Part shown: positions 1 through 43,142 of the stretch, in pieces
Layout of the letters: every line of letters begins with the position of its first letter
How positions within the stretch are numbered: the first letter of the stretch is position 1
Assembly: GCA_021297855.1 (NCBI GenBank)
Contig: JAJTHM010000004.1
Span: forward strand, 1-43,142
Source of the DNA: Sphingobacteriales bacterium
Lineage (GTDB): Bacteria > Bacteroidota > Bacteroidia > Chitinophagales > JADJOU01
DNA: 43,142 nt
Reading direction: 5' to 3'
Translations under genes and position numbers: made by a program
Notes under the pieces: generated by a model
Database searches by the model: none
Told to the model about the DNA's origin: nothing
What the model saw: only the letters and a program-made list of their open reading frames with translations

Positions 1-79
1 CTATTTGAGAAAATAGGTGCTGTCCGAAATAATTTGTACTTTTGTTCATGGTTTTAAAAGTGTAGGAACTTGCAAAACT

Positions 80-111
80 AAAAAAGCTGACCTTTTTCGG
101 AAGGTCAGCTT
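80..111 (-). terminator. Rho-independent terminator of the L,D-transpeptidase operon
   Basis: An 11-bp perfect stem (84-94 with 101-111) with a six-base loop lies four bases past the stop of the minus-strand gene ending at 115. Read on the minus strand it is followed by a run of T residues, as expected for an intrinsic terminator. Confidence 0.8.
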
Positions 112-114
112 AAT

Positions 115-768
115 TTATCTCGGACAACAATGCATCAAAACAGGCTTTTTACTCTCTTTCAGAATAGGGTCTAGGCATTTAAAGCTATTGTCAGAAATAG
201 TAGGACAGCCCCAGCCTTCGGCGCTGCCAGCGGGGTAGATTTCTTCATCTGTCATAGCTTCCCAAGAATGGAAAACGATGTGGCGGCGAGCAGCATTGGA
301 GTTTGAAGATTCCAAACCATGAAGCGCATACTTTATCTTCACCCCCCAGTCACTGACACCTCTAGCTCCTATCTTATATTTGCCAAGGGAAGATAAATGA
401 CTCCCATCTTCATTGCTAAAACTAGGATTAGATTTTGATCTGTCAAGGCTCCACGGATGATTGCCACAACCATGACCAACTAAACAAGCAAATTGAACTG
501 TATCTTTTTCAAAATTCCAGAGAACGAATCGCCGAACACCAGAGTGCAATTGCATATCAATCAGTATGCAGTATTTATCTTCAAATTGATTCTTTCGACA
601 AAAAATGAAGGCTTCACTGGCTTTAACTCGCAAACTATCCAGATGCATAGTCGGTTTAGTCTCCTCATGGGTTGTGAGTTCCGCTAAATGTTTTCTAATG
701 CTGGGTTGATTGCAACAAGCTATAGAAAAAAGTGAAAAAGATAAAATCGTAAAACTAAAGAAAGTCAT
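115..768 (-). CDS. YkuD_2-type L,D-transpeptidase-like protein, exported
   Basis: A 217-residue protein with a hydrophobic N-terminal segment ending in IACC, so it is probably exported and possibly a lipoprotein, although the lipobox is weak. The rest matches the murein L,D-transpeptidase catalytic domain family (YkuD_2): a VGHGCG motif in the middle, a conserved histidine in IVFHSWEA, and the catalytic cysteine in EGWGCPTIS near residue 188. The family is thought to form or remodel 3-3 peptidoglycan crosslinks; the substrate here is inferred. The gene starts two bases after the stop of the YiiX-like gene, so they form an operon with a hairpin terminator behind it. A paralogue lies at 24593-25198. 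Confidence 0.82.
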   Translation of the reverse strand: MTFFSFTILSFSLFSIACCNQPSIRKHLAELTTHEETKPTMHLDSLRVKASEAFIFCRKNQFEDKYCILIDMQLHSGVRRFVLWNFEKDTVQFACLVGHGCGNHPWSLDRSKSNPSFSNEDGSHLSSLGKYKIGARGVSDWGVKIKYALHGLESSNSNAARRHIVFHSWEAMTDEEIYPAGSAEGWGCPTISDNSFKCLDPILKESKKPVLMHCCPR

Positions 769-770
769 TT

Positions 771-1406
771 TTAGTTTTTAAATACGTCAATCAAATTTTC
801 ACTCTCAAAAATAGATGAAGGAGGAATGACGATTTCTTCATAAGGAATATGATCCCCATAGCGCTCCTTAAGTTTTGCCTGCACTGCTGAGTGCGACAAG
901 TCGAAATCTTTAAGTTTTTTCAATTTACCCACCTGAATGCCTGCGCCGCGATCGTATAATTTCCAAACCAATTCGGAGCAATATATTTTGTCATCGTCCC
1001 AGTCAAAACTAAAGTCATAAGCTTTTCCTAATAACTTAATTCCAATAGTTTTCATTTTATTTTCTTCTTCTTCGCTTAACTCTTCTCTATTTTTTAATCG
1101 CTTAACGACTATCCTGCCACCTACGCCGTGCTCCATCCATTCGTCTAAAGAAGTACATTTAGTGGGACCTATTGCTTCGAGCACTTGCCATTCATTTTGA
1201 TGTTTGAAAATAATACCACAGTGCGAGTAAGGCGAATGAGTTGCTAATTGAACTGCCTTGCATTGGTCTGAATTTGTGGTTTGAAATACGATATCGCCAT
1301 TTTTGAATTCTATATTTTGAGTATTGACTTTCTGATTTTTTTTGGCAAAAGTCCTCGCCCCGAAGGCAAGTAAAAGACAGATAGCTATCAGTGCAAATTT
1401 TTTCAT
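771..1406 (-). CDS. YiiX/YebB-like permuted papain-fold cysteine peptidase, secreted
   Basis: A 211-residue protein with a signal peptide (about residues 1-21, ending in FARTFA-type sequence). The mature part resembles the YiiX group of circularly permuted NlpC/P60 enzymes: GDIVFQT opens the domain, SPYSHCGIIF carries the histidine, and YCSELVWKLY carries the cysteine. In the permuted fold the histidine precedes the cysteine, as here. Members are lipid- or amide-directed hydrolases, and the substrate is unknown. It is the first gene of a two-gene operon with the downstream YkuD_2 protein, which suggests a shared role at the cell envelope. Confidence 0.8.
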   Translation of the reverse strand: MKKFALIAICLLLAFGARTFAKKNQKVNTQNIEFKNGDIVFQTTNSDQCKAVQLATHSPYSHCGIIFKHQNEWQVLEAIGPTKCTSLDEWMEHGVGGRIVVKRLKNREELSEEEENKMKTIGIKLLGKAYDFSFDWDDDKIYCSELVWKLYDRGAGIQVGKLKKLKDFDLSHSAVQAKLKERYGDHIPYEEIVIPPSSIFESENLIDVFKN

Positions 1407-1503
1407 TCAGGATTATTTTGAAAAATAAACGCAAACATTCTTTTCAAATTTGAAATCCGAAAACCTAAATGGAATTATTATATTTTTTTAGGTAAAATAT
1501 AGC

Positions 1504-3117
1504 CTAATCCAAATCATCAAAGTCATCCATACCTTTTGAAGGCTCGTCGTCTTTAAAGAAATCCTCTCTGTCGATTTGATTCATTTTAGACGGAATGGTC
1601 ATAGACGGCGTATCACCGAAGTCATCTGCTTGCTTATTTTTAATATCGGCATAGCGCATATTATTGCTCGATAGTCCACCTTCATCCCAGTCGCAGTATT
1701 TGACATATTTGCCTATGAAGCGTGCATTGAAACTATCTGTTCGGCCATTTCTATTTTTGGCTACACTGATAGTTGCTACGTCTTCTAAGCTATTGCCATC
1801 AGCGTCTTTGGCTTCCTTGTCATAATAGGCTTCACGGAATAGAAAGATAACCATATCCGCATCTTGCTCGATGGATCCGGATTCTCTCAAGTCTGAAAGC
1901 ATTGGTTTCGATGGCTTGGAACTCGTACCTCGATTTTCTGCCTGACGACTCAGCTGTGCGAGCGCTATGATAGGTACTTCTAATTCTTTTGCTATAGATT
2001 TTAATGAACGAGAAATGAAAGCGATTTGTTGTTCACGATTCGATATGATTTTACCATTGCCCTCTACCATATTGACTGTCATGAGCTGCAAGTAGTCTAT
2101 TACAATCAACCCTAAGCCATGATCGCGTTTAATTTTTCGCACCTTCTTTCTGAAATCCATGACACTAAGTCCTGGCGTATCATCAAAGAATAAATTGACT
2201 TTATTCAATTTGTCCATTTTGGATGTGATCTGAGCCAACTCTGCTTGATTGATAGTACCTCGTCGTATTTTTTCTTGTTCTATCTCCGCTTCAGAGGAAA
2301 TCAAACGCATCATCAACTGATTGGTGGGCATTTCCAATGAAAAAAATACGGCTGTTTGATCCGCCATCACAGCTGCATTGCGCGCAAGTGTGAGGGTGAA
2401 TGCTGTCTTACCCATACCCGGACGACCTGCTACAATGATGAGGTCTCCTTTTTGCCAGCCCCCTGATAAATCATTGAGCTGTTTGAAGCCTGTCTCGACA
2501 CCTTGTAGTTCATGGTTGAGACTCTTGTCCATTCTCAATTGCAAATCACCCAAGGCATCGCCTAATACTTCCGATGTATTGACAGGGTCTTCGCTAGTGT
2601 AGTTCTCAGAGAGTTGGTATATTTTTGATTCCGTTTCATCGAGGGTTTCAAATACATCTTTAGTATTATCATAGGCTCCTTTGATGACATCATTTCCCAA
2701 TCGAATCAATTCGCGTTGGATAAATTTCTGGGCGACGATACGCGAGTGAAACTCTACGTTGGCACTGCTGGCTATGGTGTTGGATAGTTCGATCAAATAG
2801 CCAGGTCCACCGCACATCTCGAGCACGCCATCCTTGGATAATTGCTCCGCTAATATGGCAATATCGACAGGTTCATTTCGCGAAGAAATCTTTAATGCTG
2901 CGGTAAATATTTTCTGGTGGGAGGGTAAATAAAATGAACTCTCCGTAAGTATTTCTCTTACAGTATCGATAGCATCTTTATCGATCATAATGGCTGCCAG
3001 AATAGCCTTTTCCATCTCCACACTTTGCGGAGCTTTCCTACCAAGATCTACTTCGTCGATTCGTTTCGTCAGTAAATTGAGAGGTGTTTTTTTCGCTACT
3101 TCTGGTCTTTCTATCAC
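1504..3117 (-). CDS. dnaB: Replicative DNA helicase DnaB
   Basis: Ring helicase that unwinds DNA at the replication fork and recruits primase. The N-terminal DnaB domain begins with DLGRKAPQSVEMEKAILAA. The RecA-like domain has Walker A GRPGMGKTAF, Walker B LIVIDYLQLM and a DnaB-type ALAQLSRQAE motif. The C-terminus is acidic (KGMDDFDDLD). The frame stays open up to an ATG at 3180, but a TAnnTTTG promoter box lies at 3138-3145 inside that extension. I therefore choose the GTG at 3117 (537 residues, close to family length). An ATG start at 3180 would give 558 residues. The gene is divergent from folB. Confidence 0.95.
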   Translation of the reverse strand: MIERPEVAKKTPLNLLTKRIDEVDLGRKAPQSVEMEKAILAAIMIDKDAIDTVREILTESSFYLPSHQKIFTAALKISSRNEPVDIAILAEQLSKDGVLEMCGGPGYLIELSNTIASSANVEFHSRIVAQKFIQRELIRLGNDVIKGAYDNTKDVFETLDETESKIYQLSENYTSEDPVNTSEVLGDALGDLQLRMDKSLNHELQGVETGFKQLNDLSGGWQKGDLIIVAGRPGMGKTAFTLTLARNAAVMADQTAVFFSLEMPTNQLMMRLISSEAEIEQEKIRRGTINQAELAQITSKMDKLNKVNLFFDDTPGLSVMDFRKKVRKIKRDHGLGLIVIDYLQLMTVNMVEGNGKIISNREQQIAFISRSLKSIAKELEVPIIALAQLSRQAENRGTSSKPSKPMLSDLRESGSIEQDADMVIFLFREAYYDKEAKDADGNSLEDVATISVAKNRNGRTDSFNARFIGKYVKYCDWDEGGLSSNNMRYADIKNKQADDFGDTPSMTIPSKMNQIDREDFFKDDEPSKGMDDFDDLD

Positions 3118-3137
3118 TATCGTTTTTATTTTGTCGG

Positions 3138-3145
3138 CAAATATA
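3138..3145 (-). promoter_or_regulatory. Bacteroidota -7 promoter box for dnaB
   Basis: On the minus strand the bases read TATATTTG, an exact TAnnTTTG match, 20 bases upstream of the GTG proposed as the dnaB start. No good -33 TTTG is visible at the usual spacing. The position decides against the longer ATG start at 3180. Confidence 0.6.
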
Positions 3146-3302
3146 GAGTCTCGCTCTGATATAAAAATTATAGATATCAAAGCTTCGTGTGGATACCTTC
3201 CATTTTACCCCTAAAGATAGTGGAAATTCATGTGCATAAGCTATAAATTTATGTGAATTGTCGAAAAAATCTCATTTTTGAGGGCTAAAATTTACTAAGC
3301 CT

Positions 3303-3680
3303 ATGTGGAAATTGAATTCGCAGTGCCTTTCAATTCATAATATAGAAATTGAAGCGCCGATTGGGGTCTTTGATTTTGAGAAAATCAATAAAAATAGCTT
3401 CCTCGTTTCTATCGATATGTGGGGTGATTATCAAAAGTCTATGCGCTCCGATGACCTTCAAGAAACCCTCGATTATCAGCTCGTTTTCGATATAGCGCAC
3501 GAAGTGCTGAATCAGGGTGGAAATCTTATAGAGTCTGCTGCTCAGAAGATTACAGAAAAACTATTTTTATTGGATTTTCCATTGACGAAGGTGAGAGTTT
3601 ATATCCAAAAATTAGAACCGCCATTGAAAGGGAAGGTTTCCGATACGAGTTTTGAATTGGTAGCAGAGCGCAATTTGTAG
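3303..3680 (+). CDS. folB: Dihydroneopterin aldolase FolB
   Basis: A 125-residue FolB, which cleaves 7,8-dihydroneopterin to 6-hydroxymethyl-dihydropterin and glycolaldehyde in folate synthesis. It shows the family N-terminus LSIHNIEIEAPIGVFDFEK, the tyrosine region LDYQLVFDIA, the internal glutamate in NLIESAAQKI and the C-terminal KLEPPLKGKVSDTSFE pattern. Length is typical. It is divergent from dnaB and converges on the TonB-type receptor gene, with a large palindrome between the two stops. Confidence 0.93.
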   Translation: MWKLNSQCLSIHNIEIEAPIGVFDFEKINKNSFLVSIDMWGDYQKSMRSDDLQETLDYQLVFDIAHEVLNQGGNLIESAAQKITEKLFLLDFPLTKVRVYIQKLEPPLKGKVSDTSFELVAERNL

Positions 3681-3690
3681 AAACGCGCCT

Positions 3691-3748
3691 GTAGGAACGC
3701 GCCTGTAGGAACGCGCCTCGAGGCGCGTTCTTACAGGCGCGTTCTTAC
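3691..3748. repeat. GTAG-headed palindromic repeat (REP-like) between convergent genes
   Basis: An inverted repeat centred at 3719/3720 with arms of about 28 bases and two symmetric G/T mismatches. The left arm is built of tandem copies of GTAGGAACGCGCCT, the first slightly changed at 3677-3690; the right arm is their inverted copy. It lies between the folB stop and the stop of the outer membrane receptor gene, where it could end transcription in both directions. The GTAG head followed by a palindrome is the hallmark of REP sequences handled by RAYT transposases, and a RAYT gene occurs at 18355-18915. The palindrome sequence differs from those inside that gene. Confidence 0.8.
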
Positions 3749-3752
3749 AAGA

Positions 3753-5873
3753 TTATAAAATATACCCAATTATCATTCTAAATCTCCTACCCGCATTCGG
3801 CAAGGTTGACAAGAAATCAAGGCTGTATTGATTCGTTATATTTTCTAGGTTTACTTGAGCTGAAATCCTTTTATGCAATTGATAGCGAATCCCTAGGTTG
3901 AATTCAAAAAAAGTGGGAAATTCTATATGACTGCCCGTCGGTCGAGCATAGTATTGTACATACTGAGAGCGCAAGGAGTCAGAGAATCGCTGGCCTCCGT
4001 TAAAACGCATCCAAGCGTGTATGAATAATTTTCGGGATTTATATTTTATTCCTAGATTGCCAAATATGGGCAGAGATGGATAAAAAATAGAGGCATCAAA
4101 ACGGGTCCAAACATGTTGTGCATTCAGCTGATGATAGACGAGAAGGTTTTTAGAAAAATTGTATCTAAGCTCAAGCTGAGCCCCGCCCTCACTTATTCTC
4201 GACTGATTGGTATAGACTTGGGTATAGAATTGATTCAAGCCAAAGCCAATGCGCTCCGAGGGGTTTCCAAAATGATCTTGCAGGACAATTGCATCCCAAC
4301 TATATCTGAAATAAGGGCTGAAATGGATTTCGAATTTATCGCCAAATTTTCTGTATAAGTGAGATTCAATGAGAAGCTCTGTTTCATTTTTTAAATTGGG
4401 ATTTGGTTTTACAAACACATGATTAGTCATAGGAGCAAGCTCTGTGAGCGCTGGCGTTTTGCTTCGCAGAAAAACATGAATACCATAATTGGAGCTTTCA
4501 CATATATGGCGCAACCAAGATAAATTAAACTCGGCATGGGGTCGAAACACCGTGTGAACTTGACTATAGAAGGGCTCAAATCGAAAGCTTGTTCTCACTG
4601 CCCCTCCTTTTATTCCAGCAAACCAAGATATGTCAGAACTTTGCCTCCATTCATATTTGAGATAAGAGGTAAATTTTAAAATAGGGTCTTTCAAAGCACT
4701 TGAATATAAGTCCGTGGTATGAAGGTCTGTTTTTATAAATGTGGTGGCGGCTTCTCCTCCATAGAAAAGGATGTGTCTTGTAGTGAAATTTTTATAGGCT
4801 CGGGCTTGAAGCGAAATTTTATTTTCTTCATAATATTGTCTGTACAAATCATCATTTATAGCATAGCGGTGAGTTGAGTGATTGGAAATATGTTGATAGG
4901 CGAGGGCTAAATTTAGTTGATTGAAAAAAGGCGAGGTCTCGCTGTTATTGATTTTCTGAACAAAGGCTAATATAGTTGGATTTAGTGTGTTGTTAGATTC
5001 GCTATAGAAATAGTTAGCTCCTTTTTGTATCGTTCTGCCCAGATTAGTTTCTTGGCGACCTCCTATATAGAGATAGATGTTCAATTCACTAGAAGGATTT
5101 AGTTTAAGATTCACCAAGTTATCAATACCGAGAAAGGCGTTCGGTTGAGTATTTACCATGGTGTCTGATTGCGCTGACCAGAAGCCAGAACCAAAGCCAT
5201 TAAATGTGTTGGCTATTCTCTGCCACGACAGCCATGGGTTATCTTTGCCATTAGTTCCCAAAGCATATCTGTACTGCTTCCCACCAACGATATTGACTAG
5301 ATAATTCCATTTTTTTTTATGCAAGGCATACTGGAAGAATCCTGAATAATCCATATTACTGCCACCAAGTTGCGCCTTTATTCTATTACCAAAGCTATCC
5401 CTTTTCTCTGGTTTTATAGCATAGTTCACAGCAAATTGAGCACTATTGGATTGCAATTGAGTGATGGAATAGCCTTGGTAGAGTTGTATGCTTTCAAAAG
5501 CCTGAGGCTGAAAGGTCTGAATAAGTTGAAAGTTGTTTTCTAATATCGAAGAAGAAAAATCTACATTCTGTATCGCTATTGTAGGCGATGTTCTTCGATT
5601 TTGATAGTATATTTCCGAATTATAGATAGAATGCCCTGCGAGATAGAAACTTGTTTGATTTTTTAGGAGGTCTGCAAAATGGACATGCAAATGCTTGGTA
5701 TGTTCACTAGAGAAGCTATAGGCTTTTTGGGGGATTAAGGCTAATTCTTGCGATTTGAGTTGCGCACATTCTTGTTCATGACGCATTTTGAAATCATCTA
5801 TTTGAGCAGACAGTTTAGTTACATTATAAAGAATTAGAATGACTAAAAGAGGAAAACATCGCGCAGTCATCAT
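3753..5873 (-). CDS. TonB-dependent receptor-like outer membrane beta-barrel protein
   Basis: A 706-residue exported protein whose C-terminus (NAGRRFRMIIGYIL) is the aromatic-ended last strand of an outer membrane barrel. It has a short plug-like region (TIAIQNVDFSSSILENNF and FESIQLYQGYSITQLQS) followed by alternating beta-strand sequence. No carboxypeptidase-like domain or clear TonB box is seen, so the plug is short. The frame opens with a TTG at 5891, but the ATG at 5873 directly precedes a good signal peptide ending LSAQ. The substrate is unknown. It lies 30 bases behind the small barrel gene at 5904-6524, probably in one operon. Confidence 0.78.
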   Translation of the reverse strand: MMTARCFPLLVILILYNVTKLSAQIDDFKMRHEQECAQLKSQELALIPQKAYSFSSEHTKHLHVHFADLLKNQTSFYLAGHSIYNSEIYYQNRRTSPTIAIQNVDFSSSILENNFQLIQTFQPQAFESIQLYQGYSITQLQSNSAQFAVNYAIKPEKRDSFGNRIKAQLGGSNMDYSGFFQYALHKKKWNYLVNIVGGKQYRYALGTNGKDNPWLSWQRIANTFNGFGSGFWSAQSDTMVNTQPNAFLGIDNLVNLKLNPSSELNIYLYIGGRQETNLGRTIQKGANYFYSESNNTLNPTILAFVQKINNSETSPFFNQLNLALAYQHISNHSTHRYAINDDLYRQYYEENKISLQARAYKNFTTRHILFYGGEAATTFIKTDLHTTDLYSSALKDPILKFTSYLKYEWRQSSDISWFAGIKGGAVRTSFRFEPFYSQVHTVFRPHAEFNLSWLRHICESSNYGIHVFLRSKTPALTELAPMTNHVFVKPNPNLKNETELLIESHLYRKFGDKFEIHFSPYFRYSWDAIVLQDHFGNPSERIGFGLNQFYTQVYTNQSRISEGGAQLELRYNFSKNLLVYHQLNAQHVWTRFDASIFYPSLPIFGNLGIKYKSRKLFIHAWMRFNGGQRFSDSLRSQYVQYYARPTGSHIEFPTFFEFNLGIRYQLHKRISAQVNLENITNQYSLDFLSTLPNAGRRFRMIIGYIL

Positions 5874-5903
5874 ACAGTTGTAAGCGATCAAAGGCAGAAA
5901 CGT

Positions 5904-6524
5904 TTACGGAGCCTTGAAAATAGTATATCCAATCATAATACTTATTATGCCTGTATTGCCTGAAAAATTAAATGACTTATTCTGCACCACGGCATTAAAT
6001 TCTGATTGAGTAAATGTTCGCGATGCTTTTAGATCTATACACCAGCGTTTTGAAATATCCAACCCAAGATCCATCATAACGCCCAAATTGGCTCTACCAT
6101 CATTGATTTGTTGTATGACAGAATTTTGCGAGGTCAGGGCTTCGAAGCTTTGATTCGAGGTAAATGAAATCATAGGCCCCGCTGAAAATCGGAGTTTGCT
6201 TATTTTTACTCCCATGAGTATGGAGGTGTACATCTGTCCGAGATTGAAGTTGGCTTCTTGTATGCTCCCATTTTCTGATATACTATAGCCTATACGATTC
6301 ATCAGATAGCCTGCTTCTGGCTGAATAAAATAGTTGTTAAAGGTGAATCGGCCGAATAGATTGCCATTATAGCCTAATTTTGGGTCGGTGTTTTTGATAT
6401 CACTATATGTATAGAGCTGATTGAGGGAGCTATTAGCTCCAGCCATTATACCAATTCTAAAGTCGATGGCGTGCATAGAAACGGTGAGAAATAAAAGACC
6501 TAATAGTATAGGAAATCGAGACAT
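5904..6524 (-). CDS. Small outer membrane beta-barrel protein (porin family, PorT-like)
   Basis: A 206-residue protein with a signal peptide (MSRFPILLGLLFLTVSMHA). The rest is made of short amphipathic strands: FGRFTFNNYFIQPEAGYLM, LRFSAGPMISF, NLGVMMDLGLDISKRW and a final GIISIMIGYTIFKAP. This is the usual pattern of the 8-strand outer-membrane-beta-barrel family common in Bacteroidota. The function is not known. It is the gene just upstream of the TonB-type receptor on the same strand. Confidence 0.72.
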   Translation of the reverse strand: MSRFPILLGLLFLTVSMHAIDFRIGIMAGANSSLNQLYTYSDIKNTDPKLGYNGNLFGRFTFNNYFIQPEAGYLMNRIGYSISENGSIQEANFNLGQMYTSILMGVKISKLRFSAGPMISFTSNQSFEALTSQNSVIQQINDGRANLGVMMDLGLDISKRWCIDLKASRTFTQSEFNAVVQNKSFNFSGNTGIISIMIGYTIFKAP

Positions 6525-6594
6525 AATCTTGTATTATAGGGGTGTTTGAAATCCAACGAAAAAGTTGACGGTAAATTTTAGACTAAAAATCGGA

Positions 6595-6906
6595 TTAAAA
6601 TGGGTTGTCGTCCGCATTATTTGTTTGGTCATCCTGATTCATGATGGCTGGTTCGACTTTCCAAGCCCTGACTTCTGTATACCATTTTTCTTTAAACTCC
6701 CGGCTTTCGATATCTATACTCACTCGGAGGCTATCTCCTGTATTGACTTGAATACTATCTACAGATTCTCCCTTGAGCACGAGGCAAACTTTTTTTGGTA
6801 TTTTGGCATAAGTCTCAAGAATAAATTCTCGCTTTTTCCAACTTCCCCTTGGACTTTCCCCTGATTGAATATCATATACTCGTATGACTTTCCCTTGAAT
6901 ATACAT
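6595..6906 (-). CDS. DUF3127 family protein
   Basis: A 103-residue protein with the DUF3127 pattern: MYIQGKVIRVYDIQSGES at the start, SWKKREFILET, then a beta-rich core with DTGD-like turns and an acidic, unstructured tail ending NNADDNPF. The family is nearly confined to Bacteroidota and has no established role; single-stranded nucleic acid binding is sometimes suspected from its OB-like strand pattern and acidic tail. A TAnnTTTG promoter box lies 24 bases upstream. Confidence 0.85.
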   Translation of the reverse strand: MYIQGKVIRVYDIQSGESPRGSWKKREFILETYAKIPKKVCLVLKGESVDSIQVNTGDSLRVSIDIESREFKEKWYTEVRAWKVEPAIMNQDDQTNNADDNPF

Positions 6907-6929
6907 GGCTTTATTATTTAATTTTCAAA

Positions 6930-6937
6930 CAAATATA
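6930..6937 (-). promoter_or_regulatory. -7 promoter box for the DUF3127 gene
   Basis: The minus strand reads TATATTTG, an exact TAnnTTTG box, 24 bases before the ATG at 6906. It lies back to back with the aminopeptidase promoter in the same 150-base divergent spacer. Confidence 0.6.
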
Positions 6938-7034
6938 GCAGAACTAACATAAATACTTAACAAAAACTAAGTCAATATGGCTAACAAGCCCCCTTAAAGT
7001 ATTTTAAAATAGAGTTAATTTTCAGCTTTTTATA

Positions 7035-7042
7035 TACTTTTG
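7035..7042 (+). promoter_or_regulatory. -7 promoter box for the aminopeptidase gene
   Basis: The plus strand reads TACTTTTG (TAnnTTTG) 14 bases before the ATG at 7057, implying a very short leader. No convincing -33 element is seen. Confidence 0.5.
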
Positions 7043-7056
7043 AATTTTTTCAGGCT

Positions 7057-8145
7057 ATGTACACAAAATATGCTCAGTTATTAACCCATTATTGTCTTGA
7101 GGTCGTCCCTGGAGATAAGGTTATGATAAAATCAACTTATCTTTCTGAAAAGTTGTTGGTCGAATTATCTAAAGAAATCTCTAAAGCTGGAGGAATTCCT
7201 TTTATTGACATTGAAATTCAGGACTTTGACAATGCATGGCTCAAAGAAGCAGATATGGAGCAGCTGACATGGGTGAGCCCCATGAGAAAGTATTGGAACG
7301 AACAATTTGAATGTTTCCTCTATATTCGAGCGCCCTATGATTCTAAAGATAAAATAGAGGTGCCAATGGAAAAGCGAAATGCCCACAGTGAAGCCTATAA
7401 AGAAATTAGGCAAACCTATATGAAACGAACAGGGGATCGCAGTATGCGAAGATCTCTTTGTCAATATCCAACTCCATTTTCTGCTGCCGAAGCGGGTATG
7501 TCTTTACAAGAATATGAACGATTCGTTTTTGATGCGTGCAATTTATTTGATGAGAATCCAATTGAAACTTGGAGAAATTTTGGCAGGAATCAACAAAAAG
7601 TAGTGGACTATCTCAATAGTAAAACTAAGGTTCGATATGTTGGACCGAATTGTGATTTATCCTTTAATACTGAAGGTAGAATTTGGATAAACTCCGATGG
7701 GAAAACGAATATGCCATCTGGGGAGGTCTATACTGCACCTGTTGACAATAGCATGAATGGCTGGGTGAAATATACCCTGCCATCACTATACATGGGGGAA
7801 ACGGTTAATGATATTGAGCTCACTATAAAAGATGGGTATATAGAAAAATGGCAGTCCAAAGACAATATTGAATTTCTAAATAAAATATTCAATATTCCGG
7901 GTGCTCGCAGATTTGGCGAAGCGGCCATTGGAACTAATTATAAGATTCAACAAATCACGCGAAATATTTTGTTTGATGAAAAAATTGGAGGAACCATACA
8001 TCTGGCCATTGGTGATGCCTATAAGCAATGCAATGGAGTGAATGAAAGCACGGTTCATTGGGATATGATTACGGATATGAAGCACGGTGAAATCTATGCT
8101 GATGATGAGCTCTGCTATAAAAATGGAAAGTTTATAATCGACTAG
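7057..8145 (+). CDS. Aminopeptidase, M29 (thermophilic aminopeptidase) family
   Basis: A 362-residue cytosolic metallo-aminopeptidase of family M29 (AmpS/PepS-like), which removes N-terminal residues from peptides. The N-terminal half has the family pattern YCLEVVPGDKVMIKST. The metal-binding half shows RRFGEAAIGTN with its glutamate, then IGDAYKQCNGVNESTVHWD with the HxD pair, and a final KHGEIYADDEL. Length is slightly short of the usual 370-410. It is followed without a gap by the GtrA-family gene, whose ATG is the next base after the stop. Confidence 0.9.
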   Translation: MYTKYAQLLTHYCLEVVPGDKVMIKSTYLSEKLLVELSKEISKAGGIPFIDIEIQDFDNAWLKEADMEQLTWVSPMRKYWNEQFECFLYIRAPYDSKDKIEVPMEKRNAHSEAYKEIRQTYMKRTGDRSMRRSLCQYPTPFSAAEAGMSLQEYERFVFDACNLFDENPIETWRNFGRNQQKVVDYLNSKTKVRYVGPNCDLSFNTEGRIWINSDGKTNMPSGEVYTAPVDNSMNGWVKYTLPSLYMGETVNDIELTIKDGYIEKWQSKDNIEFLNKIFNIPGARRFGEAAIGTNYKIQQITRNILFDEKIGGTIHLAIGDAYKQCNGVNESTVHWDMITDMKHGEIYADDELCYKNGKFIID

Positions 8146-8553
8146 ATGTTTGGACTAGACCAAGATTTTATATATCGTATTTTGAAATTCGGCACGGTCG
8201 GATTTTTCTGTTTTTTTATTGATTTTGGGCTCACTTATGTATTCAAGGAAAAATTAAAGTTCAACAAATTCACTGCTAATACAATTGGTTTTCTGACCAG
8301 TGCCGTAGTGAATTTCACGCTCAATAGAATGTGGACCTTTGAATCAAGTTCGCACGACATAGAAATGCAATTTGTAAAATTCATTTCAATCGCCAGCTTT
8401 GCCTTGATTTTAAATAGTGTCATCATATATCTTTTGAATGTAAAGATTCGATTCAATTTTTATATAAGTAAACTCATGGCAGTTTTCTTTGTCATGTTTT
8501 ACAACTATTCGATGAATGCTCTATTTACTTTTACAGATATAGTTGCTAAGTAA
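8146..8553 (+). CDS. GtrA family membrane protein
   Basis: A 135-residue protein with four predicted membrane helices: FGTVGFFCFFIDFGLTYVF, ANTIGFLTSAVVNFTLNRMW, ISIASFALILNSVIIYLL and LMAVFFVMFYNYSMNALFTF. The sequences FLTSAVVNFTLNRMWTF and YNYSMNALFTF are diagnostic of the GtrA family, whose members are linked to flipping or handling lipid-linked sugars. The start codon directly follows the aminopeptidase stop, so the two are co-transcribed, though no functional link is evident. Confidence 0.9.
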   Translation: MFGLDQDFIYRILKFGTVGFFCFFIDFGLTYVFKEKLKFNKFTANTIGFLTSAVVNFTLNRMWTFESSSHDIEMQFVKFISIASFALILNSVIIYLLNVKIRFNFYISKLMAVFFVMFYNYSMNALFTFTDIVAK

Positions 8554-8617
8554 GTTAGCTATGCTCTCAATAAGCTATAAATAATTCTAGTTAAATGTTT
8601 TTAATCTCATATCCATT

Positions 8618-9187
8618 ATGATAGCTCTTTTTTTTGGCTCATTCAATCCTATACATACAGGGCATCTCATCATAGCTGATGCTATAGCTTTGGAAAAGGA
8701 GATAGAAAAAGTTTGGTTTGTCGTGAGTCCACAAAATCCGTTAAAAGCAAAAGAGAGTCTGCTCGCTGAGCGTTCGCGATACTATTTGGCCAATCTCGCT
8801 ACGGAGGACAATCCAAACTTTTTTGTTTCTAATATTGAATTTAATCTACCCAAGCCGAGTTATACTATAGATACGCTCAATTATTTAGAAGAAAAGTATC
8901 CAGACAAGAAATTTTGCCTCGTCATGGGTGGGGACAATTTAGCCAATTTGAGAAAATGGAAAAACTACGAGCAGATTCTTCAGAATTATAAAGTGTATAT
9001 TTATAAACGCCCTGAGGCCGATATGAATGATGTGCCGAAGCATGAAAATATTCATTTCTTAGATGTTCCAATGATGGGTATTTCCTCTACTCTTATTCGA
9101 TTGAGGATGCAGCATAAACAATCCATCAGATATCTAGTGCCTGAGAATGTTCGAATCGAAATCGAAAAGGGAGGATTTTATAAATGA
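8618..9187 (+). CDS. nadD: Nicotinate-nucleotide adenylyltransferase NadD
   Basis: A 189-residue enzyme that adenylates nicotinate mononucleotide in NAD synthesis. It has the N-terminal nucleotidyltransferase motif GSFNPIHTGHL (HxGH), the family stretch FVVSPQNPLKAKESLL, the MGGDNLANLRKWKNYEQIL segment and the ISSTLIRLRMQ motif near the C-terminus. Length is standard. The stop lies inside a hairpin that probably ends transcription towards the convergent small gene. Confidence 0.96.
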   Translation: MIALFFGSFNPIHTGHLIIADAIALEKEIEKVWFVVSPQNPLKAKESLLAERSRYYLANLATEDNPNFFVSNIEFNLPKPSYTIDTLNYLEEKYPDKKFCLVMGGDNLANLRKWKNYEQILQNYKVYIYKRPEADMNDVPKHENIHFLDVPMMGISSTLIRLRMQHKQSIRYLVPENVRIEIEKGGFYK

Positions 9188-9210
9188 TTATCCCTCCCTT
9201 CTTTAATTTT
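9167..9210. terminator. Bidirectional terminator between nadD and a convergent gene
   Basis: An 8-bp stem (9167-9174 with 9193-9200) overlaps the last codons of nadD and is followed on the plus strand by a T-rich run. On the minus strand it precedes A/T-rich sequence. It sits between the stops of nadD and the small minus-strand gene. Confidence 0.65.
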
Positions 9211-9212
9211 TT

Positions 9213-9590
9213 CTACTGATTAAATGGGCAATTGTTTGGGCAATATCCCTCTGCAGGGGCTATGTATCTACCAGCATCATTGCCAATAAATAGGGTTTGC
9301 ATATTGTTGTCAAATCCTATTCTAACATAAACATCTTGATTGGCACTATTTATTATTTGCATAGCTTCATCTTTGCTAAATGTAGCTCCATAAACCTTTT
9401 GATATTTTCCGATACCACCTGTATTTATATACCTTTCCGCGGACTGATCGACTGTATTTTTGTCAACAAGGGACATTTTCTCTGCTGTAGGAACTGGCTC
9501 TGATTGGTTTTTAGCGATTTGATGCTGAAAAAACATGCCGACTATAAATCCTGGAAAAAGGGAAAGAAATAATTTTGGATTAGATTTCAT
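9213..9590 (-). CDS. Hypothetical small membrane-anchored protein
   Basis: A 125-residue protein of unknown function. Residues 6-22 (KLFLSLFPGFIVGMFFQ) form a membrane anchor or signal. The soluble part includes GGIGKYQKVYGATFSKDEA and ends in AEGYCPNNCPFNQ with a closely spaced cysteine pair. I do not recognise the family. The frame extends to an ATG at 9617, but a TACTTTTG promoter box at 9615-9622 overlaps that codon, so the ATG at 9590 is the better start. Confidence 0.6.
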   Translation of the reverse strand: MKSNPKLFLSLFPGFIVGMFFQHQIAKNQSEPVPTAEKMSLVDKNTVDQSAERYINTGGIGKYQKVYGATFSKDEAMQIINSANQDVYVRIGFDNNMQTLFIGNDAGRYIAPAEGYCPNNCPFNQ

Positions 9591-9614
9591 TACAGAATTT
9601 TTTTTGGTGAATTT

Positions 9615-9622
9615 CAAAAGTA
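9615..9622 (-). promoter_or_regulatory. -7 promoter box for the small anchored protein
   Basis: The minus strand reads TACTTTTG (TAnnTTTG) 24 bases upstream of the ATG at 9590. It overlaps the alternative ATG at 9617 and therefore argues for the shorter start. Confidence 0.5.
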
Positions 9623-9655
9623 TATTAAAATAAATTAAAATCTAATTAATATTGC

Positions 9656-9663
9656 TATTTTTG
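9656..9663 (+). promoter_or_regulatory. -7 promoter box for the adenylyl cyclase gene
   Basis: The plus strand reads TATTTTTG (TAnnTTTG) 40 bases before the ATG at 9704, in an A/T-rich divergent spacer. No clear -33 TTTG was found. Confidence 0.5.
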
Positions 9664-9703
9664 AATTAGTTATGTACTTGATTTTGAATAACCTTTTACC
9701 GAG

Positions 9704-11491
9704 ATGAATCGAATCATCACACGGGCATTTTATATTTTTCTGTATTTTAATTCTGTAATTGGATTTGGAAATTCACAGTCAGTGAATAGTTTATACAAGA
9801 AGCCGACAAAAGCAACGGATTCTACTATTCTAGAAAAGCTCGATTTATATGATAGGAATTATGAGTCTTCAAAGGATTCGGCCATTCTCGGAGAAAAGAT
9901 ACTCATGGAAATCGTGAAAAGCGCTCAATCCAAAAATGATTACAATGGATTATTGATGTCATTTTACCGGCTGGGAAAAAGTGAACATGTATGGAAAAAA
10001 GATGACGTCAAAGCGGTAAAGTATTTTTTCGAATCTTTGAAATATGCCGAGTTAAAAGGAAACCAAGAGTATATATCAAAATCATACAATTATTTAGGAA
10101 TCATCTTTTATACCAATCACAAATATGATGATGCCATAAAGTATTTTAAAACGGCTATAGAGTCGCGGTGGAATGGGGAAGAAAGTTTTCGCAGCATACC
10201 ATTTTATCTCTGTGGGTTGAGTTATTATGAATTGCGTCAGTACGATACTGCTATGAATTATTTTACCGCAGCATTAGAACTAGTCAAAAGAACAGGTAAT
10301 CCAGAAAGAGAGCATGAGATAGAACAGGGTATAGCAAAAGTGCTAATCGCTTTAAAGCAAAATAGAAAAGCTGAGGTATTAATTGCAAAAACCTTGAGAT
10401 TTTACAAAGAAACAAATGAAACTGTGGCGATGGCCGTAGCGTATAATTTGTTTTCCAAAATAAGTTTTTCAGAAAATAGATTAGAAGAAGCTTTAAATTA
10501 TTCTCTAATGGCCTACGCTTATTCTAATAAATCTAACGATATTCCTACTCATAAAATAGATATAGCACAGCTCTTGCATGATATTTATTTTAAAATGGGA
10601 AATGTCCAAGAGGCGCATCGTTATCTCTTAGAGGTTCAAAGGCTAAAAGACGCTGCCACGTCCTTAGACATCACCTCACAGATAGCCTTGACCTATGCAA
10701 AGTATAGAAATGAAATTGAAAGAAAGCAATTAAACGAAACTATTACAAAACAAAAAAGGGAAAATAGAATGGCATTAATAGCCGCAGGGGTTTTGGGGGG
10801 TCTTTTTTTGATTATCGGTCTCCTCTTAGTATTTGTTCGAAAGGAAAGGCAAAAATCAGAGGCCTTGATACATAATATCCTGCCAGCGGAAACCGTTGAA
10901 CAGCTTAAGTCATTCGGCAAGGCCATACCAATTCGGCATGAATCTGTCACAGTTATGTTTTGCGATGTCAAAGGTTTCTCAGAATTAGCAACTATTTTGG
11001 AGCCGGAGAGGCTAATTAATTTGTTGGATTTTTATTTTTCTAAATTTGACTCCATTATTTCAACCTATACTGATATTGAGAAAATCAAAACAATTGGCGA
11101 TGCCTATTTATGTGTCAGTGGCTTACATAATTCTCAAAATCATGCTGTATCTCTTGTTTCAGCGGCCTATGAGCTTATTCAATTTGTAAATGATTCGAAA
11201 GCAATAGCCAAAGAAAGATTCGGCTATGCCATAGAATTTAGAGTAGGTATACACTCAGGAAGTTTGGTTTCGGGAGTAGTTGGCACACATAAATACGCCT
11301 ATGATGTCTGGGGTGATACAGTCAATATCGCTGCTAGGATGGAAGGCAGTAGTGCTCCTGGTAAAATCAACATCAGTCAGGCTACCTATGATTACGTCAA
11401 AGATCATTTCAACTTTGTGTATAGAGGAGTTATCGAGGTCAAAAATGGGTTACAGCTTGAGATGTACTTTGTTATTGATAAATTGTCCTAG
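9704..11491 (+). CDS. TPR-domain class III adenylyl cyclase, membrane-anchored
   Basis: A 595-residue receptor-type cyclase. It starts with a signal peptide (about 1-24), then a TPR array (about 80-320; for example YISKSYNYLGIIFYTNHKYDDAIKYF spans one repeat), a coiled-coil stretch, one membrane helix (about 357-378) and a C-terminal class III catalytic domain (about 410-590). Catalytic residues are all present: metal-binding D421 and D466, adenine-selecting K462 and D534, N541 and transition-state R545. K and D at the base-selecting sites point to ATP, not GTP. The TPRs would lie in the periplasm. It is monocistronic and divergent from a small anchored protein. Confidence 0.9.
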   Translation: MNRIITRAFYIFLYFNSVIGFGNSQSVNSLYKKPTKATDSTILEKLDLYDRNYESSKDSAILGEKILMEIVKSAQSKNDYNGLLMSFYRLGKSEHVWKKDDVKAVKYFFESLKYAELKGNQEYISKSYNYLGIIFYTNHKYDDAIKYFKTAIESRWNGEESFRSIPFYLCGLSYYELRQYDTAMNYFTAALELVKRTGNPEREHEIEQGIAKVLIALKQNRKAEVLIAKTLRFYKETNETVAMAVAYNLFSKISFSENRLEEALNYSLMAYAYSNKSNDIPTHKIDIAQLLHDIYFKMGNVQEAHRYLLEVQRLKDAATSLDITSQIALTYAKYRNEIERKQLNETITKQKRENRMALIAAGVLGGLFLIIGLLLVFVRKERQKSEALIHNILPAETVEQLKSFGKAIPIRHESVTVMFCDVKGFSELATILEPERLINLLDFYFSKFDSIISTYTDIEKIKTIGDAYLCVSGLHNSQNHAVSLVSAAYELIQFVNDSKAIAKERFGYAIEFRVGIHSGSLVSGVVGTHKYAYDVWGDTVNIAARMEGSSAPGKINISQATYDYVKDHFNFVYRGVIEVKNGLQLEMYFVIDKLS

Positions 11492-11555
11492 TATTCCTAG
11501 TGAAAATTTGAGTTTTTTTGACTTATTCAAATAGATAGAATGGCTTTTTTTCGTT

Positions 11556-11563
11556 TACATTTG
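11556..11563 (+). promoter_or_regulatory. -7 promoter box for the metF operon
   Basis: TACATTTG (TAnnTTTG) lies 18 bases before the metF ATG. It would drive the metF-pth-scpA-flippase run. Confidence 0.55.
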
Positions 11564-11581
11564 TATATCAGACTTTAAGCA

Positions 11582-12532
11582 ATGAAAATTACAGATAAAT
11601 TAGCAGCAGCCAAAGGGCAAACTCTTTTTTCCTTGGAAATATTACCACCACAAAAGGGTAAGAAAATCAATGATCTTTTCGATGTATTAAATCCACTAAT
11701 GGAATTTAAGCCTGCTTTTGTCGACGTAACTTACCATCCTGAAGAGATGATCTATAAAAGACGCCCAGATGGTCTAATTGAAGAAGCGCCATTAAGACCT
11801 AGACCTGGTACAGTAGGTATTTGTGCGGCTATTTCATATAAATATAATGTAGAGACAGTACCTCATCTTGTATGCGTCGGTTTTAGCAAAGAGGAAACGG
11901 AAGATGCGCTTTTTTCTTTATGCTACCAAGGGATAGAAAATGTAATGGTTTTAAAAGGCGATGAAAAAAATAGTTTGCAAATAGGCAAAACGAATCAGCA
12001 TAAGTACGCAAGTGAATTGGTAGAGCAAGTCGCCAATATGAATCGAGGGAAATTTCTCCACGAAGAAACACTCAATGAAATGGAAACCGATTTCTGCATA
12101 GGAGTAGCAGGATACCCCGAAAAACACTTTGAGGCTCCGAATATGAATACAGACTTTAAATGGCTAAAAAATAAAGTAGATTTAGGAGCGGATTATATTA
12201 TTACACAAATGTTTTTTGACAATAAAAAATACTTTGATTTTGTAGCGAGATGCCGCGCAGAAGGGATTCATGTACCTATTATACCAGGATTGAAACCAAT
12301 AGATGCCAAGTATCAATTGAAATCTATTCCATCGAGATTTTTTCTTGAAATACCAGACGATTTGACAAAGGAAGTCGAGAAGTGTAAGAGCAAAGCAGAT
12401 GTCAAAAAAGTAGGAGAAGAGTGGTGTATCATGCAGAGTAAGGAATTGAAAGCAGCAGGTGTCCCATCTTTGCATTACTATACGATGAGTAAGTCAGACG
12501 GCGTAATCAACATCGCCAGAGCTGTTTTATAA
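11582..12532 (+). CDS. metF: Methylenetetrahydrofolate reductase MetF
   Basis: A 316-residue FAD-dependent TIM-barrel enzyme that reduces 5,10-methylene-THF to 5-methyl-THF for methionine synthesis. The N-terminal FSLEILPPQKG motif carries the catalytic glutamate. VDVTYHPEE, VMVLKGD and GVAGYPEKHFEAPN are family motifs, and GADYIITQMFFDN and PIIPGLKPI follow in the expected order. Length fits a bacterial MetF. It heads a compact operon, with pth starting 13 bases after its stop. Confidence 0.96.
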   Translation: MKITDKLAAAKGQTLFSLEILPPQKGKKINDLFDVLNPLMEFKPAFVDVTYHPEEMIYKRRPDGLIEEAPLRPRPGTVGICAAISYKYNVETVPHLVCVGFSKEETEDALFSLCYQGIENVMVLKGDEKNSLQIGKTNQHKYASELVEQVANMNRGKFLHEETLNEMETDFCIGVAGYPEKHFEAPNMNTDFKWLKNKVDLGADYIITQMFFDNKKYFDFVARCRAEGIHVPIIPGLKPIDAKYQLKSIPSRFFLEIPDDLTKEVEKCKSKADVKKVGEEWCIMQSKELKAAGVPSLHYYTMSKSDGVINIARAVL

Positions 12533-12545
12533 TTATACACAACTA

Positions 12546-13115
12546 GTGAAATTTTTAATAGTTGCTCTTGGTAATATCGGTGCAGAATACACGTATACTC
12601 GCCACAATGCCGGCTTTCTTATCGCAGATAGAATGGCTAGCAAGCACAATTATAGTTTTAAAAGTGATCGCTATGCCGATGTAGCGGAGTTTAGGTTAAA
12701 AAACAAACGCGTAACCATAATTAAGCCAACGACCTATATGAATCTCAGCGGTAAGGCTTATAAATATTGGTTAGATAAGTTGGAAATTCCAAGGGAACAA
12801 TCTATTGCCCTTGTGGACGAATTAGCATTGCCCTTTGGTCAAATTCGAATCAAAACCAATGGCAGTGGAGGAGGGCATAACGGATTGACCAATATTGAAC
12901 AAGAGCTGCAATCTAGTCATTATCCGCGATTGCGATTCGGTATTGGGAATGAGTACCATAAAGGAGGTCAAGTGGACTACGTATTAGGGAAATGGTCAGA
13001 TGAAGAAGTGAAATTTCTGCCTGAATACCTTGATTATGCTATCTTAGCTATCGAAGAATGTATTCTAGCAGGTTTCCCAATCGCTATGAATAAATACAAT
13101 CAAAAGCGCGAATGA
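12546..13115 (+). CDS. pth: Peptidyl-tRNA hydrolase Pth
   Basis: A 189-residue enzyme that releases tRNA from stalled peptidyl-tRNA. Family marks are VALGNIGAEYTYTRHNAGF (here NIG rather than the usual NPG) with the catalytic histidine, KPTTYMNLSGKAY, and the GSGGGHNGLTNIEQ loop. It starts with GTG at 12546, 13 bases behind metF, and its stop overlaps the scpA start by four bases (ATGA), showing translational coupling. Confidence 0.95.
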   Translation: MKFLIVALGNIGAEYTYTRHNAGFLIADRMASKHNYSFKSDRYADVAEFRLKNKRVTIIKPTTYMNLSGKAYKYWLDKLEIPREQSIALVDELALPFGQIRIKTNGSGGGHNGLTNIEQELQSSHYPRLRFGIGNEYHKGGQVDYVLGKWSDEEVKFLPEYLDYAILAIEECILAGFPIAMNKYNQKRE

Positions 13116-13900
13116 GTCAGCCAACGGAAAATGAAGTTTTTGAAATAGCCTTACCTCAATTCAAAGGACCATTTGATTTGTTGTTGTTCTTTATTGAGCG
13201 CGACGAGTTGGATATCTATGATATTCCTATTCATAATATCACCACGGATTTCCTAGGGTATATTCATAAGATGCGTGAGTTTAATATCGAAGTAGCGAGT
13301 GAGTTTATTCTGGTGGCGGCCACTTTGATGAAAATCAAAGCGCAAATGCTACTTCCCAGAAAGCAGGTGGATGAATTTGGCAATGAGATCGATCCGAGAA
13401 AAGAACTTGTGCAGAAGATTTTGGAGTATAAACAATACAGAGAAATCAGTGACTATTTGCATAATTTGGAAGAGACTCAATCTCAAAAAATCAAACGTAC
13501 CAGTGCCCCGACAGAGTTGAAGGAAATAGCCGATCTATACCGCACTGAGCTGGAGATGGAGAGTGTGAATATGTCGAAGTTATTCAAGGTTTTTGAGAAA
13601 CTCCTCCAACAAAAAAAACTAAGGGAAGACGACACCAAACACGAAATAGCCTATACACAATACAGTATTGTCGAAGAGAAGGAAGTCATATTTTCCAATC
13701 TTATAAATAAAGGTCGACTCGAGTTTGAGGAGTTATTTATTGAGATAGAGACGAGGCTTCATGCTATATATCATTTCTTAGCTATTTTAGAACTAGTGCA
13801 GGAGGCTAAAATTTCAATCACAATCGGTGAAGGGTTGAATAATTTTTGGATTTCGATTAAAGAACCAGAAGAAATAAATGAAACAGAACAAACCCTTTAG
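13112..13900 (+). CDS. scpA: Segregation and condensation protein A (ScpA, kleisin)
   Basis: A 262-residue kleisin subunit that bridges Smc heads with ScpB in the chromosome-condensing complex. The N-terminal FKGPFDLLLFFIERDELDIYDIPI is the classical ScpA signature (here split: FKGPFDLLLFFIERDELDIY then DIPI). Next comes FILVAATLMKIKAQMLLP, and the C-terminal winged helix contains FEELFIEIETRLHAIYHFLAILEL-like sequence. It overlaps pth by four bases and the flippase gene by 23. scpB is not in the window. Confidence 0.93.
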   Translation: MSQPTENEVFEIALPQFKGPFDLLLFFIERDELDIYDIPIHNITTDFLGYIHKMREFNIEVASEFILVAATLMKIKAQMLLPRKQVDEFGNEIDPRKELVQKILEYKQYREISDYLHNLEETQSQKIKRTSAPTELKEIADLYRTELEMESVNMSKLFKVFEKLLQQKKLREDDTKHEIAYTQYSIVEEKEVIFSNLINKGRLEFEELFIEIETRLHAIYHFLAILELVQEAKISITIGEGLNNFWISIKEPEEINETEQTL

Positions 13901-14945
13901 TGCCAAAAAACTGGTTCTTTATTTCCTGATAATATTTTTTATCGGCTATTTCTTTACTAAAAATACAATTGATTTCAATCAACTCGCTGCACTGAAGTGG
14001 ACGACTCTTATGTATAAAGGCGTTCTGCTTTCTGCTCTGATGTTAATTCTCCGAGATATAGGCTATGTGCTTAGATTGAGGCTGCTCGCCGACTATAATA
14101 TTGGTTTTTGGGAGAGTTTAAAAATTATACTTCTTTGGGAATTTGGTTCTGCGATTACACCAGGTATGATAGGGGGGAAAGCAGTAGCTATTTATATGTT
14201 GGTGAAAAATAAAATTAATGCCGCCAAGGCTTCATCTATTGTGCTGATGGCGATACTTCTCGATGAGTTTATTTTCATTCTGCTCTTTCCATTCTTTTAT
14301 TTTTTATATGGCAAGCAGATGTTTCAGCTCGGGACTCAATGTCCAGACTGGATAGAATTGAAGACCAAGCTACCATGGATAGAAAATATTAAATATTTAG
14401 AATACACGGTTATTTTAATGTTGATTTTCATTTTGATTTTTGTGGGTATCGTATTTATAGGAATATTTATCTACCCTAGTTGGATCAAGCAACTAATAAA
14501 GACTCTAGGTCGCCTTCCTCTGCTAAAAAAATGGAGAACGAATATAGATGAGTTTGCGGATGAAATTCATCAAACGAGTATTCACATACGCAGCAAAAAG
14601 CCTTTATTCTGGATTCAATTAAGCTTGTTTACTTTAATGTCTTGGGTTGGACGATATTTAGTAGGCGTAGCAATAGTCTATGGATTTAGTACAGGTCAGA
14701 TAGACTGGCTCTATGTTTATGTCAAGCAATACGCACTCTGGCTCATGTTTTATCTACCATCGACACCGGGCAGTAGCGGTATAGCCGAGGCTTTGTATAT
14801 GGCATTTTATTGTGATAGTATTCTGCCAGGACTAAGTGGCACTGCCGCTTTTGTGTGGCGCTTTATGAGTTATTATATCTATTTATTCATAGGTATTATT
14901 GCATTGTTTTTTAGTAGGGATAGGGATATGATGGAGAAGAAATAA
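13878..14945 (+). CDS. Lysylphosphatidylglycerol synthase TM-region / YbhN-like membrane protein
   Basis: A 355-residue integral membrane protein with about eight hydrophobic helices. It belongs to the family of flippase-like proteins related to the MprF N-terminus and AglD/UPF0104. Typical marks are an arginine-rich loop after helix 2 (RDIGYVLRLRLLADY), EFGSAITPGMIGGKAVAIYML and YLPSTPGSSGIAEALYMAFY. The transported lipid is unknown. It overlaps scpA by 23 bases at the end of the metF operon and is the last core gene before the restriction island. Confidence 0.85.
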   Translation: MKQNKPFSAKKLVLYFLIIFFIGYFFTKNTIDFNQLAALKWTTLMYKGVLLSALMLILRDIGYVLRLRLLADYNIGFWESLKIILLWEFGSAITPGMIGGKAVAIYMLVKNKINAAKASSIVLMAILLDEFIFILLFPFFYFLYGKQMFQLGTQCPDWIELKTKLPWIENIKYLEYTVILMLIFILIFVGIVFIGIFIYPSWIKQLIKTLGRLPLLKKWRTNIDEFADEIHQTSIHIRSKKPLFWIQLSLFTLMSWVGRYLVGVAIVYGFSTGQIDWLYVYVKQYALWLMFYLPSTPGSSGIAEALYMAFYCDSILPGLSGTAAFVWRFMSYYIYLFIGIIALFFSRDRDMMEKK

Positions 14946-14946
14946 C

Positions 14947-15011
14947 TGTATCATCCTGATTTTATTTGACTTATCCACTTTTGTGGAGTCAACCTATTTC
15001 AGGACGATACA
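14947..15011. repeat. 65-bp palindrome at the left edge of the restriction island
   Basis: The outer arms (14947-14959 and 14999-15011) are 13-bp inverted repeats with one mismatch. Inside are nested inverted segments: TTGACT with AGTCAA, and CCAC with GTGG around a four-base loop. It starts one base after the flippase stop and has no T-run on the plus strand. It could be a terminator-like structure or a very small palindromic mobile element marking the island boundary. Confidence 0.7.
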
Positions 15012-15097
15012 ATTACTATCGAGAAACCGACAATGATATTGAGCATTAAAAACTTAACTTAGCGGACTAGAATAATATAAAATATTGACATCCTAAA

Positions 15098-16408
15098 ATG
15101 GCGAAACAAAACAAAGAACAAAAAGAACCTGCCCGCCTTCCAAAAGCTAAAAAAGAGGTAAGCGAGAAAGCAATTGAAGTTACCCTTTGGGAAGCTGCCA
15201 ATAAACTGAGAGGAAGCGTTGAGCCTGCCGAATACAAACATGTGGTGTTAGGACTGATTTTCTTAAAGTTTGCCAGCGATAAGTTTGAAGAACACCGAGC
15301 CAAACTAATAGCCGAAGGCAAAGAGAAATACCTTGAAATGCCTGAGTTCTACAATATGAACAATGTGTTTTTCTTGGAAGAAACCAGCCGCTGGAGTTAC
15401 CTGATAAAAAGAGCCAAACAAAACGATATTGCTCTGCTCATTGACACAGCCCTGCATACCATAGAGAAAAACAACACAGCCCTGAAAGGTGCTTTGCCCG
15501 ACAATTACTTTTCTCGTTTGGGTTTAGATGTAACCAAACTGGCTTCGCTGCTCGATACCATCAACGACATTGACACCACTAAAGACCCCAAGCAAGATGT
15601 AGTGGGCAAGGTGTATGAATATTTCCTTTCCAAATTTGCATTGGCAGAGGGAAAAGGCAAAGGAGAATTTTACACGCCCAAAAGCATTGTAAACCTCATT
15701 GCTGAAATGATAGAACCTTACAAGGGCATTATCTACGACCCTGCTTGTGGTTCGGGCGGTATGTTTGTGCAGAGTATCAAGTTTATTGAAGCACACCACG
15801 GCAACAAAAAAGAAATTTCCATTTACGGACAGGAATACACCAATACCACCTACAAACTGGCCAAGATGAACCTTGCCATACGGGGCATTAGCGGCAACCT
15901 GGGCGAAAAAGCAGCCGATACCTTTTTAGACGACCAACATAAAGACCTGAAAGCCGATTTTATAATAGCAAACCCACCTTTTAACCAAAAGGACTGGCGT
16001 GCCGAAAATGAATTGATTGACGACCCACGATGGAGAGGTTATGATGTGCCACCCAAAAGCAACGCCAACTATGGTTGGATTTTGAATATGGTTTCTAAAC
16101 TTTCCGACAATGGTATTGCTCGCTTTATATTGGCAAATGGTGCATTAAGTGGCGGTGGCGAAGAATATAAAATACGCAGAAAGCTGATTGAAAATAATTT
16201 GGTGGAAGCCATTTTGGTATTGCCCCGAAACTTGTTTTATACCACCGACATCAGTGTTACACTTTGGATTGTAAACAAAAATAAGAAAGCACAGAGCAAA
16301 AAAGTAGGTGACCAAACACGCAATTACCGTGAGAGAGAAAAAGAGATTTTGTTTATGGACTTGCGACAAATGGGTGAACCATTTGAAAAGAAATACACGC
16401 AATTTTAA
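15098..16408 (+). CDS. hsdM: Type I restriction-modification DNA methyltransferase HsdM, main part (stop before the C-terminal helix region)
   Basis: A 436-residue open frame covering the N-terminal HsdM bundle (VTLWEAANKLRGSVEPAEYK) and the N6-adenine methyltransferase domain. The SAM-binding motif is DPACGSGGMF (about 214-223) and the catalytic motif is IANPPFN (about 290-296). HsdM methylates the recognised DNA with HsdS and is also needed for restriction. The frame ends at TAA (16406-16408) right after KKYTQF. The next codons, still in the same frame, read on into the normal HsdM C-terminus, so this is an in-frame nonsense codon. Codon use is richer in C-ending codons than in the flanking core genes, suggesting transfer. 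Confidence 0.88.
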   Translation: MAKQNKEQKEPARLPKAKKEVSEKAIEVTLWEAANKLRGSVEPAEYKHVVLGLIFLKFASDKFEEHRAKLIAEGKEKYLEMPEFYNMNNVFFLEETSRWSYLIKRAKQNDIALLIDTALHTIEKNNTALKGALPDNYFSRLGLDVTKLASLLDTINDIDTTKDPKQDVVGKVYEYFLSKFALAEGKGKGEFYTPKSIVNLIAEMIEPYKGIIYDPACGSGGMFVQSIKFIEAHHGNKKEISIYGQEYTNTTYKLAKMNLAIRGISGNLGEKAADTFLDDQHKDLKADFIIANPPFNQKDWRAENELIDDPRWRGYDVPPKSNANYGWILNMVSKLSDNGIARFILANGALSGGGEEYKIRRKLIENNLVEAILVLPRNLFYTTDISVTLWIVNKNKKAQSKKVGDQTRNYREREKEILFMDLRQMGEPFEKKYTQF

Positions 16409-16426
16409 GATGATGATATACAAAAA

Positions 16427-16687
16427 GTGGTAAGCACTTACCACCTATGGCAGCAAACTCCCTCTCCCTCGGAGAGGGCTGGGGCGAGGTATGAAAACAT
16501 TCCCGAGTTCTGCTATGCAGCTTCGTTGGATGAAGTAGCCAAAAAAGATTTTTCGTTGGTGCCAAGTAAATACATTGAGTTTGTAAACCGTGACGAGAAC
16601 ATTGACTTTGCGGAGAAAATGCAAAGCCTGAAAACCGAATTTGCCGACTTGCTAAAAGCAGAAAGCCAATCGAAATCTGGTATTTGA
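16427..16687 (+). pseudogene. hsdM: HsdM C-terminal fragment downstream of the nonsense codon
   Basis: It is in the same frame as the upstream hsdM part. From 16409 the sequence reads DDDIQKVVSTYHLWQQ, and after an 11-codon insert YENIPEFCYAASLDEV and DFSLVPSKYIEF, the usual HsdM tail that contacts HsdS. A GTG at 16427 could start a separate 86-residue product. The 3' end is out of frame: the bases at 16680-16707 still encode VFEELGYKI in another frame, so a small deletion has also changed the end. It may be a decayed gene, or a split gene if the GTG is used. Confidence 0.75.
16457..16489. repeat. In-frame palindromic insert inside hsdM
   Basis: A 33-base segment encoding TPSPSERAGAR interrupts the conserved hsdM stretch between YHLWQQ and YENIPEF. 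It contains a perfect 8-bp stem (16460-16467 with 16471-16478) with a three-base loop, followed by a G-rich tail. It keeps the reading frame. It resembles dispersed CCCTCTCC-type palindromes found in coding regions of other bacteria, so it is a probable mobile palindromic element. I cannot count other copies. Confidence 0.7.
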
Positions 16688-16707
16688 AGAGTTGGGTTAT
16701 AAAATCA
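16680..16707 (+). repeat. Upstream copy of the hsdM tail (direct repeat)
   Basis: This 28-base segment encodes VFEELGYKI in a frame other than the hsdM fragment. It matches 17178-17205 with five mismatches. The two copies flank the GxxExxY cassette. Confidence 0.7.
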
Positions 16708-17176
16708 GTCTTGAACCATGATTGTAAAGGATTATTCGATTACTTGATTATGAAACATGAGGATTTAACATATAAAATCACTGGTTGTGCAATGGAAGTT
16801 CATAAGCACCTAGGTAATGGATTTCAGGAAGTGGTGTATCAGAGAGCTTTAGCCATTGAAATGCAGATGCAGGGCATTGAGTTTAGCAGGGAACATGAAA
16901 TGCTTCTACAATATAAGGGTTATGATATCGGCACACGAAGAGTCGATTTTTTTGTTGAAGATAAAATAATGGTAGAAATAAAAGCCATTATTAATCTTGA
17001 AGATGTTCATCTCGCACAAGCAATGAATTATGTGGAAGCATATAACCTTGAAATCGCATTGCTCATAAATTTCGGAGCCAAAAGTTTGCAACACAAACGA
17101 GTTCATAATAACAACCACAAACAATGAACAGAAAAAATCAAGTAATTAAGTTAATCTTGAAAATCAAGGTTCAGAC
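16708..17176 (+). mobile_element. GxxExxY cassette with two nested inverted repeats
   Basis: The outer ends GTCTTGAACCATGATT (16708-16723) and AATCAAGGTTCAGAC (17162-17176) are near-perfect inverted copies, differing by one substitution and one base in length. Inside them is a perfect 11-bp inverted pair, ATTACTTGATT (16739-16749) and AATCAAGTAAT (17136-17146). Between lies one gene of the GxxExxY family. The direct repeats of the hsdM tail lie just outside. The overall picture is a small self-contained unit inserted at the hsdM-hsdS junction. No transposase is inside it, so the mover is unknown. Confidence 0.6.
16750..17127 (+). CDS. GxxExxY family protein (PD-(D/E)XK nuclease-like)
   Basis: A 125-residue protein of the GxxExxY family (TIGR04256), named for its signature, here GFQEVVY. 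The start IIGCAMEVH-type segment (DLTYKITGCAMEVHKHLG), then RRVDFFVEDKIMVEIKAI with the D...ExK residues of a PD-(D/E)XK nuclease fold, match the family well. Nuclease activity is inferred from the fold, not shown. The frame extends to 16684, but the ATG at 16750 gives the family length and start. It sits inside an inverted-repeat cassette between hsdM and hsdS. A truncated relative lies at 33358-33495. Confidence 0.87.
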   Translation: MKHEDLTYKITGCAMEVHKHLGNGFQEVVYQRALAIEMQMQGIEFSREHEMLLQYKGYDIGTRRVDFFVEDKIMVEIKAIINLEDVHLAQAMNYVEAYNLEIALLINFGAKSLQHKRVHNNNHKQ

Positions 17177-17177
17177 A

Positions 17178-17213
17178 ATATTTAAAGAATTGGGATATGA
17201 AATCAAATTATAA
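17178..17213 (+). pseudogene. hsdM: Displaced native end of hsdM, overlapping the hsdS start
   Basis: Read from 17178 the bases encode IFKELGYEIKL and a TAA stop (17211-17213), the canonical C-terminus of this HsdM type. The hsdS ATG at 17197 lies within it in another frame. That overlap is the original hsdM-hsdS junction, now cut off from the hsdM body by the GxxExxY cassette. Confidence 0.75.
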
Positions 17214-18327
17214 ACCCATAGGAAAACATATCAGGCTAGTAGATGAACGCAATAAAGGTTTGCAAGTGCAACAACTTTTGGGGTTAAGCATTTCAAAACA
17301 GTTTATTCCTTCTGTTGCCAACACCATTGGAACAGATATGTCAACTTACAGAATTATTGAAAGAAATCAGTTTGCTTGTAGCACAATGCAGGTAAGGCGT
17401 GATAAAAAAATGCCTGTTGCTTTGTTGAAAGATTTAGATGAAGCGATAATTTCTCAAGCCTATCCAATATTTGAAGTAAAAGACGAAAAAGAACTTTTGC
17501 CCGAATATTTGATGATGTGGTTTGAAAGGTCAGAGTTTGACCGTGAAGCTTGTTTTCACACTGTAGGTGGAGTAAGAGGCAGTTTGGAGTGGGAAGATTT
17601 TGAAAACATGCAACTTCCCATTCCCCCCATAGCCAAACAACGCGAAATCGTAAAAGAATACAACGTCATCCAAAACCGCATAGCCCTCAACCAACAACTC
17701 ATACAAAAACTGGAAGAAACCGCACAGGCGATTTATAGGGAGTGGTTTGTGGAGGTAGGATTTGATGAAACTACTTTTCTAAAAGAATATGTTGAGACAA
17801 ACCCAAGACTTGAACTAAGAAAAGGTAAAATCTCACCCTACGTTGAAATGGCTAATCTTTCAGAAACTTCAATGTGTGTTAATGGAAAAGTAGAAAGGGA
17901 ATATCAAGGCGGTTCTAGATTTCAAAATAATGATACTTTACTAGCACGAATTACACCTTGTCTGGAAAATGGCAAGACAGCATTTGTTAATATCTTAAAG
18001 GAAAAAGAGATAGCTGCCGGCTCAACTGAGTTTATTGTAATGAGGGCAAAGAAAAATATCAGCCCATTTTGGGTTTACTGTTTAGCAAAAGATGAGGGAT
18101 TTCGTGCATACGCAATAAGTAGTATGATTGGTTCTTCTGGCAGACAAAGAGTTCATGAAAAATATCTCGAAGAATATCAATTACCTATAATTGATTACTC
18201 AAAAATGGAAATATTTCATAATACTGCTCTGCCAATTTTTGAATCAGTAAAATTGAAATCTTTAGAAAACCAAAAGCTAAAGGAGCTGAAAGAGATGTTG
18301 CTTTCGAGGTTGGCGACAGTGGTGTAA
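17197..18327 (+). CDS. hsdS: Type I restriction specificity subunit HsdS
   Basis: A 376-residue DNA-recognition subunit. It has two target recognition domains, each followed by a helical spacer. The first runs to about residue 145 and ends in LPIPPIAKQREIVKEYNVIQ, followed by the coiled coil NQQLIQKLEETAQAIYREWF. The second TRD (about 205-345) ends in LPIIDYSKMEIF and a final helix KLKELKEMLLSRLA. It is intact as sequenced and somewhat short of the usual 400 or more residues. Its start overlaps the displaced hsdM end. With hsdM and hsdR broken, it may have no partners. Confidence 0.88.
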   Translation: MKSNYKPIGKHIRLVDERNKGLQVQQLLGLSISKQFIPSVANTIGTDMSTYRIIERNQFACSTMQVRRDKKMPVALLKDLDEAIISQAYPIFEVKDEKELLPEYLMMWFERSEFDREACFHTVGGVRGSLEWEDFENMQLPIPPIAKQREIVKEYNVIQNRIALNQQLIQKLEETAQAIYREWFVEVGFDETTFLKEYVETNPRLELRKGKISPYVEMANLSETSMCVNGKVEREYQGGSRFQNNDTLLARITPCLENGKTAFVNILKEKEIAAGSTEFIVMRAKKNISPFWVYCLAKDEGFRAYAISSMIGSSGRQRVHEKYLEEYQLPIIDYSKMEIFHNTALPIFESVKLKSLENQKLKELKEMLLSRLATVV

Positions 18328-18354
18328 TGGTTAATGATAAATTATTAAAGGTTA

Positions 18355-18915
18355 ATGAATAAATATAACCCCCATATCCACCACCGCAGGTCTATCCGAT
18401 TAAAAGGATACGATTATTCGCAGGCGGGATTGTATTTTATTGCCATTTGTTGTCAGGATAGGGCGTGTTTGTTTGGGGATGTGGTGAATGGGGAAATGAT
18501 ATTGAACGAATTTGGAATAGTGGCACATAACGAATGGGCGAAAACCCCAGAAATACGACCAAATGTCGAATTGGGTGAATTCATCATAATGCCCAACCAT
18601 ATGCACGGCATCATCCGGTTATTGGGTAGGGGCGAATTGCATTCGCCCGAAATGACAAACCAATTGCATTCGTTCGATAATTTGGGCGTTTGCAAAACGC
18701 CCCTACGGTCACCGTCACAAACGATTGGGGCCATTGTTCGTGGTTACAAATCAACGGTTACCAAACAATTGGGATTATTGGGTTTTGATGACAAATTATG
18801 GCAACGCAATTATCATGAACACATAATTCGTAACGAACAATCGTATCAAACCATATCGGAATACATAATAAACAATCCTGTAAAATGGGCAGAGGATAAA
18901 TTTTATCTCGCATGA
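18355..18915 (+). CDS. REP-associated tyrosine transposase (RAYT, Y1 family)
   Basis: A 186-residue single-strand transposase of the IS200-like REP-associated group. The metal-binding HxH pair is in MPNHMHGIIRL and the presumed catalytic tyrosine in IVRGYKSTV. The C-terminal KLWQRNYHEHIIRNEQSY and INNPVKWAEDKFYL are family marks. RAYTs move or maintain REP palindromes with a GTAG head. Between the HMH motif and the tyrosine this protein has an extra segment of about 30 residues, encoded by two opposed GTAG palindromes. It lies between hsdS and hsdR; its TGA overlaps, as ATGA, the first base triplet of a truncated hsdR copy. Confidence 0.88.
   Translation: MNKYNPHIHHRRSIRLKGYDYSQAGLYFIAICCQDRACLFGDVVNGEMILNEFGIVAHNEWAKTPEIRPNVELGEFIIMPNHMHGIIRLLGRGELHSPEMTNQLHSFDNLGVCKTPLRSPSQTIGAIVRGYKSTVTKQLGLLGFDDKLWQRNYHEHIIRNEQSYQTISEYIINNPVKWAEDKFYLA
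18626..18648 (+). repeat. GTAG-headed palindrome inside the RAYT gene, forward copy
   Basis: GTAG (18626-18629) followed by a perfect 8-bp stem GGGCGAAT/ATTCGCCC with a TGC loop. This is the classic REP layout. A partly decayed direct copy of the same stem follows around 18661-18677. Confidence 0.85.
18684..18706 (-). repeat. GTAG-headed palindrome inside the RAYT gene, inverted copy
   Basis: On the minus strand it reads GTAG followed by a perfect 8-bp stem GGGCGTTT/AAACGCCC with a TGC loop. It faces the copy at 18626-18648, giving the head-out pair typical of REP doublets, here within a reading frame. Confidence 0.85.
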
Positions 18916-18986
18916 AATTCACCGAAGAAAAATTAGAAAAGGCATTTACCGAATTGCTGGGGCAAGAAACATTAAATAGAAGCTAG
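18912..18986 (+). pseudogene. hsdR: Truncated duplicate of the hsdR start
   Basis: The first 19 codons (MKFTEEKLEKAFTELLGQE) are identical in protein to the full hsdR start at 20867, with four silent base differences in 57. After GQE the sequence diverges (TLNRS, then stop). The ATG overlaps the RAYT stop. It marks where hsdR once began directly behind RAYT, before the AbiE module and a second hsdR start were placed downstream. It is too short to be functional. Confidence 0.85.
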
Positions 18987-19095
18987 GGATAGTAGTTTGG
19001 ACTACAGTAATTAAAATATAAAACCTTGTGCTACCAGAACGCAAGCAGAATGCAGTAAGTTCCATATATTTATCCACAGACTAAATAAGTGTGTA

Positions 19096-19129
19096 TTTGT
19101 CCAGTTTTTTTGATAATAAACTGGACAAA
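19096..19129. promoter_or_regulatory. Operator-like inverted repeat upstream of abiEi
   Basis: A perfect 12-bp inverted repeat, TTTGTCCAGTTT and AAACTGGACAAA, separated by ten bases. It covers the likely -33 region of the abiE promoter. AbiEi antitoxins are known to bind inverted repeats and repress their own operon, so this is a likely autoregulatory site. Confidence 0.7.
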
Positions 19130-19134
19130 AGTTT

Positions 19135-19142
19135 TATATTTG
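19135..19142 (+). promoter_or_regulatory. -7 promoter box of the abiE operon
   Basis: TATATTTG, an exact TAnnTTTG box, 16 bases before the abiEi ATG. A TTTG at 19109-19112, inside the inverted repeat, could be the -33 element at 22-base spacing. Confidence 0.65.
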
Positions 19143-19158
19143 CACATAGAATTATAGA

Positions 19159-19884
19159 ATGAAAATATCTGAATACATGGCATTTACCATAGATAGGCTA
19201 CCCAAGGGCTATGTATTCACCTATGCCGACTTTACTACAGAGGTGAACCAAAAAGAAGCGGTCATAAAAGCCCTGAACCGTATGGTAGCTTCGGGTAAGA
19301 TTGCCAAACTGTCTAAAGGTAAATATTACAAACCCGAAAATACGCCCTTTGGCAACCTTCAACCCAATCAGGCACAAGTAGTAAAAGATTTGTTGGAAGA
19401 AAACGGAAAAATAACTGGCTATCTCACAGGATACAGCATTTACAACCAATTGGGCTTAACCACTCAGGTGAGCAATACGATACAAATAGGTAAAAATCAG
19501 GTTCGCCCCAATTTTAAAAGAGAACGTTATACGATAGCTTTTATAAAGCAAAAAAATACCATTACCAAAGAGAACATTCCTTTATTGCAATTATTGGACG
19601 CCATTCGCTATATCAAAAAAATACCAGATGCCAATATAGAAGCATCTTGTAAGCGGTTTTTGGCAATCATACAAAACTTTACAGACAAAGAAATCAATAC
19701 ACTGGTTCGCCTGGCTCTGAAATATCCGCCAGCTACAAGGGCGTTGTTAGGGGCTTTGTTAGAGCAATTGCAGCAAGACAAAGCATCAGAACCGCTTTTC
19801 AAGTCATTGAATCCCATTACCAAGTATAAACTATCAGGTGCAGCGAAAGCATTGTCCATCACCGAAAAATGGAATATTATATGA
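19159..19884 (+). CDS. AbiEi-type antitoxin (DUF6088 family)
   Basis: A 241-residue antitoxin of the type IV AbiE system. The N-terminal winged helix (about 1-75) contains IDRLPKGYVFTYADF and ALNRMVASGKIAKLSKGKYYKP, typical of AbiEi DNA-binding domains. The larger C-terminal part carries TGYSIYNQLGLTTQVSNTIQI, as in DUF6088 proteins. It would repress its own operon through the inverted repeat upstream and counter the toxin encoded next. Its TGA overlaps the abiEii start as ATGA. Confidence 0.88.
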   Translation: MKISEYMAFTIDRLPKGYVFTYADFTTEVNQKEAVIKALNRMVASGKIAKLSKGKYYKPENTPFGNLQPNQAQVVKDLLEENGKITGYLTGYSIYNQLGLTTQVSNTIQIGKNQVRPNFKRERYTIAFIKQKNTITKENIPLLQLLDAIRYIKKIPDANIEASCKRFLAIIQNFTDKEINTLVRLALKYPPATRALLGALLEQLQQDKASEPLFKSLNPITKYKLSGAAKALSITEKWNII

Positions 19885-20867
19885 AGTTGCACGAAAATAA
19901 AACCTTATTCAGACAAGCGGTACAGTTTACATCTGACCAAATGAAAATCCCTGCCATTTATATAGAAAAAGACTATTGGGTGACTTACGCTTTGTATACC
20001 ATCTTCAATAACGAGATTGGTAAAGAATCAGTATTTAAGGGGGGAACAGCGCTATCCAAGTGCTACCATATGATTGAACGCTTTTCAGAAGACATTGATT
20101 TAGTCGTATTGAGGCGTGAAGGAGAATCAAACAGTAGACTTACGAAAAAGATCCAAACGATCAGCGAAGTAGTAAAGAGCATTCTACCAGAAATCATTAT
20201 CGATGGTCTAACCCAAAAAATGGGGATGAACCGAAAAACGGCCCACTCTTACAGCAAAGAATTTAGCGGTGATTATGGACAAGTAAGAGATGCCATTGTA
20301 GTAGAAGCTACTTGGCTTGGCTATTTTGAACCCTATACCACCAAGAGTATCATTTCATTTGTTGGTCAAATGATGATGGATAATGGTCAACAAGATTTAG
20401 CGGAATCAAATGGATTATTACCATTTGAGCTATTGGTTTTAGAACCCACAAGAACAATCTGCGAAAAAATAATGAGCCTTGTTCGATTTTCTTATGACGA
20501 TAATCCACTAGAGGTTTTAAGGAATAAAGTCAGACATACATATGACTTGTATCAATTACTAAAGTATAAAGGGTTTTCTGAATTTCTTAACTCCGAAGCC
20601 TTTTCGAAAATGCTATTAAAAGTAGCTAATGATGATGTTGCTAGCTATAAGAATACTAATAAATGGCTAATAAATCACCCAAATGAGGCACTTATTTTCA
20701 AAGACTTGGAAAATGTATGGAATGAGTTAAAACCAGTTTATAACGGTGCGTTTAAAAACTTGGTGTATGGAGAATTGCCAAAAGATGAAGCCGTTTTAGA
20801 AACTTTAAAAATGATTCAAGAAAGATTAAAAAGAATTTCTTGGACAATAAAAATTGAAACCAAGTAA
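19881..20867 (+). CDS. AbiEii/AbiGii-type nucleotidyltransferase toxin
   Basis: A 328-residue toxin with the nucleotidyltransferase signature FKGGTALSKCYHMIERFSED followed by IDLVV, giving the GG...DxD catalytic pattern. This family halts growth by modifying RNA (tRNA 3' ends in studied relatives) when phage infection disturbs antitoxin control. The frame allows an ATG at 19869, but the ATG at 19881 makes a four-base overlap with abiEi and gives the normal start MKLHENKTLFRQAVQ. Its TAA overlaps the hsdR ATG by one base (TAATG). It is intact as sequenced. Confidence 0.9.
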   Translation: MKLHENKTLFRQAVQFTSDQMKIPAIYIEKDYWVTYALYTIFNNEIGKESVFKGGTALSKCYHMIERFSEDIDLVVLRREGESNSRLTKKIQTISEVVKSILPEIIIDGLTQKMGMNRKTAHSYSKEFSGDYGQVRDAIVVEATWLGYFEPYTTKSIISFVGQMMMDNGQQDLAESNGLLPFELLVLEPTRTICEKIMSLVRFSYDDNPLEVLRNKVRHTYDLYQLLKYKGFSEFLNSEAFSKMLLKVANDDVASYKNTNKWLINHPNEALIFKDLENVWNELKPVYNGAFKNLVYGELPKDEAVLETLKMIQERLKRISWTIKIETK

Positions 20868-21706
20868 TGAAATTCACCGAAGAAAAATTAGAAAAAGCGT
20901 TTACTGAGTTGCTGGGGCAAGAAGGCTTTCCCCATCATTTGGGCATTACGATAACTCGTAAGCCTGAAGAAGTATTGATTGAAGAAGATTTACAAACCTT
21001 TCTTTTAACACAATACGCTGGCCAAGGCATTACAGTGAATGAAACCAAATCTATTATTCTTCAGCTCAAATCGCTTTCAGCATCTGACCTTTATGAAAGC
21101 AATAAAACATTTTTAAAACAACTTTCAGATGGCTTTATTCTCAAAAGAGAAGACCGCAACCAAAAGGACATTTACATTCAACTTATCAATTATGCAGGAT
21201 TAAATAAACACCGCCAACCAGAAGTAGACCAGTTAATTTCTATTGCAGCCGAACCCGAAGAAGTTTATCCAGCCGATAATAACATTTACAAATTTGTAAA
21301 CCAATTAGAAATTATTGGTCCAGAAAAACGCATTCCTGACGGTATTGTTTATATCAATGGTCTGCCTTTGGTGGTATTTGAATTCAAATCAGCCATTCGT
21401 GAAGAAGCTACCATTTATGATGCTTACAAGCAATTAACGGTTCGTTACCGCAGAGACATTCCCGAACTGTTTAAATACAATGCTTTTTGTGTCATCAGCG
21501 ATGGCGTAAACAACAAGTCAGGTTCATTCTTTGCCCCATATGATTTTTTCTATGCTTGGCGCAGAGTGGCGGGTTGGCAAAAGATGTGGATGGCATTGAC
21601 AGTATGTTTACACTCATACAAGGAATGTTTCACAAAAACCGTTTGCGTGATATTATTCGCAACTTCATTTACATTCCTGACAGCTCAAAAAAGAATGAGA
21701 AAATAG
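20867..21706 (+). pseudogene. hsdR: Type I restriction endonuclease HsdR, 5' part with nuclease domain (frameshifted)
   Basis: A 279-codon frame whose first 235 or so residues are genuine HsdR. The PD-(D/E)XK nuclease core is visible as RIPDGIVYINGLPLVVFEFK (D158, E172, K174). It also has the family sequence APYDFFYAWRRV. At about 21574 the bases GGTTGG replace an expected GGTTTGG, and the frame runs into 40 unrelated residues before stopping at 21706. The proper sequence resumes at once in the next frame. One base is missing; a sequencing error cannot be excluded. Confidence 0.85.
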
Positions 21707-24075
21707 TTTGTCGCTATCCGCAATACTATGCTGCACGGGCATTGTACGACAATATCAAGAAAGCCCAAAAGCCCGAAGGAAACGGAAAAGGCGGAACATA
21801 CTTTGGTGCCACAGGTTGCGGAAAGAGTTTTACAATGCTTTATCTGACAAGGTTGTTGATGAAAAGTGAATACTTTGAAAGCCCGACCATTGTATTGATA
21901 ACCGACCGAACCGATTTAGACGACCAACTTTCGGGACAATTTACGAATGCCAAAAATTTTATTGGCGACAATACTGTTGTGAGTGTTGGGAGCAGAGCCA
22001 ACCTAAGAGAATTAATTCAAGGCAGACAAAGCGGAGGTGTTTTCTTAACCACCATTCACAAGTTTACAGAAGATACTGAATTGCTCACCGACAGAACCAA
22101 TGTCATTTGTATTTCGGACGAAGCACACAGAAGTCAAGTAAACCTTGACCAAAAAGTAAAAGTGACCGAAAAAGGAGTTACTAAAATATACGGCTTTGCA
22201 AAATATTTACATGATTCCTTACCCAATGCCACATTTGTTGGTTTTACAGGAACACCCATAGATGCAACACTTGATGTGTTTGGAAAAGTGGTTGATGCAT
22301 ACACAATGACGGAATCCGTGAAAGATGAAATCACGGTTAGAATTGTGTATGAAGGCAGAGCAGCAAAAGTGTTATTGAATAATTCAAAACTCAAAGAGAT
22401 TGAAGATTATTATGCTAAGTGTGCCGAGATTGGAAGTAATGAAAATCAGATTGAACAAAGTAAGAAGGAAATGGCACAGATGTACGCCATTATTGGAGAC
22501 CCTGAACGTTTAAAAGCCGTTGCAGAAGATTTTGTAAATCATTATGAGAATAGAGTTTCGGAAGGTTCGACAGTAAAAGGCAAAGCAATGTTTGTGTGCA
22601 GCACTCGTGAAATAGCTTATGAGTTGTATAAAAACATCATCGCACTAAAACCTGAATGGAACGAAATACGAGCAGCCGAAGAAGGTGCAGAACTCACCGA
22701 CAAAGATAAACGGGAACTGAAACCAATTGAACGAATCAAACTCATTGCCACCAGAGGACAGGATGATCCGAAGGAAATGTATGATCTGTTAGGAACAAAA
22801 GACCAACGTAAAGAATTGGATAGACAATTCAAAAACGAAAAATCGAATTTCAAAATCGCTATTGTAGTTGATATGTGGCTCACTGGTTTTGATGTGCCTT
22901 TCTTGGATAGCATATATATTGACAAACCAATTCAGCGACACAATTTAATTCAAACCATATCAAGAGTAAACCGCAAATTTGAAGGAAAAAATAAATGTCT
23001 GGTAGTGGATTATATCGGCATCAAAACACAAATGAATTTAGCGTTGAAGCAATACAGCGAAGGCGACAAAGACAATTTTGAAGACATTGCTGAATCCATC
23101 ATCATTGTAAGAAATCATTTAGACCTTTTGGCTAAACTGTTTCACACGTTTGACAATTCAAAATATTTCAAAGGCACAACCCTTCAGCAATTGAACACGT
23201 TGAATTTAGCTGCCGAATATGTGCAACAAAGTAAAGAGTTTGAAACCCGATTTATGGGTTTGGTAAAGCGACTAAAAGCCGCTTATGATATCTGTGCAGG
23301 AAGCGAACAATTAACGCAGTTAGAAAGAGATTACACACACTTCTATTTGGCAGTTCGTTCCATAGTTTTCAAACTCACCAAAGGCAATGCACCCGACACC
23401 GCGCAGATGAATGCCAAAGTGCGGGAAATGATAAAAGAAGCCTTGCAAAGTGATGGTGTAGAAGAAATATTCAAGCTCGGAGACGAAGCAGAAACCGAAC
23501 AAGACATTTTTGATGAAGATTATTTAGCGAAGATTGATAAAATCAAATTGCCGAATACCAAAATCAAATTGCTTCAACAGTTACTTGCAAAAGTAATTAG
23601 TGAAATCAGAAAAGTAAACCGAGTAAAAGGAATTGACTTTACTAAAAAAATGCAAGCCTTGGTTGAACGCTACAATGAGAGAAAAGAGGATGTGTTAGTA
23701 GGTCAGGTTTTGGAAGATTTTGCAGAAGAGATTACAAAATTAATTTTAGAAGTTCACAAAGAGTTTTCGGCAGGTGATGCTTTGGGAATTGACTTTGAAG
23801 AAAAAGCATTTTACGACATCTTGAAAGAGCTGTGCGTAAAATATGACTTCAAATATCCTGACGAAAAAATGATTGAATTGGCAAAAGCCGTGAAAGACTT
23901 GGTTGACGGACAAGCCAAATTCCCTGACTGGAACAAACGTGACGACATAAAATCAGCTTTAAAAGTTGGACTTATTCTCTTGCTAGACGAGTTTGGTTAT
24001 CCCCCTGTAGAGAGAGACGAAGTGTATGTAGAGATATTTGAGCAGGCTGAGAATTTTAAGAAAAATCAGAGTTAA
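21556..24075 (+). pseudogene. hsdR: Type I restriction endonuclease HsdR, 3' part with translocase domains (frameshifted)
   Basis: True HsdR sequence begins about 21574 with GLAKDVDGIDSMFTL and continues to 24075. It holds the ATP-dependent translocase: Walker A FGATGCGKSF, DEAH box CISDEAHRSQ, motif III FVGFTGTPI, motif VI QTISRVNRKFEGK, and a helical C-terminus that joins the methylase core. HsdR pumps DNA and cuts at a distance. The frame opens with TTG at 21556; an internal ATG at 21604 could allow separate translation, but split from the nuclease part it is unlikely to restrict. Confidence 0.88.
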
Positions 24076-24226
24076 TGAAACCATGCTGCGTCTCCTACTA
24101 TGTTCGTTTGATAGTAAATTTATACTTTACACCAGAAAGAGCATATCTCCTTATGGCAGATATTAGTGCAGCGAAATGCCTAAGACTATGTTCATGCAGA
24201 AAAGCATATTACCCTACCATTCCTAT

Positions 24227-24352
24227 AGTATAGCCATGATGACGAGCAGATGACCCACCAATGCGAATAGATGACCCGCCATGACGGACAGATGAGGCGT
24301 GATGACGGATAGATTAGCCGCCATGAAGAATAGTTGAGGCATGATGAAACAT
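24227..24352. repeat. Six degenerate 21-bp tandem repeats
   Basis: Six consecutive 21-base units begin at 24227, 24248, 24269, 24290, 24311 and 24332. They share an AGATGACCCGCCATGACGGA-like pattern and vary at many positions. They lie in the 517-base spacer between hsdR and the YkuD_2 gene. On the plus strand most units contain stops. On the minus strand one frame stays open and would give a heptad repeat (HLSVMAG-type) in a peptide of about 40 residues, which I do not call a gene. Units have no spacers, so this is not a CRISPR array. Confidence 0.85.
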
Positions 24353-24395
24353 GTCTTGTAATTTGATTCAAATCTATTAATTGCAGTAGTCAAAT

Positions 24396-24426
24396 TTTGT
24401 CGCTCAACTTAATTTATTTATATTTG
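24396..24426 (+). promoter_or_regulatory. Promoter of the YkuD_2 / L,D-transpeptidase pair
   Basis: TTTG (24396-24399), exactly 19 bases, then TATATTTG (24419-24426): a full match to the Bacteroidota -33/-7 arrangement. It implies a leader of about 160 bases before the coding region at 24593. Apart from this promoter and the tandem repeats I see nothing in the 24076-24592 gap. Confidence 0.7.
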
Positions 24427-24592
24427 CAGGTATTGTCACTAATTCTAAAAATTTATTATGTAAATTTGAGGCTTAAATTTTGACAATCATTATATCATTT
24501 TTATTATTATCTATAAGATTGTTGGATAATAATATTAAATCGGTGTCTTGAACTAAATATGGGTAGATTTATTTTTTTAATCCAAATTCTGC

Positions 24593-25198
24593 ATTATCAA
24601 ATTTATTGTCTTTTTTACATTTTATATATTTTCTCCTTCTATTCAAAGCAAGTCAGTTGATAAATCTTATGAATTGTATCTAGAGATAGGACTGTCAAAG
24701 ATTGTTAGTTATTCGGCGTTTAGGGCAGGGATGCGAGGCTATAATCAATTTTCACATTCAAAATCAATACTGACAATCATCGATTTTTCCTTGCCTTCGG
24801 ATAAAAGTCGCTTCTTTGTTATTAATATTGATCAGAAAAAATTGTTGTTTACTTCATTGGTAGCGCACGGAAAAAATTCAGGAATTTGTGTTGCAAAAGA
24901 TTTTTCAAATGTAGATGGATCTCTCAAATCAAGCTTAGGTTTTTATCTAGTAGGTAAGCGTATTATAAGCCCAAAACATGGCACCGCACTTATGCTCTAT
25001 GGTTTAGAAAAAGGAAAAAATGACAATGCCTGTCGTCGAGAAATTATTCTCCATGGAGCAGATTATGTGAGTGAAAAATACATCAAGAAACATGGACGAC
25101 TTGGAAGGAGTTGGGGCTGCCCTGCTTTACCCCAAGAGCTAATTATTCAAGTAGTGCCAGTTCTTGCCAATGGCAGTATTTTATATATTCATTGTTAA
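24593..25198 (+). CDS. YkuD_2-type L,D-transpeptidase-like protein with probable ATT start
   Basis: From TTG 24674 the frame encodes a 174-residue YkuD_2 domain with VAHGKNSG, the histidine in IILHGADY and the catalytic cysteine in RSWGCPALP. The domain matches the protein at 115-768. Upstream, in frame, 27 more codons encode a classic signal peptide ([20 protein letters not shown]), but between the in-frame TAA at 24578-24580 and TTG 24674 there is no ATG, GTG or TTG. An ATT at 24593 fits as a start and gives about 201 residues. Either ATT is used or the ATG was lost. It lies just upstream of a large L,D-transpeptidase. Confidence 0.7.
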
Positions 25199-25206
25199 AT
25201 AGAGCT

Positions 25207-26862
25207 ATGTTTTCTTTTTTTAAATTTGACCAAGTTATTACTTATCTAAAATTACATTTTAATTATATTGGAGGAGCTAGTTTAATTGTATTTGTAATTG
25301 TTATTTTCGCTTTTAAAAAATGCAATGCGGCTGAGATTAAGCCCATAATGAACGAAGATGTCTGCCTCAATCTATCTAAGAATTATTCAGATTTTATTTT
25401 AGACAGTTTGGTCATAGAAAATTATTTTTTATTAAGCAATTCAGATGATAGTATCCGCAGTCAAGTTCGTGAGTTTTATCATGCGAGGGCTCATCAGTTT
25501 GCTTGGTTCAATCCCTGTGGTTTGGCAACTGCTGCATCTACCTTCAATGAATTGATGAAAAATTATCAGTCAGAATCTGGAACGAATAGGATTAAACATA
25601 CCGTACTAGATTCCTTGCTCACGAATGCGCTGAATGATGAAAATAAATTTCTAAAAAACTGGAATCAAGTGAGTTGGTTGGAATATTTATTGACAGAAAG
25701 TTTCTTTCAATATGCCCCAAAAATGTATAGTGGTTCTACCGAAAATCTTAGAGATTTATCGTGGTTTATTCCCCGAAGAAAGAAAAATTATTCTGCTTTA
25801 TTAGATTCATTGATTAGTTCCACGAATCAGAATCAATTTATCGAGCCCCTCAATCCATATTATATTAAATTGAAGAAAAAGCTGGTAGAATTTAAAAGAA
25901 TTGATAAAGAAGGAACCTATCCTTTATCAGTTTTTGATAGCCTAAATTTAAGGGTTGGAGATACCGATAGAGGGATTTCGATTTTAAAAAAACAATTATT
26001 TATTCTAGACGATTGGAAAGAAACAGATGAGAGTGCAATATATACCTCTGCTTTAAGAGATGCGGTTATGTATTTTCAAATGAGAATGGGATTAGTGCAA
26101 ACAGGAATTATAGATAAAAAAACAATTACCGAGCTCAATACGCCTGTTAAAGATAGAATTAAGCAAATTCTACTCAATCTAGAACGACTGCGATGGGTAC
26201 CTTCCACCATGCCACAGAATTTTTTTCTAGTAAATATTCCTGAATATAAATTACATGTTATCGAAAATGGGAAACCTTTGTTTGATATGAATGTGATTGT
26301 CGGAAAAACAATGCACAAAACGGTTATTTTTGAAGAAAAAATATCATCCGTGGTGTTAAATCCATATTGGAATATTCCAAAAAGTATCGTTGAAAATGAA
26401 ATCAGGAAACATATGAATCGTGACAGGAATTATCTTTCAAGAAATAATATGGAAATCGTTACCAATGGGAATGAAATTGTATATAGACAAAAGCCAGGCG
26501 ATAAAAATGCCTTGGGTAAAATAAAATTTCTATTCCCCAATCACTACAATATTTATCTTCATGATGCCCCAGCTAAAAGCCTGTTTAAAGTGAATGAACG
26601 AGCTTTTTCGCATGGATGCATTCGAGTAGCTGAAGCTAGGAAATTAGTTTTATACATTCTGAATAAACAAGAAACATGGTCGGTAGAAAAACTGGATGCC
26701 ATTCTTGCGACCAATAAAGAAAAACATATCGCTATTTCACCTGCAATGCCAGTTTTTATAGCATATTTTACTAGTTGGGTTGATCATAAAGGAGCCTTAC
26801 ATTTCAGAAACGATATTTATGGCTTAGATAAACGATTGGAGTTAGAAATTTTTGGAGAGTAA
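25207..26862 (+). CDS. L,D-transpeptidase (YcbB/LdtD-like) with peptidoglycan-binding domain
   Basis: A 551-residue envelope enzyme. After a membrane anchor (about 18-36, IGGASLIVFVIVIFAFK) comes a helical scaffold domain, a peptidoglycan-binding domain (about 285-325, ALRDAVMYFQMRMGLVQTG) and the YkuD catalytic domain (about 345-500). The active site is AFSHGCIRVAEA with the catalytic cysteine; the upstream LNPYWNIPKSI motif is typical of the YcbB group. It would make 3-3 crosslinks in peptidoglycan. The frame extends to 25111, but the ATG at 25207 follows the YkuD_2 stop by eight bases and precedes the anchor. Confidence 0.92.
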   Translation: MFSFFKFDQVITYLKLHFNYIGGASLIVFVIVIFAFKKCNAAEIKPIMNEDVCLNLSKNYSDFILDSLVIENYFLLSNSDDSIRSQVREFYHARAHQFAWFNPCGLATAASTFNELMKNYQSESGTNRIKHTVLDSLLTNALNDENKFLKNWNQVSWLEYLLTESFFQYAPKMYSGSTENLRDLSWFIPRRKKNYSALLDSLISSTNQNQFIEPLNPYYIKLKKKLVEFKRIDKEGTYPLSVFDSLNLRVGDTDRGISILKKQLFILDDWKETDESAIYTSALRDAVMYFQMRMGLVQTGIIDKKTITELNTPVKDRIKQILLNLERLRWVPSTMPQNFFLVNIPEYKLHVIENGKPLFDMNVIVGKTMHKTVIFEEKISSVVLNPYWNIPKSIVENEIRKHMNRDRNYLSRNNMEIVTNGNEIVYRQKPGDKNALGKIKFLFPNHYNIYLHDAPAKSLFKVNERAFSHGCIRVAEARKLVLYILNKQETWSVEKLDAILATNKEKHIAISPAMPVFIAYFTSWVDHKGALHFRNDIYGLDKRLELEIFGE

Positions 26863-26921
26863 AGAAAGAGATGAGAAGTAGTAGGAAATCTCTTGTTGGT
26901 TGCGTCTTTTGATCAAGGCCT

Positions 26922-27935
26922 CTAAAACTGCTTCAAAAACCGCATATCATTTTGCCAAAATAGCCGAAGATCATTGATTTGATAATAGAGCATAGCGATG
27001 CGTTCTATGCCCATACCAAAGGCGAAACCGTTGTATTTCTCCGTATCGATATTGCAATTTTTTAAAACCGCGGGATCTACCATGCCACAGCCCCCTATCT
27101 CTACCCAGCCTGTTTTTTTGCAGACAGAGCATCCTTTTTGATCACAGATAAAGCAGGCAATGTCCACCTCAGCGCTCGGTTCAGTAAAGGGAAAATATGA
27201 AGGGCGAAGTCGAATATTATCAGAACCGAACATCTCTTTGGCAAAATAGTATATACATTGTTTCAAATCTGCAAAAGATACGCCTTCATCAATATACAAT
27301 CCTTCTATTTGATGAAAAGTACAATGGGCTCTGGCGGAAATAGTCTCATTGCGATACACTCGACCAGGTGTGATAATTCTGAGCGGAAGGGGTTTGGTTT
27401 CGAGTGCTAGAATTTGCGAACTCGAGGTATGGGTGCGCAGAAGGAATTCTAAATTTTCTGTCAAGAAGAAAGTGTCCTGCATGTCTCTCGCAGGGTGGTC
27501 TTGTGGCATATTGAGTGCGGTAAAATTATGCCAGTCGTTGACTATTTCTGGACCTTCGAAGATCGTAAAACCTATGCGTTCGAAGATGTCGATCATTTTT
27601 CGTTTAGTCTTGGTAATTGGGTGCAGTCCACCTACTTGTCCATGGAAAGCAGGAGCTGTCAAGTCGAAATCTACCTGACTTCCTTCCTGCGTATGTTCAA
27701 AAATTTCTTTAGATTCATTCCATTTGGTATCAGCCTGATTTTTTACTTCATTGACCAGAAGTCCAAAATCTTTTCTCAACTCTGCGGGCACTTCTGCTAT
27801 GAGAGACATAGCCTCTTTCAGCTTGCCTTTAGTGCCAAGAAAGGCGATTCTAAATTTTTCTACATCATCCTTTTTCTCAATCCTGTATTGAGATATTTCT
27901 TCCTTGAGTGCTTGAATTTTCTGTCTCCAATCCAT
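26922..27935 (-). CDS. pheS: Phenylalanyl-tRNA synthetase alpha subunit PheS
   Basis: A 337-residue catalytic alpha chain of the alpha2-beta2 enzyme that charges tRNA-Phe. It has an N-terminal coiled coil, then LGTKGKLKEAM, the class II motif 2 region (ALNMPQDHPARDMQDTF; HTSSSQILAL; GRVYRNE) and motif 3 (GFAFGMGIERIAML). An inserted cysteine cluster (CFICDQKGCSVC, a CxxCx4CxxC pattern) is usual in Bacteroidota PheS. It converges on the L,D-transpeptidase gene and is divergent from rho. Confidence 0.96.
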   Translation of the reverse strand: MDWRQKIQALKEEISQYRIEKKDDVEKFRIAFLGTKGKLKEAMSLIAEVPAELRKDFGLLVNEVKNQADTKWNESKEIFEHTQEGSQVDFDLTAPAFHGQVGGLHPITKTKRKMIDIFERIGFTIFEGPEIVNDWHNFTALNMPQDHPARDMQDTFFLTENLEFLLRTHTSSSQILALETKPLPLRIITPGRVYRNETISARAHCTFHQIEGLYIDEGVSFADLKQCIYYFAKEMFGSDNIRLRPSYFPFTEPSAEVDIACFICDQKGCSVCKKTGWVEIGGCGMVDPAVLKNCNIDTEKYNGFAFGMGIERIAMLYYQINDLRLFWQNDMRFLKQF

Positions 27936-28050
27936 GGATTATATCATTGCGAATAAAATTCGGGTAACTGTTGATTGTATATTTAAGGCACAAAGTTTGA
28001 TTTTTTTTGGCAATTCTGAATAAAAAAATATTGTAATAAAAAATAAAGTA

Positions 28051-28058
28051 TAAATTTG
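28051..28058 (+). promoter_or_regulatory. -7 promoter box for rho
   Basis: TAAATTTG (TAnnTTTG) with a TTG 17 bases upstream (28031-28033), slightly closer than usual. It implies a leader of about 125 bases before the rho ATG. I saw no clear structure in that leader. Confidence 0.45.
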
Positions 28059-28188
28059 CAATAGATTTGAATTAAAAGCGAAAGCGAATTTCAAATTTTC
28101 TAAGATAAATCCAAATATTCTTATTGTTCATTCACATTTGAAGTTAATTCAATTTTTATTTAAACTTATTTATAAATCATAATCTCAT

Positions 28189-29709
28189 ATGATGGAAAAC
28201 CCCAATTTAGAGGACGATAACAAACCGAAGAGAAGACGTATCCCAAAGATTACGGCAGAAGGAAATGAAGAAATACTTGAAGTGACTCCAGAACTTGTAC
28301 CCGAAAAGGTTTTAATAAAATTGGAAGAGGATCCAATAGCTAAGAAAAAGCCTAAAAAGACCAAGCCAGTCATAGAAGAAAAGCCTGAAATCCATTTAGT
28401 AGAAAATGAGGAGGTAAAGGTGTCTCCAAAAATAGAAGAAAATAAGGAGACTCAAATAGCTGAAGAAGACAATCCCATCTCGGAAGAGACTGAGCGTATG
28501 GAAGGACTCCCTCAAGAAGAAATCGTTGAAGAGATTGAAGATAAAGTTAAATTATCTGTTGAAGAAAAAAATAGAATTCTTCAAGAACTAGATGGAAAAG
28601 TAGATGCTGAAGGAGTTTTGGAAATTACCAATGAACAATTCGGCTTTTTGCGCTCAGCACACTATAATTATTTGCCTTCACCCGATGATGTCTATGTTTC
28701 TCCATCTCAAATTAGATTGTTTGGACTAAAAACAGGTGATACAATTGTAGGACCCATCCGACCTCCGAAAGAAGGTGAGCGCTATTTTGCCCTACAGAAA
28801 GCAGTCTTAGTCAATGGTATGACAGTAGAGGCGGTAAAAGACCGGGTGCCATTTGAATATTTGACTCCATTATTTCCTTATGAACCCATGAAACTCTCCA
28901 TAGACAATGACCCGAAAAAAGTGACGGGTCGTATTATGGATTTATTTACCCCGATAGGGAAGGGACAACGTGGAATGATTGTATCGCAACCAAAAACAGG
29001 TAAAACGACTGTTCTTAAAGACATAGCAAATTCCATAGCCATTAATCATCCTGAGGTTTACCTTATGGTTTTACTCATAGATGAAAGACCAGAAGAAGTG
29101 ACTGATATGCAGCGAAGTGTGAATGCGGAAGTTATTGCCTCCACCTTTGATGAGCCTGCAGACAAACACGTTAAAATTTCCAATATTGTATTGCAAAAGG
29201 CAAAAAGATTGGTAGAAAGTGGACATGATGTGGTCATATTATTAGATTCAATTACGAGACTAGCTAGAGCTTATAATACCGTAGCGCCTTCTTCAGGAAA
29301 GGTGTTGTCTGGGGGTGTAGAAGCGAATGCTATGCAAAAGCCAAAGCAATTCTTCGGCGCCGCTCGTAAAATCGAAAACGGAGGCTCGTTGACAATTATC
29401 GCTACTGCCCTTGTAGACACAGGTTCTAAAATGGATGAAGTGATCTTTGAAGAATTTAAGGGAACCGGTAATATGGAACTCCAATTAGAAAGAAAACTTT
29501 CGAATAAGCGAATCTATCCAGCGATAGATTTAGTGCCGTCGTCCACTCGAAGAGATGACCTTTTACAACCAAAAGAAATTCATCAGAAAATGCAAATACT
29601 TCGCCAACAGATGGGAGATATGAATGCAGATGAAGCCATGCAGTTTTTACTTCAACACATGCGCGGAACCAGCAGCAATGAAGAATTTTTCATTCGGATG
29701 AATAGTTAA
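28189..29709 (+). CDS. rho: Transcription termination factor Rho with an acidic N-terminal extension
   Basis: A 506-residue RNA-dependent ATPase that ends transcription. The first 120 or so residues are a low-complexity Lys/Glu-rich extension, common in Bacteroidota Rho. Then come the RNA-binding cold-shock-like domain (about 130-210: [20 protein letters not shown]), and the RecA-like motor with the P-loop [10 protein letters not shown] (about 267-276), [14 protein letters not shown], and [14 protein letters not shown], plus the Q- and R-loop parts (GGVEANAM). The ATG at 28189 is followed by a second ATG, so the start could be one codon later. Confidence 0.96.
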
Positions 29710-29890
29710 AAGTCGTTCTAAAGAAACTACAACGGGATATGTTATGACATAAATAGTGTCATTTTTACCTCCATTTTACCAAAATTTTATGAATTGCTGA
29801 CAGAATAGCACTAAAATGGCTCTGGCATGGAATCTGATGCATTTAATTTTAGAATCTAAAATAAATCAATAAACATAAAAATTTAATCAC

Positions 29891-30160
29891 ATGAACGTAA
29901 AACCATTAGCAGACAGAGTGCTGGTTCAGCCAGCCGAAGCAGAAGAAAAAACAGCTTCAGGAATTATTATCCCTGATACCGCCAAGGAAAAACCGATGAG
30001 AGGGACCGTAGTAGCTGCTGGTCCGGGGAAAAAAGATGAGCCTACTACAGTGAAAGTAGGAGATACCGTCCTTTATGGAAAGTATAGCGGTACCGAAATT
30101 CAAGTTGATGGGAAAGATTTCCTCATGATGAGAGAGAGCGATATTTTCGCTATCGTCTAA
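29891..30160 (+). CDS. groES: Co-chaperonin GroES
   Basis: An 89-residue lid subunit of the GroEL-GroES folding chamber. The sequence [21 protein letters not shown] includes the mobile loop (about 17-33), and the family signature continues with [12 protein letters not shown] and [14 protein letters not shown]. It is followed by groEL after 42 bases in one operon. The 180-base spacer from rho shows neither a good TAnnTTTG box nor a full CIRCE operator, so its heat-shock control cannot be read from the sequence. Confidence 0.98.
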
Positions 30161-30202
30161 CCTTATTCAAAATTCATTATTAAAATTAAAAATTAGATAG
30201 AT

Positions 30203-31837
30203 ATGTCAAAAATTATAAGTTATAACACAGAATCAAGAGATAAATTAAAAAGCGGTGTAGATCAACTCGCCAATGCAGTGAAGGTAACTTTAGGGCCAAA
30301 AGGTAGAAATGTAGTTATCGAAAAAAAATACGGTGCACCTCATATCACAAAAGACGGTGTCACGGTGGCAAAAGAAATAGAGCTGGAAGATCCAATCGAA
30401 AACATGGGTGCACAGATGGTCAAAGAAGTTGCTTCTAAAACCAATGATCAGGCGGGTGATGGAACAACAACAGCTACCGTTTTAGCTCAGGCTATTATCA
30501 CTCCAGGTTTGAAAGCATTGGTGAGTGGAGCCAATCCAATGGATTTGAAAAAAGGTATTGACTTAGCCGTCAGTAAAGTAGTAGCGCATTTGAAAGAAAA
30601 TTCTCAAATGGTAGGCGATGACAACGATAAAATCAAGCAAATAGCGACTATTTCTGCGAATAATGATATCGAAATAGGAACTTTGATTGCGGAAGCTATG
30701 GCTAAAGTGAAAAAAGAAGGTGTGATCACAGTAGAGGAGGCAAAAGGAACGCAAACGGAAGTGAAGGTAGTAGAAGGAATGCAGTTTGATAGAGGTTATA
30801 TCTCTCCTTATTTCATTACGAATACTGAGAAAATGGAAGCTGATTTGGAAAATCCATTTATCCTCATTACCGATAAGAAAATATCTACGATGAAAGATAT
30901 TCTTCCAATTTTGGAGAAAACGGTTCAGACAGGAAGACCTATGCTTATCATAGCAGAGGACCTAGAAGGCGAAGCACTGACTACTTTAGTGTTGAATAGA
31001 CTAAGAGGTACTTTGAAAATAGCTGCTGTCAAGGCTCCAGGATTTGGAGATAGAAGAAAAGCTATGTTGGAAGATATCGCGATTTTGACTGGTGGTACCT
31101 TGATCAATGAAGAAAGAGGCTTCAAATTAGAAGCTGCTGAATTGGATATGTTGGGTTCTGCAGAGAAAGTAACTATCGACAAAGACAATACCACTATCGT
31201 CAATGGTGCTGGAAAATCAGATGATATCAAAGCGAGAGTAGCTCAAATCAAAGCGCAAATCGAAACGACGACTTCTGATTATGATAGAGAGAAATTGCAA
31301 GAGCGTTTGGCTAAACTATCTGGTGGAGTGGCTGTACTTTATGTAGGTGCTGCTACAGAGATGGAAATGAAAGAGAAAAAAGATAGAGTAGATGATGCAC
31401 TAGCTGCTACGAAAGCTGCAGTAGAAGAAGGCGTGATCCCTGGTGGTGGCGTAGGCTATATCAGAGCACTAGATGCTTTAGCAAAATTAAAAGGCGAAAA
31501 CGACGACCAACAAACTGGTATCGAAATTATCAAAAAAGCGATTCAATCTCCTTTGAGACAAATTTGTGAAAATGCAGGTGTAGAAGGCTCAGTCGTAGTG
31601 AATAAAGTCATGGATGGGAAAGCTGATTTCGGTTACAATGCAAGAGAAGATAAGTATGAAAATCTTTATAAAGCAGGTGTAATTGATCCAGCGAAAGTGG
31701 CAAGAGTAGCATTGGAAAATGCAGCTTCAATTGCGGCTATGTTATTGACTACAGAAGCGGTAATTGTAGAGAAGCCAAAGGCTGAAGAACCTCATTCGCA
31801 TGGCATGCCAGGCGGCGGAATGGGTGGAATGATGTAA
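30203..31837 (+). CDS. groEL: Chaperonin GroEL
   Basis: A 544-residue 60-kDa chaperonin that folds proteins in a double ring. It has [16 protein letters not shown] near the start, the ATP-binding [11 protein letters not shown] stretch with its catalytic aspartate, the apical domain with [14 protein letters not shown], the signature [18 protein letters not shown] and a Gly/Met-rich tail ending [10 protein letters not shown]. Length and tail are standard. Three hairpins follow its stop. Confidence 0.98.
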
Positions 31838-31846
31838 CCCAATCTC

Positions 31847-31878
31847 GCATTCAAAATTTTCTAAACAATTTTGAATGC
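31847..31878. repeat. Hairpin 1 after groEL
   Basis: A perfect 12-bp inverted repeat, GCATTCAAAATT and AATTTTGAATGC, with an eight-base loop. It starts nine bases after the groEL stop. No T-run follows, so it may protect the mRNA 3' end or slow polymerase rather than terminate. Confidence 0.7.
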
Positions 31879-31888
31879 ATAGAGTGGG

Positions 31889-31949
31889 TTATACCGTGCT
31901 TGTTTTTGTTTCTCACGTTTGTGAGATTACAAAAACTTATACGGTATAA
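31889..31949. repeat. Long imperfect hairpin 2 after groEL
   Basis: A 61-base structure. The outer arms TTATACCGT and ACGGTATAA pair perfectly, then GTTTTTGT pairs with ACAAAAAC, and CTCAC with GTGAG around a four-base loop. The ACGGTATAA end recurs at 33655-33663 beside another hairpin, so it may be a dispersed element. Confidence 0.7.
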
Positions 31950-31963
31950 TAATTCTAAATTTT

Positions 31964-32003
31964 AAACCTGATGGAAATTTATTTTTCTGTCAGGTTTTTT
32001 TTG
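31964..32003 (+). terminator. Intrinsic terminator of groESL
   Basis: The stem AAACCTGA (31964-31971) pairs with TCAGGTTT (31990-31997), with an inner GAAA/TTTC pairing, and runs into eight T residues. It is the third hairpin after groEL and the only one with a proper T-tail. Confidence 0.8.
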
Positions 32004-32032
32004 TTTTGTGTTTTTTGTGACTTCTTCGAGAA

Positions 32033-32090
32033 CCTTTGTGATATAGTTATTTCACAGAGTTGCACAAAGGAAACACAGAGTTTCACAGAG
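32033..32090. repeat. CACAAAGG / CACAGAG intergenic repeat
   Basis: CCTTTGTG (32033-32040) and CACAAAGG (32063-32070) form an 8-bp inverted repeat, and CACAGAG occurs three times between 32053 and 32090. Similar CACAAAG ends flank the GxxExxY remnant at 33358-33495. With the three hairpins this accounts for most of the 338-base gap after groEL. Confidence 0.55.
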
Positions 32091-32129
32091 GATTTTAAAT
32101 TGAGGATTAGTTTTATAGTAAACTTTTTG

Positions 32130-32137
32130 TAATTTTG
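32130..32137 (+). promoter_or_regulatory. -7 promoter box for the small secreted protein
   Basis: TAATTTTG (TAnnTTTG) lies 38 bases before the ATG at 32176. Confidence 0.5.
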
Positions 32138-32175
32138 GAACAAGTAAATCCTTATTTATTAAACTAGCTATTCAA

Positions 32176-32544
32176 ATGAAAATATATCTACTTTTTGTTT
32201 TAGTTTTTTACTCAGGTTTATCATATGCTCAATCAAAAGAGCAGACTATAAAAAGATTCCATAAGAACAAAAGATTATCTACAATAGAAACATGGGATAA
32301 GGAACGAAGAACTGGTCGCTTTTTATGTTTAAATTCCAAAGGAGATACCCTTGTGAATTATCAGTTAAGGAACTATGATGGCTACGCTAAAGTTAAAGCA
32401 CATTATTATTCTAATGGACAAGTGAAAAAAACCGAGTTTAAAGAAGTCGCTGCTAATGGAAACCGATTAAAAGAGGAAGAGTTTGAGTTTGATACCAAAG
32501 GAAAAGAAACAGGTGCAATGGCAACGGTTGATATTACGGAATAA
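32176..32544 (+). CDS. Hypothetical small secreted protein
   Basis: A 122-residue protein with a clear signal peptide ending SYAQ (about residues 1-19). The mature part is beta-rich and charged: RRTGRFLCLNSKGDTLVNYQ and YSNGQVKKTEFKEVAANG, with the G-D/N-G turns seen in YwqK/MORN-like repeats. I do not recognise a defined family. It is a single gene convergent with xth. Confidence 0.7.
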   Translation: MKIYLLFVLVFYSGLSYAQSKEQTIKRFHKNKRLSTIETWDKERRTGRFLCLNSKGDTLVNYQLRNYDGYAKVKAHYYSNGQVKKTEFKEVAANGNRLKEEEFEFDTKGKETGAMATVDITE

Positions 32545-32553
32545 CTATGTACT

Positions 32554-33321
32554 CTATTTTAAAATTACCCCAAGTGGACAATGGTCGCTATGCTTAGCTT
32601 CTGGTAAGATAAAAGCCTCCGTCAAATTTTCTTTTAGTGATTCTGAAATGGATATATAATCTATTCTCCAGCCTTTGTTTTCAAGCCGCACAGTAGGAAA
32701 TCGAGCTGTCCACCAAGTATAAGCATGCAATATGTCAGGATTTAAATACCTAAAACTATCCAGCATACCACTTCCAAACCATTTTGTCATCCATTCGCGT
32801 TCGGCAGGTAAAAACCCTGAAGTCTTTTGATTTGTTTTAGGGCTGTGGAGGTCAATTTCAGTATGGGCGATATTGTAATCTCCTAATACGATAAGATGGG
32901 AATATTTCTTTTTCATTTCTTCAATAAAGCCAAAGTAATAATCCAGAAACTCATATTTCAAATTTTGTCTTTCTTCTCCTGATGTTCCTGAAGGGAAGTA
33001 CGTATTGATAAGAGTAAAATTATCATAAATGGCTATGAGTGTTCTACCTTCTTTGTCGAAAAACTCGTGCCCCATCCCTTCGATGACTTCGTTTGGTTTG
33101 GTTTTCGAGATAATACCTACTCCACTATAGCCTTTCTTTTCTGCACTCAACCAATAAGTATGATAACCTAAATCTTGAAATGCCTTTTCATCGATATCTT
33201 CCTTGTTTGCTTTGAGTTCTTGAAATCCTAGTATATCTGGATTTTCATTTTTAATGAAATCAATTAAACCTTTTTTCATGGCGGCACGTATGCCATTGAC
33301 GTTGTAGGAGAGGATTTTCAT
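32554..33321 (-). CDS. xth: Exodeoxyribonuclease III / AP endonuclease
   Basis: A 255-residue exonuclease III family enzyme that cuts abasic sites in base excision repair. It shows MKILSYNVNGIRAAMKKG, the metal-binding glutamate in GFQELKA, YSGVGIISK, the catalytic GDYNIAHTEIDL and the C-terminal SDHCPLG histidine. The frame extends to 33342, but the ATG at 33321 matches the family start. A GxxExxY remnant with inverted repeats starts directly upstream, nine bases before this ATG. Confidence 0.95.
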   Translation of the reverse strand: MKILSYNVNGIRAAMKKGLIDFIKNENPDILGFQELKANKEDIDEKAFQDLGYHTYWLSAEKKGYSGVGIISKTKPNEVIEGMGHEFFDKEGRTLIAIYDNFTLINTYFPSGTSGEERQNLKYEFLDYYFGFIEEMKKKYSHLIVLGDYNIAHTEIDLHSPKTNQKTSGFLPAEREWMTKWFGSGMLDSFRYLNPDILHAYTWWTARFPTVRLENKGWRIDYISISESLKENLTEAFILPEAKHSDHCPLGVILK

Positions 33322-33329
33322 TTTTATTT

Positions 33330-33532
33330 GCCACAAAGGCACTAAGTTCTATTTAATTTACAAATCTACTAATTCAAATGCAATACAAGCTTCATATATT
33401 TTTTCTAGCAAGCCAAGTCCTAATTCTTTATGAATTCTAAAACATACATCAACAATATCCTTGCCGATTTTTTCTTCAAAATCTGTAGTTTTCATTCTAC
33501 TCCTTTTAAAAAATCCTTTGCGTCTTTGTGGC
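33330..33532 (-). mobile_element. Remnant GxxExxY cassette flanked by inverted repeats
   Basis: GCCACAAAG (33330-33338) and its inverted copy CTTTGTGGC (33524-33532) bracket a truncated GxxExxY gene. With one mismatch the match extends to 11 of 12 bases. The unit lies directly upstream of xth. Its end sequences differ from those of the cassette at 16708-17176, but the one-gene layout is the same. Confidence 0.5.
33358..33495 (-). pseudogene. Truncated GxxExxY family gene
   Basis: A 45-codon frame that encodes the typical start of a GxxExxY protein: KIGKDIVDVCFRIHKELG and the signature GLLEKIY. It stops after AFELVDL, before the nuclease-like half. Full members have about 125 residues, so the last two thirds are gone. 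It is a decayed relative of the gene at 16750-17127 but belongs to a different subgroup by its first residues. Confidence 0.8.
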
Positions 33533-33538
33533 TATAAT

Positions 33539-33589
33539 ACCAATAGCGGTTTTAAAATGGTCCAACCCATTTTAAAACCTTGCTATGGT
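33539..33589. repeat. Strong intergenic hairpin beside the GxxExxY remnant
   Basis: A perfect 13-bp stem GGTTTTAAAATGG/CCATTTTAAAACC with a six-base loop. An outer, slightly offset pairing of ACCAATAGC with GCTATGGT extends it. From here to the toxin gene at 33672 I see only this hairpin and an ACGGTATAA end like that after groEL. Confidence 0.75.
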
Positions 33590-33671
33590 AAATGCCGTAG
33601 CTGTATTTGTTTAGTGCAATTAGCCATGCGACATTGGACTATTACTAATACGCTTACGGTATAACTTTCAT

Positions 33672-33998
33672 TTAATTCAAATGCTTTGCTAGATAATAGT
33701 GATTGTTGAATATGTCCGTAATAAGGTAGTTGGATTCTTTTTGTTCATAGAATATAAACCAAGTGGTATAACTATTCATTTTGTAAAAGAAATATCGACT
33801 ACCTAGAAATTTTAATTTATCGGGCGCTTCTCTAGTTAAGGCTTTGCCAATGTTTGATTCAATATAATGGATAATTTTTTCCTTGTATTCAATGGCACTT
33901 TCTAAAAACCCAAAATACTCTTGAGAGTATAAATCATAAATTAAACTATTGAAGAAAATTTCGAGATCACTCTTATAAATGATTTTTATTTCTCCCAT
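33672..33998 (-). CDS. RelE/ParE-type toxin
   Basis: A 108-residue protein with the RelE/ParE pattern: a helical N-terminal half (FLESAIEYKEKIIHYIESNI), then KLKFLGSRYFFYKMNSYTTW and FIFYEQKESNYLITDIFNN, the beta-sheet core with an R/Y-rich centre typical of ParE-like toxins. Such toxins act on mRNA at the ribosome or on gyrase; which applies here is unknown. Its start overlaps the antitoxin gene by 13 bases, the usual antitoxin-first layout. Confidence 0.72.
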   Translation of the reverse strand: MGEIKIIYKSDLEIFFNSLIYDLYSQEYFGFLESAIEYKEKIIHYIESNIGKALTREAPDKLKFLGSRYFFYKMNSYTTWFIFYEQKESNYLITDIFNNHYYLAKHLN

Positions 33999-34183
33999 TT
34001 AAGCCCTTTAAGAAAATCAGTAGTGCGCTTACTAAACTCTTCAGAAGTGAGTCCTTTCTTAAATTCTTCATCAAAATTGAACTTTCTAGGGTTTGCCATA
34101 TCTTTCAATAACTCTATAGTTTCGGTATCTTCTAATGATTCGACCCACTCAATTATTTTCTTTTTTTCAATTAAAACGTCCAT
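33986..34183 (-). CDS. Antitoxin partner of the RelE/ParE-type toxin
   Basis: A 65-residue, mostly helical, charged protein: KKKIIEWVESLEDTETIELL followed by a loose C-terminal tail (GLTSEEFSKRTTDFLKGLKW) that would wrap the toxin. Its helix pattern resembles small antitoxins encoded before RelE/ParE toxins. No clear DNA-binding domain is assigned, yet a palindrome lies in its promoter. It is upstream of, and overlaps, the toxin gene. Confidence 0.7.
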   Translation of the reverse strand: MDVLIEKKKIIEWVESLEDTETIELLKDMANPRKFNFDEEFKKGLTSEEFSKRTTDFLKGLKWEK

Positions 34184-34200
34184 AGTTTAAAATTATATTA

Positions 34201-34232
34201 CAAATTTACGAGGTTTTACTTAGTAAATCAAA
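34201..34232 (-). promoter_or_regulatory. Promoter and operator-like palindrome of the toxin-antitoxin operon
   Basis: On the minus strand a TTTG (plus 34229-34232), 20 bases, and TAAATTTG (plus 34201-34208) give a full Bacteroidota promoter 17 bases before the antitoxin ATG. Between the two boxes lies a perfect palindrome, TTTACT-T-AGTAAA (34215-34227), a likely site of autoregulation by the antitoxin or the complex. Confidence 0.7.
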
Positions 34233-34240
34233 TATGATTA

Positions 34241-34879
34241 TTAGAGCTTTAACGCCTTCTTCAAACCACTTATTATACTCGTAGCCAATACAGCTCCTAA
34301 CGTAGCTAAGAACATATCTTTTTGCGCATCCCAGACATCGCCTTGTGTGCCTAAATAAGCCATACCTTGCTCTGGGAAAAAGACATCGGCGACAGCCCAC
34401 TCCACGAGTTCATACATTCCACTAAATGAAAGAGTAATCTCTATTGGCAATAACCAGCCGACCCAAGTAGGAAATTTAAACCAAGAGATAAACGCTTCCC
34501 GCATAGGATAAGCAAGTAAAAACCCAAAACTGAAATGGACAATTCTATCGTAGTGATTGCGTTCAAAGCCAAGCGTATCTTTTAACCAATAACCAAAAGG
34601 ATTCTCAGCATAGGTGTATTTAGAACCGTAGATATGAAGACATATGTAAACTGTGAAAAGCACGAAACTCAAATCAGAAAACTGATATTTTTTATTGTTC
34701 CAAATGATGAGAAAGAGGGAAATGAAAACGAGAAAATTTTCAAGAATCCAATTGTTCAAATCGGTAGTTCCTATGAGCGTGGAACTCCATAGTGCAAGAA
34801 AAGAAATGGTACATACCCATAGCGTTTTATTTTCCTTGAATGGGATTCGATACGTCGATAGTGCATTGGTGAATTTCAT
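34241..34879 (-). CDS. DUF2238 (YjdF family) membrane protein
   Basis: A 212-residue integral membrane protein with about five or six helices. Family marks are FGYWLKDTLGFERNHYDRIVHF, where the charged residues lie near the membrane edge, FSGMYELVEWAVADVFFPEQG and GTQGDVWDAQKDMFLATLGA. DUF2238 proteins have no established function. The gene stands alone between the toxin-antitoxin operon and cysS. Confidence 0.88.
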   Translation of the reverse strand: MKFTNALSTYRIPFKENKTLWVCTISFLALWSSTLIGTTDLNNWILENFLVFISLFLIIWNNKKYQFSDLSFVLFTVYICLHIYGSKYTYAENPFGYWLKDTLGFERNHYDRIVHFSFGFLLAYPMREAFISWFKFPTWVGWLLPIEITLSFSGMYELVEWAVADVFFPEQGMAYLGTQGDVWDAQKDMFLATLGAVLATSIISGLKKALKL

Positions 34880-34950
34880 ATTTATATTTAGGAATTAGCT
34901 TATATACCTTATACGATTTATGGTTCAAAAAAATCAAACAAATTGGCTCA

Positions 34951-34995
34951 TTTTCAAATCAACTCATCGTCAAATCATCACATCATCATATCATT
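34951..34995. repeat. Low-complexity ATC-rich repeat next to cysS
   Basis: The stretch is made of CAAATCA, CATCATC and ATCATAT-type units. It lies 15 bases beyond the cysS stop and looks like a degenerate simple repeat. No hairpin is seen. Confidence 0.5.
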
Positions 34996-35009
34996 AAAAA
35001 ATTTTCAAA

Positions 35010-36479
35010 TTATATCTTCCAACTCGTTCCTTCATTTCCATCTCTTAACTCTATTCCTGCTTGATTTAGATAGTCACGAATTTTATCAGAAGTAGCAAAG
35101 TCTTTTTTCTCTCTGCTATCTTTTCTGATCTCTATGACTAGATTCATCAAATGCTCCATAGCCTGCGATTGGTTGCTATGATTCGATTCGAAATTGATGC
35201 CTAAGACTTGGACAAAATAACCTTGTATAATTTCATTGATTTTTTTAAGGTCATTTTGATCTGCTATTAAATCTTTACTATCTATCTTATTGATTATTGT
35301 TGCCAGTTCGAATAATTCGGCTATAAGTTTGGAGGTATTAAAATCATCGTTCATCGCTGCAGCGTTATTTGATTCTACTTGTGCTATAGCCTCTTTACTA
35401 TTGGAGCTATCACTTGCACTTAATTTACTGACCTTTCCAAAAGCCTCTGTCAATCTTTCATAGCCTTTTTCGGCAGAGAGAAGTGCATCATTGGAAAAAT
35501 CTAAATCGCTTCTATAGTGCCCCATCATCATGAAAAATCGAACAACAGGCGCACTAAATGGCTTGGTAAAAATACTGGTAGTCCCTTCTAGAATTTCAAA
35601 AGGGAGAAAAAAATTTCCAAACGATTTACTCATTTTCTGACCATTAACATTGAGCATGTTCGCGTGCATCCAATATTTGGCTGGGTTTTTCATTCCTGCT
35701 CCGCAGCTCTGCGCTACTTCATCTTCGTGATGTGGAAATTTTAAATCCATACCTCCTCCGTGAATGTCAAATTGTTCTCCAAGGTATTTCGTACTCATAG
35801 CAGTACATTCTATGTGCCACCCTGGGTTTCCTTCGCCCCAAGGACTGCGCCATATTTGCATATCCTCAGGATTTGCCTTTTTCCATAGAGCAAAATCCAC
35901 AGAGTTCCTTTTTTCATCTTGACCTTGTAGTTCTCTGGATTCACTCAATAACTCTTCAATTTTTCTGCCGCTTATCACTCCATATGCATTCGATTTGGAA
36001 TATTTTTCTAAATCAAAATAAACAGCACCATTACTTTCATATGCATATCCATTCGCCATTATTTTTTCAATAATTTGGATCTGTTCTTGGATATGAGCAG
36101 TTGCTGTAGGTTCAATATTCGGGCGAAGTAAATTATAAGCTTTTTGAATATCTTGAAATTTAGAATTATATTTATATACAATCTCTAATGATTCCATTTG
36201 CTCCAGCTTTGCTGCTTTACCTATACTATCTTGTTCTTGACCTAAACTATTCGTAATATGTCCGCAATCTGTAATGTTTCTTACATATTTAACTTGAAAA
36301 CCAAGAAATAGTAAGTAACGATAAATCATATCAAAGTTGATAAATGTTCTCAAATTACCCATATGAGGCTCACTATACAATGTGGGACCGCAGACATACA
36401 TGCCCACTTTGCCTGTGTGTAATGGTTCGAATTTTTCTTTCTTACCTGTCAGTGTGTTGTAGATGAAAAGTTCACTCAT
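35010..36479 (-). CDS. cysS: Cysteinyl-tRNA synthetase CysS
   Basis: A 489-residue class I enzyme that charges tRNA-Cys. The N-terminal KVGMYVCGPTLYSEPHMGN holds the first zinc cysteine and the HIGH motif (here HMGN). GWHIECTAMS and FPHHEDEVAQS supply the other zinc ligands, and NGQKMSKSFGNFF is the KMSKS loop. The frame extends to 36572, but the ATG at 36479 gives the usual start MSELFIYNTLTGKKE. It lies seven bases behind the glycosyltransferase gene and is probably co-transcribed with it. Confidence 0.96.
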   Translation of the reverse strand: MSELFIYNTLTGKKEKFEPLHTGKVGMYVCGPTLYSEPHMGNLRTFINFDMIYRYLLFLGFQVKYVRNITDCGHITNSLGQEQDSIGKAAKLEQMESLEIVYKYNSKFQDIQKAYNLLRPNIEPTATAHIQEQIQIIEKIMANGYAYESNGAVYFDLEKYSKSNAYGVISGRKIEELLSESRELQGQDEKRNSVDFALWKKANPEDMQIWRSPWGEGNPGWHIECTAMSTKYLGEQFDIHGGGMDLKFPHHEDEVAQSCGAGMKNPAKYWMHANMLNVNGQKMSKSFGNFFLPFEILEGTTSIFTKPFSAPVVRFFMMMGHYRSDLDFSNDALLSAEKGYERLTEAFGKVSKLSASDSSNSKEAIAQVESNNAAAMNDDFNTSKLIAELFELATIINKIDSKDLIADQNDLKKINEIIQGYFVQVLGINFESNHSNQSQAMEHLMNLVIEIRKDSREKKDFATSDKIRDYLNQAGIELRDGNEGTSWKI

Positions 36480-36486
36480 AGTTGAT

Positions 36487-38151
36487 CTATTTGATTTTAT
36501 AGAATGTATAAATACCTTGTTGATACAAAGGTTGAATATGTTTCTTGTATTTTGAAAAGTTATGCGTGTCACTCATTTTTGCAATCAGATAGTTCGGATA
36601 AGGACTTTTTGCATAGAGAGAAATACTATCGAGATTGAAACTAGTATGAGATAAAATAGCGCTGTCGGAGTAGAATTTAGGAATAAAACTAATTCCGCCA
36701 TAATAGTGATAACAAGCTTTTTCATTCTTATTGTTCTTGATAAACTCTACCTGTGGGCCTTGGGTTAATTGCTCTAACTTAGGCACATAATATAACAATA
36801 GTGCATTATTGAGAATCATACAACCAATAAACAAAATCACGAAACCGAGCGTTTTTCTTTTTCTATAAACAAGAAGTAAAAAGGAAATAGCAAAAATAAG
36901 AAAGAAACATATACCGAAAATGATTTCAAGATTCTCCCATGGATAATGCGTTGTAAGTGCCAGTTGAAGTGTATCTTCATGAATATATTTCTCGAATACT
37001 TCGATATTGGCACGTGTAAGAGGGAGGACAATGAGGCAGGCTGTCCAGATCATGGCTCCAATGGCATAAAGTAAATAGGTAATTTTTTTAATTCCCTGCT
37101 CTTCCTCTAAAATATAGCGAATGCTATAGGCTGCGAGAAATGAAATTGGGAAATAGGCCAAAACAGAGTAATGGGCTAACTTTATCTTAAATAAGGATAC
37201 TATTATTAGAACAACTATTAAACAACTAACCATAGAAAGTCTGAATATTTTTTGGATATTCGACTCATACGAATTTACGCGAAGGGAATTTAAGGCAAAA
37301 ACACTGGCAGGAAAACACCCAATAAGTAGCACAATAAATTGAAATGAAAAGCGGTGTGTCCACGTAGCTTTGCTGAGATTGAGCGTATTCCATTGATATT
37401 GAATAAATGGCTTGAGGTAAGCAGTCCCATGCCATTTATATTCGATCCCTACCCAGACGAGAATGAATAATATGAAGTACAAGGTCCATTTGAAAATATT
37501 GTTATATCCAAACCCATATTTAGCACTTGAGAACAGAAACACTAACCAATAGGTAAGCAATATCACAATATAACCTTCGATTCCTTTGGTCATAAATGCG
37601 CCAACAGCCGCGAAAAAGCTATAAAATAGATTGGAGAATATTTCTTTTCGTCGATAAAATTTTTCTCCACTCTCTTGTCTTGCTTCAATGACCCTCGATA
37701 GATTATAAATACTCAAGTAAATGAAAAAACAGAACCAAGGCTCTGCCAATCCTGACCTATGATAAAGCTGGGGTAGTAACATGGAGATATAAATCATAGC
37801 CCACATCAATCCAAAATTGGACGAGTAAAGTCTTTTGCCGTTTTTGTATAAAGTGACTACGATGAGGAGTGCACATATGGCATTTGGGAATCGAGCCGCG
37901 TATTCATTTATACCTAGATATTTGTACGAAATCAGTTGAAGCCAAAAAAATAACGGGGGCATTTCTAAAAAGAATTTGCCATTTAGCCATGGCTGCAGGA
38001 CTTCATTGCGCGCAAACATTTCCTTTGAAATGGACGCTAAAATAGTTTCATCCCAATCAAATAGATTGACTTCGCCTATAAAAGGAAAGTAAATCAATCC
38101 GCAGAGAAGGAAGAGAAAACTAAGGCGTGATAAATTGTAAAAAATCTTCAC
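36487..38151 (-). CDS. ArnT-like glycosyltransferase (GT39/GT83 superfamily), membrane
   Basis: A 554-residue polytopic membrane protein with ten or more helices. The first loop contains FDWDETILASISKEMFARNE, with the DE pair that acts in catalysis in ArnT/PMT enzymes, followed by WLNGKFFLEMPPLFFWLQ (the P-P-L-F-F-W motif of the family). It then has AARFPNAICALL and a soluble C-terminal part. It would transfer a sugar from a lipid carrier to an unknown envelope acceptor. It sits between gldG and cysS on the same strand with short gaps. Confidence 0.85.
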   Translation of the reverse strand: MKIFYNLSRLSFLFLLCGLIYFPFIGEVNLFDWDETILASISKEMFARNEVLQPWLNGKFFLEMPPLFFWLQLISYKYLGINEYAARFPNAICALLIVVTLYKNGKRLYSSNFGLMWAMIYISMLLPQLYHRSGLAEPWFCFFIYLSIYNLSRVIEARQESGEKFYRRKEIFSNLFYSFFAAVGAFMTKGIEGYIVILLTYWLVFLFSSAKYGFGYNNIFKWTLYFILFILVWVGIEYKWHGTAYLKPFIQYQWNTLNLSKATWTHRFSFQFIVLLIGCFPASVFALNSLRVNSYESNIQKIFRLSMVSCLIVVLIIVSLFKIKLAHYSVLAYFPISFLAAYSIRYILEEEQGIKKITYLLYAIGAMIWTACLIVLPLTRANIEVFEKYIHEDTLQLALTTHYPWENLEIIFGICFFLIFAISFLLLVYRKRKTLGFVILFIGCMILNNALLLYYVPKLEQLTQGPQVEFIKNNKNEKACYHYYGGISFIPKFYSDSAILSHTSFNLDSISLYAKSPYPNYLIAKMSDTHNFSKYKKHIQPLYQQGIYTFYKIK

Positions 38152-38157
38152 GATGAT

Positions 38158-39900
38158 TTATTTTGGCTGAATGGTACTTGTCCATCTTCGCTTGCGAAGA
38201 TAGTTGAATATAAAAGCAAAAACAATCACTAGGCTCAGGGGTAGGATTAAGTTTAATGACTTCCATTTGATCCCTTCGGTTTTGGTGCGCTGTGCATCGA
38301 GCTGTCTAACTTTTATTTCCTTATTTCGAGTGGACAATAAATTATTGGGGTCAATAAGATATTCGACACAATTTAAAACAAAATCTTTGTTGGCAAACGT
38401 TTGACGACTATACTGTTCAAATCCCAATGGATAAATTTCTCCTTTTGCGGAAACATTATTTCGCAAAATGTCAGCATCTGAGAGCACAATCATTTTACTC
38501 TCGATACTTCTTTCTTTGGGCGCTTGTCCCACCTCCGTAATTTTCTTAACAAAGTCTAGGCCAAGTTTGTTTTTATAGGCAGATACGAATTTGCCTTCTA
38601 ATAAAACCCCACATGGCAATTTTGGTTGTTTGAAATATTTGAAATCTGGTTTATCTTTTACAGCAGATAAGTGAACGCGCGCTGGTTCAGGTATAGCTCT
38701 TCCATACTGTGATGTAGAAAGTAAAACTGTTTTTTTGATATCATTTTGAATCAGGTCAATGCTCGATGCATATTGCGCATAGACGGGGTCGAGATTTTTC
38801 CCTATAGGATGTTCTAGGCTAGGAGTGAGAAGTGGACTAAAAAGCCAAGGAAAAAGAAGAGGCTCCTTCGTAGCTTCATCTAGAATCGGAATGGGGGCAC
38901 TTTGTTGACCATCTTGCACTAAATTTTTATTAATTCGAACACCATAGGTAAATAAGATGTCTTCTAAATTTAAATCTATACCATGAGCCATGAACATATT
39001 GGATTCATTGCGAAGATAGTCCATTCTAGCATCCATAGCGTCCAGGGCCCATAAAATTTTCCCACCTTTCATGACGTATTGATCCAGGCGATATTTTTCT
39101 ACATCTGCAAATGGCTGTTGAGGGCCAGCTATAATCAGTAGATCTGTGTTCTGCGGAAACCAAGAGCCGAGGCTATCCCCTTGGTTGCTTAAAACCTTTT
39201 GTTTGACGTCATAAAAATTAACTTCATATTTATTTTCTGTCAATATATTCGCCAAGTCGTTCAATTCCTCTGGTCTCAATTCACCATGCCCCTGCATAAT
39301 GCCTATGGTATAGACTTTCTCATCCGTGAGCTTTTTGATAGCATTGGCTATTTTGTATTCCAGCGAAATAATGGAGTTGTTCAACGCATACTCCGGTGGG
39401 TATCCTACTTGGTTTTCCAATATTTGAACTGGCCATGATTTACCGTTCACACTAACCAATACACAAGGGAAAATCAGTTGCTCCTTAAATCCATCTTCTT
39501 TTTTTACTCGCAACTGTGTAGGAATAAGCCCTTTGGAAATCAACTCTTGTTGAATTTTAATCCGTTCATCTTCATTGGTAGCATCCTTGACTGGATTCGT
39601 AAATTCGTATTGAATTTTCCCATTACTCTCACTGTTCATTTCTTTGAGAACATCTTCTGTGGCATTTCTCAAGCGTAAAAACCCAGAAGGCAAATCTTCG
39701 CCATCCAGATAAATTTTAATAAACGCTTTATGCTTCGTTTTCTCCAAGAGATTTTTAGTAGAATCACTCAAGGAGTATCTACCCTCTGAAGTCAAATCAA
39801 ACCGTTTGTATAGGAAGGAGGCAATAAAATTGACGAGGACTATTATGGCAATGACCATCGCTAATCGAATCCATAAAGTCTTTTTATCTAGTTTTTGCAT
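38158..39900 (-). CDS. gldG: Gliding motility ABC transporter component GldG
   Basis: A 580-residue protein of the GldG family. It has an N-terminal membrane helix (about 12-32), the family start ASFLYKRFDLTSEGRYSLS, a large periplasmic ABC-type uncharacterised domain (GIMQGHGELRPEELNDLAN; LLIIAGPQQPFADVEKYRLD; GGKILWALDAMDA) and a C-terminal helix (about 553-570). GldG normally works with GldA and GldF and is tied to gliding in Bacteroidota. gldF, usually just upstream, is not here; the upstream neighbour is divergent. Confidence 0.93.
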   Translation of the reverse strand: MQKLDKKTLWIRLAMVIAIIVLVNFIASFLYKRFDLTSEGRYSLSDSTKNLLEKTKHKAFIKIYLDGEDLPSGFLRLRNATEDVLKEMNSESNGKIQYEFTNPVKDATNEDERIKIQQELISKGLIPTQLRVKKEDGFKEQLIFPCVLVSVNGKSWPVQILENQVGYPPEYALNNSIISLEYKIANAIKKLTDEKVYTIGIMQGHGELRPEELNDLANILTENKYEVNFYDVKQKVLSNQGDSLGSWFPQNTDLLIIAGPQQPFADVEKYRLDQYVMKGGKILWALDAMDARMDYLRNESNMFMAHGIDLNLEDILFTYGVRINKNLVQDGQQSAPIPILDEATKEPLLFPWLFSPLLTPSLEHPIGKNLDPVYAQYASSIDLIQNDIKKTVLLSTSQYGRAIPEPARVHLSAVKDKPDFKYFKQPKLPCGVLLEGKFVSAYKNKLGLDFVKKITEVGQAPKERSIESKMIVLSDADILRNNVSAKGEIYPLGFEQYSRQTFANKDFVLNCVEYLIDPNNLLSTRNKEIKVRQLDAQRTKTEGIKWKSLNLILPLSLVIVFAFIFNYLRKRRWTSTIQPK

Positions 39901-40047
39901 TGATAAATACGCTTTCGTTTAATAAAAGCATAAATATATCCGTTTTTCAGTAAAACTAGGCGTTCATATTCTAAATTTTGGAGAATTTTAAAGTCTAAAT
40001 CCTTATCTTTATAACACATTATGTTATGATTGAAAATAGAAAGGACT

Positions 40048-40700
40048 ATGACTAGAAGACTCTTTTTTAAATGCCTGTGTCTGATATTTCTAACACAAAT
40101 ATGGGGGAATGCGACTTGCCAAGACAGCCTCTATTTTGAAAATTTGACTTCTAAGGAAAAATTTGTTTTAATTGTAGGGATAGAAAATGTTTTGAAATTC
40201 GACCCGAGTGTTGATAATATTCTATTCAATGCAGAGAATGTTTTGAAGATGGGGAACGTGTTTAAGATTAAACCAATTCAGGCGGGTCCTGTTTCTGTTA
40301 TGCTTTTCAGCGGCCCTGTTATGAAGGGAAGTGTTGATTTTGAAGCGAAGTTTAACAAACTTGATTTACAAAAGAATTTAGACCCAAAAGTGAGTTTGGG
40401 GTCACTTCCAGGAGGTGGAAAAGTTACTGCCTATGAATTACTGAACAATTCAGCATTGAGAATTATACAGGAAAAATTATACAATCTTCTTTAGAAATTA
40501 TTTCATATGATGTAACTTTTGTTCAAAAAAAAGGGAATATAATAGAGTCAGAGCAAAAATGTGCTGAGCTTAATAAAACTATCTTAGAGTATATCAAACA
40601 AGCTAAGTCAGGCGATGTTTTGCTAATAGAAAATGTAAAAGTTAGGAGTCCAGATGGCTCACTTCGCAGAATAAAAGGACTTTCTTATCAAATAAAGTAA
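40048..40700 (+). pseudogene. GldM C-terminal-domain-like secreted protein, frameshifted
   Basis: The first frame (ATG 40048, stop 40494) gives a signal peptide and a domain like the penultimate GldM domain (KFVLIVGIENVLKF; SLGSLPGGGKVTAYELL). The next frame continues with SSLEIISYDVTFVQKKGN and ends GDVLLIENVKVRSPDGSLRR and KGLSYQIK, matching the GldM C-terminus. One missing A in the A5 run at 40472-40476 would restore a single 218-residue frame. It may be a real frameshift or a homopolymer sequencing error. It lacks the GldM N-terminus, so it is an orphan GldM-C protein. A TTG at 40030 is an alternative start. Confidence 0.65.
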
Positions 40701-40712
40701 CTATAGACAAAT

Positions 40713-41132
40713 TTGACTAGTTTAGAGAATATCATTCATCAGAAACTAACGCTCAAGGTATTTTTACTAGTGAGTTTTTTTGTAATATCCATACCTATTT
40801 TATCTAACTTCAATTACTTGTTATTTGGAGAAAAAGTGAATGGTGTGGTCACCGGAAACTATACTATGGAAGGTCGAAGGTCAAACTATACAGTGAGTCA
40901 AATTGATTATAGAGTTGCAAAGAATATTTATAGTTTTTTTGGACCCAAAAATCTTGTTTTTGACGATGGAGAGATAGTGGAAATATATTATATCAAAGAT
41001 AACCCTCAAAATGCTGCCTTAGCCAGTCCTATTTATTTTTATTTTAACTCCTCTGGTATCAATATCATTTGCTCCATCTTTATGATTTTCTGGATAGCGG
41101 TGTTCTTTACCTATGGCATACGCTATAGATAG
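40713..41132 (+). CDS. DUF3592-like membrane protein
   Basis: A 139-residue protein with two membrane helices (about 14-36, LKVFLLVSFFVISIPIL; about 112-134, INIICSIFMIFWIAVFF). The loop between them is beta-rich: VNGVVTGNYTMEGRRSNYTV and DDGEIVEIYYIKDNPQNAAL, as in DUF3592 proteins. An in-frame stop lies just upstream and there is no earlier ATG, so the TTG at 40713 is the likely start. It follows the GldM-like gene by 12 bases. The function is unknown. Confidence 0.6.
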   Translation: MTSLENIIHQKLTLKVFLLVSFFVISIPILSNFNYLLFGEKVNGVVTGNYTMEGRRSNYTVSQIDYRVAKNIYSFFGPKNLVFDDGEIVEIYYIKDNPQNAALASPIYFYFNSSGINIICSIFMIFWIAVFFTYGIRYR

Positions 41133-41190
41133 AGTTTTTCCTTGCTAATTGTGCCAAAATTCATTATTTTGCACCTTTAAACCTAAAAGT

Positions 41191-42462
41191 ATGTCATCAT
41201 CAACTGCGGTGGATTTTCAGCTAAAAAATAAAGTCAAAATAGTCACAGCGGCCTCCCTTTTCGATGGACACGATGCCGCCATCAATATTATGCGTCGTAT
41301 TATTCAGTCAAAAGGCGCAGAGGTAGTCCATTTGGGACACAATAGAAGTGTATTGGATATTGTCAATACAGCCATTCAGGAAGACGCCAATGCTATCGCG
41401 ATCACGAGTTATCAAGGTGGACATATTGAATTTTTTAAATATATGTATGACCTTTTGAAAGAGCAAGGTTGCGGTCATATCAAGCTATTTGGTGGTGGTG
41501 GAGGCACGATATTGCCTACAGAAATAGCGGAACTTCACGCATATGGAATAGTTAAAATATATTCTCCTGATGATGGACGCGCTATGGGTTTGGAAGGGAT
41601 GATTATTGATCTGTTGTCTAAATGCGATTTTCCGACGGGTGCGCTAGATAGCTACTCGGAGTATAAGTCAAAAGAGGATTTTGACAATGGGTTCAAACAT
41701 TGTGATTCTAAGCTTTTGGCTAAGTTAATTTCTACAGCAGAAAATTTTCCTGAGTGTTTGGAAAAAGATTTGAAGAAATTTTTGCCAGAGAAAAATATGC
41801 GAGAAACACCTGTTTTAGGGATAACAGGAACAGGTGGTGCAGGAAAGTCTTCTATGATCGATGAAATAGTTCGACGATTTTTGTTTGAATTTGAAGATAA
41901 AAAAATAGCTATACTTTCTGTGGATCCCTCCAAGCGAAAAACGGGTGGGGCACTGTTAGGCGACAGAATTCGTATGAATTCTATCAATAATGATCGTGTT
42001 TTTATGCGTTCACTCGCTACGAGACAGAGCAATTTAGCCCTATCTAAGTATGTGCAAGCGGCAGTGGATATTCTGAAAAAAGCGAATTTTGATTTAATCA
42101 TACTCGAGACATCGGGCATAGGGCAGAGCGATACGGAAATAGTAGATCACAGTGATGTGTCTATGTATATTATGACACCAGAGTTTGGTGCGGCGAGTCA
42201 GTTGGAGAAGATTGATATGCTCGATTTCGCCGACATTGTGGCGGTTAATAAATTCGATAAACGAGGGGCACAGGACGCCCTGCGTGATGTGAAAAAGCAA
42301 ATGCAACGCAATCTCAATCTTTGGGATAGAGATCCTGATACGATGCCAGTATATGGCACAATAGCTTCTCAATTCAATGATCCTGGAACCAATGAACTCT
42401 TTATCAATTTGATGAGAGTGATATCAGAGAAATGGGCAGCAAAGGTATCAGCGAATAGCTAG
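41191..42462 (+). CDS. icmF: IcmF-type B12-binding plus GTPase chaperone, lacking the mutase domain
   Basis: A 423-residue protein matching the N-terminal half of fused isobutyryl-CoA mutase. Residues 1-140 are the cobalamin-binding domain ([16 protein letters not shown] with the Dx[15 protein letters not shown]). Residues 195-420 are the MeaB-like G-protein (Walker [51 protein letters not shown]). In full IcmF a mutase domain of about 600 residues follows. Here the frame stops at 42462 and no mutase sequence is seen in any frame downstream. A separate subunit elsewhere is possible. The frame opens at 41149; ATG 41191 is the better start. Confidence 0.88.
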
Positions 42463-42467
42463 AAAAA

Positions 42468-42575
42468 CTAGTATTTCTTATTGTTTTTCTTTTCTCTTTT
42501 TTCCTCTTTCTTCTCTTTCGCCGTTTTTACTGGTTCTTTCTTGACTTCTTTCTTGGTATCTTTTGATTTTGCCAT
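42468..42575 (-). CDS. Small Lys/Glu-rich protein
   Basis: A 35-residue, highly charged protein beginning MAKSKDTKKEVKKEP and ending NNKKY, too short for routine gene calls. Similar tiny Lys/Glu-rich proteins are common in Bacteroidota, often near cold-shock genes, and their role is unknown. A TAnnTTTG box 26 bases upstream supports transcription. Its stop lies five bases from the stop of the convergent icmF-like gene, and a CTAG...CTAG mini-hairpin covers both stops. Confidence 0.68.
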   Translation of the reverse strand: MAKSKDTKKEVKKEPVKTAKEKKEEKREKKNNKKY

Positions 42576-42601
42576 AATTTTTTATTTAAAATGAGGTAAA
42601 A

Positions 42602-42609
42602 CAAAAATA
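42602..42609 (-). promoter_or_regulatory. -7 promoter box for the Lys/Glu-rich protein
   Basis: The minus strand reads TATTTTTG (TAnnTTTG) 26 bases upstream of the ATG at 42575. Confidence 0.5.
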
Positions 42610-42795
42610 CAAAATTGGCAGTTTATGCGAAGCATAATTTTTATATGTAGACAGAGATTGCTTCACTTAACTCTAGCTAGAAGAGGCTAACACAGACAAG
42701 TATTCATAAAAAGAGGAATGATTAGATACAAAAATTTTAATCGAATAATAGCTCTCAGCTTCACTTCAGAAATACAACAGTTGGCTGCAGTGCAA

Positions 42796-43137
42796 TTAAT
42801 TTTGAGCAACTCTTTTTCGTAAAATTGAATGAGCTTCTTTGATTTTTTTTGAGGAGTCAATGTCGCAAATCATTGCTGGAAATATAGTTTTTTTTCCCGT
42901 TATTGAAGTCACAATTTGGGTTTCGCCACCTTGAATCATAACACCCTTAAATATTGTTTTTGAACTGCTTTTTCTTATTAATACATCAATTTCAGTCGAA
43001 TCTAAAAAAAATAATTTGCCATTTTCAGTTTCTACTATCCCAGTGTTTTTAGGTCGTGTATTTTCTCGATGTTTTAGATTTACATCTTTATTTATATGCT
43101 TTCTTAAGAGAATGTGTTTGATATCTTTAAATTTCAT
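42796..43137 (-). CDS. Hypothetical protein
   Basis: A 113-residue protein of unknown family. The N-terminus is basic (KDIKHILLRKHINKDVNLKHR). The middle is beta-rich (ETENGKLFFLDSTEIDVLIR; FKGVMIQGGETQIVTSITG) and the end helical and basic (AHSILRKRVAQN). No signal peptide or membrane helix is seen. The start lies at the window edge, so a longer form further upstream cannot be excluded. Confidence 0.5.
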   Translation of the reverse strand: MKFKDIKHILLRKHINKDVNLKHRENTRPKNTGIVETENGKLFFLDSTEIDVLIRKSSSKTIFKGVMIQGGETQIVTSITGKKTIFPAMICDIDSSKKIKEAHSILRKRVAQN

Positions 43138-43142
43138 AAAAT

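Follow-up and report, generated by a model that had tools for sequence, protein, structure and literature searches.

The window, a 43,142-nt stretch of forward strand from a Sphingobacteriales bacterium, contains a type I restriction-modification (R-M) locus in which hsdM, hsdS, and hsdR follow one another in order with defence genes between them, as confirmed by Pfam, PADLOC, and gene maps. All features described here lie on the + strand. The hsdM gene (15098..16687) has an in-frame TAA at 16406-16408 and an altered 3' end, and a GxxExxY/PDDEXK_3 gene (16684..17127) is inserted between it and the specificity gene hsdS (17197..18327; Pfam and PADLOC matches). The hsdM 3' end (16680-16707) reappears in diverged form at 17178-17205, after the GxxExxY gene, and likewise in the related locus L041. 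Beyond hsdS lies a REP-associated (RAYT-like) transposase gene (18355..18915). Its family assignment is based on the sequence, with all Pfam models below threshold; this RAYT/REP-type gene was absent from the first-pass annotation of the window. The AbiE module is preceded by a palindrome, TTTGTCCAGTTT...AAACTGGACAAA (19096..19129), which is conserved before abiEi in relatives and is, judging from the sequence, the probable AbiEi operator, and a Bacteroidota-type -7 box, TATATTTG, is located 3' of the palindrome at 19135-19142. The module consists of abiEi, encoding a predicted antitoxin/repressor (DUF6088; 19159..19884; Pfam PF19570; PADLOC AbiEi 2.4e-59), and abiEii, encoding a predicted nucleotidyltransferase toxin (19869..20867; Pfam PF08843; PADLOC AbiEii 9.4e-104), which on the evidence of the genes form an operon, as an AbiE type IV toxin-antitoxin (TA) system requires. 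The stop codon of abiEii overlaps the ATG of the current hsdR (TAATG; 20867..24075), which is read in two ORFs (20867-21706 and 21556-24075) because one nucleotide that relatives have near 21570 is missing, which breaks the frame.

The first 57 nt of hsdR (20867-20923) are present a second time, as a direct repeat, at 18912-18968. The two copies have four mismatches, at hsdR nt 30, 33, 39, and 42, each of them a silent change in a third codon position; both copies encode the peptide MKFTEEKLEKAFTELLGQE, in agreement with the first-pass description of a twofold hsdR start with identical protein and four silent changes. The same annotation placed the AbiE operon exactly between the copies; it does lie between them, but not quite exactly, as 190 nt separate the end of the upstream copy from the AbiEi ATG. 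Homology ends at hsdR nt 57, with none 5' of the ATG. Across 395 Bacteroidota genomes, a degenerate 27-nt pattern of the hsdR start had only four matches, the window copies accounting for two, and the repeat is therefore far beyond chance. We read the upstream copy as the remnant of an earlier hsdR and refer to it as a stub. It opens a short ORF of 24 aa (18912..18986) made up of MKFTEEKLEKAFTELLGQE, five unrelated codons, and TAG, and its ATG overlaps the end of the transposase gene before it by 4 nt. When the spacer after the left junction (18969..19095) was compared with relatives, no match was obtained, and only the palindrome 3' of it matched.

The window is a single case of a process that recurs: hsdR-start stubs, 38 in all, are carried by 28 of 80 related hsd loci, at a score of at least 42 (shuffled maximum, 41) and after removal of weak or ambiguous matches. 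Their position and polarity are uniform. All are on the same strand as hsdR and upstream of it, with a start no more than 4 nt from the position equivalent to the hsdR ATG, and no stub was detected downstream of hsdR or inverted in the 80 loci. Likewise, the self-repeats of full-length hsdR were upstream and on the same strand in 34/34 cases (0 downstream), 29 of them beginning at hsdR nt 1-4, and a 26-nt scan allowing up to 5 mismatches returned 34 upstream same-strand, 0 inverted, and 0 downstream matches. The stub ATGs share 4 or 1 nt with the stop of the previous gene, like a genuine hsdR start. Stub length ranges from about 26 to 125 nt and divergence from hsdR is mostly 4-20%; a protein search for longer stubs revealed none extending past hsdR residue ~42, except for an internal piece (residues 98-128) in L047. 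Stubs also occur in five loci with other hsdR types (L140, L147, L149/L150, L159, and L169). Many of the surveyed loci come from metagenome bins, and the isolates (L052, L055, L057, and L061) and a finished Chryseobacterium plasmid (NZ_CP041688) agree with them. None of five gammaproteobacterial or cyanobacterial plasmid loci (L099, L100, and L102-L104) carried a stub, and no description of hsdR-start stubs was found in the open-licence papers covered.

The stubs are allelic to the hsdR genes that they precede. Over all stubs, 108 of 165 mismatches between stub and hsdR fall at codon position 3, an excess with p = 4e-17 that is not corrected for shared ancestry among these related, non-independent loci. 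Moreover, the stub of L034 matches the hsdR of another locus at 108/110 positions and its own at 90/110, and that of L067 does so at 108/120 versus 87/120; both are nearer the L014 allele than their own hsdR in every bootstrap. The L041 stub is also a better match to a foreign hsdR, and the L057 stub is nearer another hsdR subfamily. The third-position mismatches and the better foreign matches indicate that the copies are alleles, as the first-pass annotation proposed, rather than a fresh duplication of the target. A simple tandem duplication of the hsdR 5' end, with later insertion of abiE between the copies, would leave the same layout, and it fits L040, where a 160-nt direct repeat of 97.5% identity flanks the cargo and which looks like the sole case of a true recent duplication. 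For the window and the other loci, however, this explanation is very improbable, given that the window copies differ by four silent substitutions and nothing else, the foreign matches of other stubs, and the empty sites with the same upstream module described below. Among the hsdR alleles, the stubs of the window, L034, L067, L041, and L057 have closer matches than their own hsdR, and L040 is an exception to this. A relative with the same locus and identical hsdR starts had been named in advance as a sign of simple duplication; L041 and L029 have the transposase-stub-abiE-hsdR order of the window, and their copies differ (24/33 and 27/33 matches, respectively).

Integration at a specific site, with the hsdR start serving as attachment core or target duplication, would explain why the gene start and orientation are always the same. 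This is hardly credible, since stub length varies even after one and the same module (29, 61, and ~122 nt after Gabija), the sequences have diverged, and no recombinase is common to the cargo. No recombinase gene was found in the inserted segments among abiE, RhuM, AlbA_2, Gabija, and the other cargo scanned; the transposase gene occurs in only 16 loci, and in the window it lies outside the abiE segment. A site-specific recombinase was rejected on the lack of a shared enzyme and the varying junctions. A fresh target-site duplication was rejected on the variable length and allelic divergence of the repeats, which are neither fixed in length nor near-identical.

The cargo in stub loci includes Gabija, SIR2-HerA, Thoeris-like TIR, RhuM, GmrSD, Tmn, and AbiE modules, and "empty" loci, in which the same module is joined directly to an intact hsdR, exist alongside filled ones. 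Gabija adjoins hsdR in L076, whereas in L032, L049, and L061 it is followed by a stub and other cargo. The abiE-hsdR segment of L082/L084 aligns at 90% with L091 through hsdR nt 26, where L091 continues into other modules. The transposase gene adjoins an intact hsdR in L026, L038, L021, and L043, and it was probably the module preceding the older hsdR of the window. L015/L016 (DUF1016-stub) agree at 92% upstream, and L055/L057 (RhuM remnant-stub) at 91%; 3' of the stub, the cargo differs within each pair. L042 and L091 contain three stubs each. In L027, hsdR nt ~56 is joined at once to a copy of an hsdS 3' end, a junction that we count as support for donor DNA of probable hsd origin. The abiE-hsdR order, suggested earlier as something to seek in other strains, is common (L016, L025, L050, L053, L054, L066, L082, and others). 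Since abiE directly follows hsdS without a stub in L025, L051, and L059, not every cargo gain leaves one, and older stubs may have been lost by decay. The Emticicia plasmid pEMTOL03 also has the hsdS-abiE-hsdR order without a stub, and its hsdR is internally deleted.

We propose, with a probability of roughly 0.7, that the stub is the 5' end of an earlier hsdR, left behind when cargo was imported together with a new hsdR 5' end. The older window locus would have been hsdM-hsdS-transposase-hsdR, into which a segment from another hsd locus, comprising abiE and its own hsdR 5' end, recombined. On the right side, ordinary homologous recombination within hsdR would suffice; on the left, a short-homology or illegitimate join would have been made to the resident hsdR ~57 nt after its ATG, so that the resident start stayed as the stub, followed by the cargo and a new, full hsdR start. 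Each repetition would add one module, always at the hsdR start, and the newest module would therefore adjoin hsdR while stubs mark older boundaries. An existing stub-cargo cassette could then use its stub as left homology arm to spread to other hsd loci. In favour of such portable cassettes, L016 and L052/L055 share an nt-57|TAAATGTCAAG junction (L055 with one base different) and the closest AbiEi, with different upstream modules and stub alleles, and the shared junctions point to later spread by homology. The recurrence, position, polarity, and allelic nature of the stubs, the empty and filled sites, and the defence cargo were observed directly, whereas recombination on both sides, use of the stub as an arm, and the sequence of steps in the window itself are inferred; no donor/recipient strain pair separated by a single event was found.

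The relatives of the window genes are consistent with this import. Different best relatives for parts of the locus were predicted for an import, and these are L022/L018 for hsdM, L018 for hsdS, L025 for abiEi, L016 for abiEii, and L014/L015/L033 for hsdR. As both abiE and hsdR of the window are mosaic in their affinity to different relatives, they did not lead to any one donor strain: abiEi, abiEii, and hsdR point in different directions, and the stub, which matches L060 at 56/57 and its own hsdR at 53/57, is with 57 nt too short to identify a donor allele. The hsdR genes are homologous over 3.2 kb with mosaic allele blocks, and the crossover is not fixed by any donor-recipient pair. The earlier proposal that AbiE-hsdR was imported by recombination at the hsdR start is largely right, except that the process is recurrent and mosaic and that the former hsdR start stayed in place as a stub, which puts the left join inside hsdR.

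An unlikely alternative is that circular cassettes of cargo and a short hsdR 5' end pop out between two hsdR starts and enter, through one RecA-dependent crossover, any hsdR start, giving direct repeats on both sides as in Campbell integration. Such circles would produce the same stub-cargo-hsdR order without an illegitimate join, and they would suit the L040 repeat and the nt-57 junctions common to several loci. However, circles predict resident hsdR beyond the stub, and the first ~450 nt of the window hsdR, at 81/77/81% to L041 with mostly 84-92% in the remainder, look from sequence comparison like an allele separate from the rest. In addition, no free circle was seen, and the IMG/VR viral contigs yielded no match to the stub pattern.

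Against the import itself stands the shortness of the stubs (about 26-125 nt), far below what would be expected of breakpoints falling at random in a 3.2-kb gene, on which the simple model is silent; stubs end at many hsdR positions. Retention for function would account for short stubs, the ribosome entry point of hsdR being preserved and a short leader ORF coupling translation of the next module. Where a module lacks its own promoter, the stub ORF often ends on or close to the next start (-4, 0, 1, 3, or 6 nt). Nevertheless, we consider this explanation rather improbable, because abiE cassettes, that of the window among them, come with a probable promoter of their own and a gap of 172 nt, and chance gives ATGA overlaps in one of three frames. 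It could also act together with the import rather than replace it. As a tentative and rather doubtful extension of the import, the first ~125 nt of hsdR may be a portable docking arm, by which recombinase-free stub-cargo cassettes move among Bacteroidota, insert only at hsdR starts, and stack like gene-cassette arrays, with stubs recording the order of arrival.

Overall, restriction operons appear to collect defence genes successively at the hsdR start. Defence systems inside type I R-M operons were already known, while their route of arrival was not; the stubs are scars in the DNA by which the arrivals can be ordered, and they show that hsdR was exchanged along with the cargo. With them, newly embedded defence genes can be sought by sequence, as whatever lies between an hsdR-start stub and the genuine hsdR. 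They also make the long-standing question of how defence islands grow testable by strain comparison and transformation experiments.

The window AbiE resembles known AbiE type IV TA systems, with AbiEi (DUF6088) and an AbiEii nucleotidyltransferase overlapping behind a palindromic promoter region; both are ordinary family members, unusual only in being cargo linked to hsdR. As in our loci, the RptR island of EPEC, which includes DarTG2, holds defence modules in the hsdS-hsdR gap of a type I R-M operon, a gap suggested as a potential recombination hotspot (PMC12255303). The available part of that description mentions no duplicated hsdR start, stub, polarity, or allele replacement, whereas the scars reported here show stepwise addition at the hsdR ATG. 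In Vibrio cholerae, which belongs to another phylum, the type I R-M cluster on VPI-2 likewise encloses a second defence system, the TgvAB genes; how these were inserted is not addressed in the portion of the account available (PMC11411939). The proposed mechanism is closest to homology-facilitated illegitimate recombination, in which one end joins by homology and the other illegitimately, trapping foreign DNA beside a conserved gene; it has been described in transformation and conjugation in the laboratory (PMC3240628 and references therein), whereas here it is deduced from natural scars. Unlike in that process, the scars described here are repeated at one gene start, and their left breakpoint is limited.

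The first 57 nt of hsdR (20867-20923) recur at 18912-18968 with four silent differences, as the first-pass annotation had described; all four are in third positions. The repeat ends at nt 57, and no homology is present 5' of the ATG. The ATG of the upstream copy, hereafter the stub, shares 4 nt with the stop of the REP-type transposase gene at 18355-18915 (GCATGA), and the abiEii stop overlaps the second copy by 1 nt (TAATG). From the stub toward abiEi lie 127 nt with no match in relatives, the palindrome TTTGTCCAGTTT...AAACTGGACAAA, and then an TATATTTG box; palindrome and box also precede abiEi in relatives and are probably the abiE promoter/operator. In the window and in related hsd loci (L handles), L016, L025, L042, and L052 among them, the palindromes 5' of abiEi fall into two classes, TGTCCAG..CTGGACA and TGTCAAG..CTTGACA. 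The classes appear to follow two sequence groups of AbiEi, which suggests that operator specificity is of two kinds. Across 395 Bacteroidota genomes, a degenerate 27-nt hsdR-start pattern matched four times, and two of these matches are the window copies. The window hsdM carries an in-frame TAA (16406-16408), and its hsdR has a 1-nt deletion near 21570 relative to relatives. These apparent breaks may be real decay, leaving a dead R-M system beside an intact abiE, or possibly draft-assembly errors.

Eighty loci encoding relatives of the HsdR N terminus were fetched, and the comparisons covered 80 loci, window included, with sufficient upstream sequence. BLAST of each full-length hsdR against its own surroundings returned 34 repeats, all upstream and co-oriented and none downstream, 29 of which begin at hsdR nt 1-4. 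Likewise, scanning 559 kb upstream and 610 kb downstream for the first 26 nt (five mismatches at most) revealed 34 same-strand upstream matches and no inverted or downstream ones. Gapped alignment, with several hsdR alleles as reference, picked out 42 candidates across 29 loci; with four weak or ambiguous candidates dropped, 38 stubs in 28 loci remained (scores of at least 42 against a shuffled maximum of 41), these counts and the E-values being based on related loci, several from metagenome bins. When all repeats were searched, hsdR-start repeats were the commonest class common to different loci. In a set of 40 more Bacteroidota loci whose hsdR genes are of other types, L140, L147, L149/L150 (one event), L159, and L169 carry stubs of ~49-108 nt, again upstream and co-oriented. 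On a finished Chryseobacterium plasmid, NZ_CP041688, a 90-nt stub (91%) is annotated within a hypothetical protein. Five loci of other phyla yielded none, a sample too small to judge.

Third positions hold 108 of 165 stub/hsdR mismatches (binomial p 4e-17 versus one third, uncorrected for shared ancestry). The stubs of L034 and L067 match the L014 hsdR at 108/110 and 108/120 positions versus 90/110 and 87/120 for their own (bootstrap 1.000 each), the L057 stub resembles another hsdR subfamily, and the window stub is nearest to L060 (56/57; own hsdR, 53/57). This mismatch pattern and the better foreign matches indicate that stub and hsdR are different alleles, bearing out the earlier proposal; read from these sequences, cargo arrival would entail replacement of the hsdR start. 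A relative with the same locus and identical start copies would have pointed to simple duplication. L041 and L029 do share the transposase-stub-abiE-hsdR order of the window, but their stubs match their own hsdR at only 24/33 and 27/33 positions. Different best relatives for parts of the locus, suggested as a check on import, were found for hsdM, hsdS, abiEi, abiEii, and hsdR. The first ~450 nt of the window hsdR are 88-91% identical to L014 and mostly 76-81% to L041 and L042, whereas beyond that point most of the gene is 80-93% identical to all three. This shift is consistent with a crossover inside hsdR, although faster evolution of the region in some lineages is possible. An insertion of ~600 nt lies inside hsdR (about nt 1777-2474) in L029, L034, L049, L052, L055, L057, L060, L061, L088, and L091; near residues 719-814, part of the L060 and L091 products weakly resembles a REP-type transposase C terminus.

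The hsdS-hsdR gap holds zero to seven genes, including, by profile matches, Gabija GajA/GajB, SIR2-HerA, Thoeris-like TIR proteins, RhuM (PDC-S05), PrrC-like AAA_13 proteins (PDC-S06), Tmn, AbiL-like, GmrSD, and AbiE defence modules. Stubs sit at the expected hsdR start, with an ATG that usually shares 4 or 1 nt with the stop of the module before it. Gabija is joined straight to intact hsdR in L076 and is followed by a stub in L032, L049, and L061; similarly, the transposase adjoins intact hsdR in L026/L038 and a stub in the window, L041, L029, L022, and L034. The alignment of L082 (abiE-hsdR) with L091 spans abiE and 26 nt of hsdR, past which L091 continues with a degraded AlbA_2 gene, a 58-nt stub, RhuM, and hsdR. 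L015/L016 and L055/L057 each have module and stub in common and different cargo downstream of the stub, and L042 reads AAA_13 gene-stub-AlbA_2-stub-RhuM-stub-abiE-hsdR. These orders point to growth at the hsdR end. In L044 (8290-10004), RhuM replaces abiEii directly 3' of abiEi, at the abiEii start codon position. A 6.2-kb abiE-hsdR block is ~98% identical in L053, L054, and L066; the bins bear labels of different Bacteroidota groups, which implies that the block moved recently or else that bins are contaminated. Tandem heptamer-like repeats (TTAATGG/AACCATT) lie beside cargo genes in L049, L029, L041, and the window (18325-18366).

In L027, a copy of an hsdS 3' end directly follows the stub, which indicates that the incoming segment derived from a different hsd locus and started inside its hsdS. 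L016 and L052/L055 have in common the nt-57 junction TAAATGTCAAG (one base different in L055) and the closest AbiEi. They differ in the modules upstream and in the allele of the stub, a combination that spread of a stub-abiE cassette via recombination within the stub would produce. In a mirror case, the hsdM 3' end is duplicated 3' of a GxxExxY gene in the window (16680-16707 versus 17178-17205) and in L041, and hsdS 3' ends are duplicated downstream of modules in L046 and L083. The GxxExxY/PDDEXK_3 gene, between hsdM and hsdS, is also flanked by a 38-nt inverted repeat (16712-16749/17136-17173). One join made by homology and a second that is illegitimate or uses short homology would explain both the hsdR stubs and the mirror-image 3'-end duplications. 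No strain pair capturing a single event was found among the compared loci. Stub length never exceeds about 125 nt, a ceiling that this one-sided model leaves unaccounted for; longer HsdR truncations may be selected against, short leader ORFs may be needed, or the stubs may descend from few founding junctions.

We found no description of hsdR-start stubs in the open-licence papers searched. Homology-facilitated illegitimate recombination is already known (PMC3240628), as are defence genes embedded in R-M loci (PMC11411939). DarTG2 lies between hsdS and hsdR, at a site that is called a potential recombination hotspot in PMC12255303.
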